A stretch of DNA of 64,000 nucleotides from a virus: positions 84,825 to 148,824 of the IMG/VR virus record IMGVR_UViG_3300035665_003403; one strand, written 5' to 3'. Under the pieces are notes generated by a model that was not told where the DNA came from, made no database searches, and was given only the letters and a program-made list of their open reading frames with translations. The translations under genes were made by a program, and so were the position numbers. Positions 1-64,000 of this stretch are shown here, in pieces. Each line of letters begins with the position of its first letter. The stretch's first letter is position 1.

Positions 1-1
1 T

Positions 2-616
2 AGTGTTGCAATAGCTGAGTCATTCGTTAATACTGAAGTTATTCCTTTTTCATCAAACAATGAATTTCATGATGGTATCCATATTAATTTAAAAAATAAC
101 GTTTGGCGTTCAAGTGTAGGTGAGGCTGATTTTGTTATATTAGGTGATGCTGATGAGTTTTTATACCATGAAAATATGGTTGATTTTTTAATTGAAGCTA
201 AAAAAAATGGTATATCATTTTTCATACCAGAAGGTTACCACATGGTTGCTGATTTGGAGTTAGATTTAAAAAAAGATGATAACATTTTAGATTTAATAAA
301 ATATGGTGTTAGAACACAAGTCCTAGATAAACCAATGATGTTTGATTGCAATAAGATAACAAACATAAATTATGGTTTTGGTTGTCACTCAGCTAACCCA
401 GAGGGTAATATCCTAGTCTTACAAGACCCAAAACTAAAAATGTTACATTATAAATTTATTGGTATTAAGGATTACATCTATAAAAATCAAATAAGACGTG
501 AAAGATTGAGTCAATTTAATAAAAAAAACAATTTCGGTACTTATTATTTATTTGATGATAATGAACATACTATTGACTATAAAAGATATTTTGATAAAAG
601 AAGTAAAGTAATATGA
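2..616 (+). CDS. Glycosyltransferase (partial, 5' end outside window)
   Basis: The reading frame is open from the first bases of the window, so the true start lies upstream; the visible part is about 204 residues. It contains a GDADEF acidic motif around residue 50 of the visible part, the kind of DxD metal/nucleotide-sugar site found in GT-A fold glycosyltransferases (GT2-like or Glyco_tranf_2_4-like). The likely role is sugar transfer to a surface glycan or other acceptor in the infected cell. It overlaps the next gene by 4 bases (ATGA type), so the two are translationally coupled, and it opens the sugar-modification island. Donor and acceptor cannot be read from the sequence. Confidence 0.65.
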   Translation, partial: SVAIAESFVNTEVIPFSSNNEFHDGIHINLKNNVWRSSVGEADFVILGDADEFLYHENMVDFLIEAKKNGISFFIPEGYHMVADLELDLKKDDNILDLIKYGVRTQVLDKPMMFDCNKITNINYGFGCHSANPEGNILVLQDPKLKMLHYKFIGIKDYIYKNQIRRERLSQFNKKNNFGTYYLFDDNEHTIDYKRYFDKRSKVI

Positions 617-1341
617 AACTAATAATATTAACTGGTTTTTATAACGCAGAAAACTATATTGAAAGATGCTTAGCATCGATAATGGCTCAATCACATTCCG
701 ATTTCACCTGCTACATAACTCACGATTTATCAACAGATAATTCTGTTAATTTGGTTAAAGAAATGATTGAAGGTGATGATAGATTCATATTGGTACCCGA
801 TAACGATAAAAAATTATATCAAGCTGGTAATTTTGATACCGTTATTAGAAATAACCCAAACATTGATGATAATGATGTTATTATTGAAGTGGATGGTGAT
901 GATGTATTACCACATTCAAATGTATTTTCGTATTTACATGATGTTTATCTAAACGATAATATTTGGATTACAAATGGTTCATTTAAGTACACCAATGGAC
1001 AACCAGGGTTCTCTTCAAAACAAGTTATAGATGATAAATTAAGGTATGCTGAAATGACTTGTTCACATATTAGAACCTGGCGAGCTTTTTTATGGAGAGC
1101 AATCAAAGAAGAAGACTTAAAAGATGAAAATGGTGATTATTGGCAATGGAGTGGTGATTTATGTTTCATGTTTCCTATGTTAGAAATGGCCACTGATGAA
1201 CACTATAGGTTTATTGATGAAACACTTTACCTATATAATGGTGATAACCCAATAAACGAACATAAAGTTGATATTGGTATGGTAATCAACCACGCTGAAC
1301 GAATAAGAGCTAAAAACCCATACCAAAAATTAATTAGATGA
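613..1341 (+). CDS. GT2-family glycosyltransferase
   Basis: A 242-residue GT-A fold protein. It begins with the family-2 strand/helix pattern (LIILTGFYNAENYIERCL, then SLxxQ-like AQSHSDF) and has an EVDGDDV metal-binding motif near residue 95. The region after the DxD contains Trp-rich acceptor-side sequence (WQWSGD near residue 180). It overlaps both neighbours by 4 bases and so sits in a tightly coupled operon. By family it is a cytoplasmic inverting glycosyltransferase; the substrate is unknown. An out-of-frame ORF inside it is a shadow. Confidence 0.75.
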   Translation: MKLIILTGFYNAENYIERCLASIMAQSHSDFTCYITHDLSTDNSVNLVKEMIEGDDRFILVPDNDKKLYQAGNFDTVIRNNPNIDDNDVIIEVDGDDVLPHSNVFSYLHDVYLNDNIWITNGSFKYTNGQPGFSSKQVIDDKLRYAEMTCSHIRTWRAFLWRAIKEEDLKDENGDYWQWSGDLCFMFPMLEMATDEHYRFIDETLYLYNGDNPINEHKVDIGMVINHAERIRAKNPYQKLIR

Positions 1342-2105
1342 TATCATGTGAACTACAGGGTGGCTTATCTAATCAATTATTTCAAATAGCCACAACACAT
1401 GCGTTAGCTGAAACTAATAATGACATTGCTGGATTTGATTTAAACGCATGTTACACCCCAAATCAAGGTAACCCATCAAAAAACTACACCAACAGCATCT
1501 TAAGTAAGATTAATCATGTTGACAACCCATATTATAGGGTAGCTTATAATGAACCATATTTTTCGTACAATGAAATACCATATGTTACTGACTTAAAACT
1601 ACGTGGTTATTTTCAATCGTATAAATATTTCAAAGATATTGACGTGCATGATTTATTCCCATTCGATTTAGATACAAAGAATAAAATATTCAATTACTTA
1701 GAAAATAATTTTGGGGTTAACCCAGTAACTTCAGTTCATGTTAGAAGAGGTGATTACTTAAAAAATCCAGATTTTCACACTAATTTACCTATAGAATATT
1801 ATAAAGAAGCTATGGATATTATTGGTGATAGTTTCTTTATTTTCGTATCTGATGACATAAATTGGGTTAAAGAAAACTTTGTTGGTGATAATATATTTTA
1901 CTCACCATTTAATACTGATGTTGAAGACTTATTTCTAATGAGTCAATGTGATAACAATATAATTGCCAACAGTAGCTTTAGTTGGTGGGGTGCTTATTTA
2001 AATAAAAATATTGGCAATAAAGTCGTTTCACCAAAGAATTGGTTTGGTAAATTAGGACCAAAAGATACTCAAGATTTGATTCCAGATAATTGGATAACGA
2101 TTTAA
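1338..2105 (+). CDS. GT11 family (alpha-1,2-fucosyltransferase-like)
   Basis: A 255-residue protein with the hallmarks of glycosyltransferase family 11. The N-terminal GGLSNQLFQIATTHALA resembles the GGLGNQxFQ motif. HVRRGDY near residue 130 is the conserved HxRRxDY GDP-sugar-binding motif. SSFSWWGAYL near residue 210 is the C-terminal family signature. Family members move fucose (alpha-1,2) from GDP-fucose to a glycan. The gene is coupled to the upstream GT2 by a 4-base overlap. A second GT11-like gene follows at 5083, so the island has two. The acceptor is unknown. Confidence 0.85.
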   Translation: MISCELQGGLSNQLFQIATTHALAETNNDIAGFDLNACYTPNQGNPSKNYTNSILSKINHVDNPYYRVAYNEPYFSYNEIPYVTDLKLRGYFQSYKYFKDIDVHDLFPFDLDTKNKIFNYLENNFGVNPVTSVHVRRGDYLKNPDFHTNLPIEYYKEAMDIIGDSFFIFVSDDINWVKENFVGDNIFYSPFNTDVEDLFLMSQCDNNIIANSSFSWWGAYLNKNIGNKVVSPKNWFGKLGPKDTQDLIPDNWITI

Positions 2106-2156
2106 ATATTTACTTATTAAATTTTATTTAGTAAATTTATTTAAAACTAACAAATT

Positions 2157-2867
2157 ATGAATAAACCATTTTTTACAATAGCTATACCGACTTATGAAAT
2201 GGGTGATGTTGGTGTTAATTTTTTAGCGAATAGTTTTAATCTTATAAAAAAACAAACTTTTACCGATTTTGAAGTTGTTATTTCTGACCATTCAAAAAAT
2301 GATGATATTAAAAATTTATGTGAAGAATATATTAATTTTTTTAAAATAAATTACATTAAAAACGAAAACAATCTAGGTTCATCATCTGCAAATTTGAATA
2401 ATGCTATATTAAACGCTAAAGGACAAGTTATTAAAATTTTATTTCAAGATGACTTTTTTTTTGATGAATTTTCATTAGAAAATACCGCATCAAACTTTGA
2501 TATTAAAGTAGATAAATGGTTAGTTAGTCGTTGTGAACACACATTTGATGGCTCAACATTTATTAGAGATTTTACACCTAGATATAACGAAATGATTTAT
2601 ACTGGAAATAATACAATAAGTTCACCATCTGTTTTATCTATTTTAAATGATAACCCCATTTTATTTGATGAAAATTTAATAAACTTAATGGATTGTGAAT
2701 ATTATAAACGTTGTTATGATAAATTTGGTTTACCAAAAATTTTAGACAAAATAACAATTGTAAACAGAATGGGTGAACACCAAATAACCAATTCAAAATT
2801 GACTGATGAGATAAGACAAAAAGAATTAAATTACGTAACAAAAAAAATATATGATAAAACTTCCTAA
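2157..2867 (+). CDS. GT2-family glycosyltransferase
   Basis: 236 residues. The N-terminus FFTIAIPTYEMGD matches the GT2 opening strand, followed by a VVISDHSKNDD stretch typical of the nucleotide-sugar pocket and a FQDDFF acidic motif near residue 98 as the DxD equivalent. A 51-base AT-rich gap separates it from the previous gene, the only real gap early in the island, so a new transcription or translation start could lie there. The 3' end overlaps the next gene by 17 bases. Substrate unknown. Confidence 0.75.
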   Translation: MNKPFFTIAIPTYEMGDVGVNFLANSFNLIKKQTFTDFEVVISDHSKNDDIKNLCEEYINFFKINYIKNENNLGSSSANLNNAILNAKGQVIKILFQDDFFFDEFSLENTASNFDIKVDKWLVSRCEHTFDGSTFIRDFTPRYNEMIYTGNNTISSPSVLSILNDNPILFDENLINLMDCEYYKRCYDKFGLPKILDKITIVNRMGEHQITNSKLTDEIRQKELNYVTKKIYDKTS

Positions 2868-3474
2868 TGTAACTTTGGTATCTGTTAGTTCTGTTAAAAT
2901 TACTGAAACTATCGAAGCCATTAATAAATCTATGGAAAATATTGAATTTTACGATACAATATTAATAAGCCATGAAAAACCAAATTATTTACCTAATAAT
3001 ATTAATTTTATTCAATGCGCTAAAATAAATAATATTGACGAGTATAGTAAATTTATGCTTTTTGATTTGACTAATCACATAAAATCAGATTTTGTTTTAG
3101 TCGTTCAATATGATGGTTATGTATTAAGACCAAATAAATGGTCTAATGAATTTTTTAAATACGATTACATAGGTGCCCCTTGGCCAAAAAATGTTCATTA
3201 TAATGGTGATTTAAATATTAGAGTAGGTAATGGTGGGTTTAGTTTTAGAAGTAAAAAGTTATTAGATGTTATGAATACCAATAACTTACCATTTACCGAT
3301 AATGGAACTGGGTTTTTTAATGAGGATGGTGTTATTTGTAATTACCACAGAAAAACATTAGAAAATATCGGGATAAAATTTGCAACACCAGAAATAGCTT
3401 CTATGTTTAGTTATGAATCACAATGTGATGAAAGTGTACAAGAACCTTTTGGTTTTCATAAATATAAAAAATAA
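2851..3474 (+). CDS. DUF5672 protein, probable glycosyltransferase
   Basis: 207 residues. The central segment (VVQYDGYVLRPNKW, then YIGAPWP and VGNGGFSFRS) is the signature I recognise for DUF5672, a family commonly found in surface-polysaccharide and phage sugar clusters and thought to have a GT-A fold. An NEDGVI motif near residue 163 could supply further catalytic acids. The start overlaps the preceding GT2 gene. A sugar-transfer role is inferred from family and neighbours; no donor can be named. Confidence 0.7.
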   Translation: MIKLPNVTLVSVSSVKITETIEAINKSMENIEFYDTILISHEKPNYLPNNINFIQCAKINNIDEYSKFMLFDLTNHIKSDFVLVVQYDGYVLRPNKWSNEFFKYDYIGAPWPKNVHYNGDLNIRVGNGGFSFRSKKLLDVMNTNNLPFTDNGTGFFNEDGVICNYHRKTLENIGIKFATPEIASMFSYESQCDESVQEPFGFHKYKK

Positions 3475-3479
3475 ATAAT

Positions 3480-4100
3480 ATGAATAAATTAGAAATTAAA
3501 AAATTAATAAATAAAGAAAACCCCATGATTTTTGAAATAGGTTGTGCGGATGGTGGTGATACATTAGAATTCATAAATACATTTAACGATTTAGAAATCT
3601 ATTGTTTTGAACCAGAACCAAAAAATATAAAACTAGTCAAAGAAAAAATTAATTATCCAAAACATCATTTATTTGAAGGTGTTATTTCGGATGTTAATGG
3701 TGAACTAATATTTAATCGTTCCAGAACTGATAACCCAAATGACTTATCTTATTCTGGTAGTATTAAAAAACCAAAAGAACATTTAAACGAATGGTCTTTT
3801 ATTAAATTTGATGAGCAAATTACCGTTAAATCAATTACTTTAGATAAATTTTGTGAAGATAAAAAAATAAACTTAATTGATTTTATTTGGGCTGACGTAC
3901 AAGGGGCTGAGGAAAATTTAATAATTGGTGGGTTAAATACATTAAACAGAAATGTTAGATATTTTTACACTGAATATTCTAATAAAGAATATTATGAAGG
4001 TCAATTAAAATTAGAATCTTTATTAAAATTAATGGGTAATAATTGGGAATTAATAAAAGATTTTGGTTCTGATGTTTTGTTAAAAAATAAAACTTTATGA
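3480..4100 (+). CDS. FkbM-family SAM-dependent methyltransferase
   Basis: 206 residues with the class I methyltransferase motif I (FEIGCADGGDT, residues about 16-26) and an acidic strand 2 (IYCFEPEP). The middle and C-terminal FkbM signature follows (SITLDKFC, then IDFIWADVQGAEENLI). FkbM enzymes O-methylate sugars or similar hydroxyls using S-adenosylmethionine. Inside a glycosyltransferase island the natural reading is methyl capping or decoration of the assembled sugar. It begins 5 bases after the previous stop and overlaps the next gene by 4 bases. Confidence 0.8.
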   Translation: MNKLEIKKLINKENPMIFEIGCADGGDTLEFINTFNDLEIYCFEPEPKNIKLVKEKINYPKHHLFEGVISDVNGELIFNRSRTDNPNDLSYSGSIKKPKEHLNEWSFIKFDEQITVKSITLDKFCEDKKINLIDFIWADVQGAEENLIIGGLNTLNRNVRYFYTEYSNKEYYEGQLKLESLLKLMGNNWELIKDFGSDVLLKNKTL

Positions 4101-5086
4101 TACACATTTTTACTTATGCACATAAAAGACCAGATTTTATAAAAATACAATATGAATCCATTAAAAAATATGTTATAGGGGAATACGAATATGTGGTGTT
4201 TAATAATGCAATTGATTCAATGCAACAACATAATGACATAAAAAAAATATGTGATGAACTAAATATTAAATGCGTTGATATCATTATCGACAATGACATT
4301 ACATCTAAATTAATTATGGGTCATATATATAACAACACCTATAGTAATGCAAATGTAGGTACTTCTTACCCTATTATGTATACATTTAAAAATTATTTAA
4401 CCAGCGAATCAAAAATTTGTATAATAGATTCAGACATGTTTTTCATTAATAATATTAATTTTAATGAAGTAATGAAAAACAAAGACGCATTATATATACC
4501 TCAATATAGGGATAATAATAATTTAAAATATATGTGGAATGCGTTTGTATGTTTAAATTTTGAACGAAACGAATTATTGAAAAATTTAGATTGGAATTGT
4601 GATTATGTTGGTAATATCGGTTTAGATGTTGGTGGTAAAACCAGACATTTTTTGGTTGAAAATAAATTAGATATTTCAATAATGGAAGAATATAGTATTT
4701 ATGATTACATAGATGACGGCTCAACCAAAAAAATACATTTTATATTAAACGGTAATATAAATTATAATTTAGTTTTAGACCAAAATAATAATTTATTATC
4801 ATTTACACACATAGGTGGTGATAAACTTTTTGATAATAAATCATTTCCACACGAACCAGAATTTTCAAATTATTCGTCATATATACTAAACAAAACACTT
4901 AAAATATTAGAAATTTTCGATAATTATGGTGTCAATTTACCTAACCCAAAACACATAGGATTTATTGGTTTTATGGGTAGTGATGATTATTTTATAATTC
5001 ATTATAAATCTGGTTCAAACTATTTAGGGTTCAGCACTAACGAATACAATATTAAAAAAACAAACGAAATAAAAAAAATATTATGA
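4097..5086 (+). CDS. Probable GT-A glycosyltransferase
   Basis: 329 residues. MIHIFTYAHKRPDFI and a later CIIDSDMFFI (DxD-type motif near residue 115) indicate a GT-A fold nucleotide-diphospho-sugar transferase, though not one I can place in a numbered family. Residues 120-200 carry a pattern (FVCLNFERNELL, then DVGGKT) reminiscent of other phage and bacterial glycosyltransferases. It is coupled on both sides by 4-base overlaps. The function is inferred from the motif and the cluster. Confidence 0.6.
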   Translation: MIHIFTYAHKRPDFIKIQYESIKKYVIGEYEYVVFNNAIDSMQQHNDIKKICDELNIKCVDIIIDNDITSKLIMGHIYNNTYSNANVGTSYPIMYTFKNYLTSESKICIIDSDMFFINNINFNEVMKNKDALYIPQYRDNNNLKYMWNAFVCLNFERNELLKNLDWNCDYVGNIGLDVGGKTRHFLVENKLDISIMEEYSIYDYIDDGSTKKIHFILNGNINYNLVLDQNNNLLSFTHIGGDKLFDNKSFPHEPEFSNYSSYILNKTLKILEIFDNYGVNLPNPKHIGFIGFMGSDDYFIIHYKSGSNYLGFSTNEYNIKKTNEIKKIL

Positions 5087-6024
5087 TAGTAACAGAATTA
5101 TATAATGGTCAAGGATTAGGAAATCAATTATGGTGTTACGTTGTTACTAGGTTAATTGCTGACACTAATGGTTATGATTTTGGTATAATGTCTTTAGATA
5201 AATTTAAAGGTAAAGAATTTATGGATTTAGATTTTGGTAAAACGGTTACAGGTGGTTCTGGCCCAGAAGGTGGCCCACCAACAACTTTACCAGATGGAAT
5301 ATTAAATTACTATAAAGAGAATCTAGTAAGACATCCATTTAGCGGTTTAGATATTTCACCTAAAGATAACTTATTATTAACAATTTCAGATGACACAAAA
5401 GTTGATGGAACTATGCAATCTTTTGAGTATGTTAAAAATTATAAAGATAAAATAGTTGGGTATTTAAAAATAAAAAAAGATAAACAAATTTTAGATTATA
5501 GTTATGATAACATTTGTGTTATACATATTAGGGGTGGTGATTTTAAAAATAGTTCGGCAATGTTATATTCTAATTATTATACCAATGCAATGAATTATTT
5601 TAAAATGAAAAATAATGATATGGTATTTTATATTGTAACAGATGATTTTAATACAGCTAAACAAATATTACCAAACGTTGAAATAATAGGTTCTTCTACA
5701 ACTAATTATACTGATTCTAATAAAGCCAATCACCATTTAGGCGGTCCAATTTGGATTGATTATTCAATATTAAACAACGCAAAAAATATAATTATATCAG
5801 CATCAAGCTTTAGTTGGTGGCCAGTATGGACAAACCGTAATAACCCTAATGTTATAGCACCAAAATATTGGGCGGCACATAAAACTAATGCTGGATATTG
5901 GTCTTGTGGTGAGTCATTAGTTGAAGGGTGGAATTATTTGGATACTGAGGGTAAACTATTTACACACGATGAATGTTTATTAGAATATAACAAATATAAA
6001 AAAGAAAATGAATATGGATATTAA
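5083..6024 (+). CDS. GT11-like (fucosyltransferase-like) glycosyltransferase
   Basis: 313 residues, a second member of the GT11-type fold in this island. The N-terminal GQGLGNQLWCYVVTRLIA matches the family N-terminal motif, CVIHIRGGDF near residue 145 the HxRRxD motif (here HIRGGD), and SASSFSWWPVW near residue 245 the C-terminal signature. The substitution of the second Arg suggests a divergent donor preference. Compared with the 1338-2105 copy it is longer, with an insertion containing a Gly/Pro-rich loop (residues about 55-75). The two copies look like distant paralogues, not a recent duplication. Confidence 0.75.
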   Translation: MIVTELYNGQGLGNQLWCYVVTRLIADTNGYDFGIMSLDKFKGKEFMDLDFGKTVTGGSGPEGGPPTTLPDGILNYYKENLVRHPFSGLDISPKDNLLLTISDDTKVDGTMQSFEYVKNYKDKIVGYLKIKKDKQILDYSYDNICVIHIRGGDFKNSSAMLYSNYYTNAMNYFKMKNNDMVFYIVTDDFNTAKQILPNVEIIGSSTTNYTDSNKANHHLGGPIWIDYSILNNAKNIIISASSFSWWPVWTNRNNPNVIAPKYWAAHKTNAGYWSCGESLVEGWNYLDTEGKLFTHDECLLEYNKYKKENEYGY

Positions 6025-6652
6025 TGAAATATGTTTAAAATATAAAACTGATAAGTCGTCTAATTTTCATAATTATTCTGAAAAATATGAACAATATTTT
6101 TCAAAATTAAAAAATGAAAAAATAAAAATATTAGAAATCGGTATACAAAATGGATATTCATTAAAAACTTGGTGTGAATATTTTCCAAATGCTGAAGTTT
6201 ATGGTGTTGATATTGTTAATTGTTCTCACTTAGATAATGATAGGATAAAAACTTTTATTTGTAATCAGACAGATTTAGATATGCTTAACACAATAAATGA
6301 AAATTATGGTCCATTTGATATAATAATTGATGATGGTTCTCATGTTAGTAACCATATGGTTACAACTTTTAATCATTTATTTCCATTATTAAAACCTAAT
6401 GGTTTATATATAGTTGAAGATTTACATTGTTGTTATTGGTCTAATTTTAGTAGTGAAACTAAATTTATGGACAGAATGAAAGAACTATTAGATGTTGTGA
6501 ATGGAAATGGTAAATGTGGTCTGGCTGAAATTAAAAATTTAGATTCAGACAATTACTATCAAAATAAAACTAGAGGTGAAATGGATTGGTGGGAAATGAA
6601 TATTGAATTCCTCCATCTATATAGAAGCATAGTGTTTATTAAAAAAAGATAA
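6008..6652 (+). CDS. Class I SAM methyltransferase
   Basis: 214 residues. An N-terminal YKTDKSSNFHNYSEKYEQYF block, of the kind found in MycE-like macrolide/sugar O-methyltransferases, is followed by motif I (ILEIGIQNGYS), an acidic strand-2 end (YGVDIV) and a metal/catalytic region (IIIDDGSH, then YIVEDLHCCYW). It probably O-methylates a sugar hydroxyl. The start overlaps the upstream GT11 gene by 17 bases and the GT17 gene follows 1 base later, so it belongs to the same operon. The exact substrate is unknown. Confidence 0.75.
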   Translation: MNMDINEICLKYKTDKSSNFHNYSEKYEQYFSKLKNEKIKILEIGIQNGYSLKTWCEYFPNAEVYGVDIVNCSHLDNDRIKTFICNQTDLDMLNTINENYGPFDIIIDDGSHVSNHMVTTFNHLFPLLKPNGLYIVEDLHCCYWSNFSSETKFMDRMKELLDVVNGNGKCGLAEIKNLDSDNYYQNKTRGEMDWWEMNIEFLHLYRSIVFIKKR

Positions 6653-6653
6653 T

Positions 6654-7490
6654 ATGAAAATTTACGATACTTTCATCTTTTTTAATGAATTAGATTTATT
6701 AGAAATTAGATTAAATATACTTAACGATTATGTTGATTATTTTGTTTTAGTTGAGGCTACTAAAACATTTACTGGTAAGGATAAATCATTATATTACCTA
6801 GAAAATAAAGCTAGGTTTGAAAAATTTAATGATAAAATAATACACATTATAGTTAATGATATACCAGATTCTTTTAATGAACTAACTTTAAGGGGTGGTG
6901 ATGAATTAGAAAAATCTATTCATCATGATTGTTTAACTACACCTAATGTACCAAAAAATGAGGTTCATTGGTTAAGGGAATTTTACCAAAAAGAACAAAT
7001 AAAACAAGGGTTAAGAAACGCTTCAGATGATGATTTTATTTACATTTCAGATTTAGATGAGATTTGGTTACCAGACATTAATATAGATTATAATTCAGAT
7101 AAAATTTTTAGATTAAATCAAAAAGTCTACACTTACTTTTTAAATATTAGGTCATCCGAAGATTGGTTCGGAACTGTTTCAACCAAATACATTAATCTGA
7201 AAAATTATAGTGTTAATCATATTAGAACCCCCAATAGAAATAATTACGAACATGTTTATAACGCTGGTTGGCATTTTACATTTCAAGGTGGTGAATTAAT
7301 GATAAAAAATAAAATAGAATCATATGGTCATCAAGAACTAAATAGAGAAGATATTAAAAATATGATTTCAAATAGGTTGGTAAACTCTATTGACATTTTT
7401 GGTAGAGGTTATGTATTAACAATGGATAATGAAAATTTACCAGAATATGTAAAAAATAATTTAAAAAAATACAAACATTTAATTAAATGA
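6654..7490 (+). CDS. GT17-like glycosyltransferase
   Basis: 278 residues beginning MKIYDTFIFFNELDLLEIRL and continuing VDYFVLVEATKTFTGK, the signature of glycosyltransferase family 17 (beta-1,4-N-acetylglucosaminyltransferase type). The ISDLDEIWLP motif near residue 135 supplies the acidic DxDE site, and GWHFTFQGG near residue 200 is the other conserved block. Phage and bacterial GT17-like proteins occur in polysaccharide clusters and probably use UDP-sugars. The 3' end overlaps the methyltransferase at 7487 by 4 bases. Confidence 0.8.
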   Translation: MKIYDTFIFFNELDLLEIRLNILNDYVDYFVLVEATKTFTGKDKSLYYLENKARFEKFNDKIIHIIVNDIPDSFNELTLRGGDELEKSIHHDCLTTPNVPKNEVHWLREFYQKEQIKQGLRNASDDDFIYISDLDEIWLPDINIDYNSDKIFRLNQKVYTYFLNIRSSEDWFGTVSTKYINLKNYSVNHIRTPNRNNYEHVYNAGWHFTFQGGELMIKNKIESYGHQELNREDIKNMISNRLVNSIDIFGRGYVLTMDNENLPEYVKNNLKKYKHLIK

Positions 7491-8080
7491 CAAGAACAGA
7501 AATAATTAATGGGTTAATTAAAAAAAATAATTATACATCTTATTTAGAAATTGGTGTTAATACACCAGCACAACCTGGATATAATTGGGTTGGTGTTAAC
7601 ATACCATTAAAACATGGTGTTGACCCTAATGTTGATACAACATACAAAATGACTTCTGATGAGTTTTTTGAAAAACACATAACACAAAAATATGATATAG
7701 TTTTCGTTGATGGATTACATTTACATGAACAAGTTTATAGAGATATTATTAACTCACTTAATAATTTGAATGAAAATGGAGTTATTGTTGTACATGATTG
7801 CAATCCAGTTACTGAAATAACACAAAGAAGAGAACGTGCCAGTGATTCGTGGCATGGTGATGTATGGAAAGCTATTGTACAGTTACGCATGGAAAATTTA
7901 GAATTAGAAATTTACACAGTTAATACTGATGAAGGTTGTGGTATTATAAAAAAAGGTAAACAAGAATTATTAATTGTTAACGAAAATGAAAATTACAATG
8001 AATATAGTTTCTTAGAAAAAAATAGAGAAAAAGCTATTAATTTAATTTCTATAGAAACATTTAAAGAAAAATATTTATAA
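7487..8080 (+). CDS. Class I SAM methyltransferase (TylF/rhamnosyl-type)
   Basis: 197 residues with motif I YLEIGVNTPAQPG, a strand-4 FVDGLHLHEQVYRDI block (substrate/metal Asp and His) and VVHDCNPVT, a layout shared with macrocin/rhamnosyl O-methyltransferases. It is the last gene of the sugar island and overlaps GT17 by 4 bases. After its stop there is a 171-base AT-rich gap before PhoH that contains only a promoter-like motif and no convincing gene. Confidence 0.75.
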   Translation: MTRTEIINGLIKKNNYTSYLEIGVNTPAQPGYNWVGVNIPLKHGVDPNVDTTYKMTSDEFFEKHITQKYDIVFVDGLHLHEQVYRDIINSLNNLNENGVIVVHDCNPVTEITQRRERASDSWHGDVWKAIVQLRMENLELEIYTVNTDEGCGIIKKGKQELLIVNENENYNEYSFLEKNREKAINLISIETFKEKYL

Positions 8081-8230
8081 TAAAAAAATAATATCTTATT
8101 TAGTTTTTTAAAAGATTAATAATGACCCATTTTTTAGGGGTTGGTTAACATTGGTAAATGTAGATAACTCATACCCAGAATATTTACTCAACAATATCGA
8201 AAAGTATGGACATATGATAAAGTAACCATA

Positions 8231-8238
8231 TATTTATC
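8231..8238 (+). promoter_or_regulatory. TATTTAT promoter-like motif before phoH
   Basis: TATTTATC lies 13 bases before the PhoH start and begins the transcription unit after the sugar island. See the finding on this motif for the whole set. Confidence 0.45.
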
Positions 8239-8251
8239 ATAAAAAGACTTC

Positions 8252-9004
8252 ATGCCAAGAAAAAAAGCAGCAGTAAAAAAACAAACAGCAAAAACTAGAA
8301 CCAACACAGATTGGAATCTAGAAAAACAACCAAACACAGTTGAAGATATTATTAAAAATATCAGGTTATCAATAAAACCACAAAGTCAAAACCAAAAAAA
8401 ATTATTAGATAGTATAAGAGATAAAGAAATAACCATATGCTCTGGTTCTCCAGGTGTTGGTAAAACATTCTTATCTTGTGCTGAAGCACTTAATATCCTA
8501 AAAACATCCGATACAATAGATAAGATTGTAATTATTAAATCAGTTACCACATTACCCTCTGAACAAATTGGCTATGTTAAAGGCTCTGTTGAGGACAAAA
8601 TGGAGGGAATAATTTATTCATTTACAAATAATTTTGAAAAATTAATTGGTAAAGATAAAACATCTAAATTAATGGAATTAGGTGTCATTCAAACTTTACC
8701 AATAGCCTTTCTTCGTGGAATTAATATAGATTCAGCTATAGTGATTTGTGATGAGGTTCAGAACATAACGATACCAAATATTAGAACAATCATGACTCGT
8801 TTAGGTAAGAACAGCAAGATGGTTTTCTTGGGTGATGTGAACCAAATTGATATCAAAGATAAAAAAGAATCAGCTTTACAATTCCTAATTAATAACTTCA
8901 ATGATATTGATGAGATTGGTATAGTTGAATTAACAGTAGATGATATCGTTAGAAATCCATTGATTAAAAAAATTGAAGATAAATTTAATTCATTAAAAAA
9001 ATAA
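8252..9004 (+). CDS. phoH: PhoH-like ATPase
   Basis: 250 residues with a basic N-terminal tail (MPRKKAAVKKQ). The PhoH domain follows: Walker A SGSPGVGKTF near residue 69, a PSEQIGYVKGS block, Walker B AIVICDEVQNI near residue 163, and a GDVNQID sensor motif. PhoH-like proteins are common in marine and T4-like phages; the family is an RNA/DNA-associated ATPase of uncertain role during phosphate or other stress. A near-palindromic hairpin follows the stop. The start is supported by the promoter-like motif 13 bases upstream. Confidence 0.9.
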   Translation: MPRKKAAVKKQTAKTRTNTDWNLEKQPNTVEDIIKNIRLSIKPQSQNQKKLLDSIRDKEITICSGSPGVGKTFLSCAEALNILKTSDTIDKIVIIKSVTTLPSEQIGYVKGSVEDKMEGIIYSFTNNFEKLIGKDKTSKLMELGVIQTLPIAFLRGINIDSAIVICDEVQNITIPNIRTIMTRLGKNSKMVFLGDVNQIDIKDKKESALQFLINNFNDIDEIGIVELTVDDIVRNPLIKKIEDKFNSLKK

Positions 9005-9006
9005 CT

Positions 9007-9042
9007 TTACTTTAAAATAAACAATATTATGTTTGTTTTAAA
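9007..9042 (+). terminator. Hairpin after phoH
   Basis: TTTAAAATAAACA and TGTTTGTTTTAAA form a 13-base stem with one mismatch around a 6-base loop, directly after the PhoH stop. It lacks GC pairs and has no strong U tract, so it may be an RNA-processing or stability element instead of a terminator. Confidence 0.35.
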
Positions 9043-9053
9043 TTATTGTATTA

Positions 9054-9674
9054 ATGAATAAAAAACAAATTTCTATTGGTATTAGTATTAATGAGGTCGT
9101 TCGTGATTTCATTGGTCAATTAACCTATACCTATAACAAGTATTACCCAGATTTCAAAATTGAAGAAACTGAGTTAACAAACTTTGATTTTCTGAATTCA
9201 TTGTCGGCATTCAAAGATGCTAAAGAAATGAATACTTTTATCTACTCAGAATCAGCAATGGAAATATTCGCTCATGCTGACGTAAAATCGGAAGCCTTAA
9301 AAATACACTTAAATTCATTTATAAGAGATTTAAAAGATTTCTATGATATCGATTTAACTGTTGTAACAAGAGAAGTGGATAAGAGTATCCCAAGCACATT
9401 ATTTTTCCTTTCCAAGCTTGGTTGTAGAGCAACCAATATCAAATTTGTACCAGGTAACGTGGACGAATGGGATGGTATTGATATCTTGATTACGGCAAAC
9501 CCAATAGCCTTGGATAATAAACCAGATGGTAAAATAAGTGTCAAGGTAAAAAGCCCATATAACTCAGAATCAACTGGAACCTATGAGGTTAATGATATCA
9601 TGGAATTAATAACAAACGATGATTTAATTAAAAAAGTAATAACAACAGAACTAACACAATATGAAGAACTTTAA
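9054..9674 (+). CDS. HAD-like fold protein with degenerate active site
   Basis: 206 residues. The overall layout resembles phage HAD/5'(3')-deoxyribonucleotidase-type proteins: an N-terminal strand plus 'E-V-x-R-D-F' helix, a central VVTRE strand, PSTLFFLSKLGC, and a C-terminal DILITANPIAL block. Where active HAD enzymes have DxDxx, this one reads GISINEV, so both nucleophile/acid Asp positions are lost; DILITAN likewise lacks the usual second acidic pair. I infer a catalytically inactive, perhaps structural or regulatory relative. It overlaps the next gene by 14 bases. Confidence 0.45.
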   Translation: MNKKQISIGISINEVVRDFIGQLTYTYNKYYPDFKIEETELTNFDFLNSLSAFKDAKEMNTFIYSESAMEIFAHADVKSEALKIHLNSFIRDLKDFYDIDLTVVTREVDKSIPSTLFFLSKLGCRATNIKFVPGNVDEWDGIDILITANPIALDNKPDGKISVKVKSPYNSESTGTYEVNDIMELITNDDLIKKVITTELTQYEEL

Positions 9675-10023
9675 TATGCTAGAATTCGGAAACAAAACAT
9701 TTTTCATTGACATAGATGCCTTGGAAAAATATGTAACAATGAACCCAGACCCAACTGACGTAGAAACTACAATTTTTGAAAGTTATGATAGTAGTGGTAA
9801 TTTAGTTAGTAGAAATATGACCACAATATCCCCATCAAAAGATAAAACAATAAATTTACCTAAATATGAAACAATACGATATTTTATAGATGTATTGACT
9901 GAAGTTTTTAGTGTTGAAATGGATGAAACTTTGGGTGCTGACAGAGCATTAGATGGGTTAAGCTTCTCACATAAATTGGTAATTAACACCTTACTAAAAA
10001 ACGGAATTATTAAATACAAATAA
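9661..10023 (+). CDS. Hypothetical protein (120 aa)
   Basis: An acidic, soluble-looking protein with no membrane segment or catalytic motif that I recognise. It overlaps the HAD-like gene by 14 bases and is followed 2 bases later by a glycosyltransferase, so it is co-expressed with both. The position between PhoH and the virion genes suggests a phage core-region protein, but no function can be assigned. Confidence 0.6.
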   Translation: MKNFNMLEFGNKTFFIDIDALEKYVTMNPDPTDVETTIFESYDSSGNLVSRNMTTISPSKDKTINLPKYETIRYFIDVLTEVFSVEMDETLGADRALDGLSFSHKLVINTLLKNGIIKYK

Positions 10024-10025
10024 CA

Positions 10026-11135
10026 ATGAAAAACCAATTACTAAACTTAATTGAAAAATTAGAGAATAAAAATTTTAACATTTATTTTTTTACTCTAGAC
10101 ACTAAAGGTGTTGCAACAGCAAGTGTTGCCAACATTTATGAAAATGTTAAAATCCTAAATGAATTAGGGTATAAAGCAAATATATTACACGAAAAAAATG
10201 ACTATAAATTTACTGCTGATGAAAATGGTGGTGGTTTATCAGATTGGTTAGGTGAAGAATATTGCTCACTCCCACACGCATCTATTGAGGGTAAAAATAT
10301 CAATATCAACGCTGAAGACTTTATTATCATCCCAGAAATATTCTTTGGTTTGATGGACCAATTAAAGGGGTTCCAATGTAAGAAGATTGTTTTCTCACAA
10401 GCTTATGATTATATATTAGATATGATTCCACCAGGTAAATCTTGGAATGTGGATTGTGGTTTTAATGATGCTATTACAACATCAGATAAACAAGCCGATT
10501 ACATCAAATCATTGTTTCCATCAGTTAGAACACACATCATTCAACCATCAATCCCAAGTTATTTTAAATCTAGTGATAAACCTAAGAAACCAATCATCTC
10601 TATTGTGTCTAGGAATCAATCTGATATAACTAAGATTGTTAAATCCTTCTATTTACAACACCCAATGTATAAATGGGTTACATTTAGGGAATTACGTGGG
10701 TTAAGTAGAACTGATTTTGCCAAGGCATTAGGTGAGTCTTGCTTGGCTGTTTGGTTGGATACAGCATCTGGTTTTGGTACATTCCCATTGGAAGCAATGG
10801 AGTGTGAAACACCAGTTATTGGCTTACTTCCAACTATGATACCAGAATGGTTAGAAACAACAAATACTGATGGCGAGGTTACTATCGCTAACAATGGGAT
10901 TTGGACAAACACAACATTAATTATTCCAGAATTGATTGCTAAGTTTATGAAAGCTTGGTTAGAAGATTCTGTACCAGCATATCTTACAGATAATATGAAA
11001 CTAACAACAGGGATTTATACCTTGGATAAACAAAAATCTGAGGTTGAAAGAGTTTTCAATACTCTAGTTACAAATAGAGTTAATGAATTAAAACACTTAC
11101 TTCCTGTTGAAGAACCTAACGAAACATCAATTTAA
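10026..11135 (+). CDS. GT-B (GT4-like) glycosyltransferase
   Basis: 369 residues with a two-domain GT-B look. The N-terminal domain has Gly-rich and His/Asp segments (residues 40-110). The C-terminal domain contains PIISIVSRNQSD near residue 182 and SGFGTFPLEAMECETPVIGL near residue 250, the EAMxxGxPVI-type donor-binding motif of GT4 enzymes. It lies among core phage genes and away from the sugar island, so it may glycosylate a virion component or DNA instead of a cell-surface glycan. Acceptor unknown. Confidence 0.7.
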   Translation: MKNQLLNLIEKLENKNFNIYFFTLDTKGVATASVANIYENVKILNELGYKANILHEKNDYKFTADENGGGLSDWLGEEYCSLPHASIEGKNININAEDFIIIPEIFFGLMDQLKGFQCKKIVFSQAYDYILDMIPPGKSWNVDCGFNDAITTSDKQADYIKSLFPSVRTHIIQPSIPSYFKSSDKPKKPIISIVSRNQSDITKIVKSFYLQHPMYKWVTFRELRGLSRTDFAKALGESCLAVWLDTASGFGTFPLEAMECETPVIGLLPTMIPEWLETTNTDGEVTIANNGIWTNTTLIIPELIAKFMKAWLEDSVPAYLTDNMKLTTGIYTLDKQKSEVERVFNTLVTNRVNELKHLLPVEEPNETSI

Positions 11136-11138
11136 AAT

Positions 11139-11669
11139 ATGTTTTCATTTATAAAAAACTATATTAGTAAAATAACTAATAAGATTAAGTTATTTTTTAA
11201 ACCTAAAAAAATTGATGTAAAACCTAAAACTAAAGAACAAATTTTTAACGAAAGGGTAATAAGATTAATTAACGAAGGTAGGGGATATGAATTTGATGGT
11301 AATAGAATTCATTTTGATGAAATTTTTTTAAAAGATTTGAAGATATCCGCAAACAAATATAACTCCTATATCAGGCTTAGACCCAAATTAACTAATTTCG
11401 ATGTAATAATAAATCATAATTCTGAATTAAATCCAGATAATCCAACCAATGAATTATTGGTTTACAGAGATAAATTAAATTCAGATTTAATGCTTAAAGC
11501 AAATTATCGTAACAAAATGAAATACGATAAAATAATAAAAGATATGAATAATGATAGTATAAATAGTAATAGGATAATTAATGAGATAAATAGTAATGAG
11601 ATAAATATCAATAGGTACTATAATCATCCATTTCTAAATCTAAATAATGAAAATAAAAAAGAAGAATAA
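11139..11669 (+). CDS. Hypothetical basic protein (176 aa)
   Basis: A Lys/Asn/Ile-rich protein with a strongly basic N-terminus (FIKNYISKITNKIKLFFKPKK) that could form an amphipathic membrane- or nucleic-acid-binding helix. The C-terminal 50 residues are low-complexity Asn/Ile (SINSNRIINEINSNEININ). It has no known domain that I can see. It sits between two glycosyltransferase genes and overlaps the next by 1 base. Confidence 0.55.
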   Translation: MFSFIKNYISKITNKIKLFFKPKKIDVKPKTKEQIFNERVIRLINEGRGYEFDGNRIHFDEIFLKDLKISANKYNSYIRLRPKLTNFDVIINHNSELNPDNPTNELLVYRDKLNSDLMLKANYRNKMKYDKIIKDMNNDSINSNRIINEINSNEININRYYNHPFLNLNNENKKEE

Positions 11670-12466
11670 TGAAAAAAGAATTTACAATATCTATAGTAAT
11701 CCCAGTACATGAATTAACTGATATTACAAAAAAAACGCTTGAATTAGCTTTAAAAAGTGTTGAAGCACAACAAGTACAACCTAATGAATTAATTATTGTG
11801 GCACCCAAAGATTCTGAAGTCATAACATACTTAAATTCATTACCAGAGTCACCCCTATCAACTATTACTAAGATTATTGAGAATGATGGTAATACTGATT
11901 TTGCCTCACAAATTAACCTAGGTGTTAAATCAGCAACATCTGATTGGGTTAATATCTTAGAATTTGATGATGAACTAGCTAACATCTGGATTAAGAATGT
12001 AAAACAATACGCAACAGCATATGAGGATTGTGATATATACTTACCAATAGTAATAGATGTTAACACCAATAATGAATTCCAGGCTTTAGCCAATGAAGTT
12101 GTTTGGGCTAATAGCTTCTCAGATGAACTAGGTATTCTAGACCACAATGCATTATTAGCTTATCAAAACTTTAAAACGGATGGTATGGCGATTAAAAAAT
12201 CAGTTTTTGAAGAGTTAGGTGGACTTAAGAGTAACGTAAAATTAATGTTTATGTATGAGTTTTTGTTAAGGGCTACATTTTTTTCAAAAAAAGTTATGGT
12301 TATACCAAAATTTGGTTATAAACACATTAATATGAGGGATGGTTCATTGTTTCATACTTACAAACAAACTATTGACCCAGCAGAGGCTAGATGGCTTTTA
12401 TCTATGGCTAAGAAAGAATTTTACTTTAAAAAAGATAGAGATATAACGTATATCACAACTGCTTAA
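11669..12466 (+). CDS. GT2-family glycosyltransferase
   Basis: 265 residues. FTISIVIPVHELTDITKKTLELAL and VQPNELIIVAP form the GT2 N-terminal half, and ILEFDDELANIW near residue 94 carries the acidic metal site. The segment around residues 170-200 (MAIKKSVFEELGGL) matches the common GT2 C-terminal motif. It is the second glycosyltransferase in the core region and overlaps its upstream neighbour by 1 base. Together with the GT at 10026 it may form a small separate glycosylation unit. Confidence 0.75.
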   Translation: MKKEFTISIVIPVHELTDITKKTLELALKSVEAQQVQPNELIIVAPKDSEVITYLNSLPESPLSTITKIIENDGNTDFASQINLGVKSATSDWVNILEFDDELANIWIKNVKQYATAYEDCDIYLPIVIDVNTNNEFQALANEVVWANSFSDELGILDHNALLAYQNFKTDGMAIKKSVFEELGGLKSNVKLMFMYEFLLRATFFSKKVMVIPKFGYKHINMRDGSLFHTYKQTIDPAEARWLLSMAKKEFYFKKDRDITYITTA

Positions 12467-12467
12467 T

Positions 12468-13181
12468 ATGCCACCAAAAAAGAAACCAACAAGTTCTGGA
12501 AATTATTTTGGTGAAAAGGAAGAATTGGCTGTAATTAAACTATTAAGTAGTACAGAAATTAACGAAAGAAGTAAAATTTATAGTGAAGAATTAGTGTTAC
12601 CTATCAATAAAATGATTGAATCCATTATTAGAAAATATAAACTATATAGTAAATTTGATTCATTTGAGGATGTACATGCTGATACAGTATCTTTCTTGAT
12701 TACCAAAGCACATATGTTTGACCACAATAAAGGACATAAAGCATACTCGTATTTAGGTACGATATGTAAAAACCACTTATTAGGTATGGTTGATTCAGAA
12801 AACAAAAAAATAAAAAGAAATATTTCATATGAAGATATTTCTGAATCAATAGAGGATGATGAAAAATTCTCATACACCATTGATTCAAATGGTAAAACAA
12901 TATCGGAAACTATAAATAATTTAATCAAACAAATTGAAATAGAAATCGATAAGGATAGTGGTAAGAAAAAATTAAGTGAAAATGAAATAAAAGTTGGTTT
13001 TGCATTGATTGATATCCTTAAAAATTGGGATAACATATTTTCAACACCTAAACCAGACCACAAATATAATAGATTATCGGCACTTGAAACAATGAGGGAT
13101 TATACTAACTTATCAACAAAAGATATTAGAGTTGCAATGAAAAGATTTAAAAATATTTACCAATTATTGAAGTTTTCTTAG
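12468..13181 (+). CDS. gp55-like late sigma factor (sigma-70 family)
   Basis: 237 residues. Residues about 60-125 (FDSFEDVHADTV, FDHNKGHKAYSYL, then GTICKNHLLG) resemble sigma region 2 as seen in the minimal T4 late sigma factor gp55, including the aromatic-rich core-binding/-10 recognition helix. It would redirect host RNA polymerase to phage late promoters. The C-terminal half is divergent, ending in a helix-turn-helix-like segment (LSTKDIRVAMKRFKNIYQ). The gene lies directly upstream of virion genes. The call rests on motif resemblance, not alignment. Confidence 0.65.
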   Translation: MPPKKKPTSSGNYFGEKEELAVIKLLSSTEINERSKIYSEELVLPINKMIESIIRKYKLYSKFDSFEDVHADTVSFLITKAHMFDHNKGHKAYSYLGTICKNHLLGMVDSENKKIKRNISYEDISESIEDDEKFSYTIDSNGKTISETINNLIKQIEIEIDKDSGKKKLSENEIKVGFALIDILKNWDNIFSTPKPDHKYNRLSALETMRDYTNLSTKDIRVAMKRFKNIYQLLKFS

Positions 13182-13200
13182 TAAAATCAATATTCTTGGA

Positions 13201-13208
13201 TATTTATA
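13201..13208 (+). promoter_or_regulatory. TATTTATA promoter-like motif before virion genes
   Basis: Lies in the 39-base gap after the sigma gene, 12 bases before the start at 13221; it probably drives the virion gene block 13221-16579. Confidence 0.5.
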
Positions 13209-13220
13209 AATAAAAATACT

Positions 13221-13604
13221 ATGCCAAGGAGAGTAAAACAAAAAATAGAATTAAATAAACTTGATAGCCTAGGTGGGTTAGCACAAGAAATATATAATGA
13301 TGCATGTTTACAAATAAAAGATGCACAAGGTGGTATTGATGTACTAACCACTTCAACACTACCAACAGATGTAATTGACCACACAAATATAGCCAAGGAA
13401 AAAGCAAATTTCCTTAAGGTTAAAGATTCAGCTATAAAAATAAAATTAGAAGTAGCTAAATTACAACGAGATATCATACAAAATAATGGTGATACTGATA
13501 AGGTTATAACAGAAAAAACTGGTGGGGCAACTGCCGATGATTTTTCTGAAATTAGAGAAATGTTGAAAAATGGTGGTATGAATAAAAATTTAATTGAAGA
13601 CTAA
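13221..13604 (+). CDS. Hypothetical virion/packaging-associated protein (127 aa)
   Basis: A mostly helical protein with a basic start (MPRRVKQKIELNKL), a central long helix around residues 55-90 (AKEKANFLKVKDSAIKIKLE) and an acidic tail. The helical layout is compatible with a small-terminase-like or head-tail connector protein, but no diagnostic residue identifies it. It overlaps the following virion gene by 1 base and is preceded by a promoter-like motif. Confidence 0.5.
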   Translation: MPRRVKQKIELNKLDSLGGLAQEIYNDACLQIKDAQGGIDVLTTSTLPTDVIDHTNIAKEKANFLKVKDSAIKIKLEVAKLQRDIIQNNGDTDKVITEKTGGATADDFSEIREMLKNGGMNKNLIED

Positions 13605-15013
13605 TGGCAATTATTGACAAAAAAAAGAAAATTTTTGGTGACATTGCAGCCGCTAAAACAATTGTGGATGGGTTACCAAAGTTAAAATTATCTTCATCAT
13701 TTGCTTCAATAACTAATGGTGGTGATTCAATTTCTTTTTTGAGTGATTTATTAAAATCGTTAGTTGGTTATGAAAAACTTAATGATATTATAGTTGATTT
13801 ATTAACTTACTCAATAAATGAGTTAGATTTAACCCTAAAACAATCTATAAAAAATGAATTAAAGTCAATTGTAAATTGTGGTTTAAACCCAAGTATACCA
13901 AGCTATATGTTGTATGGGTCAACTGGAGTTATTACCCCAGTAAAAAAAATAGATTATTTTAATAAGATGTTAACCTCACCAAATAGTTTGGTTGGTTCAT
14001 TAATTTATAAAGATATATCCAATGGATTATCTAGTTCTGATTTCAACACTTTTTTATATTATACAATACAAAATAATGGTACACCACAAAACTGGGGATT
14101 AACCAATAATGGTTTTGATTTATTATCGATTCAATTTAATCAAATATCAACACCAAATAACTCATTAAAAATAACAACATCACAAAATTATGTTGGGTCG
14201 TTAACCGATTTAAATAACTCATATGTTGATAGCTTAAAATTAATCAACACTGAAGGATTATTATTCAATATCCTAGATAATATATTTGGTACCATGTCTA
14301 ACACAATAAATAAAAGTGTTATACAAATAGAAAATGAATTAAGATTAAAAAATATCGTATCGAATATTATTGATAATGATGATGAGGATGAGTCGAAATC
14401 AATATTCGATATAAACACACAAAATATCGAATCTAAAGCCAATTCAATTAAGAATGGTACAAACACATTAAATCTTAATACAAACGTAACCACAAGCATA
14501 CCAATAGACTTATTATCTGATTTAAATTCGTCATTGAATTCAGTTACACAATTAAATGATAAAAAGAATGTATTAACAAGCGGAATAAACTCAATAGGTA
14601 ACACACTAAATAATTTTACTAATAAACCAAATGATGATAAAGCAATAAAATTGAATTTTATTCAAGATATGATTAACCAAATAACCAAATCTTTAACAAA
14701 TGTTATTCTATCACCACCAGTTGTTACAATATTTTTAATAAATTATAAGATAATGTATGGTCAAAATGCCGAATATGTTGATGGGGTTGATTTTTTAAAA
14801 CAAAATAAAACTCTAATTTCAACAATAATCGATAACATTAGAGATTCAATTAGTAAAAAATTATTATCGATTGTTTTAAAAGAAGTAACTAGATTAGCCG
14901 CTGAATCAGCTTTTAATATAGAAACTGAAAAAATAAAAAATAGGTCTGGTCAAATACTTAGTTTAGTTGGTGTACCACAAGATATCATAAGACAAATTAG
15001 TGGATTAATATAA
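13604..15013 (+). CDS. Predicted virion structural protein (469 aa)
   Basis: Ser/Asn/Thr-rich, with alternating beta-rich and helical stretches and no recognised enzyme motif. Residues 60-100 resemble an assembly domain (LLTYSINELDLTLKQSIK), residues 210-330 are predicted coiled or disordered with Asp/Glu clusters, and the C-terminal 100 residues form long helices. It is chained by 1-base overlaps with the genes on both sides, just ahead of the gp5-like hub gene, so a baseplate or tail role is the best guess. Confidence 0.55.
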   Translation: MAIIDKKKKIFGDIAAAKTIVDGLPKLKLSSSFASITNGGDSISFLSDLLKSLVGYEKLNDIIVDLLTYSINELDLTLKQSIKNELKSIVNCGLNPSIPSYMLYGSTGVITPVKKIDYFNKMLTSPNSLVGSLIYKDISNGLSSSDFNTFLYYTIQNNGTPQNWGLTNNGFDLLSIQFNQISTPNNSLKITTSQNYVGSLTDLNNSYVDSLKLINTEGLLFNILDNIFGTMSNTINKSVIQIENELRLKNIVSNIIDNDDEDESKSIFDINTQNIESKANSIKNGTNTLNLNTNVTTSIPIDLLSDLNSSLNSVTQLNDKKNVLTSGINSIGNTLNNFTNKPNDDKAIKLNFIQDMINQITKSLTNVILSPPVVTIFLINYKIMYGQNAEYVDGVDFLKQNKTLISTIIDNIRDSISKKLLSIVLKEVTRLAAESAFNIETEKIKNRSGQILSLVGVPQDIIRQISGLI

Positions 15014-15441
15014 TGAGTGAAAAAATTATTTCAAAAAATAAAGGTATTGGTTCTATAAATAATATTATAAAAACCATTTCAGCTGCATTCAAAACACAAG
15101 AAAAACCAATAGCACCACTACCACCACCATTAATATTAAGTGGTGCTAATTTACGTGTTGGATTAAGTTCAAAAGCTATTGCTGGTAGAGTTATATCCAG
15201 GCTATCTGAAGCTGGATTACCAGTTGGTGATGTATATGCTGATGGACCAAATACATTTGAAGCAGCACTAACAATAACAATTGAAGAAATAATATCAGCC
15301 ATGTTGACTGAAGCTAAAGTTGAACTTGTTATACCACCTGGAACCAATGTAACAACAGTTGGATTAGGAAATTTAGGTATACCAGTAATATCTCAAGGAG
15401 CAACAACAAATATGGGTGTTGGTAATGGAGTTATAAGATAA
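15013..15441 (+). CDS. Predicted baseplate/tail structural protein (142 aa)
   Basis: A short Lys-rich N-terminal region, then a Pro-rich linker (IAPLPPPLIL) leading to an Ala/Val/Gly-rich beta segment that ends VTTVGLGNLGIPVISQ. There is no charge cluster, no signal peptide and no enzymatic motif. Its position inside the four-gene block ending with the gp5-like hub points to a baseplate part. It could be a spike-associated protein, but this is inference from position. Confidence 0.5.
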   Translation: MSEKIISKNKGIGSINNIIKTISAAFKTQEKPIAPLPPPLILSGANLRVGLSSKAIAGRVISRLSEAGLPVGDVYADGPNTFEAALTITIEEIISAMLTEAKVELVIPPGTNVTTVGLGNLGIPVISQGATTNMGVGNGVIR

Positions 15442-15444
15442 GTT

Positions 15445-15633
15445 ATGAATAAATTTGAATCTAAAAACAACAACGAAATACTATTCGAAATTAAGAAAAT
15501 GGAAATCGAACATGAAAGTATTAAACAAAAAATGCTTAAAGACCATGATAGATTAATTGAGGTTGAAAAAGATTTTATTGAAGCTAATATCATTTTAATG
15601 AGTAGACTTAAAGCTAATGGACGGAAAATTTAA
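15445..15633 (+). CDS. Small coiled-coil protein (62 aa)
   Basis: Almost wholly helical, with heptad-like spacing of Ile/Leu/Met (IKKMEIEHESIKQKMLKDH) and alternating Lys/Glu. It begins 3 bases after the previous stop and overlaps the gp5-like gene by 17 bases, supporting its reality. It may be an assembly chaperone or minor baseplate component. Confidence 0.6.
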   Translation: MNKFESKNNNEILFEIKKMEIEHESIKQKMLKDHDRLIEVEKDFIEANIILMSRLKANGRKI

Positions 15634-16579
15634 TATAAACAAACCAAACCCATATCAGTCACATGGTATCCCAAATATATTAGATATAGGTGAAGTTATT
15701 TCCATTGATGACCCAGATGGTACTGGTAGAATAAAAGTTAGAGTAAAGGGGTCAGCTAATTTAGGTGGGAATGATTCGCAATCAACTGATAACATAAATT
15801 TTGCATTCCCATTACTACCCAAATTCTTTCACTCACCAATAAAAAAGGGTGAGGCTGTATTTGTCATGTCATTATCAATCGATGATAAACATACAAATAA
15901 ATTTTATATTGGACCAATTATTTCTCAACTTCAGAAATTACCAAATGACCCATATAATTTTTCAGCTTTTGCTGGTCTTGAGAATAAATTCCAAGGCCCA
16001 GACTCTAATGTTAATACTATACCAGAATTAAATGGTGTTTTCCCAGAAACTCAAGACGTTATTGTTCAAGGAAGAAAAAACGCTGACATTTTATTTAAAG
16101 ATAGTGAAATATTAATAAGAGCTGGTAAGTATTTGAAGAAAATAAAAGATGACAATAACCCATTTGATTTTTCTTTCAATAATAAAACACAAGCCTTTAT
16201 TCAATTAAAGGATAATGTTAAAGTAGATGTTGATAAAGATAATACCCCTATCATGGGTTCTATAGTCAACATAGTTTCAAATAAAATTAACCTATTATCA
16301 TACTCAAAATCACAAATATTTAATATTCCAGTACCAGATGGTATGATTTCAAATGAAACTATGGAACAAATATTAGAAGAAGCTTATAGAGTCCCAAAGG
16401 GTGAAATATTAATAGAGTATCTTGAATTAGCTGAAGCAGCATTGTTATACCATTACCATAATGGTACAACACCAACAGACCTTAAAGGGGATGGAAACCA
16501 AAGCCCAGTTGAAAATTTCAAAAAATTAGGACCAAAATTAAGACAAATTATGTTATCGGATAACGTAAGGATAAATTAA
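15617..16579 (+). CDS. Baseplate hub gp5-like protein (OB-fold, no lysozyme)
   Basis: 320 residues. Residues about 17-75 (NILDIGEVISIDDPDGTGRIKVRV, read as two pieces in the OB-fold pattern, then FAFPLLPKFFHSP and KKGEAVFVM) match the N-terminal OB-fold domain of T4 gp5 and related spike/hub proteins. T4 gp5 is 575 residues and carries a lysozyme domain plus a triple-stranded helix; neither is visible here, so tail-lysozyme activity must come from elsewhere or be absent. The gene ends a virion block and is convergent with an HNH gene 5 bases away. Confidence 0.7.
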   Translation: MDGKFNINKPNPYQSHGIPNILDIGEVISIDDPDGTGRIKVRVKGSANLGGNDSQSTDNINFAFPLLPKFFHSPIKKGEAVFVMSLSIDDKHTNKFYIGPIISQLQKLPNDPYNFSAFAGLENKFQGPDSNVNTIPELNGVFPETQDVIVQGRKNADILFKDSEILIRAGKYLKKIKDDNNPFDFSFNNKTQAFIQLKDNVKVDVDKDNTPIMGSIVNIVSNKINLLSYSKSQIFNIPVPDGMISNETMEQILEEAYRVPKGEILIEYLELAEAALLYHYHNGTTPTDLKGDGNQSPVENFKKLGPKLRQIMLSDNVRIN

Positions 16580-16584
16580 ATATT

Positions 16585-17322
16585 TTATTTACCTCTATTT
16601 AAATTACCCTCATATATAACACCATTTATTTCTCTTGTTGTTGCCCATAGGGGTCTTAAGTTAGATAATGCGTTTACAACAGATGGTAAACTATCTTTAT
16701 CAAATTCACAAACTTTCTTGATGTGGTCAACATGCCATTCACCATGATTATCCCAACTCATACCTTCAGTAAATAAAGATGATATATGATTTTTAAGTTC
16801 TAAAGCTGAATAACCTAGTAAATCAATAGTTTTACCGTTTTTACTCATGCCGATTCTCCTTAAAGCTGACCTCAAAACTTCTCTCCAAGCAAACACATGT
16901 GGGTTCATTTTTTTTATTTTTACCATAGATTTCCTACGAGTTTCTTTTAATTTTTCTGGATTTAATTCACAATATTTTTTTTGATAATCCTTTATTTTTT
17001 CTGGATTTGATTCACGATATTCTTTTTGTTTTAATAAAATAGTTTCTTTGTTTTCGTTATATTGTTTAATCCCATTTTCTTTAATCTTTTTTGAGTTAGC
17101 TTCACGATATTTTTTACTATATTCACGTATTTTCTCTTTATTTTTAATTTTATGTTTATGATAAGCATTATTTCTACTTTCTTTTACTTTTTCTGGATTA
17201 TTTATACAATATTCTTTACGTTTTAATAAAGTTTTTTGTTTATTTTTTTCGTAACTTTTTTTACTTTTTTTACGCTGAGCTTCTTTCTTCTCTTCTTCTG
17301 TAAAATACTTTTTTACACTCAT
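16585..17322 (-). CDS. HNH homing endonuclease with tandem basic repeats
   Basis: 245 residues. The C-terminal 70 residues hold the HNH nuclease: WHVDHIKKVCEFDKD (catalytic His/Asp), then NLRPLWATTREING (conserved Asn-Leu-Arg-Pro-Leu). The N-terminal 140 residues consist of about six imperfect repeats of roughly 20-24 residues around a KQKEYRESNPEKIK-like unit, probably a DNA-contacting helical array. It is inserted on the strand opposite to the surrounding virion genes, typical of free-standing phage homing endonucleases. A ribbon-helix-helix gene ends 2 bases upstream of its start. Confidence 0.8.
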   Translation of the reverse strand: MSVKKYFTEEEKKEAQRKKSKKSYEKNKQKTLLKRKEYCINNPEKVKESRNNAYHKHKIKNKEKIREYSKKYREANSKKIKENGIKQYNENKETILLKQKEYRESNPEKIKDYQKKYCELNPEKLKETRRKSMVKIKKMNPHVFAWREVLRSALRRIGMSKNGKTIDLLGYSALELKNHISSLFTEGMSWDNHGEWHVDHIKKVCEFDKDSLPSVVNALSNLRPLWATTREINGVIYEGNLNRGK

Positions 17323-17324
17323 GA

Positions 17325-17486
17325 TTATTTACTTGTCATATCTTCTTTCATTATTAATCTTATACGTTTACTCATTGAGTACCCATTTTTATCGCAAAAA
17401 AGTTTAAACTCATCTTTAAATTCTTTTGTCATTCTTATAGGAAATATTTCATCCATTTCATTTTTATAAATTCTTGGTCTTGCCAT
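17325..17486 (-). CDS. Small ribbon-helix-helix protein
   Basis: 53 residues, starting MARPRIYKNEMDEIFPIRM: a basic N-terminal arm, then a PIRMT beta strand followed by two helices (KEFKDEFKLFCDKNG, then SMSKRIRLIMKED), the classic Arc/CopG/MetJ ribbon-helix-helix layout that binds DNA as a dimer. The stop lies 2 bases before the HNH start, so the two genes form an operon. I infer that it autoregulates or otherwise limits the homing endonuclease. A promoter-like motif sits 15 bases upstream. Confidence 0.7.
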   Translation of the reverse strand: MARPRIYKNEMDEIFPIRMTKEFKDEFKLFCDKNGYSMSKRIRLIMKEDMTSK

Positions 17487-17501
17487 ACTATTTTGTTTAT
17501 A

Positions 17502-17509
17502 CATAAATA
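17502..17509 (-). promoter_or_regulatory. TATTTATG promoter-like motif of the RHH-HNH pair
   Basis: Reverse-strand TATTTATG within TATATTTATGTATAA, 15 bases before the ribbon-helix-helix start. Confidence 0.45.
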
Positions 17510-17565
17510 TACAAAATATTTTGAAAAAATAAAGTTAATGAATAATTTATTTATAAGTTTATAGA

Positions 17566-17573
17566 TATTTATA
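17566..17573 (+). promoter_or_regulatory. TATTTATA promoter-like motif
   Basis: Lies 15 bases before the structural gene at 17589, back to back with the reverse-strand motif at 17502-17509. Confidence 0.5.
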
Positions 17574-17588
17574 GATAAATCAATAATC

Positions 17589-18989
17589 ATGGTAATAAGA
17601 ACATTCTTCAGTAAGAATAACACTATAATTAATAACAGAAACATCAATACTGGAAGAAATCCGATAGTTGAATTATATTTTGGAGGTACTGATGCTACAA
17701 ACACATTTAGTAGATTCATATTTAATTTTGACGTAGAGCGACTTAAATCACTTTATACTGGTAATACATTCACTGACCTAACTAAATTAACACACACACT
17801 TAAATTAACCAATACGGGTTCTTTTGATACAGGTCTTTTAAATGGTAATTTCCAAGAAAAAAATAGAGCATCGTCTTTTGATTTAATTCTATTTAAGATA
17901 CAACAAGATTGGGATGAAGGTGTTGGTTATGATTATGGGACATCAACACCAATATTAGGTGAAAACCCAACTTCAGTTATCCCATCAAATTGGGAACAAG
18001 CACAAACAGGTGTGTTTTGGTCTGGTGGTACGGGTGTTTATTCTGGCTCACCAAGTGGAATTACAATAACAACACAACACTTCGATTTAGGTAATGAAAA
18101 TATTAATATGGATATCACTGACTATATCAATGGTGTTATTACTGGAAATACACATCATGGTTTAGGAATTGCATTTCCTAGAGGTACTGAATTAACTCAA
18201 ACTTCATCACCTAATTATGTTGGATTCTTCACCAGACATACCCAAACATTTTATGAACCGTATATTGAAACAATTTATTCTAATCACATAACGGATGACA
18301 GAGATGATTTCTATTTAGATAAAAGAAATAAATTATACCTATACGTCAATTTATTGGGTACACCAACTAATTTAGATTCATTACCAACAGTTTCAATATA
18401 TGATAATAACGATACATTACTTATTTCAGGAAACACCGTAACTCACATTACCAAGGGTGTATACGCAACAGAATTAACAATATATAGCTCAGCTTCAACA
18501 ATAAATGATATCTATACTGATAGATGGAGCAACATAGTCATCAACGGCATTCAAAGACCATCAATTGATTTATCTTTTTCTTTAAAAGATAGCTTAGGTT
18601 ATTATAATATTGGTGATAACAACATGCTTCCAAAAGAAGTATCTATTATTGTGTCTGGAATAAAAAGTAACGAAAGAATAAAACGTGGTGACACTAGAAA
18701 AGTAATCCTATTAACTAAGATACCATACACTGTAAACCAAACTCAGAAAATAGATTCTATAGAATATAGACTTTTCGTTAAAGAAGGTAACAATGAAATA
18801 ACTGTAATAGATTATCAACCAGTTGAATTGGCTAATAATCACTATTATTTCTTATTGGATACACAAAGTTTAATTCCTAATACTTATTACATTGAATTTA
18901 AAGTGGAAACCAATCTTGTGGTTAAGACATTGAATAATGTGTTTCAATTTGAAATAACAAGCCAATCATTATCCAGAAACTCACAATGA
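17589..18989 (+). CDS. Predicted virion structural/fibre protein (466 aa)
   Basis: A beta-rich protein. Residues about 20-220 (FGGTDATNTFSRFIFNFDVERL, read in pieces, with LTNTG, FKIQQDWDEGVGYDYG and YITDYINGVITG-like segments) resemble the DNRLRE-type carbohydrate-associated beta domain seen in surface and tail-fibre proteins. Residues 225-460 look like Ig-like strands. There is no signal peptide. The likely role is a tail- or fibre-associated structural protein. It overlaps the next small gene by 4 bases. Confidence 0.55.
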   Translation: MVIRTFFSKNNTIINNRNINTGRNPIVELYFGGTDATNTFSRFIFNFDVERLKSLYTGNTFTDLTKLTHTLKLTNTGSFDTGLLNGNFQEKNRASSFDLILFKIQQDWDEGVGYDYGTSTPILGENPTSVIPSNWEQAQTGVFWSGGTGVYSGSPSGITITTQHFDLGNENINMDITDYINGVITGNTHHGLGIAFPRGTELTQTSSPNYVGFFTRHTQTFYEPYIETIYSNHITDDRDDFYLDKRNKLYLYVNLLGTPTNLDSLPTVSIYDNNDTLLISGNTVTHITKGVYATELTIYSSASTINDIYTDRWSNIVINGIQRPSIDLSFSLKDSLGYYNIGDNNMLPKEVSIIVSGIKSNERIKRGDTRKVILLTKIPYTVNQTQKIDSIEYRLFVKEGNNEITVIDYQPVELANNHYYFLLDTQSLIPNTYYIEFKVETNLVVKTLNNVFQFEITSQSLSRNSQ

Positions 18990-19165
18990 TAAACTCAATT
19001 AAAATTCTATTCATACTAACAATTCTATTATTTACACCATCATATTGTGGTAAGAAAAAACAAGAAAGAAAAGTCAAAAAAAATTATGAATATGATATCA
19101 AAAAACAAATCAAGAAGCATAATCAACCAAAAAGAAAAGTTATTGAGAAAAAAATAACTATTTGA
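18986..19165 (+). CDS. Small exported basic peptide, possible lipoprotein (59 aa)
   Basis: The start codon overlaps the previous stop (ATGA). Residues 5-20 (IKILFILTILLFTPSYC) form a hydrophobic signal-like segment ending in Cys21-Gly, which could be a lipobox, although Tyr at -1 is unusual. The remaining 38 residues are extremely basic (GKKKQERKVKKN). It could be an envelope-associated or lysis-related peptide. The ATGA overlap and the signal-like composition are the main support. Confidence 0.5.
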   Translation: MINSIKILFILTILLFTPSYCGKKKQERKVKKNYEYDIKKQIKKHNQPKRKVIEKKITI

Positions 19166-19191
19166 TGTTGACTATTTTTTAAATTAGTTTA

Positions 19192-19199
19192 TATTTATT
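19192..19199 (+). promoter_or_regulatory. TATTTATT promoter-like motif, long leader
   Basis: Lies 110 bases before the zinc-ribbon gene at 19310, the longest spacing in the set. The leader between them (to 19309) has no ORF; part of it (AATAAGCTTTAG) is weakly self-complementary. Confidence 0.3.
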
Positions 19200-19309
19200 T
19201 CTGTACATTAACAAATACCCTATCGGTTTTGAGCCTTAATAAGCTTTAGAAATGTGATTTATTGCATTGAAGAAATCGGTAAAATAACAAAAAATTAAAA
19301 ACGTTAAAA

Positions 19310-20068
19310 ATGTATTACAACAAAACAATTGAGCTTAACCAAGCTCCAAGTGTTAATCTATGTATTAACAAATCTAGATTAAAAATCTACAACAAAAATA
19401 ATTATTACCTTAAAGATGGTACCGAATTCAGCATTGAATTATTCAACCCTCTACGAGAATCGATTCTATGTAAGATTTACTTAAACGGTAAATCAATATC
19501 ATATAGCGGTCTTGTCCTTAAACCAGGACAAAGAGTTTTTCTAGAAAGATTCATTGATTCACCTAAGAAATTCTTATTTGAAACTTACGAAGTGGATAAT
19601 AACTCAACAACCAAAAATGCTATTGCTGAAAATGGTGATTTAAGTGTTGAGTTTTATTTGGAATCTAAACCAATCGTAGATAAGTGGTATTCTTATTCAT
19701 CATATATTGACCTGTCGAACTACAATTCTGGAACCCCATTTAATTTATATAATTCTAATATTGGAACTGGTAGTTTAAATTCTGGTTCTTATGGTAGTGT
19801 CGTATCAACCAATTACTGTTCAAACGTAAACTCAAATAAAATAGAAACTGGTAGAATTGAAGAAGGTTCTAACTCTAATCAAAAATTTGTTTCATCAAAT
19901 CAAAGTTTTGATATACTTCCATTCAATCTTCAATCATTTAAATTACTTCCATTAGAATCAAAATTTGTTACTTTGAAAGACACATTTGTTAAGCAATATT
20001 GTGTAAATTGTGGACATAAATTGAAACACACATATAAGTTTTGCCCATCATGCTCAACTAAAGTATAA
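19310..20068 (+). CDS. Structural-type protein with C-terminal zinc ribbon (252 aa)
   Basis: Residues 1-130 form a beta-rich domain (for example IYNKNNYYLKDGTEFSIELF and SGLVLKPGQRVFLERF) resembling small capsid-decoration or appendage domains. Residues 135-205 are Ser/Asn-rich. The last 25 residues contain CVNCGHKL and CPSCS, a CxxC...CxxC zinc ribbon. The gene is followed by a strong intrinsic terminator, so it ends its transcription unit. It may be a zinc-stabilised virion protein. The combination is unusual and the function unknown. Confidence 0.55.
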   Translation: MYYNKTIELNQAPSVNLCINKSRLKIYNKNNYYLKDGTEFSIELFNPLRESILCKIYLNGKSISYSGLVLKPGQRVFLERFIDSPKKFLFETYEVDNNSTTKNAIAENGDLSVEFYLESKPIVDKWYSYSSYIDLSNYNSGTPFNLYNSNIGTGSLNSGSYGSVVSTNYCSNVNSNKIETGRIEEGSNSNQKFVSSNQSFDILPFNLQSFKLLPLESKFVTLKDTFVKQYCVNCGHKLKHTYKFCPSCSTKV

Positions 20069-20091
20069 TCATAAAATTTGTTAATGTATAT

Positions 20092-20126
20092 AAAAAAAGC
20101 GTAGAAAAACTCTACGCTTTTTTTAT
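20092..20126 (+). terminator. Intrinsic terminator
   Basis: GCGTAGA / TCTACGC 7-base stem with an AAAAC loop followed by a run of seven T, 24 bases after the zinc-ribbon gene stop. The flanking A and T runs make it usable from both strands. Confidence 0.85.
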
Positions 20127-20154
20127 TTTTAGTAAGTTTGTTAAAAAAATTATT

Positions 20155-20319
20155 ATGTTATTAGCCCAAACTCAAGATACAATCGATTCTACATTAGAAA
20201 CCCTTGTTAATTCAAATTATTTAGAAATTATCAAAAACTTAGTTAACGATATTCACAATGATACCGACTTAGGTTTCGAAGTTAGAAAATTAATAAGTGA
20301 TTTGACTAGTGGGTCTTAA
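20155..20319 (+). CDS. Small acidic protein (54 aa)
   Basis: Starts MLLAQTQDTIDSTLETLV and ends SDLTSGS; predicted to be two helices with an Asp/Glu-rich surface. It sits after a terminator, so it needs its own promoter, and runs tail-to-tail into the reverse-strand gene at 20290 with a 30-base overlap. I do not recognise the family. Support is the open frame and codon pattern only. Confidence 0.4.
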   Translation: MLLAQTQDTIDSTLETLVNSNYLEIIKNLVNDIHNDTDLGFEVRKLISDLTSGS

Positions 20320-20637
20320 CAATAATTTATAGCAGTTATTACCTAAGCTATCTATATCGTTTTTCCACTTGAATCCCAAGTCCATTTCTCCTTCGCTAGG
20401 TAACATAAAATTAGCGTTACCATATTCAGTTATGGTTCTATTTACGAAATCATCTAGCTTTGCTATATCTTCTTGTTCTAATCCACTATCATCTCCATTT
20501 ATTAATGAAGATATAGCCCATTCTGGGATAGTAAACTCAAGGATGTCATCCATTTCTTCACCTCTTTCTTTAAGGTAAGTATTTTCAGCTATTATATTAG
20601 CTTTTTTCATTGTTTTAAATCTGTCTTTGCTTCTCAT
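20290..20637 (-). CDS. Small acidic phage protein (DUF6926-like)
   Basis: 115 residues from the chosen start MRSKDRFKTMKK. A start 27 bases further upstream exists, but a TATTTATT motif ends 3 bases before this ATG and lies inside the longer version. The core FTIPEWAISSLINGDDSG and LEQEDIAKLDDFV matches a small protein seen repeatedly in Bacteroidota phages and gut elements (I believe DUF6926). Role unknown. It is the last gene of a reverse-strand accessory run. Confidence 0.55.
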   Translation of the reverse strand: MRSKDRFKTMKKANIIAENTYLKERGEEMDDILEFTIPEWAISSLINGDDSGLEQEDIAKLDDFVNRTITEYGNANFMLPSEGEMDLGFKWKNDIDSLGNNCYKLLLRPTSQITY

Positions 20638-20640
20638 ATT

Positions 20641-20648
20641 AATAAATA
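20641..20648 (-). promoter_or_regulatory. TATTTATT motif abutting a start codon
   Basis: Only 3 bases separate this motif from the ATG at 20637; if it is a -10-type box, the transcript would be leaderless. Confidence 0.45.
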
Positions 20649-20650
20649 TA

Positions 20651-21796
20651 TCAATCAATCTCATTAGTCTTGGAAAAATGAGTCAATGACTCCTTTCCAT
20701 CATCAGTCTTAAGCCATTCTTTATAGTTTTTCTTATCTTCCTTAGATAATTTGCTAACTAATCTCTTTCTATCATCGTCATCACCAATTGGTGATAATTC
20801 ACCCTTTGGACTATCATAATGTTGAAATAGACCTGTACGTAACATTTCTAAATATCTTTTTCCTCTAGCTGATTTTGATTTTAATTCTTCTTCTATCATT
20901 TTTTTATGCTTCATTTCATCAACAATATCTTGAGCCTGAGAATCCCACTTAACTATTATTTCAGTACCAAAAAACTCATCTTTCTGTTTATGGTCTGATA
21001 CTCTTATTTTGGGTTCAATAATATAAAATGAATTTGTACTATTAGAATATCTTATTTTAAAACCTTTTTCACTTAACCATTTAGCTATATATTTTATTTT
21101 TACACCAGTTAATATGTTTACAAAAGAACCTATAGAGTGTGAACCCTTATTTTTTGGATAATTTTGAAAGGCTCTTAAATTTAGCTTTTTACCACCAGAT
21201 AACGTTGTAAATTCAAACTTTAAATTAGGGAAGAACTTTTTACCCTCATCAAATAATTTTTTCATAAATTCTTCATCAGGAATACCATCAGTCTCTTCAT
21301 TTAAACTTGTATTTTTAACCTGGTTAAATACACATCTATGGAAATCATCATAACTTAAATCACCACCCAATACTATAATTGGATTTTGTTTTATTGTTAG
21401 TTCCACATTAAGTGGCTTATTAAGCGTTTTCGCTGCGTAATAGCGATGATGTCCATCTTCAATGTAAAAAGCCCCATTCTCATATGTAACCTCTATAGGT
21501 TCGCTTAAATCAACCTTTTTTGACCATGTTTTCTTAGCGGTACCTAAACCCAATCCTGTTTTCTTTGCAAAATGTTCGATTTCGTGAAGAACATTAAGAT
21601 AATCATCCTTCCATTTAACCTTTAATTTATCTGGTGTAATGGTCTTTATGTCATCAAATGAAAAACCATAAGCTGCTCTATCCAAAGCTTCAATAGATAT
21701 ACCACCAGAACGTAATAATTCTTCAGATGTATTAAATTTATATACCTCATCAATTATTTCTTGTGTTATTTTTATTGGGTTACATTTATTAATCAT
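20651..21796 (-). CDS. ParB/sulfiredoxin-like domain protein (381 aa)
   Basis: Residues about 75-130 contain a ParB/Srx-like core: SEPIEVTYENGAFYIEDGHH, then RYYAAKTLNKPLNVEL. The GHHR box is the signature of ParB-type nucleotide-binding/nuclease folds. The rest (residues 170-381) is Lys-rich and contains DHKQKDEFFGTEIIVKW and a basic C-terminus. Such domains in phages are often nucleases or regulators of unclear function. It overlaps the ART-like gene by 4 bases, so the pair is co-translated. Confidence 0.6.
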   Translation of the reverse strand: MINKCNPIKITQEIIDEVYKFNTSEELLRSGGISIEALDRAAYGFSFDDIKTITPDKLKVKWKDDYLNVLHEIEHFAKKTGLGLGTAKKTWSKKVDLSEPIEVTYENGAFYIEDGHHRYYAAKTLNKPLNVELTIKQNPIIVLGGDLSYDDFHRCVFNQVKNTSLNEETDGIPDEEFMKKLFDEGKKFFPNLKFEFTTLSGGKKLNLRAFQNYPKNKGSHSIGSFVNILTGVKIKYIAKWLSEKGFKIRYSNSTNSFYIIEPKIRVSDHKQKDEFFGTEIIVKWDSQAQDIVDEMKHKKMIEEELKSKSARGKRYLEMLRTGLFQHYDSPKGELSPIGDDDDRKRLVSKLSKEDKKNYKEWLKTDDGKESLTHFSKTNEID

Positions 21797-22344
21797 AACT
21801 TATAAACTTTTATCACCTTACAACCAACACCTTTATTTTTAACAACTATTTCATGCTCATTTGGAAAAGCTAAGTTTTGAACAATAGTTCTTACCGCATT
21901 AATCTCACTCAATGGACATGAAACTTCCATCACATATGGTTTAACCCCATCTTCCCAATTTTCATAACCTATTGACATCAATAAATCACCATTCAATAAC
22001 CATTTGTAAGGTGTGAAAGATTCACCCTTATTATTTAAATCAATTAATTTCTTATTCTTAACTCCAACAATCCTGTAAAGAGTTATTGGGTCACCCATAT
22101 CATTATATTCAACAATTTTATCATTAAGATATTCTTCAGCATCTTCTGAGGTATTAAACCCCTCATGACCCAAATAATCAATAATTTCTGGAGTATCATC
22201 AACAGATATATCTTTAAATGAATTCAAACCATCAATGAATTTATTTTTACGAACATTATATGGTAACTTACTCATGTAAGTAGAATAGTTATCCAATGCC
22301 TCATTTAATAACTTTTTTATTGTATTTTTATAATCAGTAATCAT
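21793..22344 (-). CDS. ADP-ribosyltransferase-like protein with capsid-targeting-type N-terminus
   Basis: 183 residues. Residues 1-15 (MITDYKNTIKKLLNE) form an amphipathic helix ending L13-N-E15 before Ala, the [L/I]xE cleavage pattern of T4 gp21 on internal proteins. The rest fits an R-S-E class ADP-ribosyltransferase: LYR with Arg91, ESFTP (Ser109/Thr111) and NEHEIVV with the ExE pair Glu163/Glu165 in a final beta strand. T4 Alt, an ADP-ribosyltransferase acting on host RNA polymerase, is packaged and injected through the same kind of tag. I infer an injected effector. Confidence 0.6.
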   Translation of the reverse strand: MITDYKNTIKKLLNEALDNYSTYMSKLPYNVRKNKFIDGLNSFKDISVDDTPEIIDYLGHEGFNTSEDAEEYLNDKIVEYNDMGDPITLYRIVGVKNKKLIDLNNKGESFTPYKWLLNGDLLMSIGYENWEDGVKPYVMEVSCPLSEINAVRTIVQNLAFPNEHEIVVKNKGVGCKVIKVYKL

Positions 22345-22397
22345 TTACCATAAGTTTACCTAACAACCCTTCTATATGCATTCTAGTTTTTAAATCT

Positions 22398-23129
22398 CTA
22401 ACCTTGTTTTTTTCTTTTGATAGAGGCTTTTAAATTATTAGCATATTTCATTGGGTTTGATTTCATATATAACAAAGCTGCACCTAAATTATCAAAATGA
22501 TTATCAATTCCCAATATCAATGCATTCAAATCAATCCCATCTGGAAATACGTCATTAACCCACGAAGAATCCGATGTCATCAAGTTAACAATATCTTGTA
22601 ATATCATCATCTGATTTTCATCCAACCTTAATGAATTTAAAAATGCATTTTTACCCATAGGATTACCATTATGGTTTCCATTAAACTGACTTACCAAATC
22701 ATAGTTAGTTTCACTTATTGATTCCGATTCACCAATAACCCTATCATACATACTATGAACAATACCATCCATTTCATCCTTTAATTCTTCTGGAGTAATT
22801 TCTGGTTTTAACCAATAATAAACTTGTCCTTCATCATCATCTGAAAATAGTAATCCGTAACCTTCTAAATTATGTAGTATTTTTTTCTCGTATGGTGAAT
22901 TAGAACTATAATACCCATCATCCATATTTTTAGTTAATCCATTAAATACATTCTCACCAGATTGAATCAAAAATTTATATTCATCCCTGGTAATATGTGT
23001 TCCACTATTATGGTCACTATAATAACCACCATCAGATGCCACTCTTTCATTCTCATTTAATTTCTTGGTCACTTTCCAGAAATTTTCAATAATTAATTTA
23101 TCCCTTTCTTTTATACTTATCTTTTTCAT
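22398..23129 (-). CDS. Hypothetical protein, candidate packaged protein (243 aa)
   Basis: The N-terminal 26 residues are basic and helical and end L24-N-E26 (KVTKKLNE then NERV), a possible gp21-type site. The remainder is acidic, with repeated GYYS motifs (DGGYYSDHNSGTH and DDGYYSSNSPYEK) and a helical C-terminal half ending in a basic tail. There is no enzyme motif. A promoter-like motif 14 bases upstream supports the start. Confidence 0.55.
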   Translation of the reverse strand: MKKISIKERDKLIIENFWKVTKKLNENERVASDGGYYSDHNSGTHITRDEYKFLIQSGENVFNGLTKNMDDGYYSSNSPYEKKILHNLEGYGLLFSDDDEGQVYYWLKPEITPEELKDEMDGIVHSMYDRVIGESESISETNYDLVSQFNGNHNGNPMGKNAFLNSLRLDENQMMILQDIVNLMTSDSSWVNDVFPDGIDLNALILGIDNHFDNLGAALLYMKSNPMKYANNLKASIKRKKQG

Positions 23130-23143
23130 AAAATTGATTTATA

Positions 23144-23151
23144 TATAAATA
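23144..23151 (-). promoter_or_regulatory. TATTTATA promoter-like motif
   Basis: GGGATATTTATATATAA read on the reverse strand, 14 bases before the start at 23129. Confidence 0.5.
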
Positions 23152-23156
23152 TCCCA

Positions 23157-24851
23157 TTAATCAACAATAAACTCATATTTAAATAATCCACAATCCCATA
23201 TCCTATCATAACCTAATTCGGTCATCAATTGCTTCTCAGACTTACTAAAATCCAAATGAGGAAACTTCTTTTTTAAAGAATTCTTCCCAAATCCAAATTT
23301 ATGTAGTCTCTTGGTTCTAGATATACTAGAATTGAAATACCTATAATCTGGACCTAATATTTTAACACATTTAAACCCAATCGATAAATACATGTTTTTA
23401 TTTCCATCAATCCAACGCACATCACCAAATGATATAATTTTTTCTGGTTGATATAGTTTTATGAAATGCTTCATTAATTTATTAGCTATACCAGTAATCT
23501 TATATTCATTCGTTGTAGCGAATCTACTCAAATCATAAACACCATCTACCTTACCAGAATTCATTCCTCTAACACCATTAAATGTCATAATAGCAACTAA
23601 TTTATTATCAAAGAAAGCACCTAAACATATATTGGTCGCATCATTACCCTGGATATGGTATTTCTTTAAAAATTCCTTCTTAGATTCTAAATCAACTTCC
23701 CTAATATCACATTTCCTAGCACCTATATTTTTATTCTTATTCACCCCAAGTATATAGTCTATTTTATTAAGCACCAACTCTCTATTATTAACCCATTCAT
23801 CTTCAAATATATGAATTAATCGATACCCAATACTATTCATTAGCTTTGTTTTTGTTAGATGAAATTGCCTATCCTTACCAAATTTTTCACTATGATAATA
23901 CAATCCATTATATTCTATACCTAATTTTAGGTCATCTATTAATATATCAATCTCAACCCCTGATAATAATTTTTTATCATTCATCTTAACAGTAAATCCC
24001 AATTCGGCAATATGATTATAAATTTCTATTTGAGCTTTACTGGAAAATACGTTTTCATGTAATCTTAACCCATTATCATATCTAACCCTTAACTCATCTT
24101 TGTATCTATTTGAAAGAATCTTATCATTAGGATACTTTATCCTATATTCAAATAATGTAATACCATGTTTATTCAAATGCTTAGCACCCAAATATCTAAG
24201 TTTTTTACCACAAATATTACAAATAACGTGATTATCCTCTAACAACAAATCCTTATTCTTTATATAATTCTTATGAAATACAATATCCTCTGGGAACCTA
24301 ACCAAATAATCATTTAAACCAATCTCATGTTTAATTAAATGATTCTCAAAACACCCAGTCCTATTATCAACATCACTCGTAACCCAATTACATAATTTAC
24401 ATTTCCTAGTCAAGGTCTCTTCAACTTCAATTATATCAAAATATTCCTCAAACCATTTTTTACCATACTCTAACTCATACTTCTTTCGTTGATATGTGTT
24501 GTTTGGTATGGGTACATCACCATATGTCTTTATAATATGATTAGTTAAAACCCCAGATAAATTATTTGGGTCGTCAAACTCTAATTTTGTTTGCTTACAA
24601 ACTGCAATGAATTTTTTACCATCACTACCAATATATTTGTTGGTCTTACTTTTTTCTATAATAACACTATTACCATCCTTGACTTGACCACCACGCTTTT
24701 TAATTGATATAAGGTTATCATTTAATATTTTGGTTATCTTCTTATGCCCCACACTAAATCTCTTTCCTAACTCATGTGTGCTGATATTTTCTGATTGATA
24801 TAATTTAATGATGGTATTTTCATCGTCCTTGGTTAATATTGTTTTACTCAT
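23157..24851 (-). CDS. Large homing endonuclease-like protein (Vsr-like nuclease, zinc fingers, GNAT-like tail)
   Basis: 564 residues in modules. An N-terminal helix-turn-helix (residues 5-50) is followed by two zinc-finger-like segments (CKLCNW around 150 and ICNICGKKLRYLGAKHLNKH around 215). A Vsr/EDxHD-type nuclease core then spans about 270-365 (EIDILIDDLKLGIEYNGLYY, HSEKFGKDRQFH, LIHIFEDEW). The C-terminal 180 residues (CLGAFFDNKLVAIMTF, then LSRFAT) look GNAT-like. This arrangement is found in phage homing endonucleases of the I-Bth0305I (Vsr-like) type. It sits directly downstream of the major capsid gene and its terminator, with its own promoter-like motif. Confidence 0.65.
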   Translation of the reverse strand: MSKTILTKDDENTIIKLYQSENISTHELGKRFSVGHKKITKILNDNLISIKKRGGQVKDGNSVIIEKSKTNKYIGSDGKKFIAVCKQTKLEFDDPNNLSGVLTNHIIKTYGDVPIPNNTYQRKKYELEYGKKWFEEYFDIIEVEETLTRKCKLCNWVTSDVDNRTGCFENHLIKHEIGLNDYLVRFPEDIVFHKNYIKNKDLLLEDNHVICNICGKKLRYLGAKHLNKHGITLFEYRIKYPNDKILSNRYKDELRVRYDNGLRLHENVFSSKAQIEIYNHIAELGFTVKMNDKKLLSGVEIDILIDDLKLGIEYNGLYYHSEKFGKDRQFHLTKTKLMNSIGYRLIHIFEDEWVNNRELVLNKIDYILGVNKNKNIGARKCDIREVDLESKKEFLKKYHIQGNDATNICLGAFFDNKLVAIMTFNGVRGMNSGKVDGVYDLSRFATTNEYKITGIANKLMKHFIKLYQPEKIISFGDVRWIDGNKNMYLSIGFKCVKILGPDYRYFNSSISRTKRLHKFGFGKNSLKKKFPHLDFSKSEKQLMTELGYDRIWDCGLFKYEFIVD

Positions 24852-24883
24852 AATTTTTATTCAAACTTACTAAATTATTTTCA

Positions 24884-24891
24884 TATAAATA
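24884..24891 (-). promoter_or_regulatory. TATTTATA promoter-like motif
   Basis: 32 bases before the start of the Vsr-like homing endonuclease, between it and the capsid terminator. Confidence 0.4.
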
Positions 24892-24935
24892 CACTTATAA
24901 CCAATTTATTTTTATTCCATTTAAATTTACACCAA

Positions 24936-24973
24936 AAAAAAAGTCCAGCATTTCTGCCAGACTTTTTTTTCAA
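24936..24973 (-). terminator. Intrinsic terminator after the major capsid gene
   Basis: On the reverse strand GTCTGGCA-GAAA-TGCTGGAC forms an 8-base stem with two G-U pairs and a GNRA-type loop, followed by eight T. The G-U pairs only form in this orientation, which fixes the strand. Confidence 0.85.
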
Positions 24974-24987
24974 ATATTTCTTAGTGA

Positions 24988-26850
24988 TTATCTAAGTTCG
25001 TTGATGTTGAATGTTGGTACACCATCTACTCTAACATGTCCATAGAACCTGTTATTTACAAGCTTCTTCGCGTAACGTGTCATGATTCCTTTTACAGGTG
25101 CGAAGTTAAATGGATTATACATTGTTGGAGTCAATTGCATTGGTACGTAAGGAGCATAGATATATCCTGTATCCAATAATGATTTTCCTTTATGACCAAT
25201 GATAATTGAGTAAGCTGGAGCATAAGGGTCACGATACACTTGGTAACGTCCACTTAAAGAACCAATTCTTTCAATACCCATGTTATAAGTATCTTGTTCT
25301 GGAGATGCATCAGATACGTGGAAATATTCCAAGTTATCGAATATCGCAGAGATTTCAGAAGAAACTACGATGAAGTTAGCACCACCTCTAAGAGTTGCTT
25401 TATGGATTTGAGCAGAAACTTGGTTTACACGAGTAATAAGTTCTTGGTTCCAGTCCTTTTGAGTATATGGGTTAGCAGCACTTGAAGATTTTCTCCAACC
25501 GTTATAATCCCATCTCAACTGCCATGCAGCACCTTTACGTAAATCTCTAAGGATTTCACGGTCAATTTCAGCAGCTACTTGTTCTGATAACATTGCAGTT
25601 AATTCAGCTTCAGCATCGATGTTGTGGAATGCACTAACGTCTTGAGCCAATTCTGGTGACCATGTTGCACGTAATTTTCTTTCTTCAACAGAAACAGTTA
25701 CTTCATCCAATGAGAATGATACTTCACCCATTTCAGTTTCAAGTTCTAATGATGCGTATTGTGCCCAAGCAACAGTAAACGATGCTCCAGATACACCAGC
25801 AGAAGCTGTAGCTAAATTAGCAGGTGCAGAACTATTGTTTACAAAGAATGCAGTAGTTCGTCCAGTTGCACCAACATAACCATCAAATGTAGCAGTACCA
25901 TTAGCAGGTACTGGACCACTTAAGTCAAGACCTAAGTACAAAGTACCAGTTGCGTCAGTTAAGTTAGAATAGTTAACAATACCTTTACCATATTGTTGAG
26001 TTACAACTCTAAAAGGAATTTCCTTATTAGCATCAATAATTGTGTTATTATTCGGGTCACGAATAACACCATTAGAGATTACGTGCAATGAAGCCAAGAA
26101 AGATTCAGTATCCATTTGGTTACCATCAGCACCAGTCAAAACTGATTTGTTAGTTGCACCTGGAGTAAATCCCGTTACACCAATAACAACTTGTCTAACT
26201 GTACCATCAGTTGCAAGTGGTTGTGTACCACCGTTAGCAATAGCCGTATAAGTACCATTTGAATCTAAAGTCCAGCTGTTATATCCACCAGTAACGATTG
26301 TAAGAGTACCTTTTGAGTTATCAAACAAACCATCATTGTAGAATGCATCATACAAGTTTTTAGCTTGCATTTGAGTTATAGCACAATTAGCAGTGTTAAC
26401 ACAACTTGGAATACCTGTTGAGGCAAAACTAGTGTGAGCTGAATATGTTGTACCATAAACATCAGAAGATGATGTGGTTGTATAATCATTACCAGCAACA
26501 CCAGCACCGTCTACACGAGAAGATGTTTGTGGTATGAAATAAAACAATTTACCAATTGGTAAGTTCATAGCTTGAACTGAAACTAAGTCATTAGCCAAAA
26601 GCTTAGAGAATACTCTACGTACAATTGGGAAAACAACAGTTTCGAATGAACCTGAATTAGTTGCTGTAGTTGTTTCTTTCAACAACGATGTTGCTTGGTT
26701 TTCAAAAAGAATCGCAACGTTTTCTCTGATGTGTCCTTTAAGACCATCTAGGAACCCTATTGATTCCCATTTTTCTTGTGTTTCTTTACGGACAGCTTTC
26801 ATATGGTCTAAACCAATATTTCCAACTAATCCTGAATTTAATATCGACAT
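24988..26850 (-). CDS. 23: Major capsid protein (T4 gp23-like)
   Basis: 620 residues. The N-terminus follows T4 gp23: a helical pro-region including ENVAILFENQ, then SLLKE at residues 55-59, a likely gp21 cleavage site (before TTT), then FETVVFPIVRRVFSKLLAND and VSVQAMNLPIGKLFYF, equivalent to the conserved VRRAIPNLIAFDICGVQPMNSPTGQ region. The C-terminal half includes RATWSPELAQDV and the ExxDxE region. It is about 100 residues longer than T4 gp23, with the extra sequence at about residues 135-345 (Ser/Thr/Gly-rich), probably an insertion domain on the capsid surface. It is followed by a terminator. Confidence 0.92.
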   Translation of the reverse strand: MSILNSGLVGNIGLDHMKAVRKETQEKWESIGFLDGLKGHIRENVAILFENQATSLLKETTTATNSGSFETVVFPIVRRVFSKLLANDLVSVQAMNLPIGKLFYFIPQTSSRVDGAGVAGNDYTTTSSSDVYGTTYSAHTSFASTGIPSCVNTANCAITQMQAKNLYDAFYNDGLFDNSKGTLTIVTGGYNSWTLDSNGTYTAIANGGTQPLATDGTVRQVVIGVTGFTPGATNKSVLTGADGNQMDTESFLASLHVISNGVIRDPNNNTIIDANKEIPFRVVTQQYGKGIVNYSNLTDATGTLYLGLDLSGPVPANGTATFDGYVGATGRTTAFFVNNSSAPANLATASAGVSGASFTVAWAQYASLELETEMGEVSFSLDEVTVSVEERKLRATWSPELAQDVSAFHNIDAEAELTAMLSEQVAAEIDREILRDLRKGAAWQLRWDYNGWRKSSSAANPYTQKDWNQELITRVNQVSAQIHKATLRGGANFIVVSSEISAIFDNLEYFHVSDASPEQDTYNMGIERIGSLSGRYQVYRDPYAPAYSIIIGHKGKSLLDTGYIYAPYVPMQLTPTMYNPFNFAPVKGIMTRYAKKLVNNRFYGHVRVDGVPTFNINELR

Positions 26851-26896
26851 TTTTTATTTATTTTTGTCTTTTGTTATTTTTTTTTTTATCTGAGAA

Positions 26897-28108
26897 TTAA
26901 CCTTTAATTCCCATTAACTGTCTTACCTTTAAAATTTGTGGGTCAACGTAAGCGGTTTTTTCAGTCAACAAAGTTGAACTACCACTAGACATACCTTTTG
27001 TAATCTTATTATCGATTGATTCAGTTATTTTCTTAGAATTCAATTCACCAAGAATTGTCTTATACAATTTCTTAGATTCAATCAAATTACTAACTCCTTC
27101 GTCAAATCTTTTGATGATATCAGCTTTTTCCTGTTTAGTTGTTGTGTTTTCCATAAACAACTTAGTTACATATGTTAAGTTAGTGTTGAAAACAACAGTT
27201 TCGATAAGCTTATCTTTGAATTGCTTCAAAGCTTTCTTTACGTCATCATTTTCGCTCTTTAACTTAGCAACTTCACTTAATAATTGTTTGTTCTTAGCAA
27301 CAGCTTCAGTTAATAGTTTTTGGTTTTTTGCAACGCTTTCAGTTCTAACTCCAGCACCTTTTATATCAGTTAAATCACTATAAGCTTTTCCTGATTGTGC
27401 AGTTCCTTTTGTGATAAGTTCATTGATTGGCTCTTCGATTTCTTCCTCTTCTTCACCAGATTCAGCATCTGATGGGGTTGGAACATCTTCTAAATCATCA
27501 ACAGAATCTTCACCACCAAATTCAGAACCAGCGTCATCATCCATTTCTATCTCATACTCAACATCATCATCTCCACCTAAATCAGCACCTAATTCCCCGC
27601 CCAAGTCAATTTCACTTGAACCACCTAAATCAGCTGCTGGGGTTTCGTTTTGTTTTATAACATATTCACCAGGTTCAGATACTGTCAAATGAATGTCAGT
27701 TCCAACTACTTTGATTTCATCCTCACCACTAAGTTTTTTGTAAACTGCGATAATATCATCATCTGATGCAGCTGTCATATCAAGTTCTTCACCACCCAAC
27801 GCATCAGCGTCCATTCCTAATTCTTGACCTGGAGTATCCACATCAACTATATCGGTGCTTGTTATGTCTGTTACATCTGTAGTTGTATCTACACTATCCA
27901 TAGGTGTTGTTTCCATTTCTGTATCATCACCCATTTCTGTTTCGATATCTTCTTCCTCGAAATCACTTTCTAAAAGTGATTCCTTAACAACAGCATTAAT
28001 TTCTTCTCGTGCTACGTCTCGAAGTATTTCTTTAGCATTGTTGTTTAACGCTTCTTTAATTTTTTGGATATCTAACATAGAATCCTCAAATACCGTTTTT
28101 TTACTCAT
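26897..28108 (-). CDS. 22: Prohead scaffold protein (T4 gp22-like)
   Basis: 403 residues, very acidic in the middle (runs such as EEDIETEMGDDTEMET and DLGGDDDVEYEIEMDDDAG) with helical, more basic ends. The position between the protease gene and the capsid gene matches T4 gene order 21-22-23. Several LxE sites are present (SLLE, KLLTE, QLLSE), as expected for a scaffold digested by gp21. The extended acidic insert is larger than in T4. An apparent Ser-rich forward ORF inside it is a shadow of the acidic codons. Confidence 0.75.
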   Translation of the reverse strand: MSKKTVFEDSMLDIQKIKEALNNNAKEILRDVAREEINAVVKESLLESDFEEEDIETEMGDDTEMETTPMDSVDTTTDVTDITSTDIVDVDTPGQELGMDADALGGEELDMTAASDDDIIAVYKKLSGEDEIKVVGTDIHLTVSEPGEYVIKQNETPAADLGGSSEIDLGGELGADLGGDDDVEYEIEMDDDAGSEFGGEDSVDDLEDVPTPSDAESGEEEEEIEEPINELITKGTAQSGKAYSDLTDIKGAGVRTESVAKNQKLLTEAVAKNKQLLSEVAKLKSENDDVKKALKQFKDKLIETVVFNTNLTYVTKLFMENTTTKQEKADIIKRFDEGVSNLIESKKLYKTILGELNSKKITESIDNKITKGMSSGSSTLLTEKTAYVDPQILKVRQLMGIKG

Positions 28109-28170
28109 AATTTTATTTTTTTTATTTAAAAAAAATTTAACTTATTTAGATGATAAACACCTCATTTCAC

Positions 28171-28178
28171 AATAAATA
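28171..28178 (-). promoter_or_regulatory. TATTTATT promoter-like motif before the scaffold/capsid genes
   Basis: 62 bases before the gp22 start, in the 114-base gap after the protease gene; would allow extra expression of gp22 and gp23. Confidence 0.4.
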
Positions 28179-28222
28179 CATATGTGTTATTCAAAAAAAC
28201 AAATTAATACTAAAAAATATTT

Positions 28223-30049
28223 TTATTTTAGTAAAAATTTATTTAAATTTTCTATTAGTACTTTGTTTTTATTATCACTAACATCTTCTCTAATGCTTGA
28301 ATTCATTGGCTTTTCATTAAATATATAAGCTCCTGGAGTACTAGGTGTGCTTACTATATCCCAACAAATAATTTCGAAGTCATCTTGAACAATATTTTGT
28401 CCTTTAACCTCTTTAAGACTACCAATCCCTCTAGATGATACTCCAATCTTAATTTTATTTCTTAATAAATTTGCTATATCATCACCCTTTGTTGATACAA
28501 TACCATAATTAATAAATCCTGGTGTCATCAGTATTTCCATCTTACCCATCAATGCGTTACCTTCCCACCATGTTTCAATGATGTTATGTGATACTCTATC
28601 TAACGAAATAACAGAGTCCTCTGGGTGATTACAATTGTGTGTCCAAACTATCTTATTATTTTGTTTCATTAACCAAGTTTTATTTGGAACGGAAACACAA
28701 TAAACAAAATCATTGTGTGGTATTAACTCAACTTTTGTAAATCTATTATCCAAATAAATACCCTTACCTGTTCTTTCTCTGATAATATTTAATTCTTTAC
28801 TATTCGAAGCTTTAATCAATCTAGGAACTCTTTTATTTACCTTAGTCAAAACTAATTCACCATCAACTTCAGTTTCAATAAATTCTCTTTTAATATCATA
28901 TATTAATCTATCTTTTGGTATAATCTTATTACATGTAGCACCACTACCAATTTTCAACATTACTTCTAAAACATCATCTTTTAATTTAGTTGATGTTGTA
29001 CAATATTCTTTGATAAGAATTCCTTTACTACTTGAACTATTCTTCCCATCACCAATTAATAACCATTTTAGTAATATGTTTAATAATCTAGGTGACCAAT
29101 TTTTAGCGTACTCTGGTATAAATTTATTGTGTGAATCACCCAAAACCTTTAAATGGTTATGTAGTTTTTCATTAGTCACTGTAAATTGTCTATCACCATA
29201 TAATTTAAAATTAAACGGTAATTTCTCTAACAATTCCTTAATTAAATTTTGTTGTTTACTTTTTACTTGGGTAATTGTAACTCTATTTTTATTTTTACCA
29301 CCCTTACTACCATCAGTATGCCCTTCAGATATGAATATACCTAAAAATGCAGCCCAATCTTCAGTTTTTATAGTGATATCAGTATCTGGTATAGTGAAAA
29401 ACTCACTATCATCCCCATCCCAAACCCCAGAGTGTTTAATATGAGAATGTGACACTCTAGAATCCCCATTCAATATTTTATTGTATAACTCTTCACCAGT
29501 TAAAATATATGGTTTATTGGTTCTATCCCATAAAATAACTTTATGATTTTTAGTTATAGTCATATCCAAACCACTTTCATTATAAACCCTAATTAAATCG
29601 TCATCATAATGTTTTTTTATAGTTTTACTAATTGGTTGTACTTCTAATTTATTCGACTCTAAATTAAATGTGAATATCTCATCACCCTCAATTACTGTAT
29701 CAATATCAACCCAACCATTCTTAGTGAATATTTGAGTTTCTTTTGGGACACACTCTCCTATTGCATTTCTATCCTTGATTGCTTGTTGATAAACTAAATT
29801 TTGTTGCTTAAGAATTTGTTCTGGGTATATTCTACCATTTCTATTTAATACACCATATTTTTGTAATAAGACATAAACAATCAATGGGTCTGACATTGAA
29901 CCCAAGCTGACACCTGATTCCAATTTTTTTATTTCATTAATGAAACCCTGATTTCTTGGTTCTAATGGATTAATAAATCCAGAATCGGATTCAATCAAAT
30001 AACCCCATCCTGTTTCACCCTTCTTAAGAATTTTTGCTTCTTTTATCAT
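28223..30049 (-). CDS. 21: Prohead protease (T4 gp21-like) interrupted by an intein
   Basis: 608 residues, of which 100-472 are an intein. The exteins (235 residues; T4 gp21 has 212) join to read IGEC-NHPEDSVISLDRVSH, with the catalytic His of the HPE motif and the SLDRVSH block, followed by GKMEILMTPGF and KIGVSSRGIGS (catalytic Ser region). This enzyme cuts head proteins at [L/I]xE sites during maturation. The intein separates Cys100 from the HPE motif, so protease activity requires splicing. A promoter-like motif ends 3 bases before the ATG. Confidence 0.9.
   Translation of the reverse strand: MIKEAKILKKGETGWGYLIESDSGFINPLEPRNQGFINEIKKLESGVSLGSMSDPLIVYVLLQKYGVLNRNGRIYPEQILKQQNLVYQQAIKDRNAIGECVPKETQIFTKNGWVDIDTVIEGDEIFTFNLESNKLEVQPISKTIKKHYDDDLIRVYNESGLDMTITKNHKVILWDRTNKPYILTGEELYNKILNGDSRVSHSHIKHSGVWDGDDSEFFTIPDTDITIKTEDWAAFLGIFISEGHTDGSKGGKNKNRVTITQVKSKQQNLIKELLEKLPFNFKLYGDRQFTVTNEKLHNHLKVLGDSHNKFIPEYAKNWSPRLLNILLKWLLIGDGKNSSSSKGILIKEYCTTSTKLKDDVLEVMLKIGSGATCNKIIPKDRLIYDIKREFIETEVDGELVLTKVNKRVPRLIKASNSKELNIIRERTGKGIYLDNRFTKVELIPHNDFVYCVSVPNKTWLMKQNNKIVWTHNCNHPEDSVISLDRVSHNIIETWWEGNALMGKMEILMTPGFINYGIVSTKGDDIANLLRNKIKIGVSSRGIGSLKEVKGQNIVQDDFEIICWDIVSTPSTPGAYIFNEKPMNSSIREDVSDNKNKVLIENLNKFLLK
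28634..29752 (-). mobile_element. Intein with LAGLIDADG-type endonuclease in gp21
   Basis: 373 residues. The splicing N-terminus is Cys (CVPKETQIFTKNGWVDI) with block B-like LDMTITKNHKVIL, and the C-terminus is block F/G (FVYCVSVPNKTWLMKQNNKI, then WTHN) followed by Cys+1. Two LAGLIDADG-like motifs (AAFLGIFISEGHTDG and LKWLLIGDGKNS) indicate a homing endonuclease domain. It is inserted exactly before the NHPE active-site motif, the conserved-site preference expected of a homing intein. Confidence 0.9.
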
Positions 30050-30052
30050 ATT

Positions 30053-30060
30053 AATAAATA
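30053..30060 (-). promoter_or_regulatory. TATTTATT motif abutting the gp21 start
   Basis: 3 bases from the gp21 ATG; the sequence ATATTTATTAATATG is the same as at 20635-20649. Confidence 0.5.
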
Positions 30061-30070
30061 TGGTTATTAA

Positions 30071-30112
30071 AACAAAAAAACCCTGTTAGTTTTACTTAAC
30101 AGGGTTTTTATT
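30071..30112 (-). terminator. Intrinsic terminator upstream of gp21
   Basis: ACCCTGTTA / TAACAGGGT 9-base stem with flanking A and T runs, directly after the stop of the gene at 30111. It separates the lysis-like cassette from gp21, which has its own promoter-like motif. Confidence 0.85.
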
Positions 30113-30560
30113 AATCTTTTTTACTTTTATAAAAGTTAAAGTATCGATAATTATCGAATACATCATCCATAATCAAATTAATGTATTCATCCAATATGTT
30201 GTTTATATCATTAATTTTTATTGACTCCATTTTGTTCTTTAAGAATAAATTTATTTCGCAATTCATAAAGCTTTTTTTTCCTAATCTAACACCAGAATCC
30301 CTTACATCTAAATCAACTATGGTTCTTTGTTTATCAAACAAACAATTATCTTTAATCAACATATAATCATATAATGATTGTTTTATTTGTTTATTTAGAT
30401 TTCTAATAACCCTATTATAATCATAATATGAATTATCAGTTGGCTCACACCAAGTTTTTATAATAATATAAAATGACTTAGGGTTTTTTATATCGGTAGT
30501 TCCGACTTTTATTTTAATGTTCTTTCGTTTGTTTACGTCAAGTTCTTTACATGTTTTCAT
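30111..30560 (-). CDS. Hypothetical protein (149 aa)
   Basis: A basic, mixed alpha/beta protein without signal or membrane segment. Its beginning, MKTCKELDVNKRKNIKIKVG, is followed by a conserved-looking SFYIIIKTWCEPTDNSYYDY block. The last gene before the terminator, it is placed between holin-like genes and the protease gene. I do not recognise its family. Confidence 0.5.
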   Translation of the reverse strand: MKTCKELDVNKRKNIKIKVGTTDIKNPKSFYIIIKTWCEPTDNSYYDYNRVIRNLNKQIKQSLYDYMLIKDNCLFDKQRTIVDLDVRDSGVRLGKKSFMNCEINLFLKNKMESIKINDINNILDEYINLIMDDVFDNYRYFNFYKSKKD

Positions 30561-30624
30561 TCATTTAAAAGTTAATGATTAAATGTAATCATTTTAAATG
30601 AATAAGTCAAATGTTTATTTCTTC

Positions 30625-30897
30625 TTATAACGTATCATTTGTATTTCTATCTTGAGTTTTCTTAGTGTTAGTCCAGAATTTTATAAAGATACCAACTAAA
30701 GCTAATATTTTTGGTAAATAAAATGCTTGATGTTCTGTTAACCCAGGTATATCCCCAGCCCATGTCATAATAAAATCAATAACCAGTAATAAGAATGATA
30801 TCAATAATGATATATCACCTCTCTTTCTCCATTTTGGTGGTGTTGGCTTTTTATAGTTATTCCACTCTTTGTTTATATTGTCTTTTAATTTTACCAT
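30625..30897 (-). CDS. Putative holin (90 aa, two membrane segments)
   Basis: A soluble, basic start with a KKPTPPKWRKRGD segment leads into membrane segment 1 (ISLLISFLLLVIDFIMTW) and, after a short loop, segment 2 (LPKILALVGIFIKFW), with a charged tail. The P-x-KWRKxGD lead-in followed by two membrane helices is the layout I know from holin-like proteins of Bacteroidota phages. It would make the inner-membrane lesion that starts lysis. It lies next to a small lipoprotein and two other membrane proteins. Confidence 0.6.
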   Translation of the reverse strand: MVKLKDNINKEWNNYKKPTPPKWRKRGDISLLISFLLLVIDFIMTWAGDIPGLTEHQAFYLPKILALVGIFIKFWTNTKKTQDRNTNDTL

Positions 30898-30908
30898 GTT
30901 ATCTCATA

Positions 30909-31025
30909 TTAGTATCCATTATGGTACCCAACACATTTTGTTGTATTGTATTTTTTTGGTTTATATTTAGTTGTTTTACAACCTAATAAACTAAATGCTA
31001 TCATTATTATCATTATCTTTTTCAT
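30909..31025 (-). CDS. Tiny lipoprotein, candidate o-spanin (38 aa)
   Basis: MKKIMIIMIAFSLLGCKTTK: a short basic start, a hydrophobic stretch and a perfect lipobox LLGC at residues 13-16, then a 22-residue Lys/Tyr/Pro-rich tail (KYKPKKYNTTKC). It overlaps the 3' end of the upstream gene by 35 bases in another frame and is followed 11 bases later by the putative holin. Overlapping membrane protein/lipoprotein pairs next to a holin recall the Rz/Rz1 spanin arrangement. The function is inferred; size and lipobox are seen. Confidence 0.6.
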   Translation of the reverse strand: MKKIMIIMIAFSLLGCKTTKYKPKKYNTTKCVGYHNGY

Positions 31026-31203
31026 TTTTTCCAAATAACCAATTGAAACTAATGAATGCAATAACAATTTTTAAAGCATCATCAAATATTTTATTGATAC
31101 TTCTTACAGTATCTTTTTCCCATTTTTTAAAAAGTATATTTTCAATCACACCACTAATAATGATTAAAAATAATATTATTGTTATAACCCAAGTAATGTC
31201 CAT
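30991..31203 (-). CDS. Small membrane protein (70 aa)
   Basis: An N-terminal membrane segment (WVITIILFLIIISGVIENILF) and a second hydrophobic stretch (ALKIVIAFISFNWLFG) flank a charged loop; the tail is Asp/Asn-rich. It partly overlaps the lipoprotein gene in a different frame and the preceding TM-GAF gene by 22 bases. It could be an i-spanin-like partner or a second holin/antiholin, but the two membrane segments fit a holin-type protein better than a classic Rz. Confidence 0.55.
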   Translation of the reverse strand: MDITWVITIILFLIIISGVIENILFKKWEKDTVRSINKIFDDALKIVIAFISFNWLFGKNEKDNDNNDSI

Positions 31204-31796
31204 GATTTTAAATCCTTAGTAGCTAATCTAATCCCAACAATCTGAGTTTTGACGTAAGTTATTTGCTCTGGACTTAAACTTCTGTTAGGTTCTGTAAAAA
31301 CCAACGATAACATTCCTTCACTAACTTCTTCACCTAATAAAAAGTTATAAGCTTTGTTTATACCGTAAAATTTAGCTGTGTGTGAACTTTCATTATCACC
31401 ATCAGAACTATGTATCACATACCCAGAATTTGACCTATTTAATTCAACTAACATATCAATAGTTGTTGATACTGGTATCGATTGATATTTAGTTATTATT
31501 TTATCTATATTTCTAATTTTACTCAAACTCTCAAATCTCATACTAGAATTATTAAACCCAATTCCATGAAAATCTTTATTTCCATTATGATAATTAATAA
31601 TACTAGCTCGACACAAATCCAAACGTTCAACCATATTATCTAATATATGTTGAACCTTTTTTTCTGCCTCAAGTCTTTTTTTATTAGTTTTAGGTGAATA
31701 ATTAATTTTCTTTTCAATAAACCCTTTTATCCCCCTAGCAAATATGGCAACTAATAAAATAACAATTTGTGATGTGTCTTTATCTAAACCAACCAT
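31182..31796 (-). CDS. Membrane-anchored GAF-like protein (204 aa)
   Basis: Residues 8-22 form a hydrophobic anchor (SQIVILLVAIFARGI), followed by a basic, helical linker (residues 30-55). A domain then begins RASIINYHNGNKDFHGIGF; this R-x-x-x-x-x-x-HNG pattern occurs in small GAF-like sensor domains of phage proteins. The C-terminal third ends VSEGMLSLVFTEPNRSLSPEQ. It starts the lysis-like group and may sense a signal at the membrane, but the ligand is unknown. Confidence 0.5.
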   Translation of the reverse strand: MVGLDKDTSQIVILLVAIFARGIKGFIEKKINYSPKTNKKRLEAEKKVQHILDNMVERLDLCRASIINYHNGNKDFHGIGFNNSSMRFESLSKIRNIDKIITKYQSIPVSTTIDMLVELNRSNSGYVIHSSDGDNESSHTAKFYGINKAYNFLLGEEVSEGMLSLVFTEPNRSLSPEQITYVKTQIVGIRLATKDLKSWTLLGL

Positions 31797-31798
31797 TT

Positions 31799-32572
31799 TT
31801 AATTACCCTCCAAAGTGTTTTTAAAGTTCATTATGTTAGAAACCTTATTTATAAATTCCTCATCCGATGAAAATGTGTGAGTCTCATTTAAAACTTTATG
31901 CTTAGTCTTTAATAAAACGTTCTTTAATTCCAAATCATCTTCTTTATCATACCTATCATCAACCATAGTCAATACTTCATTAATCAACGATTTTAAAACT
32001 TCTTCTTTACCTGAGTTATCAATAAGAGCCTTAACAACTTTTTTCTCATTCTCACTTAATTCTGAATATTTTTCATTATAGTTATCAACCATAATACTAG
32101 TCATTAAACTAGTTGGAACATACCCACCATCAATAACAGATTCTTTTACAGTGTTTTTCACCATATAATCAATAACATAATTTTTAGCTTCTAATAACTC
32201 ATCAATATTTTTACCAGATTTTTTAGTTGTAATAAGCTTATTAAGACATTCATGTAACTTTTTTTTAGAATAATCAATTTCTTTACCCTTTAATAATCTA
32301 CCAAGCTTTTCATTTTCAGATATGATATCCGATTTATTAAACTTACTAAGCAAGTTTAAATTCTCATCTAAAAACTGTAAAGCTAAATATTCTTTCGGTT
32401 CACATTTATTCTCTATGTTATCATAAATAAAAAATTGAGTTCTAAGTATCTTGTTTTCTTTTAAAACCTTTAAATACTTTGAGAACTCAGCTTTTTTTTT
32501 GTCGTTTTTTTGTGTAATACCCTCAACTAATAATTCGTTAAAGTTTGTTTTTATATTTCCGAAATTAATCAT
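31799..32572 (-). CDS. Helical protein with capsid-targeting-type N-terminus (257 aa)
   Basis: From the chosen start MINFGNIKTNFNELLVE the first 17 residues end L-V-E before Gly, a candidate gp21 site; a start 9 bases further upstream also exists. The remaining protein is almost entirely helical, Lys/Glu/Leu-rich, with no catalytic motif. It lies directly downstream of the portal gene, where T4 has genes 67 and 68 (prohead core proteins), so it may be a core or packaged protein. Function is inferred from position and tag. Confidence 0.5.
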   Translation of the reverse strand: MINFGNIKTNFNELLVEGITQKNDKKKAEFSKYLKVLKENKILRTQFFIYDNIENKCEPKEYLALQFLDENLNLLSKFNKSDIISENEKLGRLLKGKEIDYSKKKLHECLNKLITTKKSGKNIDELLEAKNYVIDYMVKNTVKESVIDGGYVPTSLMTSIMVDNYNEKYSELSENEKKVVKALIDNSGKEEVLKSLINEVLTMVDDRYDKEDDLELKNVLLKTKHKVLNETHTFSSDEEFINKVSNIMNFKNTLEGN

Positions 32573-32587
32573 ATAAATCATTTTTAA

Positions 32588-32595
32588 AATAAATA
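32588..32595 (-). promoter_or_regulatory. TATTTATT promoter-like motif
   Basis: 15 bases before the chosen start at 32572, in the gap downstream of the portal gene. Confidence 0.45.
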
Positions 32596-32623
32596 CTCCA
32601 ATTTAACTCAAAAGTGGTTTATT

Positions 32624-35600
32624 TTATAAAATATCGTTAATCTTATTAATCATATCACTCACATTTTCATTAATCAAATTATTCTTTTCACTTACATCAA
32701 AACTATCATTAAGATTTTTGCTAGTTAAATCAAACTTTTTTAGTTTATCATAATTCTCTAATACCAATCGTTCAGTTAGTTGTTCATCATTTCCACTTTC
32801 AACTGTCTCTAAATCACTTTCAGCTGTTTCTAAATCATCAATTGGTTCTTCACCACCTTCGGTACCACCTTCAGTTTCTTCACCCTCATCACCAAAATCT
32901 AAATCACCACTACCTAAGCCTCCACCACCGAAACCACCACCTAAGCCTCCACCACCACCAGAACTTCCACCATCTTCTCCACCTTCACCCCCTGCTGAAC
33001 CACCTTCTAACGCTTTAGTCATATCACCATAAACTCTATCAACCACATCATATAATCCAGTGTGCTTAATAACACTTGGGGTGTTAGCTAATTCAGTCTT
33101 AGCAGCAAATTCCATTCTTTGTTCCAATAAATCTTGCTTGATATCATCATCAGACCAACCTAATATTTCTCTTTTAGCTCTTGTCATAGACATTACACCA
33201 AAACCATTTCCAGCATCAGATACACTATCCTTATACAACGTAACTTTCTTTTGTTCATTATCAACCCTAAGCATTTCTGATTGTGTTGATGGGTTATTCA
33301 ATGTCAAAGTGAAATTATCCATCTCATCCTCAAATCCTAATAACACCAAATGAATCAAAGCTATCTTATTCAACTCTTGTAACATACATTGTTGAATCCT
33401 ATTAATTGTTCTAGCAAATCTGATATCCTGTAACGCCAAATTCTTACCCTCACCAGTCGTTTCATCAAACCCCAAGAATGACTTGGGTACCCTAATAGCT
33501 GTAAATAAATTTGACCTTAGATACTCAATATCTGAAATTTCTCCAAGATTAGAAGCCCCAGCTAATGTATCAATTGGGTTTGGTGCATCCTCACTTCTTA
33601 CGGGAATAAAGAAATCTTGGTCGTTACTTAACATGTTCATTCTCAGGTCCATTTGCCCAGTCGCTGGGTCATAAGATGGTGTTCTTTTGAACCTATTGGC
33701 TATAGCATCAACATACGCTGGTACGTCTGCCTCATCAATATTACCAACAAATATCTTAAATACTCTTCTCTCAGGTGCCCTTGTAACACGATAGGTTAAC
33801 ATAGCATCTTCAGCTAAACAATTATGTACAACACACCCATTAGCTATAAAATTATGTAAATCAGATTCTACTTCCAAATCCCAAACAGATTCATAATCCA
33901 ATTCAGTTACATCAATAATTTTCTCCAATCTAACATCATCAATTTTATTATTAAAATTAATATATAATTTAAACGAGTCAACCCTAGTTTCAATTTTACC
34001 AGTTTTTACATTAAGTTTTTTACTACCATCTCTTTTTGATATTATACCACAACCAATTCCAGATTGTAAACATAAATGTTTTAAATCGGTTATTAATTTT
34101 TTATTAGCTAAACATATTGTACCATATCTATCAGAACCATCAGCATCAAACAAACCATATATTAATTGTCTTTTGTATTCTAAACTCATATTAAACACCC
34201 ATTTAGGTATTCTTTTTTTAGCAAACCCAGTTTTAAAACCAAGTTTTAAAAAAATATTTTTCAACTCTTTATTTGCAATAGTAACTGATTTACTAAATTC
34301 ACTATGTTTACTAGTTCTTATACTTAAATGTGAATTAAATTTATTTTTAGCGTAATTAATATAAAATTCATTTTGCTCTTCATAAACACCTAAAGCAAAC
34401 CCAATTGTATTGTTATTAATCCAACCATCACCTAACATAAATCCAATAAATCTAGACATTCCAGAATCAATATCATATGTCAAATCAATATTAACTAAAG
34501 ATTTAGTATTATGATAGTATAAATCAAAATCACCAGAATTAAAATTAAACAATTCTATTAACTTATTTAAATATTCATATTTTATTTTACCATTACCTTG
34601 AATAAACCTATGTATGTTTTTATAATCGGATTCATTAATATCTTTTAATTTTTTAACAATCCCAACCCTATCCAATAATTTAGATTTAACCAACCCACTA
34701 TCATTTAGTTTTAAATAATAATCATCACTATCTAATTTTATTGTTTTAACTTTATTTTCATTAGATATTGTTGGTATCACTACTCTATCACTTCCAATTT
34801 TAATTTCGTCAATATTTTTATAAGTAAAATCAATCCCATTATAAACTAAAATTGGGTGATTATCGGTTACATTAATAGAATTATATCTACTCCTTACTTT
34901 GTGAGTTTTTTTAATACCACTCTCCCAAACATCCTTAATTTTTGTAGTAACAATTTTTTTATTTTCGTAATCATATGAAAATATGGAGTCACCAGGTTTA
35001 AGATTTTTTATTTTTTCATATCCATCAGTTGTCCAAATATGTGTGTTTTCGCTAACACATAATTGTCTCCATATACGTCTTGCTTTTTCGAGCATTGACG
35101 TACCATAGGGAAGTTTTCTATCATCTGAAAGCATTCTAAAGTGGGCCATTTGCCAAGAAGTAAACTCAATATTCTGTGTTCTCCAAAGGAATTTTATATT
35201 TTCACTATTAGTAGAATTAAACACTCCATTCAACACACCTTCTCTTCTTTCCATTTCGAAATTAGGCATTTGCTTTGCACCCATAATTCCCTTGTCTTTA
35301 TCGATATTAAGAGCAACAAAATTATCACCATATTTTACAACATTTCTAGTCCACATTGGCAACGATGTATGTAAATCTAATCTATTAAAAAATAAATCCT
35401 CCAAAACTGTCTTTACTCTTTTGCTTTCAGAATATATATTCATCATTTTTCCTTGATGATTTAGTGTAACACATTCTTCAGCCATGATATCCATAGCTGC
35501 ACCAATAATTGGAAAGTTCTCCATAGCTTCGAAATCACTATAGGCACCAATTCTTGTTGTTTCGTAAGAAATAGATTGTTGGAATAAACCATTATCTACT

Positions 35601-35797
35601 TTCTTCCAAAGATTATTTAGGTATTTGTTTTGTTGATTGGCTAATAAAGCGGTATCATATTCAGCTTTATTATCAGTCTTTAATAATTGACCTTTAGATA
35701 AATTAAATGTTTGTTGTTTAGGTTCATAAGCTCTAGGCCCATCAGCAGTAAAGACACGACCAAGCTTTTGAAAAACTGTTAATTTTTTATTTTCCAT
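32624..35797 (-). CDS. 20: Portal protein (T4 gp20-like) interrupted by an intein
   Basis: 1057 residues with an intein at 247-659; the spliced product would be 644 residues (T4 gp20 has 524). The N-extein contains SYETTRIGAYSDFEAMENFP and MDIMAEECV, and the C-extein LAEDAMLTYRVTRAPERRVF and FARTINRIQQ, conserved gp20 blocks. The extra length is a C-terminal Gly-rich tract (GGEGGEDGGSSGGGGGLGGG and further) followed by an acidic stretch. The portal forms the dodecameric packaging ring. The intein interrupts the conserved RRIWRQL-CLAEDAM junction. Confidence 0.9.
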   Translation of the reverse strand: MENKKLTVFQKLGRVFTADGPRAYEPKQQTFNLSKGQLLKTDNKAEYDTALLANQQNKYLNNLWKKVDNGLFQQSISYETTRIGAYSDFEAMENFPIIGAAMDIMAEECVTLNHQGKMMNIYSESKRVKTVLEDLFFNRLDLHTSLPMWTRNVVKYGDNFVALNIDKDKGIMGAKQMPNFEMERREGVLNGVFNSTNSENIKFLWRTQNIEFTSWQMAHFRMLSDDRKLPYGTSMLEKARRIWRQLCVSENTHIWTTDGYEKIKNLKPGDSIFSYDYENKKIVTTKIKDVWESGIKKTHKVRSRYNSINVTDNHPILVYNGIDFTYKNIDEIKIGSDRVVIPTISNENKVKTIKLDSDDYYLKLNDSGLVKSKLLDRVGIVKKLKDINESDYKNIHRFIQGNGKIKYEYLNKLIELFNFNSGDFDLYYHNTKSLVNIDLTYDIDSGMSRFIGFMLGDGWINNNTIGFALGVYEEQNEFYINYAKNKFNSHLSIRTSKHSEFSKSVTIANKELKNIFLKLGFKTGFAKKRIPKWVFNMSLEYKRQLIYGLFDADGSDRYGTICLANKKLITDLKHLCLQSGIGCGIISKRDGSKKLNVKTGKIETRVDSFKLYINFNNKIDDVRLEKIIDVTELDYESVWDLEVESDLHNFIANGCVVHNCLAEDAMLTYRVTRAPERRVFKIFVGNIDEADVPAYVDAIANRFKRTPSYDPATGQMDLRMNMLSNDQDFFIPVRSEDAPNPIDTLAGASNLGEISDIEYLRSNLFTAIRVPKSFLGFDETTGEGKNLALQDIRFARTINRIQQCMLQELNKIALIHLVLLGFEDEMDNFTLTLNNPSTQSEMLRVDNEQKKVTLYKDSVSDAGNGFGVMSMTRAKREILGWSDDDIKQDLLEQRMEFAAKTELANTPSVIKHTGLYDVVDRVYGDMTKALEGGSAGGEGGEDGGSSGGGGGLGGGFGGGGLGSGDLDFGDEGEETEGGTEGGEEPIDDLETAESDLETVESGNDEQLTERLVLENYDKLKKFDLTSKNLNDSFDVSEKNNLINENVSDMINKINDIL
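33821..35059 (-). mobile_element. Intein with LAGLIDADG endonuclease in gp20
   Basis: 413 residues. It starts Cys (CVSENTHIWTTDGYEKIKNL) with a block B NVTDNHPILV, and ends with the C-terminal splice region DLEVESDLHNFIANGCVVHN before Cys+1. The endonuclease motifs are MSRFIGFMLGDGWI and RQLIYGLFDADGSD, both clear LAGLIDADG helices. It appears intact and inserted in frame; splicing residues (Cys1, His-Asn, Cys+1) are present. Confidence 0.92.
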
Positions 35798-35821
35798 AAA
35801 TTAAATATAATTTTTTATTAC

Positions 35822-35829
35822 TATAAATA
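35822..35829 (-). promoter_or_regulatory. TATTTATA promoter-like motif before the portal gene
   Basis: 24 bases before the gp20 start, in the 43-base gap after the terminase gene. Confidence 0.45.
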
Positions 35830-35840
35830 AATAGATTGAA

Positions 35841-37619
35841 TTACTTAAAACCACTAAATAACCACATATATTCACCATTTGGGTCTTGCATATTTTTCTT
35901 TACTATTGGTGAAAAATTTGGTTTATTGGTCTTAACTTTTTGACCATTTTGAATTGTAACGAATCCACTTTTTTTATTATCTTCTATAGTTATTTCATTT
36001 CTATTGTGTGTTAACCAAGCTTCCAACATTGCTTTGGATTTGCTTTCCAATTTTTGTAGATTCTTAAATGAGTGTTCATAAATCCATAGACCCATAGCGA
36101 TTACCATCAAACAGTCATCATGTTGACCATCACGATGGTCAGCTCTACCATTTTTATAGATAAAACTTTTCATTTCATTTGTAACTCTAACTGACCTAAC
36201 ATTAAATAAACGTTCTCTTATAACAAACTCTAAATGGGCAATCATTGGTGTTCTAACATTATTAAATGTGAACCCTGGAGTTTTATTCTCTTTATTAAAA
36301 CTGGATAGTGTTTTATGATAATCCAATACTTTACCTGATTGAACATCATAATGTAATCTAGGGTATTTTAATTCTAATAATCTAAGCACTGTTGCAACCC
36401 CCATACCACCAGTTATATCAACAATAACATATCCACCATACAAGCGTCCAAATTCATCAGCTAAGTCACCTAATTTATCGGGTGGTATTCTACCTCTATA
36501 TTCCATAACTTGTTCCATTGTTGTCATATCAAGAACTGAAAAAGCGGAATAATCTTCACTATCTCCACGACTAACATCCACAGGAATCAAATATTGATGT
36601 CCTTCTTTAGGTAATTCCCAAATCCATATTTCCTCACCCCTGGTCATCAATGGTTCTTTCACATTGAATTTTTCTTGATATTCAATATCTTCTTCAGCGA
36701 TAACGTTACCACCAGAACCCAAGAATGATACATCTAATTCTTGTGCGATAGCCTTAGGGTCATTATTCAATGTTTGACACATTGCTCTATACCATGTTGA
36801 TGTTGGTTTATACCCACTATCAATCATAACTTTATATGATTCTAACGTAAATTCAACCTCATTAATTATTTCATCACCCTTTTTCCATTGTAAATCTTTG
36901 TTGTATCTAAGGTCTTCATACCATTTCATTTCAACAATATTATAACCGTTCTTCTTTTTATCTTTGGCTTGTTTATAAGTTTCATAATAAAGTGGGTCTT
37001 GACCATTAGGTGTACTAATAAGAATTACAGCACCACCAGTACCTAAGCTAGTCATAGCTGCACCATACACTTCTTTACCATTATCAATAAATGCTGCCTC
37101 ATCCATTACTAAGTATGTTGGTGTAAATCCCCTTAAAGCATCTTTAGATGTCGCTACAGCCTTTATTCTGCTACCATTGGGTAACATAATCTCTTTTTTA
37201 GATTCAGTGCTGTAAATGGCTTTTTTTTCATTTTCTTCACTACCATAAAATTCTGGTCCCCATAACCATCTTGGTAATTGAGATACAAATGCTTTTATTT
37301 TAGACAAGAACTCAAAAGCCAATTCTTGTTTATTGGCAATGATTAGAATAGCTTCTGGGTTTTCTTTTGGGGCGAAGCCAGCTTTTATAGCTAAATAAGC
37401 AGCTGTGGTTGTACTAACCCCTGCTTGTCTTGGTTTGGTAACCAAGTTTCTATTGTGTGATTCATATGCGTAAATTATTTCCTTTTGTCTTGGGAATAAT
37501 TTAAACGGAACAATACCTTCTCTCGTTTTATCGAAAGTGGAAAAATAAGTTTCTATTACATAAATTGGGTTTACTAAGCACTTAGCAAATTCTGTTAATT
37601 GTTCTTTCCTAGTTAACAT
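35841..37619 (-). CDS. 17: Terminase large subunit (T4 gp17-like)
   Basis: 592 residues (T4 gp17 has 610). The ATPase domain has a Walker A-type loop TKPRQAGVSTTTAA near residue 60, Walker B TYLVMDEAAFID near 170, and a coupling motif ILISTPNGQ. The nuclease domain has VDVSRGDSEDYSA, YVIVDITGGMG and the final RDGQHDDCLMV, whose Asp residues would hold two metals. It packages DNA into proheads and cuts concatemers. Its promoter-like motif lies 5 bases before the ATG. Confidence 0.93.
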   Translation of the reverse strand: MLTRKEQLTEFAKCLVNPIYVIETYFSTFDKTREGIVPFKLFPRQKEIIYAYESHNRNLVTKPRQAGVSTTTAAYLAIKAGFAPKENPEAILIIANKQELAFEFLSKIKAFVSQLPRWLWGPEFYGSEENEKKAIYSTESKKEIMLPNGSRIKAVATSKDALRGFTPTYLVMDEAAFIDNGKEVYGAAMTSLGTGGAVILISTPNGQDPLYYETYKQAKDKKKNGYNIVEMKWYEDLRYNKDLQWKKGDEIINEVEFTLESYKVMIDSGYKPTSTWYRAMCQTLNNDPKAIAQELDVSFLGSGGNVIAEEDIEYQEKFNVKEPLMTRGEEIWIWELPKEGHQYLIPVDVSRGDSEDYSAFSVLDMTTMEQVMEYRGRIPPDKLGDLADEFGRLYGGYVIVDITGGMGVATVLRLLELKYPRLHYDVQSGKVLDYHKTLSSFNKENKTPGFTFNNVRTPMIAHLEFVIRERLFNVRSVRVTNEMKSFIYKNGRADHRDGQHDDCLMVIAMGLWIYEHSFKNLQKLESKSKAMLEAWLTHNRNEITIEDNKKSGFVTIQNGQKVKTNKPNFSPIVKKNMQDPNGEYMWLFSGFK

Positions 37620-37624
37620 ATATT

Positions 37625-37632
37625 CATAAATA
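37625..37632 (-). promoter_or_regulatory. TATTTATG motif near the terminase start
   Basis: 5 bases before the gp17 ATG, downstream of the terminator at 37650-37680, so it would start a new transcript. Confidence 0.5.
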
Positions 37633-37649
37633 TATCAAAAAGGGTTAAA

Positions 37650-37680
37650 AACAAAAAAACCGCCATTGTTGGCGGTTTTC
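37650..37680 (-). terminator. Intrinsic terminator
   Basis: AACCGCCA / TGGCGGTT 8-base stem with a 4-base loop, followed on the reverse strand by a T run. It ends the 42927-37781 transcription unit before the terminase gene. Confidence 0.88.
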
Positions 37681-37714
37681 AGTTGTGAATAACCATTGGT
37701 TAAAGACTAATAGA

Positions 37715-37765
37715 TTTCTAAGTATCACGCACAGGTTATTACCTCACGTTGAGATGTGTGATATT
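37715..37765. other. Imperfect hairpin between terminator and ART-like gene
   Basis: TATCACGCACA and TGTGTGATA pair with one bulge around a 25-base loop. The 161-base gap 37620-37780 otherwise holds the terminator, the gp17 motif and no ORF. It could be an RNA-processing element. Confidence 0.25.
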
Positions 37766-37780
37766 TATTTACCTTTAACA

Positions 37781-38353
37781 TTAAAATGGTCCGTCAATGA
37801 ATTTTATGTTTTTTATATTATACAACCCATAACAAGTTCCATAATCACCTTTTTGATTTATGAAATCAGTATGGTAATCACCAAAATACTTAAAGGAGTT
37901 ATATCCAAGTTGTTTAATAAATTTCTGGTAATATTTGTTGTAATCCCAATTATATGTGTCAGAAATTTCTCCAAACAAATCACCAAACTGAACATTTGGA
38001 TAAAGTTTATCGTCAATATCTGATTCAATATTCATATTAAACATTTTGTTAAACAAATCCAAAAGTTTTTGTTGTTCATCACCACTTATTCTTTTATTCA
38101 TATCTAAAATTGGTTCATCTAATTTAATTGAGAATTTACATATATATTTACCTAATTGTTGAGATATGTTTGGTGATTCGGAAAAATATATGGCGTGACC
38201 AAATAGAGCAACATCATTAGCTTGCTCTAAACTAAAATCTGAGTTCATCATGTGTTCCAAACTATTACTTCTGTGATAACATATAATTTCACCAGAGCCA
38301 ATTTTTGATAGACCTTCTTTAATTACTTGCCTTATATAATTTTTTAAATCCAC
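37781..38353 (-). CDS. ADP-ribosyltransferase-like protein with capsid-targeting-type N-terminus
   Basis: 190 residues with a GTG start. Residues 1-13 (MDLKNYIRQVIKE) form an amphipathic helix ending I-K-E before Gly14, the gp21-type cut pattern. Residues 26-61 (CYHRSNSLEHM, then FGHAIYFSESP) fit the 'YHxTs...G.YFsdsp' core of ART/PARP-like folds, and the C-terminus (LGYNSFKYFG, then CYGLYNIKNIKFI) matches the usual ending of these domains. The catalytic Glu is not obvious. It precedes the terminase gene on the same strand, separated from it by a terminator. Confidence 0.5.
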   Translation of the reverse strand: MDLKNYIRQVIKEGLSKIGSGEIICYHRSNSLEHMMNSDFSLEQANDVALFGHAIYFSESPNISQQLGKYICKFSIKLDEPILDMNKRISGDEQQKLLDLFNKMFNMNIESDIDDKLYPNVQFGDLFGEISDTYNWDYNKYYQKFIKQLGYNSFKYFGDYHTDFINQKGDYGTCYGLYNIKNIKFIDGPF

Positions 38354-38366
38354 AAATCACTCCAAA

Positions 38367-39563
38367 TTATAAACTATTCATCAAATCATCCCAATCATAT
38401 CCTTCATCATCAGATTTATTACTATCAAAACCTAAATCTTCAGATAAATCATCACCCTCACTCATATCTTTTTTTATTTCTTCAATAATTTGGTTGATTA
38501 TTTTTTCACCAGCTTTTGTGTTTGCTAAAATTTCTTTCATTTTATAGTTGAAATCATCCACTGGTAAGCTAACCAAATCAGAAAATATATGGTGCTTCAA
38601 ATGAAAATCATCCGCTGGAATCATTTCTGTGATGCAACCCCATAATGCTGGTCCCAATCTCATATCCCAAATTTCAGCTTTAACAAAATCAGCCTTGTTT
38701 ATAACATAATTTGCAATTGATTTTTTCTTTGGTAACCCATTAGCACCAATGATTTCCATAACCCCTTTTACCATTTCATGAATCAATACAGGAAAACTTG
38801 TTGCTTCAACACGAACAACGTTAGGTGCTGTTTCTTCTTCTGTAAATTCAACCTCAACCACTCCACCAGTCATAGCTTCATCTAAATTATTCATAATAAA
38901 ATAAACGTAATCAGCGGTAGACATCAATTTTGCGTATAACCCTGGTAATCTAGGATTTAAAGATGTCAACTCATCATCAACCATATGAAACATATGGTTA
39001 CATTTTTTTGCTGAACCTTGAATCAATGCGTTAACAAAACGTCTTTTGTAGACTTCTTTGTTTGCAACCACCATTTCGTCATGATTTTTGAATTTCATTC
39101 CTTCAACTTCGGTTGGTTCCATATTCATATCCATACCACTTAAGCTAATCTTATCAATCAACTTAACATCAAATTTAATAATTGATTTATCAATATCAAA
39201 TTCTTCATTAATCATATCAATGGCTAACTTAACCAATTCTTTATGATGTGGTTTCTCCAATTCGATTGTTTCAATCAATAATGGTATTACCATCTTAACA
39301 ACATTCGTTGCATCAACATTTTCAATATCAAATGCTCTTTTGTATCGTTTAACAACATCAATAAATCTTTCGTTTACAATCTTTTCATCGAAATTGATTT
39401 CATTTGATTCTGGAAACGCTGGGTGATTTCCCAATGAATGCTTTCGCTCCCTTAATTGTTTTTGAATTTCTGGGTGCATTCTTTCACGCATATTATCTGG
39501 GTATTTATAACCCTCAGTTAGATTTTTTTTTAAGGCCATCTTAGCCATAGATTTGTAATCCAT
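38367..39563 (-). CDS. Hypothetical protein with capsid-targeting-type N-terminus (398 aa)
   Basis: MDYKSMAKMALKKNLTE (residues 1-17) ends L-T-E before Gly18. The rest is largely helical, acidic at the C-terminus (DLSEDLGFDSNKSDDEGYDWD), and contains a GGVVEVEFTEEETAP beta segment near residue 235. No enzyme motif is visible. It overlaps the next upstream gene by 1 base and has the ART-like gene 13 bases downstream. A head-associated or core protein is the best guess. Confidence 0.5.
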   Translation of the reverse strand: MDYKSMAKMALKKNLTEGYKYPDNMRERMHPEIQKQLRERKHSLGNHPAFPESNEINFDEKIVNERFIDVVKRYKRAFDIENVDATNVVKMVIPLLIETIELEKPHHKELVKLAIDMINEEFDIDKSIIKFDVKLIDKISLSGMDMNMEPTEVEGMKFKNHDEMVVANKEVYKRRFVNALIQGSAKKCNHMFHMVDDELTSLNPRLPGLYAKLMSTADYVYFIMNNLDEAMTGGVVEVEFTEEETAPNVVRVEATSFPVLIHEMVKGVMEIIGANGLPKKKSIANYVINKADFVKAEIWDMRLGPALWGCITEMIPADDFHLKHHIFSDLVSLPVDDFNYKMKEILANTKAGEKIINQIIEEIKKDMSEGDDLSEDLGFDSNKSDDEGYDWDDLMNSL

Positions 39564-40510
39564 TATTTCCTTAAGTCTTTAATTTTAATTACTCTTTTCA
39601 CCAAATTGTTTGTTATTTCCTTATCCAAAGTGTTTTTTTTGATTATAACACCTTCAGCTATACCTGTACTATCTGTTTTAGCAACGTCTTTAAATTGAGT
39701 AATGATACCACTTAATTTTTGTAATGGAACACCAATTTCATTTGCCATTGTAGTTAAAAATTGGGCTTGTTCCAAAGGTTTATCTAATTTTGCTAAGTAA
39801 CTACCAAATTTATTCTTAATCAAAGTTACTAATTTTTTAGTGTCACTTTGCAACTTGTTAACATTAACACCATCAACTTCAACATCAGCTTCATTTAATT
39901 CATCAGTTTTGAAATAATCACCTACTCTGAATCTTTTTAACTCTTTGATACCCATATAATCCTCTTCACCAGGTACCAATTTAATACCAGATTTAATCAT
40001 TTCTTTTAAATTTCTAAATTTGGATGTAACCTCACCAGTTTTTATATTGACAAAAAAATGTCTGAATCCAACTAAGTCTTTTAAGTTTACAAAATCACTA
40101 AAATTTTGTTTATCGAAATGTTTTAATTCTTCACCATTATAATCATAATCATCAGTTATTTCTTCCTTCTTGCCAACACCATTTTGAAATGTATCAATAT
40201 CGTAGATTATGTTGTTTCCATCATCTTCATAAGACATAACACCTAATACAACCTCACCTTGATTATTTGTTGCTCTAACGACTCTATATCGTTTTCCATT
40301 TAATTCAAATGGTTCTTTAACTTTACCTGTTGAGTTATCAATTACATTTGACAAATATGTTAACCCACTATCAACTCCAATTGGTGTTGATTCGTCAACA
40401 ACATTAATCTTAACTCCTTTTAATTGAGTAAAATCCCCCTTCATAGATTGAAAGTCTTGTTTTTTGACGTTGATGATTGTTTTATCTTTATCTTGGTTAT
40501 CTGTTTGCAT
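39563..40510 (-). CDS. Predicted head-associated protein (315 aa)
   Basis: N-terminal residues 1-40 are charged and Lys/Asp-rich; residues 70-200 form a mixed beta region (KRYRVVRATNNQGEVVLGVMS and FVNIKTGEVTSKFRNL). Two LxE/IxE sites (DELNEADVEV and STGIAEGVII) flank a helical middle, hinting at proteolytic processing. The tail is basic. It overlaps its upstream neighbour by 14 bases. Function unknown. Confidence 0.5.
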   Translation of the reverse strand: MQTDNQDKDKTIINVKKQDFQSMKGDFTQLKGVKINVVDESTPIGVDSGLTYLSNVIDNSTGKVKEPFELNGKRYRVVRATNNQGEVVLGVMSYEDDGNNIIYDIDTFQNGVGKKEEITDDYDYNGEELKHFDKQNFSDFVNLKDLVGFRHFFVNIKTGEVTSKFRNLKEMIKSGIKLVPGEEDYMGIKELKRFRVGDYFKTDELNEADVEVDGVNVNKLQSDTKKLVTLIKNKFGSYLAKLDKPLEQAQFLTTMANEIGVPLQKLSGIITQFKDVAKTDSTGIAEGVIIKKNTLDKEITNNLVKRVIKIKDLRK

Positions 40511-40934
40511 CGTACTTTAATTCTTTATGTTTTTCCTTATAATCATAAATATAGTTAAGCTTGAACTCTCTTGAATATAATTTAGCTTCAACACTTTCTA
40601 ATGTCTCACCAAATGCAAATATAACCCTATTTTCAGGGTACTCAATATATTCATCTAAGTTCTCCCATGCTAATGAAATAACTCCATCAACAGCATCCCA
40701 CACAGAAAAATTCGTGCTTTCTTGGATTACATCCAATACTAAATCACCTTCAAATTTACCAACTTTTTTTATGAATCTATTTTTAGGTGGTAACGGTCTT
40801 CCAGCGGCTGGATATGAATCCCAATCTGGACCATCAATATCTTTTATAGTATCAGAAAATATAAACTCATAGATGTTCTTATTATTAAAATCAGAACCCA
40901 ATGAATTAACATATATTAGAAATAATTTGTCCAT
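40497..40934 (-). CDS. Hypothetical protein (145 aa)
   Basis: Residues 30-100 contain DGPDWDSYPAAGRPLPPKNRF and KVGKFEGDLVLDVIQESTNFSVW, an aromatic/Pro-rich segment that looks like a compact beta domain; the end (YDYKEKHKELKY) is basic. It overlaps both neighbours (14 bases downstream, 1 base upstream), so it is part of the same operon as the frameshift gene. Not recognised. Confidence 0.5.
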   Translation of the reverse strand: MDKLFLIYVNSLGSDFNNKNIYEFIFSDTIKDIDGPDWDSYPAAGRPLPPKNRFIKKVGKFEGDLVLDVIQESTNFSVWDAVDGVISLAWENLDEYIEYPENRVIFAFGETLESVEAKLYSREFKLNYIYDYKEKHKELKYDANR

Positions 40935-42927
40935 TAAGCAATGTACATATTTAACTCATACTTTGTAGGCATACCATAAACTTGAATATTCAATTTTTGT
41001 TTAACTACTTTACCATTTTTGTACAAATCTAAAGAGTATTTGTTTGTAACACCTTCATTAGGTTTAGCTGGGCCTGTGGAAATTTGTCTAAACCAATCCC
41101 CCTCATCAATAGTGTAACCTTTAGATGTTGCATATTTTTCAGCTTCATGAACCGCACTAGTGAAACTATCATGGTAAATCTCATATGATGACTCTTTAGG
41201 TGTTTCAGAAACAGCTTTAGGTTTTGGCGCAACAGATGGGTTAACCTTAAAAGGACGTTCTCTCCTTTTAATTTTACCTGGAACTTTGGTTCCTGGGTCA
41301 GTTTTAGGCTTTGTTGTTGGTATTACCTCAGTTTCAGTATTATCTGTACTAAATGTTTCTTTTAATATTTGCATAATATGGTTTTTATCAAAGATACTAT
41401 TTTTTTCTTTAATTTCAAAATCCTCATTTAAATTAACTGATTCCACATTCCCATGTTCATCTGAATAACCACCTTCAGTATCACCATCATACCCAAATTG
41501 ACCCTCCAAGAAATGATACACTTCTTCCATATCATCAGCAGATGTCGATATGTGGTCCACAGCCCAAGCGTGTCCGTTAGCTATCAATGAATCAATTTTT
41601 TCTTTATTCATTGATAATAATTCATTAGTAACGTGATTTATGTTTTTTATATTTTGCCAAAACATATAATTATTGGATTCACGATTATCATCCTCATTAA
41701 TTGGAACACAATTAGGTACTTCTTTCCCATTCTTTTCTTTCATTCCCAATTGTTTATACCCACTCCAACAAGGATTTTGTTCATCCAAGATATCATTTGA
41801 ACCAGGTTGAAACATATTATTACGTTTAGGTTCACCAAAAATACTATTTTCATTTACAGCATCATCACCAAAATCTAACCCATCACCATCTGGTTCTGAC
41901 CCATCCTTTGAATTAGATTCGTCACCCTCTGGTTCTGATTCATCTTTAGAGCCAGATTTTTTAACTTTTTTTATGATATCATTTTGGTCTTCCTCATCCA
42001 TTTCGGATGTATGTGTTGCCGATAAAACTGAGTTTATAGCAAATTTTTCCAATTCAAGATTTGGTGAACCTTGGTCTTGTGTATATTGACGTATTGATTG
42101 ACCTAATTTCCCAGATAATTGTTGAATGTATTTATCTGGCTCTGATGCTTCATCAGCTTCAACACCAGCGTCAAATGGTTCTTTTTCAAATGAAAAATCA
42201 TCACCCGAATTATCAGGTGATGAGGTTGTGGTATTTGTAGGTTGTGGTGCAGCAGCTGGTTGAGCTGGTGCTGGATTAGGGTTTGGAACCTTAAGAGTGA
42301 ATTTTTCCTCTTTGATTACTTCACCGAATAGACTTTTTTTTTTACTTTTGGAGTCAAATCATCTATAATTGTATCGATGTTACCCATTACTTTTGCTATT
42401 GATAAGCCTTTGTGTTCTTTGATAGTTACGGGTTCTTTTCCGTATTCTTTATCTCTCATTTCTTCAATCATAGCTTCATTTTCAGTCAACTCGATATCAG
42501 CTTCTTCCATTTCAATTTCCGATACTATATTTTCAATAATTTCATCATCGTTTTCCAAGATGTTCGTTGATACATTTGTATCCAATGCTTCATTCAATGA
42601 AATAAATTTGAAATTTAATTCTTTGACAGCCTTAGCGTATGAAGGATAAGCTTGGTCTTTTTTGTTTTGTAGACCACCAATGTATTGGAAATCCTCAACA
42701 ACCAAATTTTTCTTTTTGTTTGCTGTCTTGATAAAATACTCGTGGTTTTCTCTAACGATACCATAAATTTTACCATCTGGTCCAATTTTTTGTAGTTCTA
42801 AGACGTAACGACTATTGTTAGTGTTTTCTGGAACTACATTCATTAATTCCATTATTCTATTTTTAACTTCATTACCTTTAAGTGTTAAAGGGTTTACATT
42901 TAATTTGTTTTTCATAATTTTAATCAT
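40934..42927 (-). CDS. Large acidic protein apparently produced by a -1 frameshift (664 aa)
   Basis: Two frames are joined at a run of ten A (reverse strand, 42334-42343). Frame 0 begins at 42927 and, if read straight through, stops at 42316 after 203 residues (MIKIMKNKL...VKKKVYSVK). The -1 frame, closed by a stop 18 bases upstream of the run, stays open from the run to 40934 (KKKSLFGEVIKEEKF...PTKYELNMYIA) and has no ATG until deep inside. Only a -1 slip joins them, giving 665 codons including the stop. The product has a Pro/Ala-rich linker, an acidic Asp/Ser region and a C-terminal globular part. Programmed frameshift, transcriptional slippage or a homopolymer error are all possible. Confidence 0.6.
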
Positions 42928-43190
42928 TAACCTAAAATAACACCAGACCCTAAAGCATAATTACCAGGGGTCATCACATTAATTGGTTCACCTAAGACAT
43001 ACACGTTTGCTGTTGAACTAATACTTCTAACATTAATATATAACGAACTACCAGCATTCATTGTTACAGCAACACCATTTATTGTTGGTGTTGCATTAGC
43101 ACCAGCATAAACCTGAGTATATGTGTGAGCCGTAAAATTAGCGTTTGTTGATAATACTATTATAGAATTTATTTGATTACTAATGGGCAT
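42927..43190 (-). CDS. Small structural-type protein, possible capsid decoration (87 aa)
   Basis: Starts MPISNQINSIIVLSTNANFT and continues with Val/Thr/Asn-rich strands (TPTINGVAVTMNAGSSLYI) and a final PGNYALGSGVILG. It looks like a single beta-sandwich domain of the kind used by small virion decoration proteins. No signal or membrane segment. It lies upstream of the frameshift gene and overlaps its start by 1 base. Confidence 0.55.
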   Translation of the reverse strand: MPISNQINSIIVLSTNANFTAHTYTQVYAGANATPTINGVAVTMNAGSSLYINVRSISSTANVYVLGEPINVMTPGNYALGSGVILG

Positions 43191-43206
43191 TGTGTTATTA
43201 TTTCTC

Positions 43207-43214
43207 TATAAATA
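43207..43214 (-). promoter_or_regulatory. TATTTATA promoter-like motif
   Basis: 16 bases before the start at 43190; would drive the long operon 43190-37781. Confidence 0.5.
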
Positions 43215-43254
43215 TAACAAAACACCCAAAAAATAAAATACATGAAAATAAAAT

Positions 43255-45078
43255 TTATCGATATAGGGTTAAATTACCTACTAATCTTTTAGAATGATTG
43301 TTAATATCCTTATAAACAATTTCATAAAAATAAATACCCTGTGGTGATTTAACCCCATTATATGTTCCATCCCACCCACTTAAATCATTTGACTCATATA
43401 TTTTTTCACCCCATCTATTAAACAATGATATTGTCAAATCTTTAAAATAAATTCCTTTAGGTTGGAATAAATCATTTAACCCATCATCATTAGGTGAAAA
43501 ACTATTAGGTACAAAGAACGTAGTATATTTACAAGGTTCAACTGTTATAACTAAAGAAACATCTGATAAACACCCATCCTTCTCAGTTATTACCGTTAAT
43601 TCATAAACTCCTATCTTATCAAAATCATATTGAAATATTGGTTGTGAGCCACGCTTAATAACACTACCATTTTTAAATAAAGCCCATGTATAATTAACTT
43701 CTTCATCACCAACAATGGTGTAGTTAAATTTAGTTTTATTATTATCACACAATTCAATAGTTTGATTACTCATGTCTGATATTGATAATAACAATGGGTT
43801 ATCCTTAACTAATATAGATGTTATCCCATTATATGAGCATGTATCCACATTGATAACGTAATCTAATATGTAATTACCACTTCTTGGTGGTGTTAAAATA
43901 TCATTATTAACGTATTGTCCAGACCAATTTATTGTATCCTCACCCGATAATTTTAATTGAGTCGGAAACCCAAAACATATTGGGTCTAGAGTTAATTGTG
44001 TTGGTGGTGTTTTCACCAATATACTAACCGAAGTATCTACTGAACAATTCATATTATCACCTATTAATGTGATAGCATTATAACCATAAGTCAGCAAATC
44101 AATATTAACTGAATCCACGTTACCAACTAATTGACTTCCTAAATACCAAGTAAATGAGTATAATGAATCTGGTGTGGTTACATAATACAATTGATTATAT
44201 GTTGTATCACAAAATTCTGTTGGCCCAATTATATTTGAAATGTTAGGTAGAAATAATAAATCAACATCAATGGTATCTGAATTACAATCATTAGTGTCGG
44301 TAGCGAATACTGATAAGTTAGATGTCAAGATGTTTTGGTACGGAATTGTTATTGAATCACCAATATAAACCGTACCTGGAGGTGTTAGAGTCCATGTAAA
44401 AACTAAGTTACTTGTATCTAACATAGTGAACATTTGATTTTCATTATAACAAATTAATGAATCAGTTATTGGTTGTAAATTATATGTTGGACATGGTTGA
44501 CCTATAATAATATTAGGGAAAAGAACCACAGAATCTGGTGGACATGGAAAATTACCAGTGTAACTTCCAGCAACATTATCAGCCAATGGTATTACATTAA
44601 AATTAAGTAACCCACCAATATTATTTCCGACTGTTGCATTTATACAAAAAGTCCAAACACAATTTCCTTGGTCACCAAAATCATCACCAGGGTTAAGTGG
44701 GTCATTAATTCCATTTATCATCCCAATTCCAGATTCAAAGAAAAATCCTGGACCAAAACTTTGAAATGGAAATACAGTCGATGTAGTTTGATTAACCCAA
44801 ACCCAATTCCCAACACCACCATTACAATTAACTGGAAATGATAATGGGGTTACACTATTCCAATTATTTGATAAATTAAAATCAAACCCCTCAAACCAAT
44901 TAATACCCACCATTGTAAAAGAATTTAATGTTACACATATTTGAACATTTGTGTTTGGTAAGTAATAATTATTATTAATTGGTGGTGGGGTTATCGTGTA
45001 TGTTATTGGTCCAAAACAAGGTTGAGATATTACCGAATTTGATATTAACAATAACAAGATAAAAATTATTTTTTTCAT
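43255..45078 (-). CDS. Secreted surface protein with type IX secretion (type B) C-terminal domain
   Basis: 607 residues. A clear Sec signal peptide (MKKIIFILLLLISNSVISQ) is followed by about 490 residues of Cys-, Asn- and Thr-rich Ig/PKD-like beta domains, for example CSVDTSVSILVKTPP. The C-terminal ~92 residues (FFVPNSFSPNDDGLNDLFQP, then FNRWGEKIYES, GWDGTYNG and SPQGIYFYEI) are the gliding-motility-associated/T9SS type B sorting domain found only in Bacteroidota. The product should be exported and attached to, or released from, the infected host's surface. A phage-type promoter motif lies upstream. Confidence 0.85.
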   Translation of the reverse strand: MKKIIFILLLLISNSVISQPCFGPITYTITPPPINNNYYLPNTNVQICVTLNSFTMVGINWFEGFDFNLSNNWNSVTPLSFPVNCNGGVGNWVWVNQTTSTVFPFQSFGPGFFFESGIGMINGINDPLNPGDDFGDQGNCVWTFCINATVGNNIGGLLNFNVIPLADNVAGSYTGNFPCPPDSVVLFPNIIIGQPCPTYNLQPITDSLICYNENQMFTMLDTSNLVFTWTLTPPGTVYIGDSITIPYQNILTSNLSVFATDTNDCNSDTIDVDLLFLPNISNIIGPTEFCDTTYNQLYYVTTPDSLYSFTWYLGSQLVGNVDSVNIDLLTYGYNAITLIGDNMNCSVDTSVSILVKTPPTQLTLDPICFGFPTQLKLSGEDTINWSGQYVNNDILTPPRSGNYILDYVINVDTCSYNGITSILVKDNPLLLSISDMSNQTIELCDNNKTKFNYTIVGDEEVNYTWALFKNGSVIKRGSQPIFQYDFDKIGVYELTVITEKDGCLSDVSLVITVEPCKYTTFFVPNSFSPNDDGLNDLFQPKGIYFKDLTISLFNRWGEKIYESNDLSGWDGTYNGVKSPQGIYFYEIVYKDINNHSKRLVGNLTLYR

Positions 45079-45092
45079 AGTTGTAATTTTAT

Positions 45093-45100
45093 TATAAATA
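45093..45100 (-). promoter_or_regulatory. TATTTATA promoter-like motif before the T9SS-tagged gene
   Basis: 14 bases before the start at 45078. A phage-type motif here argues the gene is integrated in the phage programme rather than a stray host gene. Confidence 0.5.
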
Positions 45101-45102
45101 CA

Positions 45103-45543
45103 TTAAGCCACATCATCTAAATTTATTCTCGTTTGTTTATAACTTCTATATTTGTACATAGCAATTTCTAAGATATCCAAAGATTCCAATAATCCAGACC
45201 TATCACAAAGATTAATGTTATAGAAAATCTTCCTATAACCATCACCACCATAAGGTAACTCAATTGGATTCTCGTTGATTGAATCAATATTCAATCCAAT
45301 TCTATTACAGTAATCTCTTATTGATGGAAATCTATCTTCTTTAGATGTGGTAAAGACCACAACATAAGCACCAGTTTCCTTGGCTATCTTAAGAATAGAT
45401 ATAACTCTAGCTATATCTGATTCATTATCTATTGTTTCGTTAGGTAGCAATGTTGAATCATAATCAACAGATATTATTATCTTACCATGTCTAACCCATT
45501 CGTTGAATAATCTATCCACATAAATATCCGTTCTTGAAATCAT
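45103..45543 (-). CDS. HAD-superfamily nucleotidase-like protein (146 aa)
   Basis: IISVDYDSTLLPNE near residue 22 is the DxDxT nucleophile motif of HAD phosphatases, and VVFTTSKEDR near residue 60 the second (Ser/Thr) motif. The size and the absence of a cap domain fit a small phosphatase, such as a 5'-nucleotidase of the phage nucleotide-metabolism operon. It overlaps the upstream 60-residue gene by 4 bases. Substrate not determinable. Confidence 0.65.
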   Translation of the reverse strand: MISRTDIYVDRLFNEWVRHGKIIISVDYDSTLLPNETIDNESDIARVISILKIAKETGAYVVVFTTSKEDRFPSIRDYCNRIGLNIDSINENPIELPYGGDGYRKIFYNINLCDRSGLLESLDILEIAMYKYRSYKQTRINLDDVA

Positions 45544-45722
45544 AATTCGTGTATAAAATAATCATTATTTGGTTCGTGGTCATTATCAGCTAAAAAATCC
45601 CTACATAAATCAGCAACCCATTTTTCTTGAAAACAACCTAGTGGTTTTTCTTCAGATACCTCACCAGTATCTGGATTAGTATATGTCTTAGTTAAAACTA
45701 ATTTAATTTCAAAGTCTTTCAT
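45540..45722 (-). CDS. Small protein in the thymidylate synthase operon (60 aa)
   Basis: Starts MKDFEIKLVLTKTYTNPDTG, has a single Trp and Cys (GCFQEKWVADLCRDF) and an acidic tail (DNDHEPNNDYF). ATGA overlaps join it to thymidylate synthase upstream and the HAD gene downstream. Unknown, possibly a regulatory subunit. Confidence 0.6.
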   Translation of the reverse strand: MKDFEIKLVLTKTYTNPDTGEVSEEKPLGCFQEKWVADLCRDFLADNDHEPNNDYFIHEL

Positions 45723-46549
45723 ATAGCAATTTCTAATTTGGTACTCAATGGTTGAATCCCATTAATACCTGTTATTGTAAAATCATCGATAGTATAATCA
45801 TAAAAGTTTTTATTTTCATTTAAGATTAACTTAGGTTGAATATCTAATGGTGTTCTACTTAATAGTTCATCTAATGCATCCATATGTCTATCATATACAT
45901 GTAAATTTTGAGTCAAGTGAACAAATGTACCAACCTTATAACCACAATGCCCAGCAATCATCATAAGCAACGCAACATATTGGATTTTATTGATTGCGCC
46001 AGCTGTCACATAATCATTACTTCTTTGAAGTAAAGTCATATCCAAATACAATTCATCACCAATTGACCTAACTGACCATAGTGTTTCGTAAGCACATGGA
46101 TTCAACCCTTTGCTTAGATTAAGGTCAAATTGTTGATACATGTTCAAGATATGTCTTCTACCAAATGGGTCATTAACCAAGCCATCTAGTAGGGTGTTCA
46201 TTAAATCCCATCTTCTAACAGTTTCACCATATCTACTCCCTATGGTTCCATCACCAATATCCCATTCATCCCACCAATTAATACCTAATTCTCTAGCAAC
46301 TTCTAAGCTATTAGATTGCTTTTGATAAATCCAAAACATTTCTCTAATTCCAGTCTTTACTGCTGTGTTTCTAAGTGTTGGAATTGGGAATTCCCCATTC
46401 TTTATATTATAAGTTTCAAATACCTGAGTAATGAATTTACTATGGGCTGGAGTTCCATCACTCCATTTAGGTCTTGGGTCTTGGTCCCAACAACCATATT
46501 CTTTAATTGTGGCAAGATTATTTAAATAATACCAATCTGCTTTGTTCAT
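45719..46549 (-). CDS. thyA: Thymidylate synthase / dUMP (hydroxy)methyltransferase
   Basis: 276 residues, typical length for ThyA. The catalytic Cys lies in LNPCAYETLW, the phosphate Arg/Ser in LLQRSND, the conserved Asn in AINKIQYVALL and the sugar-binding His/Tyr in NLHVYDRH; the C-terminus EIAI matches the family. The Asn (not Asp) at the N177-equivalent position indicates a dUMP, not dCMP, substrate. It methylates dUMP to dTMP or, like SPO1-type enzymes, hydroxymethylates it; the sequence alone does not decide. Confidence 0.88.
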   Translation of the reverse strand: MNKADWYYLNNLATIKEYGCWDQDPRPKWSDGTPAHSKFITQVFETYNIKNGEFPIPTLRNTAVKTGIREMFWIYQKQSNSLEVARELGINWWDEWDIGDGTIGSRYGETVRRWDLMNTLLDGLVNDPFGRRHILNMYQQFDLNLSKGLNPCAYETLWSVRSIGDELYLDMTLLQRSNDYVTAGAINKIQYVALLMMIAGHCGYKVGTFVHLTQNLHVYDRHMDALDELLSRTPLDIQPKLILNENKNFYDYTIDDFTITGINGIQPLSTKLEIAI

Positions 46550-46617
46550 GTTTTAATAAATTTTGTTTCCTATGTATTTTGTTATGTGATTTAATAATAA
46601 CCAAATTATTCTCATAA

Positions 46618-47061
46618 TTAAATGTTAACTAATTTGTGGTATTTGTCTAAGTAATTTACGATGGCATCTCTACAATCAATCAACGAAGTTGGATTAGGTG
46701 TACTCTGTGTTAGTATATCGTTACATAAATCAATTATTTTACAATAACTTTCTTTTTTCTCATTTTCCTTAAGAGCATTATATGTTTCTTCAATTTCTTG
46801 ATTAATTGGTTGTGTATCAACATTATCTAATTTTTTAAATGGATACTTTTTGATATGTGAGTTCAAGACTTTACCTTGACTCTCATCGATTTCGAATCTG
46901 GTATAATCTGTTACTGATACACCTTCATATAGATATTGACCACCAGTTTTAAATACCACGATTAATTCATTGTTAGATTGGTCATAAGTTGATGATGCGA
47001 TGTTTGATGACTTGTATAAGGATACAATCTTATCATCTTTGATTTCTTTTTTTAAAAGCAT
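46618..47061 (-). CDS. KTSC-domain protein (147 aa)
   Basis: Residues about 15-70 (SSNIASSTYDQSNNELIVVF, then GGQYLYEGVSVTDYTRF) match the KTSC domain, a small beta domain linked to RNA/ribosome-associated proteins in some families. The C-terminal half is helical and Asn/Asp-rich. It is divergent from the ClpC-like gene across a 134-base gap and ends 68 bases before the thymidylate synthase gene. Role unknown. Confidence 0.65.
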   Translation of the reverse strand: MLLKKEIKDDKIVSLYKSSNIASSTYDQSNNELIVVFKTGGQYLYEGVSVTDYTRFEIDESQGKVLNSHIKKYPFKKLDNVDTQPINQEIEETYNALKENEKKESYCKIIDLCNDILTQSTPNPTSLIDCRDAIVNYLDKYHKLVNI

Positions 47062-47122
47062 TTGTTTGTTTTAAATGATTATGTTATGTGCGTTAAAATT
47101 AATTTCACTACAAAGTTACTAA

Positions 47123-47130
47123 TATTTATC
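47123..47130 (+). promoter_or_regulatory. TATTTATC promoter-like motif
   Basis: 65 bases before the ClpC-like gene, in the gap divergent with the KTSC gene. Confidence 0.35.
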
Positions 47131-47195
47131 TAATAATAACCACGAACTATGTTTTTTTATATAAAAATTAGTAAGTTTGAAGAAAAATTACACAA

Positions 47196-49727
47196 ATGAG
47201 CATGGCAAAAAATAAAGCATCACAAAAAGTTAGTGATATCATGAAAGGGGCAATAAACGAAGCCAAGAATTTTTCAGATAATAAATTAAAACCAGAACAC
47301 ATCATGTTATCATTATTATATGATACAAATAATCAAGGGGTTCAACTATTGGAAAACATAAATGTTAATATTGATAATTTAATCGATAATTTAACAGAAC
47401 ATCTAAAAGCAACTCAAACAACTCCAAGATTATTTAGTTATAATAGAATTCCATTTTCACCAGAAACAACTAAATTAATGTCAAATATTGATAGAGAGTG
47501 TACTGGTGTATCTGATTCAATTATTGAACCAGTACATTTAATCTTAGCTATACTGATGATTAAGACACCAGTTACTAATATGCTATTTGATATGGGTGTT
47601 ACACACACTTCATTTAAAAACTTCTATATGACAACAAAAGAATCTCAAGGTTTTACGAATAAAGCATTTGAGGATGATGAATTTGGTGATATGAAATCAG
47701 ATAAATTCCAAAATAAACAAGGTATGAAAAAAGATTCTAAGACTCCAGCATTGGATGGATTTTGTCGTGACTTAACAAAAGCTGCTGAGAAAAAAGAATT
47801 AGACCCAGTTATTGGTCGTGAGAAAGAAATCAAAAGAGCATGTCAAATATTAAGTAGACGCAAAAAATCAAATGTGATTATTATTGGTCAACCTGGTACT
47901 GGAAAAAGTGCAATCGTAGATGGTTTAGCTCAATTAATCAAGGATGGAAAGGCACCTAGACCATTGATGAATAAAAAAATCTATTCATTAGATTTAGCAT
48001 CGGTTGTTGCTGGAACCAAATTCAGAGGACAATTCGAAGAACGAATGAAAGCCATATTAGAGGAATGCAAAGCCAATAAAGACATATTATTATTTATTGA
48101 TGAAATCCATACTATTGTTGGTGCTGGTAATTCATCAGGTTCATTAGATGCTTCAAATATTTTCAAGCCAGCTTTATCACGAGGTGAAATTCAAATTATT
48201 GGTGCAACAACACTAGATGAATACAGGGAAAATATTGAAAAAGATGCTGCGTTAACAAGACGCTTTCAATCTTTAATGGTTGAAGAACCAACCTTGGAAG
48301 AATGTAAAACAATTCTGATGAATATCAAGGATAAATATGAACAACACCATAAAGTAAAGTATACTGATGAAGCTATTGAAGAATGTGTTAAATTGTCGAA
48401 TAGATACATTATGGATAGAGGTATGCCTGATAAAGCTATTGATGTTATGGATGAATCTGGAGCTATCACAAATGTTAGTATTGAAAAACCAGAAAATATT
48501 AAACATCTAGAGAAGTTAAAAGCGGATATAATCTTAAAAAAATTATCTGTTGTTAATCAACAACGTTATGAAGATGCGGCTAAATTAAGAGATGAGGAAA
48601 AACTCATAAATGAAAATTTAACCAAAGCAATGGATGAATGGAATAAACTATTATCTGAAAATGTAACTATTGTTGATGTTGATATGGTTTCTGAAGTTGT
48701 ATCCATGATGAGTGGTGTTCCAGTTACTAAGTTATCAATCCAAGAAAATAAAAAATTAGCTAATATTGATAAAGAATTAATTGGAAAAATTATTGGTCAA
48801 AATGATGCTGTTATTAAAATTTGTAATGCTATCAAAAGAAGTAGAATTGGAATCAAGAATAAACAAGCCCCAAGTAGCTTTTTATGCTTAGGCCCAACAG
48901 GTACAGGTAAATCACTTTTAGCTAAGTTGTTAGCTGAATACATTTATGGTGATGGTGAATCTTTGATTAGAGTTGATATGTCTGAGTATGGTGAGAAACA
49001 TAATGTTGCTAGATTAATCGGTGCGCCTCCAGGATATATTGGTCATGAGCAAGGTGGTCAATTAACTGAAAAAGTTAGAAGAAAGCCTTATTGTGTTTTA
49101 TTGTTGGATGAAATAGAGAAAGCACATGACGATGTATTCAACATTCTATTACAGGTATTAGATGAAGGTCACTTGACTGATGGGTTAGGTCGTAAAATTA
49201 ACTTCAAAAATTGTTTGATTATAATGACATCAAATATTGGGGTTAAGGAATTAAATGAGTTTGGCCCTTCAGTCGGATTTAAGACTACAAGTAATATTCT
49301 TTCAGAAGAAACTAGAGTTACCGATGTAATTCATAAAGCCTTAAAGAAGAAATTCAAACCAGAATTCTTAAATAGAATTAGTGAAACAATTATATTCAAT
49401 CCATTATCGGAAGAAAATATCAATTCAATTATTTATAATGAGTTAGCTAAATTACAATCTAGGTTGGTTGAAATGGGTTATAAGTTAAATGTTGAACCAG
49501 AAGCTGTTAAATATGTTGCACATGAAGGTTATGACCAAGTATATGGTGCTAGACCATTAAATAGAGCTATTGAACATTTGATTGAAGACCCAATCGCTGA
49601 TGAAATTCTAAATGGCAATATCAAAGATGGTTCAACAATAACGGTTAAATTAAAGGATGGGGTTATATTTATAACTAACGATAACCCAAAACCTAAGAAG
49701 AAACCAACTAAAAAAGATGTCATCTAA
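47196..49727 (+). CDS. ClpC/ClpA-like AAA+ unfoldase with ClpP-docking loop
   Basis: 843 residues. An N-terminal Clp repeat domain (1-150) is followed by AAA-1 with Walker A GQPGTGKS at 231-238 and DEIHT near 302. A short UVR-like middle (residues 440-490, RYEDAAKLRDEEKL) and AAA-2 with GPTGTGKS at 566-573 and LLDEIEKAH follow. Residues 692-696 read SVGFK: the (V/I)-G-(F/L) tripeptide loop by which ClpC/ClpA dock on ClpP; ClpB lacks it. I infer use of host ClpP to degrade host or phage proteins, or an unfoldase role in assembly. Confidence 0.9.
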   Translation: MSMAKNKASQKVSDIMKGAINEAKNFSDNKLKPEHIMLSLLYDTNNQGVQLLENINVNIDNLIDNLTEHLKATQTTPRLFSYNRIPFSPETTKLMSNIDRECTGVSDSIIEPVHLILAILMIKTPVTNMLFDMGVTHTSFKNFYMTTKESQGFTNKAFEDDEFGDMKSDKFQNKQGMKKDSKTPALDGFCRDLTKAAEKKELDPVIGREKEIKRACQILSRRKKSNVIIIGQPGTGKSAIVDGLAQLIKDGKAPRPLMNKKIYSLDLASVVAGTKFRGQFEERMKAILEECKANKDILLFIDEIHTIVGAGNSSGSLDASNIFKPALSRGEIQIIGATTLDEYRENIEKDAALTRRFQSLMVEEPTLEECKTILMNIKDKYEQHHKVKYTDEAIEECVKLSNRYIMDRGMPDKAIDVMDESGAITNVSIEKPENIKHLEKLKADIILKKLSVVNQQRYEDAAKLRDEEKLINENLTKAMDEWNKLLSENVTIVDVDMVSEVVSMMSGVPVTKLSIQENKKLANIDKELIGKIIGQNDAVIKICNAIKRSRIGIKNKQAPSSFLCLGPTGTGKSLLAKLLAEYIYGDGESLIRVDMSEYGEKHNVARLIGAPPGYIGHEQGGQLTEKVRRKPYCVLLLDEIEKAHDDVFNILLQVLDEGHLTDGLGRKINFKNCLIIMTSNIGVKELNEFGPSVGFKTTSNILSEETRVTDVIHKALKKKFKPEFLNRISETIIFNPLSEENINSIIYNELAKLQSRLVEMGYKLNVEPEAVKYVAHEGYDQVYGARPLNRAIEHLIEDPIADEILNGNIKDGSTITVKLKDGVIFITNDNPKPKKKPTKKDVI

Positions 49728-50211
49728 AACTCTAATAAAAAATCAGTTAAGAGAATTATTTTCATCAATAAGTGATTCAGAGTGGATTAGTGCTTACACT
49801 AATAAAATTAATAATTTAAGACATAATCTATTATCTAATGTAAAAGATAATCCAGATTATGTCTTTTTATTAGGTAAAAATGTAATAAAATTAAATTACG
49901 GTGAATTTAATAAATGCGAAACCAACACTTATAAGTTTATAAAAGAAAAACTACTTAGTGGTGAGGATTTTTATTACCCAGTTGGTGGCTTTGGGTTTGA
50001 GGGTAAAGAATTAGTCCCAATTGAACACTGGTGGTGTTATAACGCTCAAACAAAACAATTTTTAGATGTTACACCATGTGTTGGTGAAGATTTTAGATGT
50101 TATGCTGGTATTATTAACTATGAATTAAATAATGATATTAAAATGACAAATAATGTTTTTGATGTGGATTTTTTTAAAGGTGGTAATGTATATCATAAAT
50201 ATTTTAAATGA
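49717..50211 (+). CDS. Hypothetical protein (164 aa)
   Basis: Overlaps the ClpC-like gene by 11 bases, so the two may work together. It contains YPVGGFGFEGKELVPIEHWW and FLDVTPCVGEDFRC, an aromatic/His/Cys-rich core reminiscent of papain- or transglutaminase-like folds (Cys, His and Asp in the right order are not proven). No signal or membrane segment. Confidence 0.5.
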   Translation: MSSKTLIKNQLRELFSSISDSEWISAYTNKINNLRHNLLSNVKDNPDYVFLLGKNVIKLNYGEFNKCETNTYKFIKEKLLSGEDFYYPVGGFGFEGKELVPIEHWWCYNAQTKQFLDVTPCVGEDFRCYAGIINYELNNDIKMTNNVFDVDFFKGGNVYHKYFK

Positions 50212-50281
50212 TTACACGTAAAAATTACATAAAATACCCCACGATAAATGGATTGATGTTTAAAACAGTGGTTTCTAATTA

Positions 50282-50289
50282 TATTTATA
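50282..50289 (+). promoter_or_regulatory. TATTTATA promoter-like motif
   Basis: 16 bases before the metallopeptidase gene at 50306. Confidence 0.5.
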
Positions 50290-50305
50290 TTAATATTATT
50301 CCATA

Positions 50306-51307
50306 ATGAAAAACAAAATAAAGGGTGGTAAAGCCGATAATCTTTCCGCTACATCAATAGCTAAAAAGTTTGGGGTTCCAGTTTCTAAGATAGAAAAGGA
50401 ATTAAAAACTGGTAAAAAGATTGAGATGGAACATACCAATGATTCATCCAAGGCTGAAGAAATAGCGTTAGACCATTTATCTGAAATTCCAGATTACTAT
50501 ACTAGATTAAATAAGATGGAGAAAGAAGGTGATAAAAAATGGAAGTTAAATGAAAATATCACATACACAAAACAACTGTTGCGTGAAAGACTGATGACAA
50601 AAGCTGATGATGATTTGTTGGAGATAAGTGATTTTGTTAACTTCGCTAAAGAATATTTAGGTATTACAGATGATATAAAAGTATTATTGGCATTCGAAAG
50701 AACACCAGATTTACAAACCACAGCTTATTATGATTTAAGTGGTATTATCAAAGTATATGTTAAAGATAGAGCTTGTATTGATATAATCCGCAGTTTGGGG
50801 CATGAATTAACGCATCACAAACAAAATTTGGATGGTAGACTCACTAATGTGGAGAAAGATGGTTCTGATGGCTCCGAAATCGAAAATGAGGCCAATGCTG
50901 TTGCTGGAAAACTTATAAGATTATGGGGTAAACAAAGACCTGAGATTTATGAGTCACTAAAAAGAAAATCAATTATAAAAGAAAACACTGAATTATTTTT
51001 CGAATCTGAAAAAGATAAAAGAATTAAATTATCAATATACGATGAAGATAAAAAATTGGGAACAATAGTCTTAGCTAGACCATTAAACCTAAATGATAAT
51101 GAAACTCTTGAGATTATTGATATCTACTTCAACAAGGGTACAATCCCAATGTTGGTTTGTAAAGAAGTTATTGTTGAGGTATTCAAATTGTTTCCAGATA
51201 CCTATAAATTATCTATTCACCCACCACAAGAATCAGTTGATTTTTGGATGAAAATGGGTGCCCATCAAGTTATGAACGGTCATTTAATGTTAATGCGAGG
51301 ACATTAA
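50306..51307 (+). CDS. DUF5661-zincin fusion with internal [L]xE sites (333 aa)
   Basis: Three parts. Residues 1-77 (GGKADNLSATSIAKKFGVPV, then EMEHTNDSSKAEEIALDHL and IPDYYTRLNKME) are the DUF5661 domain. Residues 81-94 contain two gp21-type sites, WKLNE then NITYTKQLLRE. Residues 95-215 are a zincin with the HELTHHKQ metal motif and a downstream ENEANAVA Glu, and the last 100 residues look GNAT-like. The LxE sites between DUF5661 and the peptidase resemble a capsid tag, suggesting the peptidase may be released by the head protease and injected. Confidence 0.65.
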   Translation: MKNKIKGGKADNLSATSIAKKFGVPVSKIEKELKTGKKIEMEHTNDSSKAEEIALDHLSEIPDYYTRLNKMEKEGDKKWKLNENITYTKQLLRERLMTKADDDLLEISDFVNFAKEYLGITDDIKVLLAFERTPDLQTTAYYDLSGIIKVYVKDRACIDIIRSLGHELTHHKQNLDGRLTNVEKDGSDGSEIENEANAVAGKLIRLWGKQRPEIYESLKRKSIIKENTELFFESEKDKRIKLSIYDEDKKLGTIVLARPLNLNDNETLEIIDIYFNKGTIPMLVCKEVIVEVFKLFPDTYKLSIHPPQESVDFWMKMGAHQVMNGHLMLMRGH

Positions 51308-51959
51308 TCTTGTTAACATAAGGGTGCTTATTAGGTTCACCACCTTTCTTAAGGTATTTCTGTAACCCACCAACTCCAGCATTATAAGCTATAAGAGTTT
51401 TTTCGATATCAAAATTATAATAAAAGGTATTGCTCATAATACCACCCCATAATGCTATATTATTTTTTTCGTTAGATAACCACTTTTTAGCTAGGTTTAA
51501 CCGTTCAGAGTAAGGAATACTATCATCAGTAAAGTTAATCGGTGTAACACCAAATTTAACCACTTTATTCCTAATCTTAGACGAGCTGGACAATACCCCA
51601 ACTGCGGTTGATGGTAGAATTTGACAAACTCCTATAGCACCACCACCGTTCAAAATATCCTTGCTTCTTTTATCGTAATGATTACCACCAGATTCAGTTA
51701 GAATTTGTGCAACGCACATAGTAATAACTTTCTCATTGGTATCCAAATTAAAATAAGATATAGCTTTAGTTATTTTATTTATTGTTGATGGGTTAATGTT
51801 TTTATCAAACTTTGTTGTCATGTTCCTGACTAGTTCATCAACACCAAGTATTGTCTCAATTTTACTCTCTAATCTATTTATTTTTGTTGAGAAAATAAAT
51901 GTAGTGGATAGCTGCATTAATAACAATAAAATAATCCCAATTTGTGTTTTATTTTTCAT
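51270..51959 (-). CDS. Lytic transglycosylase (SLT), membrane-anchored
   Basis: 229 residues from the chosen ATG at 51959 (a GTG 18 bases further upstream is less likely). An N-terminal hydrophobic segment (TQIGIILLLLMQLSTTFIF) is a signal anchor. The SLT core has catalytic Glu in ILTESGGNHYDKRS, then GAIGVCQILPSTA and LIAYNAGVGGLQKYLK. It cleaves peptidoglycan without hydrolysis, for lysis at the end of infection or localised wall opening. A TATATTTG host-type -7 box lies 17 bases upstream. The 3' end overlaps the convergent gene by 38 bases. Confidence 0.85.
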   Translation of the reverse strand: MKNKTQIGIILLLLMQLSTTFIFSTKINRLESKIETILGVDELVRNMTTKFDKNINPSTINKITKAISYFNLDTNEKVITMCVAQILTESGGNHYDKRSKDILNGGGAIGVCQILPSTAVGVLSSSSKIRNKVVKFGVTPINFTDDSIPYSERLNLAKKWLSNEKNNIALWGGIMSNTFYYNFDIEKTLIAYNAGVGGLQKYLKKGGEPNKHPYVNKINVLALTLNDRS

Positions 51960-51976
51960 TGTGTTATTTATTTCCA

Positions 51977-51984
51977 CAAATATA
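51977..51984 (-). promoter_or_regulatory. Host-type TAnnTTTG box (TATATTTG)
   Basis: Reverse-strand GTATATTTGTGG, 17 bases before the lytic transglycosylase start; the same 12-mer precedes the lipoprotein gene at 59805. It fits the Bacteroidota -7 consensus TAnnTTTG; a clear -33 TTTG is not seen at normal spacing. Confidence 0.4.
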
Positions 51985-52013
51985 CTAAATAAAATTCAAA
52001 TATTTTTAATAAA

Positions 52014-52712
52014 CTAATTAACACTTCTCCAAATATCACTCAATTTAGTGTATTTCGATACATCATTTACAACAAATTCATCACTACCACCATAATCACT
52101 ACCCCAAAATGATATTATATTTATACCTTTACTTTTAGCATAATACATTAATATTGGAATTAAAAAATCATTTTGTTTATTCATCGAATATTTTTTATAA
52201 TCATCACTAGAGTTAACAATAAAATCATACACAAAATTTATAATTTTTTTTTCAGAATAACCTAACCCATGCATTGCATCACTTAATTTATCCTCATTGA
52301 AATATGGGGAATAAATTTGTATTAATTTCTTTTTGAATAATCTTTCGTATTCATCATAATCAAAATATTTAGAAATTGAAGGAATTAATAATTTAGCAAA
52401 ATCTTCCCTTAATTTGTTAAATGTTGTATTATCAAAATACATCACCTTTTCATTTATTATAATCCCATCAACATAGTCACCATATTCTCTTGCGTGTCCT
52501 ATATAATCAGTCATAAACGAGTTATTAGTTAAATTATCACTTTCCGACATACCCCTATAAAGTATATTGTATGTCGATGTTAAAGAATCGCTTTTTGATA
52601 AAAAAGTATCATAATCATATTGTTTTGCCAAATCAACTAACTTAGAATAAGTATTTAATTTTCCATTTAAAGATTCTCTTAGTCTATTTGCTATAAATTT
52701 TCTTAATTCCAT
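52014..52712 (-). CDS. ADP-ribosyltransferase-like protein with capsid-targeting-type N-terminus
   Basis: 232 residues. MELRKFIANRLRE (1-13) ends L-R-E before Ser14, strikingly like the MELITELFDE tag of T4 Alt. ART features: ILYRGM with Arg53, SFMTDYIGHAREYGDY (Ser-x-Thr strand and Ala-x-x-Tyr helix, 65-80) and a late GGSDEFVV strand near residue 208 with the candidate catalytic Glu; a strict ExE is not present. I infer an injected effector that ADP-ribosylates host proteins. A terminator-like hairpin follows the upstream gene. Confidence 0.6.
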   Translation of the reverse strand: MELRKFIANRLRESLNGKLNTYSKLVDLAKQYDYDTFLSKSDSLTSTYNILYRGMSESDNLTNNSFMTDYIGHAREYGDYVDGIIINEKVMYFDNTTFNKLREDFAKLLIPSISKYFDYDEYERLFKKKLIQIYSPYFNEDKLSDAMHGLGYSEKKIINFVYDFIVNSSDDYKKYSMNKQNDFLIPILMYYAKSKGINIISFWGSDYGGSDEFVVNDVSKYTKLSDIWRSVN

Positions 52713-52723
52713 GTTGTTAAATA

Positions 52724-52768
52724 GTAAAAAAAAAATGATTAACCAGGTAATACCAGTTAATCATTTTA
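52724..52768 (-). terminator. Terminator-like hairpin
   Basis: AATGATTAAC / GTTAATCATT inverted repeat (about 10 bases, slightly imperfect towards the loop) with a run of ten T after it on the reverse strand. It lies just downstream of the 62-residue gene at 52791 and ahead of the ART-like gene, which must therefore have another promoter or be read through. Confidence 0.7.
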
Positions 52769-52790
52769 ACATTCTTAAAATCAGATTAAA

Positions 52791-52979
52791 TTACTTTTTG
52801 TTCTTTTTTTCTTCTAGTTCAATGATTCTACGTTCCAAAAGTGCTAATTTATCACCCTTGTTCGCTTGCTCATTTAACCATTCTTTCTTCTTTAAACCAA
52901 TTGATTTTTCAACTATTGAGTCGATTAAATCAACCAAAGCACTTTCTTTGATTTTAACTACTTTTTTTGTGTTTGACAT
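52791..52979 (-). CDS. Small coiled-coil protein with tag-like N-terminus (62 aa)
   Basis: Residues 7-24 (VVKIKESALVDLIDSIVE) resemble the K-I-x-E-x-x-L-x-x-L-I-x-x-I-x-E segment that opens several other proteins here, ending I-V-E before Lys. The C-terminal 25 residues form a charged coiled coil (LALLERRIIELEEKKNKK). It may be a packaged or capsid-interior peptide. Promoter-like motif 42 bases upstream. Confidence 0.55.
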   Translation of the reverse strand: MSNTKKVVKIKESALVDLIDSIVEKSIGLKKKEWLNEQANKGDKLALLERRIIELEEKKNKK

Positions 52980-53021
52980 GTCTTTTATTTTTATTAGCTA
53001 ATTATCTTATTAATAAATATA

Positions 53022-53029
53022 AGGCATAT
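53022..53029 (-). promoter_or_regulatory. TATTTATT promoter-like motif
   Basis: 42 bases before the coiled-coil gene at 52979. Confidence 0.4.
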
Positions 53030-53038
53030 CATCAAAAG

Positions 53039-53182
53039 TTAATCAACATCATAAATTTTTAACAAATCCCATTCTGATATTTGTTTCATAGCAGCAAAAA
53101 AGCTTATGGCCTCATCTAACGAATTTAATTTCTTAGATGAGATTACCTCACCATCCTTTGTTTTTAAATAGAATGTTTTCAT
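53039..53182 (-). CDS. Small conserved-looking phage protein (47 aa)
   Basis: MKTFYLKTKDGEVISSKKLN, then SLDEAISFFAAMKQIS and WDLLKIYDVD: a beta hairpin plus helix plus strand fold seen in short proteins of other Bacteroidota phages. It begins 15 bases after the stop of the YkuK-like gene, so the two are co-transcribed. Function unknown. Confidence 0.65.
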   Translation of the reverse strand: MKTFYLKTKDGEVISSKKLNSLDEAISFFAAMKQISEWDLLKIYDVD

Positions 53183-53197
53183 TTTTAATAGTTTTAA

Positions 53198-53707
53198 TTA
53201 ACATAATTTATCCGCTGAAGACATTGCTGCCAAGCTATTTGGTTTTACTTCAAAATCATAACCCATACCCAATATATAACCAACAGCTTGATTCATTGCT
53301 GAATTGCTACCTTCTTTTGGGTCTGGATTAATATCCGCATGTATTGACATCTTAAAACCATATTGGTCCATAACGTCAGATAGTTCATATGCTGCTTCAA
53401 TTGATTTAGTAACCTCAACCAACATTCTTTCATTAACATTTTCAGCTTTTGTTTTATAAAAGGATTGTTTACTTTTTCTATGAATTACCATAGCACCTCT
53501 ACCAACAATAACACCACCACCTAAATCCTCACAGGTGGTTATCATTATTACTGTGGCAAATTGATAAGTTTTCATACCACATTTAGCTGAATCAGTACCA
53601 ACAGCCACTTTTAAAAAGTAACCCTTATCCATTTCCTCATCAAATAACTTTGATAAGTATTCATTTATAGGTTCTTTAATTTCTTTATCATTTCTATACC
53701 AATTCAT
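53198..53707 (-). CDS. YkuK/DUF458-type RNase H-like protein
   Basis: 169 residues. VAVGTDSAKCG near residue 36 supplies the first acidic residue, YQFATVIMITT the strand, MLVEVTKSIEAAYEL the central helix, IHADINPDPKEGSNS the second acidic site and VGYILGMGYDFEVKPNSLAA, then SSADK, the C-terminal motif. The family has an RNase H fold; its cellular substrate is not established. It would be a cytoplasmic nuclease or nucleic-acid-binding protein. Confidence 0.75.
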   Translation of the reverse strand: MNWYRNDKEIKEPINEYLSKLFDEEMDKGYFLKVAVGTDSAKCGMKTYQFATVIMITTCEDLGGGVIVGRGAMVIHRKSKQSFYKTKAENVNERMLVEVTKSIEAAYELSDVMDQYGFKMSIHADINPDPKEGSNSAMNQAVGYILGMGYDFEVKPNSLAAMSSADKLC

Positions 53708-53718
53708 ATTTTATTGTT

Positions 53719-55230
53719 TTAGATTATTTTTAAATTAACATTTGGTAGTTTATTTTTCAATTCATTAATTAAATTTTGTGGTGTATTATCAGATAAAATT
53801 AAATTTTCCAATGAACCACCGTTTGATTTATCTAATAAATGTATATCACTAGGCATTGAAGTTATCTTATTATTATATAAATTCAAAAAAAATAATTTTT
53901 TAAGTTTACCAATACCATCTGGAAGTTCACTAATCTTATTTTCAACAAGAGAAATTAATTCCAACTCATCACATTCATATAATTTTTTACTTATTTTATT
54001 GATGCTATTTTTTATACAAACTAATTGTTGAATGTTTTTGAATCTAGAAATATTATCTGGTATTGATGATAAAGGTATATTATCATCTAATAAAAGTAAT
54101 TCTGTGGAATCTGTATTTAAAGTTTCGAAAAATAAATCAGCTCTACCAAATTTAACTAAGTATTTTAAATAGTTGTTATTTGATGGACTTTTCGAATTAT
54201 GTAATTTAGCCAACCCAATTAAGGTGTTCTCAAAAAATAACCTTAAATTGGTATTATCAGTCAATACCGTTTTATAAAAATCAACACTAACGTTATCTTT
54301 ATTATGTAATTGATTAGTTTCGAAGTGTAATTGATATAACTCATTTGAGTTAATCTCATTTAAATAATCATATGAAACTACAATAAATAATTTACTAGAT
54401 GTGTTGTTTGATAACCTATTATTTTCAGTATAGGTATTAAAATTACTATTCCCAGGTTTAGCTGTACACCAATCAACATGACCAAAAAATATAACACTAG
54501 CATTAATGGTTAAAGGTACATATACAACCCATTTCCCATCATCAAATAAAATTTCAGCATCACCTTTTAACGCAAATGATTCCATTTGTAATTGTAATTT
54601 ATTTTTACTCTTAACAACAAATGGTAAAACAGCTATAAATAATTCACTCAAAGATTTATATTGATTGATATCACTAGGGTGTTTTATATGCTTAAGTTTT
54701 GGGTCTTTTTTAACTAATTCAGAAAACCTATCTTTGTATTTATTTTGTTCAAATAGTTTTAAATTATCACTAACGAAAATAACATCTTCTTCGATAAACC
54801 TAAAAGCTTCTTCATAAGTATGCTCTTTAGACTCATCTGGTTTAGAATGTCTATTATTAGGCTTAATAATATTAATATATAACCCAGTTAACCACTGAAC
54901 AAATTCTTTATTTTGAGTTGGGTCAGATGATACGATAATTTTAAATATCTCTAATGGAATACCATATTTAGTTTTGCCGTTATCGGTATACTTAATAGCG
55001 TATATTTTGTTATCTTCCTCACCAATATCCTTTTTACCTAAAAAATCACCAAACGAAATATCAACCATATCACCATAATGAAATGAATTTACTGTAAGTT
55101 TAAACTTAAAAGGTTTCCATCTTCCACAACACAGTTCTTCAACATCATTATAAAGTACTTTATAATCCAAAGATTCATCGTAAACATTAAATTTTTCTGC
55201 AATATATGCGATTCTATCCTCAACAGCCAT
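53719..55230 (-). CDS. Leucine-rich-repeat protein (503 aa)
   Basis: Start chosen at the ATG (MAVEDRIAYIAEKFNVY), not the upstream TTG. The N-terminal 350 residues include KWVVYVPLTINASVIFFGHV, then DWCTAKPGNSNFNTY and YQLHFETNQLHNKDN, a domain I have seen in other phage proteins but cannot name. The last 140 residues hold about five leucine-rich repeats of roughly 23 residues (for example LELISLVENKISELPDGIGKL). No signal peptide. LRRs suggest protein binding, unusual for a phage. Confidence 0.6.
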   Translation of the reverse strand: MAVEDRIAYIAEKFNVYDESLDYKVLYNDVEELCCGRWKPFKFKLTVNSFHYGDMVDISFGDFLGKKDIGEEDNKIYAIKYTDNGKTKYGIPLEIFKIIVSSDPTQNKEFVQWLTGLYINIIKPNNRHSKPDESKEHTYEEAFRFIEEDVIFVSDNLKLFEQNKYKDRFSELVKKDPKLKHIKHPSDINQYKSLSELFIAVLPFVVKSKNKLQLQMESFALKGDAEILFDDGKWVVYVPLTINASVIFFGHVDWCTAKPGNSNFNTYTENNRLSNNTSSKLFIVVSYDYLNEINSNELYQLHFETNQLHNKDNVSVDFYKTVLTDNTNLRLFFENTLIGLAKLHNSKSPSNNNYLKYLVKFGRADLFFETLNTDSTELLLLDDNIPLSSIPDNISRFKNIQQLVCIKNSINKISKKLYECDELELISLVENKISELPDGIGKLKKLFFLNLYNNKITSMPSDIHLLDKSNGGSLENLILSDNTPQNLINELKNKLPNVNLKII

Positions 55231-55307
55231 AGTGTAATTTTTGTACAAATGTACTAATTATTTTAAAGAAAAAACACATTTTATTTAAATTTTCTAATTT
55301 TTCTATA

Positions 55308-55315
55308 TATTTATA
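55308..55315 (+). promoter_or_regulatory. TATTTATA motif before tnpB
   Basis: 4 bases before the chosen tnpB ATG at 55320. The spacing matches the leaderless-type group seen for phage genes. Confidence 0.45.
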
Positions 55316-55319
55316 TATG

Positions 55320-56471
55320 ATGCTAAAGACTTTTAAATATAAACTTAACCCTAATAAGGAACAAATTGTTCTTATTAATAAGCATATTGGTGCTTGTAGA
55401 TTTATTTATAATTTGGCTTTGGAAACAAAGCAAATGGCTTATACTGGAAACAAAACAAATATATCTTGTTTTGAGTTACATTCACAATTAACTGATTTGA
55501 AAGGTGAACTACCTTGGTTAAAAGAACTTAATTCACAATCATTACAACAAGCGATTACTAACTTAGATAAAGGATATACGGCTTTTTTTAAAGGTCAAAA
55601 TTCATTTCCAAAATTCAAAAAGAAATCAAACTGTGGTAGCTTTAATATACCACAAAGGGTTGTGGTGGAAAATGGTAAACTTTTTATACCTAAATTCACA
55701 AAGAAAAATGGTATAGATATCATATTACATAGACCACTTAAGGGTGAAATAAGACAAGCCACAATAAGTAGAACATCCACTGGTAAATACTTTGTAAGTA
55801 TTCTTTGTGAGACTGGTGAACAAAACAAATCTAAACCTAAAGTAAAAGAAGAAACAACAATTGGTATAGATTTAGGACTTAAGACATTTATTGTTTCATC
55901 TGATGGGAAAGAGTATGATAACCCTAAATTTTTTCGAAAAGCACAATCCAAACTAAAATACATACAAAGTAAATATTCAAAACATAAAGGAAAGAGAACT
56001 AAACATAAGTTAGTAAAATTACATGAAAAAGTAGCCAACCAACGAAAAGACTTTTTAAATAAAGTTTCTACTGAATTGATAAGAGATAACCAATCTATCG
56101 CAATAGAAACATTACAAGTATCTAATATCTTAAAAAATCACAAATTAGCCCAAGCAATACAAGATGCTGGTTGGGGTATGTTTATAACCATGTTGGAATA
56201 CAAAGCAGAATGGTATGGAACAAATATACTTAAAATTGGTACATTTGAACCATCAAGCAAGACTTGTTCATGTTGTGGAAAAATTAATAAAGAACTGACT
56301 CTATCAGATAGAGAATGGACTTGTGTTAAATGTAATACAAAGCATGATAGAGATATCAACGCTGCCATTAATATAAAGAATTTCAGTTTAAGAAATATCT
56401 TGTCAGGAACTGACAGGAAAAATCATGACGAACTACCCACGTTAGTGGGAGTGTTGACTCATGAAGCCTAA
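55320..56471 (+). CDS. tnpB: TnpB (IS200/IS605-type RNA-guided nuclease)
   Basis: 383 residues from the second ATG (MLKTFKYKLNPNKEQ), the canonical TnpB start; the first ATG at 55317 abuts the motif. Residue numbers below count from that first ATG. RuvC-I GIDLGLKTF (Asp185), RuvC-II IAIETLQV (Glu264), a zinc finger C317-x2-C320 with C336-x2-C339, and RuvC-III HDRDINAA (Asp346) are all intact, so it can be an active RNA-guided nuclease. No TnpA transposase gene is present nearby, and the transposon right-end structure directly follows, overlapping the 3' end of the gene. Confidence 0.92.
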   Translation: MLKTFKYKLNPNKEQIVLINKHIGACRFIYNLALETKQMAYTGNKTNISCFELHSQLTDLKGELPWLKELNSQSLQQAITNLDKGYTAFFKGQNSFPKFKKKSNCGSFNIPQRVVVENGKLFIPKFTKKNGIDIILHRPLKGEIRQATISRTSTGKYFVSILCETGEQNKSKPKVKEETTIGIDLGLKTFIVSSDGKEYDNPKFFRKAQSKLKYIQSKYSKHKGKRTKHKLVKLHEKVANQRKDFLNKVSTELIRDNQSIAIETLQVSNILKNHKLAQAIQDAGWGMFITMLEYKAEWYGTNILKIGTFEPSSKTCSCCGKINKELTLSDREWTCVKCNTKHDRDINAAINIKNFSLRNILSGTDRKNHDELPTLVGVLTHEA

Positions 56472-56502
56472 CTCATTGCCTTTGGCGATGGTGGGTAGTT
56501 CA
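56300..56502 (+). ncRNA. Putative TnpB guide (omega) RNA scaffold
   Basis: By analogy with IS605 elements the omega RNA overlaps the tnpB 3' end and finishes at the right end. Visible structure: TGTCAG-GAA-CTGACA hairpin (56401-56415); an 11-base perfect inverted repeat GAACTACCCAC (56430-56440) / GTGGGTAGTTC (56491-56501); inside it CATTGCC-TTT-GGCGATG (56474-56490). The guide would begin at about 56503, at the neighbouring gene's stop codon. The 5' boundary is only approximate. Confidence 0.55.
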
Positions 56503-56835
56503 CTAAAAAAAACGGTCATAAAAATCTTCTTCTATAAATTCTTTTAAACGATTGTTAAAAAGTGTTAAAAAATGACTTACATCATCTCTATTTGTTATAT
56601 CCAATAATACATGATTAATATCCTCCCCATCAGTTATCCTATATTTTAATTCAGTAAAATAATTACCCAAACCAAGGGTCAATAATTCTTCAATAATGAT
56701 ATTATAAACTTCCCACCTATCTTTTTTTTCTTCACTGACGTTCTGTAACATATCTTTTATTAGTTTTATATAATGCCTATCAAGTGTTTTAGTTCTACCT
56801 GGGCCTGATTTAAAAACAAAATTATAAGTTTCCAC
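56503..56835 (-). CDS. Hypothetical protein next to the TnpB element (110 aa)
   Basis: GTG start; no in-frame ATG. A helical, charged protein with SGPGRTKTLDRHYIKLIKDM near the N-terminus and a final FNNRLKEFIEEDFYDRFF. Its stop codon lies immediately at the IS right end, so the element inserted at or just past the end of this gene and may have replaced its original 3' sequence. Unknown function. Promoter-like motif 29 bases upstream. Confidence 0.55.
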   Translation of the reverse strand: METYNFVFKSGPGRTKTLDRHYIKLIKDMLQNVSEEKKDRWEVYNIIIEELLTLGLGNYFTELKYRITDGEDINHVLLDITNRDDVSHFLTLFNNRLKEFIEEDFYDRFF

Positions 56836-56864
56836 ATCATATCTATTATCTTACGTTATTTTAT

Positions 56865-56872
56865 AATAAATA
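56865..56872 (-). promoter_or_regulatory. TATTTATT promoter-like motif
   Basis: 29 bases before the GTG start at 56835, immediately after the upstream gene's stop. Confidence 0.35.
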
Positions 56873-57922
56873 TCAAGTCATACATATAGATTGTATAGCT
56901 TTTATAACATCATTTACACTAGTTTGATTGTCAGGTGAGTAATTTACACTAGATAAATTATTCGCATTTAGTCTAGTCACATTGGTTGTAAATTCATGCC
57001 AATTAGGTGTTACATCACTAATCAATACCACATGTGTATCAAGACTCCAAGCTAACCAAGATAAACCACTACTAACACCAATATGAAACTTAGCATCCCT
57101 TAATAATAAAGCCCTATTCTCTAATGACTTATCACCACACATATTAATCACATTATTTAGTTGAGTTGGTTCCTTTGATATTGTCACCACTTTTAAACCA
57201 ATTAAATTTAAATAATCCACAATTTTTTGCCATTCAGATAGTTGACCCCATTGTTTTATTGGTGAACTAGCAAATTCAGAAATTGTAACATAATCATATT
57301 CTAATAATCTATTAATGTGTGAGAATTGAGGTTTAAGATTAACCTTAAGTTCACGCTTATCCAAACCTAATATTGAATAACCAAAAGCCTGTAAAGGATA
57401 ATACTTGGCATTTATTTGACAATAATATGGATTATCATCGTAGGTCGCACCAATATAATATTGACCAGAAATATTATCAATAAAGGTATTTGGCTTTACA
57501 AATAATATATTAGGATAAACCTTAATAAATAAATCATTAAAAAAAGTTGAACAAATCAAAGTACATTTATGTTTCAATCTGAATTCCTCAACATATGGAA
57601 TCCATGCTAAGGTATCCCCTAAAGCAACACTATCTATTTTTATAAAGAAAACTCCATTTGCTGTGTGATATTTAAAATCATTAATGTAAACCATAACACC
57701 TCTTGAATCATAAATTCTCACAATCCATTCAATATACCATTGAGGTAAGTTAGGTATTAATGTCTCATTAGTTTTACATTTATAATTTTCATTGTAAACC
57801 ATATCCCTGCTTTGTATATTCACAATATACTCATCAATGGTTTTACCAAATATTCTAACCCTAGGCGCATTACCAACTGTGGGTAACGTAGTTACATAAT
57901 CAACCTCAAATTTATTTTCCAT
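56873..57922 (-). CDS. O-heptosyltransferase-like glycosyltransferase (GT9-type)
   Basis: 349 residues. FIKIDSVALGDTLAWIPYVE near residue 90 and the C-terminal FHIGVSSGLSWLAWSLDTHV, then ISDVTPNWHEF, match the autotransporter strand-loop-strand O-heptosyltransferase family, which modifies Ser/Thr of surface proteins. The N-terminal 75 residues are an additional beta domain. Together with the sugar island it adds protein glycosylation to the possible activities. It directly precedes the tagged 111-residue gene's 3' end by 1 base. Confidence 0.75.
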   Translation of the reverse strand: MENKFEVDYVTTLPTVGNAPRVRIFGKTIDEYIVNIQSRDMVYNENYKCKTNETLIPNLPQWYIEWIVRIYDSRGVMVYINDFKYHTANGVFFIKIDSVALGDTLAWIPYVEEFRLKHKCTLICSTFFNDLFIKVYPNILFVKPNTFIDNISGQYYIGATYDDNPYYCQINAKYYPLQAFGYSILGLDKRELKVNLKPQFSHINRLLEYDYVTISEFASSPIKQWGQLSEWQKIVDYLNLIGLKVVTISKEPTQLNNVINMCGDKSLENRALLLRDAKFHIGVSSGLSWLAWSLDTHVVLISDVTPNWHEFTTNVTRLNANNLSSVNYSPDNQTSVNDVIKAIQSICMT

Positions 57923-58258
57923 TTATGTCAATGAGACATTCCTAGTTAACATATCGTTTTTAATATCGCCATTAATCCAATCAATAATGACCTGTTTAAT
58001 GAAGTCTTTGTTTAACTTAAATTTATAAACCAAATACTCATATAACGCTTTTGGTGTTATCATTTCCCCATCAATCTTAACTTTAAGCATTGGTGATTCA
58101 AAATATTCACCACCATGTCTAACTAAACTCATCGTTGGTTCATAACTCTTATCCAAAAATTCTTTTAGTTGCTTGATTATAAAAGTTTGTGATTTACTTT
58201 CCAATAAAGTATTATTTAAATTCTCATACTGAGCTTCAGTAATCTTAATTCTAACCAT
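57923..58258 (-). CDS. Small protein with tag-like N-terminus (111 aa)
   Basis: MVRIKITEAQYENLNNTLLE ends L-L-E (18-20) before Ser and resembles the N-terminus at 60223 (MRKLIITEEQLNNL). The rest reads like a small mixed fold with GGEYFESPMLKVKIDGEMIT and ALYEYLVYKFKL. It overlaps thioredoxin upstream by 1 base. A candidate packaged protein; function unknown. Confidence 0.55.
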   Translation of the reverse strand: MVRIKITEAQYENLNNTLLESKSQTFIIKQLKEFLDKSYEPTMSLVRHGGEYFESPMLKVKIDGEMITPKALYEYLVYKFKLNKDFIKQVIIDWINGDIKNDMLTRNVSLT

Positions 58259-58569
58259 TATTTCAAATTATCAATTATGTCAATTAGTTGTGATTTACTT
58301 ATAAACCCATTTTTCCTCAATACCTCAATACCTTTGTTGTAAAAAATAGTTGTTGGAACACTTCTAATTCCCTTCTTAACACTAATTTCAGCCTCTTCAT
58401 CAACGTTTACACCACCAATAGCTATATCAACCATTTCATTAGATAACTCAGCTAATATAGGAGTTAATTGTTTACAAGGGCCACACCATTCTGCTTTAAA
58501 GGTAATTAATGTTACCGAATTATTATTTACTACATCATAGTAATTATTTTTTGTTATCTCTTTAATCAT
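58258..58569 (-). CDS. Thioredoxin
   Basis: 103 residues with the WCGPCKQ active site near residue 30, cis-Pro motif VPTTIF and the usual fold length. It supplies reducing power, for example for ribonucleotide reductase, or assists a polymerase as in some phages. Followed by a promoter-like motif upstream and coupled to the tagged gene downstream. Confidence 0.92.
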   Translation of the reverse strand: MIKEITKNNYYDVVNNNSVTLITFKAEWCGPCKQLTPILAELSNEMVDIAIGGVNVDEEAEISVKKGIRSVPTTIFYNKGIEVLRKNGFISKSQLIDIIDNLK

Positions 58570-58589
58570 CAGTTTATTATTATTATACT

Positions 58590-58597
58590 TATAAATA
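58590..58597 (-). promoter_or_regulatory. TATTTATA promoter-like motif
   Basis: 20 bases before the thioredoxin start; on the other strand it reads TATAAATA, 12 bases before the + gene at 58610. Confidence 0.4.
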
Positions 58598-58609
58598 TTA
58601 AATATTAAT

Positions 58610-58819
58610 ATGGAAAATGAATTTAAACTTTTAAATTACATATACAATATTGATTCACCGACTTTTAAATTATTTTGTCAGGATAGAATTAGTTTAGATA
58701 TGTTTAAACATCAAGTTTTGATGTATGAAAATAGAACTGGATTTCAACCAGAAGATTTATTTATTTCTATGCTTATCAACTATAAAAATGCTCTAAATAT
58801 GAAGTCATTACCTCAATAG
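58610..58819 (+). CDS. Small hypothetical protein (69 aa)
   Basis: MENEFKLLNYIYNIDSPTFK, helical, with a CQDRISLDMF segment; divergent from thioredoxin across a 40-base gap and overlapping the convergent reverse gene by 44 bases. No recognised family. Confidence 0.5.
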   Translation: MENEFKLLNYIYNIDSPTFKLFCQDRISLDMFKHQVLMYENRTGFQPEDLFISMLINYKNALNMKSLPQ

Positions 58820-59039
58820 CTTCTTCAGTTTTTATGGCGAAAACATTTTCTAAAATAGTTACAATTTCAGTTAATAAAGGCAAATTAATGAAATTAGCAT
58901 TACGCTTTAATAAACCCTGTTTCATTAATTTCATTTGAATTACAAATTGCTCATCATGTTTATATTTTGATAAATGATTATGGATAATTAAAAAATAATA
59001 CTTAAAAATCATATTGGAAAAACTAATATTAAAATTCAT
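58776..59039 (-). CDS. Small hypothetical protein (87 aa)
   Basis: Starts MNFNISFSNMIFKYYFLIIH (an internal ATG at residue 10 would start at 59012) with a hydrophobic N-terminal stretch, then helices ending ATEEA-like EEAIEVMTSYLEHFYS. Its start region overlaps the + gene at 59014, and its 3' end overlaps the + gene at 58610, so one of the three could be spurious. Confidence 0.35.
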   Translation of the reverse strand: MNFNISFSNMIFKYYFLIIHNHLSKYKHDEQFVIQMKLMKQGLLKRNANFINLPLLTEIVTILENVFAIKTEEAIEVMTSYLEHFYS

Positions 59040-59238
59040 AAAATCTGTTTACCCTATAAAAAAAGTTAGAATTGGTAAGCATTTCGCTAGATGTATATTA
59101 ATTAATAATATACCAACTAAATTGACGGAAGATAAAGAGTTATACAATACCTTATACACAATTATAAATAAAAAATGTGAAATAGTATTTTGTAAAAACG
59201 ATGCAATACATAATGCAATAAAAACCCATTTAAAATAA
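59014..59238 (+). CDS. Small hypothetical protein, TTG start (74 aa)
   Basis: LEKLILKFIKSVYPIKKVRI, then CKNDAIHNAIKTHLK: a basic, mixed alpha/beta fold. It ends directly at the stop of the reverse-strand lipoprotein gene. Its start overlaps the reverse gene by 26 bases. No ATG is available in frame near the beginning. Confidence 0.4.
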   Translation: MEKLILKFIKSVYPIKKVRIGKHFARCILINNIPTKLTEDKELYNTLYTIINKKCEIVFCKNDAIHNAIKTHLK

Positions 59239-59805
59239 TTACCAACTTTCTATTTTTTTAATTATTACTATGTTGAAGAATTTATAATTGTGACCCAACC
59301 CAGAACAAAATCCCTCATTTAATCTTAGTTCAACCACATCATTCTCATAATCAACAGTTCTACCAATTAATGGGACAGCACTACCACCAATGTATTGAGT
59401 ATTACCAAATGGATTCTCAATTATGGTAATGTGGTTAGCTGTAGTATTTAATCCGTAAATTCGAGTTGTATCATCATTTAATATAAACGTTCCGTAACCA
59501 GTTTGTTTCGGATAAAAAGAATAAGTTGTTTTATTTATTTCAATAATTTGTAAATCATAGTCAGCCACACCACAATAGTTCAAATCCGAACTATCTTTGT
59601 CAAGACCAAAATGGTTATAATATACAAAAGTACCTAATTCTAAATCTCGAACATACATTAACCCACCAATCACAACCCATTTACCTGAAATTGGTATTCC
59701 TGGTTTTTCATCATATTTTTCAAACTTATAATCATTTGATGGATATGGGTACTCCTTTTGACAAGCAACTGTCAGAATAACCAATAAAAACATTAAAATT
59801 CTCAT
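59239..59805 (-). CDS. Predicted lipoprotein (188 aa)
   Basis: MRILMFLLVILTVACQKEYP is a signal peptide with lipobox TVAC at residues 12-15. The mature part is a compact beta-rich domain (GKWVVIGGLMYVRDLELGTF, then TYSFYPKQTGYGTF) with two Cys. It would be anchored in an envelope membrane. A surface lipoprotein expressed early could block superinfection or alter the cell surface. A TAnnTTTG-type box lies upstream. Confidence 0.65.
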   Translation of the reverse strand: MRILMFLLVILTVACQKEYPYPSNDYKFEKYDEKPGIPISGKWVVIGGLMYVRDLELGTFVYYNHFGLDKDSSDLNYCGVADYDLQIIEINKTTYSFYPKQTGYGTFILNDDTTRIYGLNTTANHITIIENPFGNTQYIGGSAVPLIGRTVDYENDVVELRLNEGFCSGLGHNYKFFNIVIIKKIESW

Positions 59806-59836
59806 GTTAATTAATTTAAATTGTGATTAACAACCA

Positions 59837-59844
59837 CAAATATA
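59837..59844 (-). promoter_or_regulatory. Host-type TAnnTTTG box (TATATTTG)
   Basis: GTATATTTGTGG, 31 bases before the lipoprotein start; a TTTG element is 25 bases further upstream, somewhat long for a -33 box. Confidence 0.4.
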
Positions 59845-59848
59845 CGAA

Positions 59849-60223
59849 TTAATTATCAATTAACTTTTGCAAATTCAATATTATTATCATTAATTTATTG
59901 ATTTTATCACTCAATATATCGTAAATTCTATCTATTTCTGGTACAGTATCCTTATAAGCATCTAAACCCATAGACCTATATAACATTTCATTATTACCCA
60001 TCAATTTCCTTTCAATACCATTAAGCATATTTTCATACTTATCTAAATCAAATGTTTTATTTAATATTTCACTTATTGTTGTTGACATAACCAAATTATT
60101 GATTCTATCCACAAATACAATTGATTCATTACAAAAATTTTTAAATTCAGTAAATTGCTCAGTATTTTCCATTATTGGTTGCAAATTATTTAATTGCTCT
60201 TCAGTTATAATAAGTTTTCTCAT
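59849..60223 (-). CDS. Small protein with tag-like N-terminus (124 aa)
   Basis: Start chosen at MRKLIITEEQLNNLQPIME (a start 24 bases upstream exists but lies in the promoter-like motif). I17-M-E19 could be a gp21-type site. The rest is helical (NKLMIIILNLQKLIDN at the end). Shares its N-terminal pattern with the gene at 57923. Function unknown. Confidence 0.55.
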   Translation of the reverse strand: MRKLIITEEQLNNLQPIMENTEQFTEFKNFCNESIVFVDRINNLVMSTTISEILNKTFDLDKYENMLNGIERKLMGNNEMLYRSMGLDAYKDTVPEIDRIYDILSDKINKLMIIILNLQKLIDN

Positions 60224-60226
60224 ACT

Positions 60227-60234
60227 TATAAATA
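60227..60234 (-). promoter_or_regulatory. TATTTATA motif abutting a start codon
   Basis: 3 bases before the ATG at 60223, and overlapping the + strand ATG at 60234, an extremely compact divergent start. Confidence 0.45.
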
Positions 60235-60785
60235 TGATTACACCCAATAAACAACCTAAATTAACAATTGAATTGGTCCCTAAAACTTGTCACTATTCTT
60301 CAGCTAGAACTATACTAACCAAAAAACAATGGGATATAGTTAGATTTATGGCTTATGAAGAAGCCAATAATAAATGTAAGATATGCAAACAACTTGGAAA
60401 AGAACAAGGTTTTAGACACAATCTAGAAGCTCATGAAATATGGGAATATGATGATGTTAATAATATTCAATCATTAATCGGATTAATCGCTTTATGCCCA
60501 AAATGTCATTTAACTAAACATATCGGTAGAGCCAATGCTATGGGAAAACAAGCATTAATATTTGAACATATTGAGAAAGTTAATAAATGGTCCCATTTAG
60601 ATGTGTTAAATCATCTGGTTGAATCGTTTGAATTATACAAGGTAAGGTCAACCCATGAATGGAAATTAGACCTAACTATACTAACACAAGAACCATATAA
60701 TTTAAAATTAAATACCCCAACCAAAAGAAAATTTGATAAGAAAAAAGTTTATAAAAAAAGAAAACGTAGGAAGGTTCGTAAATAA
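60234..60785 (+). CDS. HNH endonuclease-like protein (183 aa)
   Basis: Start chosen at ATG 60234 (MITPNKQPKL); the longer frame upstream lies within the opposite gene. KCKICKQLGKEQG, then LEAHEIWEYDD, and LCPKCHLTKHIG give the CxxC...H...CxxCH pattern of HNH nucleases. The C-terminus is very basic (KKKVYKKRKRRKVRK), fitting DNA binding. Probably a free-standing nuclease. Confidence 0.7.
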   Translation: MITPNKQPKLTIELVPKTCHYSSARTILTKKQWDIVRFMAYEEANNKCKICKQLGKEQGFRHNLEAHEIWEYDDVNNIQSLIGLIALCPKCHLTKHIGRANAMGKQALIFEHIEKVNKWSHLDVLNHLVESFELYKVRSTHEWKLDLTILTQEPYNLKLNTPTKRKFDKKKVYKKRKRRKVRK

Positions 60786-60790
60786 ACCAA

Positions 60791-60798
60791 TATTTATA
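60791..60798 (+). promoter_or_regulatory. TATTTATA motif abutting a start codon
   Basis: Four bases (AATT) separate it from the ATG at 60803. Confidence 0.5.
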
Positions 60799-60802
60799 AA
60801 TT

Positions 60803-61660
60803 ATGAGTGAGTTAAGTAAAAAACTTCTAAGAGAACAACTTGAAAATAAAATTATACCAAATCTAAGATTAGATGAAACGGATGAACTGTGTGTTGCCTT
60901 TGATGAAAATATAAAAATACTTAGTAAATTACCAAAAAATGTAATAGATAGTTTTAAAATAAAAAACACACTAAACACTAAAATTTGGTCCGATGACAAA
61001 CTAATTCCAGAAATAAAAACTAAGTTACAAGAAATTGCCGATGAATTTTATAAGACATTAGAATTACCTTCAAATATAAAAATAAAAGATATCATATTTA
61101 CTGGTAGTTTAGCTAATTTTAATTGGTCAGAATTTTCTGATGTTGATTTACACTTGGTATTGGATTTCGAAGAAATAAATGATGACCTGGACTTTACTCA
61201 AAATTACTTCATGGCTCAAAAAAATCTATGGAATGAAACTCATAATATCACCATAAATGATTATCCAGTCGAATTATATGTCCAAGATGTGGATGACGAA
61301 CTAGAAGCTACAGCAATCTATTCAATCAAAAAAGATAAGTGGTTATTAAAACCAGAAAAAGAAAGTTTTAAATTAGATGTTAAAAATCTTAAATTAAAAG
61401 CTGAAAAAATAATGTATCAAATTAGAGATATCAGAGATAAATTCAAAGCCAAAGATTATCAATATGTTATCGATAAATCAACCGCATTAAAAGATAAAAT
61501 TAAAAAAATGAGGAAAAGTGGTCTTGAAAAAGGAGGTGAGTTTTCAATGGAAAATTTGGTTTTTAAAGCTCTAAGAAGAACCGATTTTATGGAAATAATC
61601 GCTAACTTTAAAAACCAAGCTACAGATATGTTATTATCATTAAATGAATCTAACCCTTAG
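60803..61660 (+). CDS. Nucleotidyltransferase with tag-like N-terminus (285 aa)
   Basis: MSELSKKLLRE ends L-R-E (9-11) before Gln. The core IIFTGSLANFNWSEFSDVDL is the GS...DxD motif of polymerase-beta-type nucleotidyltransferases (MNT/Cca-like). The C-terminal 100 residues are helical and basic. Acceptor unknown; related enzymes adenylylate proteins or tRNA. If packaged it would be another injected modifying enzyme. Confidence 0.65.
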   Translation: MSELSKKLLREQLENKIIPNLRLDETDELCVAFDENIKILSKLPKNVIDSFKIKNTLNTKIWSDDKLIPEIKTKLQEIADEFYKTLELPSNIKIKDIIFTGSLANFNWSEFSDVDLHLVLDFEEINDDLDFTQNYFMAQKNLWNETHNITINDYPVELYVQDVDDELEATAIYSIKKDKWLLKPEKESFKLDVKNLKLKAEKIMYQIRDIRDKFKAKDYQYVIDKSTALKDKIKKMRKSGLEKGGEFSMENLVFKALRRTDFMEIIANFKNQATDMLLSLNESNP

Positions 61661-62102
61661 GTTTTCCATAATGCTTTATATAACTCATTAAGCATTCACC
61701 CTTGAATTTAACCCATCTGGTCATGTTTATCTTAATGTCTAATTTCTTAGCTAACTTTAATCCGTATTCCCAAGCTTTAAATTCCTCTTCAATTACATCA
61801 ATACAATATGATTGTGTTCTACTGTAATTATTAACTTTACTATTCATGATATTTTCTTCCATTAAAGCTAATGTGGGGAATTCTTTCTTAAATTTCACAT
61901 AATTCTTTCTCATCTCAACATGACCCAATTCATGCAATAGTAAAAATAATTTAGATTCATCACTAACCCCAGATTCAATACTAATTTTTTTATTATCTGC
62001 ATTGAATCTAATATATGAGGCACTCCCATTCAACTCAACAGGAAACCCTAACTTATTTGAATAAGCAACTAATTTTCCAATATTTGATTGAATTACCCCC
62101 AT
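61650..62102 (-). CDS. ImmA/IrrE-like metallopeptidase (150 aa)
   Basis: HELGHVEM at about residue 73 is the zinc-binding HExxH; a downstream EEEFKAWEYG supplies a third ligand candidate. The family includes IrrE/ImmA, which cleave repressors. It could act on a host or phage regulator. The + gene upstream overlaps its 3' end by 11 bases. Confidence 0.7.
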   Translation of the reverse strand: MGVIQSNIGKLVAYSNKLGFPVELNGSASYIRFNADNKKISIESGVSDESKLFLLLHELGHVEMRKNYVKFKKEFPTLALMEENIMNSKVNNYSRTQSYCIDVIEEEFKAWEYGLKLAKKLDIKINMTRWVKFKGECLMSYIKHYGKPKG

Positions 62103-62106
62103 ATGT

Positions 62107-62114
62107 TATAAATA
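62107..62114 (-). promoter_or_regulatory. TATTTATA motif near a start codon
   Basis: 4 bases before the start at 62102, in GTTATATTTATAACATATG, which also forms a short palindrome. Confidence 0.45.
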
Positions 62115-62169
62115 TAACTTCCTACTTTAAATAAAAATTTAAATCACTAACACTATGATTTCTAAATGT

Positions 62170-63261
62170 TTATATTATTTTATCCATAAAAGATACGAAT
62201 CTATCGTGTGGTACTGAAACACATATTCTAGATAAATGCGAGTAATCATATGATAATTCATCTGTGACAAATTTACTCATAGAAACTGACCCAATCCTAT
62301 GCTCCATTAGAAATTCCTGTCTATAATTGATTACAGCAAATATTCCGCTAGGTAATATTTCATACCCATAACCATTACCGTTATAAATCTCTGTACTTAA
62401 AAGAAGATTGTTGTTTAAGAAATCAATATTTTCTTTTATATTTGAAACTGTTATTTCCCTAAATTCATTAATGTGATTATAATGATTACTGATTAAATCA
62501 CCTAATATTATTTGAGGCAAAGTGCTAACACTATTCAAACTATAAAGTAATCTAATTTTTAATTCTTTATTAAAATTAATATTGTTAGAATATATGAACC
62601 CAATCCTAAATCCAGGTAAACCAACCCATTTGGAAAAAGACTCACAAATAATTACATTATCAAATAAACATACATTTTTAAACAAATCATCAACGAACAA
62701 TTTTTGATATGGACAATCTAAAATAATAGTAACATTTTTTAACCTACTTATTTCTTCCAATAAGATATCATTTCCAACCATAATACCAGTTGGATTATTT
62801 GGGTCACAAATAATAACAACATCACGATTACTTAAATTATTTAAATTAGATAATGAATTATACCATCTGATTTTTTTATTTCTAATTTGTGCTATTTTTC
62901 TATACGACCCCCAATGAAATTTAGGTAACCAAATAGTTTCAAATTCCAAAGTTTGAAAAACTAAATCTAATGATGACATACCACCAGGTGTTATGCTTAT
63001 CTTATCCAATTCATCATCACCGTAAAAGTATTCGTTATCAATGGCTTTTTTTAATGATAAGACACCATCGTTGGGTGCATAATGTTGAATGCTAATATCC
63101 CTGTAATTTAAATCGACCCAATCTAAATTTATTTTTGTAACATTATTTATACCTCGATTTAATTCTAAATAATCTAAACCAGTTTCATTCTTCATTTTTT
63201 TAATATCTAACCCAATAGACACAATACTTGAAAAATCAGCACCACTCTTATTTATTTCCAT
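62170..63261 (-). CDS. PLP-dependent aminotransferase class I/II (363 aa)
   Basis: ITPGGMSSLDLVFQTL, then VIICDPNNPTGIMV, IILDCPYQKLF and ICESFSKWVGLPGFRIGF, with the Schiff-base Lys in SFSK and Arg in the C-terminal SRICVSVP. This is a fold-type I aminotransferase, similar to histidinol-phosphate or LL-DAP aminotransferases but not assigned. Possible roles: supplying amino sugars (for the sugar island) or amino acids. It lies in an operon with endonuclease V. Confidence 0.8.
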   Translation of the reverse strand: MEINKSGADFSSIVSIGLDIKKMKNETGLDYLELNRGINNVTKINLDWVDLNYRDISIQHYAPNDGVLSLKKAIDNEYFYGDDELDKISITPGGMSSLDLVFQTLEFETIWLPKFHWGSYRKIAQIRNKKIRWYNSLSNLNNLSNRDVVIICDPNNPTGIMVGNDILLEEISRLKNVTIILDCPYQKLFVDDLFKNVCLFDNVIICESFSKWVGLPGFRIGFIYSNNINFNKELKIRLLYSLNSVSTLPQIILGDLISNHYNHINEFREITVSNIKENIDFLNNNLLLSTEIYNGNGYGYEILPSGIFAVINYRQEFLMEHRIGSVSMSKFVTDELSYDYSHLSRICVSVPHDRFVSFMDKII

Positions 63262-63288
63262 AATATACTATTTTAGTTTTTAATTCCA

Positions 63289-63723
63289 CTATTTATCACC
63301 CATCTTATGTATTAAATCATCTAAGGTTATTGGTTTCCTATAATACTTTAAATTTTTCATACCTTTTAAGCGTTCTACGATTCGTTCTTTAACAATTAAC
63401 CTATCAGTATTACTTTCGATATAATCATTCCATAATGAAGAATTTATACCATTAAATGAGTCTGAAAAATCCGTAACCTCAAACCCTCTTGAAATACACT
63501 CATTGGTTAATTCCAAATAACGTTTATTTAAATAACTTATTTTATCATAAAAAAATATTACATGACCTTTACCTAAGGTGAATTGCTTTGGAATCTTACT
63601 AAGATTTATCTTGGCTTTCCCAGATTTAATCATATTAGGTATCCTAAGTATTTCAATCCTTTCTTTTATTAAATGAGCATCACATAATTCAATTGCTCTA
63701 ATTGCTGATGATATTCTAGTCAT
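63289..63723 (-). CDS. denV: Pyrimidine dimer DNA glycosylase (T4 endonuclease V-like)
   Basis: 144 residues (T4: 138). It starts MTRI with Thr2 (the nucleophile after Met removal) and Glu24, equivalent to T4 Glu23; further motifs are KQFTLGKGHVIFFYDKISYL and ELTNECISRGF. It cuts pyrimidine dimers by base excision and would repair UV damage in phage DNA. The stop lies 27 bases before the aminotransferase start; its own start overlaps the upstream gene by 8 bases. Confidence 0.9.
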   Translation of the reverse strand: MTRISSAIRAIELCDAHLIKERIEILRIPNMIKSGKAKINLSKIPKQFTLGKGHVIFFYDKISYLNKRYLELTNECISRGFEVTDFSDSFNGINSSLWNDYIESNTDRLIVKERIVERLKGMKNLKYYRKPITLDDLIHKMGDK

Positions 63724-64000
63724 TTCTTATGCTTTTTAATGTTAATTTAATTGCTTTACCAATATCTATTTTAATAAAATATTCATCAAATATGACTTCG
63801 ATATACCAATTAATTAAATTCCTGAATGTAAAATCAATCGAGAATACATCAAATACCCTCTCTATATTAATAGATTTAGATAATTTGACTAATCCACTTA
63901 ATATTTTATCAATATCTTTAATATGTGGTGAATAATGAAATAATTCCATTAATATGGTGTGATAAACCGCATCATTAGGTGCCATATTCAAATCATAAAA
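63716..64000 (-). CDS. Hypothetical protein, possibly running off the window end
   Basis: The frame is open to the window edge (FYDLNMAPNDAVYHTILMEL), so the gene may continue beyond 64000, although an ATG at 63985 could be its start. About 90 visible residues, helical, no recognised motif. Overlaps the denV start by 8 bases. Confidence 0.5.
   Translation of the reverse strand, partial: FYDLNMAPNDAVYHTILMELFHYSPHIKDIDKILSGLVKLSKSINIERVFDVFSIDFTFRNLINWYIEVIFDEYFIKIDIGKAIKLTLKSIRND

Follow-up and report, generated by a model that had tools for sequence, protein, structure and literature searches.

A phage-encoded single-chain protein with predicted type IX secretion signals and its three-gene relatives

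Why would a phage encode a protein bearing the sorting signals of the type IX secretion system (T9SS), and what might such a protein do on an infected cell? The question is raised by one gene in a 64,000-nt stretch of viral DNA (hereafter the window; positions 84,825 to 148,824 of IMG/VR record IMGVR_UViG_3300035665_003403). Bacteroidota phages are abundant, and to our knowledge hardly any work has addressed how they interact with the secretion system particular to this phylum.

The gene lies on the minus strand (43255..45078, ATG start) and encodes a 607-aa fused protein whose parts are all predicted from sequence. Residues 1-18 (45025..45078; MKKIIFILLLLISNSVIS) form a typical Sec signal, called by a simple hydrophobicity rule as were all signal peptides in this study, and are followed by Gln19, as predicted by the Bacteroidetes Q-rule, which places a Gln after the Sec signal peptide (PMC5837995). 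A beta-sandwich tip domain (residues 19-200; 44479..45024) is followed by a middle Ig/PKD-like region (residues 201-435; 43774..44478) with weak PKD matches, a penultimate Ig-like domain (residues 436-522; 43513..43773) and a T9SS type B C-terminal sorting domain (CTD; residues 523-607; 43258..43512). In profile searches these last 85 residues score 56.7 bits against TIGR04131 (E=2e-15; curated cut-off 35 bits), and the CTD scores 62.9 bits against CHU_C (PF13585; cut-off 27). The profile search finds no SprB repeats (PF13573) in the protein, and the record of the window phage has no match to PF18962, the type A sorting domain (PF18962/TIGR04183 class). The window gene is the sole type B match in a scan of the entire 148.8-kb virus record. 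Its GC content (0.302) matches that of the window (0.287), and a second IMG/VR contig carries an identical gene (100%) with its neighbours in the same context.

An earlier note on this DNA had proposed both a signal peptide and a gliding-motility-type CTD. Both are borne out, the former by the Sec-type N-terminus with its Q-rule Gln and the latter by a TIGR04131 score that is significant and above the curated cut-off, one of the results on which that note had staked its claim. Its broader prediction, a phage-encoded type B substrate destined for the exterior of a Bacteroidota host, passed all of the sequence tests that were run. What it missed were the three-part fusion, the conserved C-terminal tails, the tail-module sites and the absent shuttle described below, and its text gives neither the fusion nor the minus strand.

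The window contig is that of a T4-like phage with a T4-type portal, TerL, prohead protease and major head protein. Its best named TerL relative is a Flavobacterium phage (30.7%), and the host is presumably a member of the Bacteroidota, an assignment read only from this relative and the T9SS signal. Across a sample of 65 loci of TerL relatives, the kept gene order runs ClpB-like, KTSC-type, thyA, a variable slot, an 87-aa protein, several conserved genes, TerL and portal. In the window phage the slot holds the window gene plus two small ORFs, between a conserved upstream border, the thymidylate synthase gene (45719..46549, minus strand; PF00303, E=1.2e-58), and a downstream border, the gene for the conserved 87-aa small protein (42927..43190, minus strand), whose synteny is kept in TerL relatives and in L122/L123. 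Most TerL relatives have small ORFs or nothing at all in the slot; the window gene is missing there and is therefore accessory, its presence and place not being kept in all close relatives as those of a virion-structural gene would be. L122/L123, neighbour-gene relatives of the window phage, carry in the same slot a split, three-gene cassette with another tip type.

Other occupants of this slot are a second exported family of ~490 aa (L022 14-1093, 5' cut; L023 2944-4419; L048 3100-4587), with a type A-like C-terminus that scores below the PF18962 threshold, and DUF285-like surface-repeat frames apparently split into several pieces (L069 1503-3356). Elsewhere in the window, the portal (32624-35797) and prohead protease (28223-30049) genes contain one intein each with a LAGLIDADG-like part, and the portal intein is missing at that place in most relatives' portal. 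The protein encoded at 40934-42052 and its relatives share the short motif CW.GYKQ.GMKEKNGKEVPNCVPI, in a stretch common to several PHROGs of unknown function, and some of the relatives carry portions of the protein in duplicate.

The claim that a promoter-type motif precedes the gene also stands. The promoter-like motif TATTTATA (45093..45100, minus strand) is located 22 nt upstream of the window gene ATG, and 14 of 76 genes have the same 8-mer within the 70 nt that precede them, compared with 1.2 expected from its overall frequency and a mean of 2.3 (maximum 8) in shuffles. The enrichment is strand-specific (14 versus 3 on the opposite strand of the same stretches), and the motif, or a 7-base core of it, is likewise found ahead of the portal, terL, protease and 87-aa genes. 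Because the motif is shared with virion genes and many cassettes lie in virion modules, late expression of the cassette is suggested.

Given established T9SS knowledge, a signal peptide together with a CTD would imply export by Sec and then by the T9SS. Type B CTDs as a class have five conserved motifs, A-E. Type B export in F. johnsoniae requires PorP/SprF-like shuttles, which are scarce and used stoichiometrically, and a type B cargo that is overproduced stays unsecreted if its shuttle is missing; a shuttle gene beside the substrate is common, not obligatory, and orphan substrates exist (PMC12618676). PorP/SprF-like shuttles also anchor type B cargo (PMC9143113). No PorP/SprF gene (PF11751) was found in the record of the window phage or in 41 of the 42 other carrier phage records, compared with 12 and 13 copies in two bacterial controls. 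Export of the phage protein, if it takes place, must therefore rely on a shuttle supplied by the host. In the one exceptional record, L156 (G286), a PorP/SprF gene lies directly downstream of the CTD protein gene, which is the bacterial layout, and this contig is possibly host DNA within the viral collection.

The three parts of the window protein are usually found as separate genes. Among the 71 IMG/VR loci with a tip domain that run far enough, 67 have a split form of three consecutive genes, whose products are about 197 aa (tip), 187 aa (middle) and 188 aa (anchor) long, with the CTD on the anchor alone. The 80 viral tip loci as a whole comprise 67 split loci followed by a CTD gene (48 after deduplication), 9 cut by a contig end and 4 single-chain fusions, one of which is the window gene. 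Gene 1 encodes a homologue of the window tip, the identity reaching 41% across 218 aa (E=2e-37; L111 3534-4136), and the C-terminal 172-aa module of the window protein aligns over its full length with the anchors, which share its penultimate Ig-like domain and CTD (E to 1e-38). The weakest of the three links is that of gene 2 to residues 286-435 of the window middle (E=4e-7; L119/L121 4153-4713). The window protein thus has tip, middle and anchor in the order of the three adjacent genes, and since the same parts recur in the same order both fused and split, they are likely to act as one chain. Q-rule signal peptides are predicted on 37/40 tips, 39/40 middles and 40/40 anchors, compared with 316/922 ORFs overall, and 116 of 120 cassette proteins have [AGSTC]Q at the signal-peptide end.

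Cassettes are often situated between tail tube and baseplate genes, with tail sheath, tail tube or baseplate hub genes nearby in 19/80 tip loci; other sites are near endolysins in a lysis cassette (L092), among connector genes (L094) and in the thyA slot (L123). A terminase (TerL) match is present on 22 of 40 cassette-carrier contigs. A gene directly upstream of some cassettes (L088 2300-3529; L119 2299-3525) encodes a conserved protein of ~409 aa that has a HELTH metallopeptidase-like motif and no PHROG match.

How might the separate tip and middle proteins, both of which are without a CTD, be held to the anchor? They end in a near-invariant C-terminal I-x-H-N tail or a close variant: HN terminates every split tip (67 of the 80 viral tip loci), and at 80 middle-protein loci 66 proteins end in HN and 13 in HD, TN or TD, with a CTD gene following the middle protein in 74/74 uncut loci. 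In phage CTD loci the tail motif is found on 47/140 signal-peptide ORFs versus 7/613 other ORFs and on 0/80 CTD proteins; in bacterial CTD loci it is found on 0/152 signal-peptide ORFs. Because the HN tails replace the interdomain linker, the simplest reading is docking, and the tails may join subunit to subunit. The alternative that the C-terminal HN marks an intein was rejected, as the proteins stop there and HD, TN and TD variants are also seen.

The AF2 model of the tip, built from 12 sequences, is a beta sandwich (pLDDT 77.5, pTM 0.73); a model from a three-row alignment reaches a pLDDT of 53. A Foldseek search of the PDB with the tip model gives nothing at E<=1e-3, and its best weak matches include several to pilin, adhesin and cohesin domains. 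Only one good match exists in BFVD, to a GEVED protein of Virus NIOZ-UU157. The genome search with the tip used the 12-row alignment, the 3-row alignment being too poor, and placed the domain in 119 viral contigs versus 1 of 296 Bacteroidota genomes, where the lone match lies within a 412-aa chromosomal protein resembling a type A cargo. As a lone query, the N-terminal 200 aa of the window protein found no relative in the genome contig search. The middle domain is present in 63/296 bacterial genomes and, among the matches listed, always inside open frames of at least 604 aa. The tip and the stand-alone middle proteins therefore appear essentially virus-specific. In the tree of the C-terminal (anchor) module, the window protein groups with the split anchors L102/L103 (support 94/93), apart from the three other fused proteins. 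In the tip-domain tree the fused rows stay together in 14% of bootstrap trees; more than one fusion event is favoured by this tree, not forced.

Phage type B cargo extends well beyond this cassette. A scan with phage CTDs finds relatives on 415 IMG/VR contigs, and of the 80 that were examined almost every one has a complete CTD as well as a signal peptide. Two size families are prominent, one of ~183-191 aa, which is the third gene of the three-gene set, and one of ~650-820 aa (hereafter F2), which is encoded between the tail tube and the baseplate hub; among the PHROG matches of F2, one is to a Hoc-like head decoration. The F2 member L142, a fused phage protein related to the window protein, contains SprB repeats (PF13573). 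Two metagenomic huge phages carry the closest homologues among annotated phage records, and none of the matches is in a host-assigned Bacteroidota phage isolate. Three different phages encode miniproteins of ~107-116 aa that consist of a signal peptide and a type B CTD with no cargo (L048 968-1318; LR756502.1 597571-597774; LR745206.1 498975-499202), and that of L048 (116 aa) is located upstream of thyA. CTD-only frames are also present in bacterial genomes at low frequency, in an ORF-length comparison that is biased since it was ranked by CTD similarity.

Taken together, the CTD, the signal peptide, the fused and split homology, the conserved tails, the virus association, the lack of a phage shuttle and the common motif, all of them read from sequence, lead us to propose when and how the protein is exported, how its separate homologues dock and what it does. 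Most likely at a late stage of infection, the window protein would enter the periplasm via Sec, the host T9SS would carry it across the outer membrane with the type B CTD as guide, and a host PorP/SprF-like shuttle would retain it at the cell surface, tip domain outward. Where the parts are separate proteins, head-to-tail docking by I-x-H-N would allow the tip and middle, which have no CTD, to leave the cell with the CTD-bearing anchor; in the window phage a covalent fusion would take the place of docking. We therefore consider it probable that the window protein is a single-chain, phage-specific tip-middle-anchor appendage, exported by the host T9SS and adhesin-like at the infected-cell surface. 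Its most likely action is adhesin-like binding that would alter phage or cell contacts there, with the exclusion of further phages, or progeny kept from re-adsorbing, as candidate outcomes. We regard exclusion as the most likely role, while the evidence separates none of host-surface modification, exclusion and attachment. A broader proposal, which we advance tentatively, is that hundreds of phages use a multi-subunit appendage, in which CTD-less subunits polymerise or dock by I-x-[HT]-[ND] tails, ride on one type B anchor by way of host shuttles and remodel the surface; the tail joins could be either non-covalent or a covalent cross-link.

The export signals themselves could instead be what matters. 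Phage cargo might saturate the host PorP/SprF shuttles or the translocon and so block host adhesins such as SprB, a part of the gliding machinery and a possible phage receptor; the signal peptide and CTD would then be the active parts, and the cargo domains would matter little. Type B shuttles are low in abundance and stoichiometric (PMC12618676), the phages are without a shuttle of their own, many of their cargos are just 183-191 aa, and the miniproteins of L048, LR745206 and LR756502 dispense with cargo altogether. However, the window protein retains a conserved tip and several Ig-like domains, the split phages keep two extra CTD-less exported subunits that a mere sink would not need, and CTD-only frames also turn up, infrequently, in bacterial genomes. 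We judge such a shuttle sink rather unlikely.

The placement of many cassettes inside the tail-gene module keeps a virion-linked role alive, in which the proteins would be tail or decoration components built into the particle and the Ig-like CTD would be reused as a structural domain. The tail sheath, tube and baseplate hub genes near 19/80 tip loci, the same tail-module place of the fused F2 family and the one F2 match to a Hoc-like head decoration all agree with this role, but the Q-rule signal peptides of cleavable type on all parts would take them out of the cytoplasm, where virions assemble. The gene is moreover accessory, its slot lacking it in most TerL relatives, and the place of the cassette varies among lysis cassette (L092), connector genes (L094) and, in the window phage, thyA slot; we regard a virion component as unlikely. 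Capture of a host passenger gene (a moron), or host contamination, with no phage-specific design, is very improbable: type B cargo is indeed a Bacteroidota protein class, and the CTD-PorP layout of L156/G286 is bacterial and may be host DNA, but conserved phage genes flank the window gene on both sides in two contigs, its composition fits the phage, its C-terminal module groups with phage anchors, and the tip is in 119 viral contigs versus a single one of 296 Bacteroidota genomes.

If the single-chain appendage proposed above is real, many Bacteroidota phages would bear a dedicated modular surface device that exploits the host T9SS, offering a natural probe of T9SS shuttle choice and a new candidate mechanism for exclusion or adsorption control. 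The split forms would possibly represent the first piggyback subunit export by the T9SS, that is, co-export of an assembled complex. With fused and split pairs and conserved tails to compare, the idea of assembly lends itself to direct tests in a laboratory Flavobacterium.

Phage T9SS cargo and Q-rule exported phage proteins have been noted before. Our search of an open-access library turned up no description of a phage cassette of type B, of the split and fused architecture or of HN tails. The T9SS type A cargo of Cryophage (Bellas et al. 2020, PMC7468147) resembles the window protein in that it is phage-encoded, bears T9SS sorting domains and belongs to variable islands of the genome; host surface change or superinfection exclusion was likewise proposed for it (PMC7468147). 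Its type A signals are, however, on enzymes and a PA14 protein, and the parts of that report drawn on here describe no type B CTD, three-part cassette or HN tails (PMC7468147). In gut BACON phages, T9SS sorting domain proteins similarly lie beside phage head genes, but they are tied to BACON domains and appear as a side remark, with no analysis of a cassette or of export (PMC6949934). P. gingivalis phages carry genes with Q-rule signal peptides whose products are proposed modifiers of the host envelope, although no T9SS signal is described for them (PMC10367356). The bacterial type B adhesins SprB and PG1035 share with the window protein a Sec signal peptide, Ig/PKD-like modules and a TIGR04131 CTD, and presumably the same route of export and PorP/SprF anchoring (PMC9143113, PMC12618676). 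In contrast to these bacterial proteins, which have dedicated shuttles often encoded next door (PMC9143113, PMC12618676), the window protein is phage-encoded and shuttle-less and has homologues that are separate subunits with HN tails.
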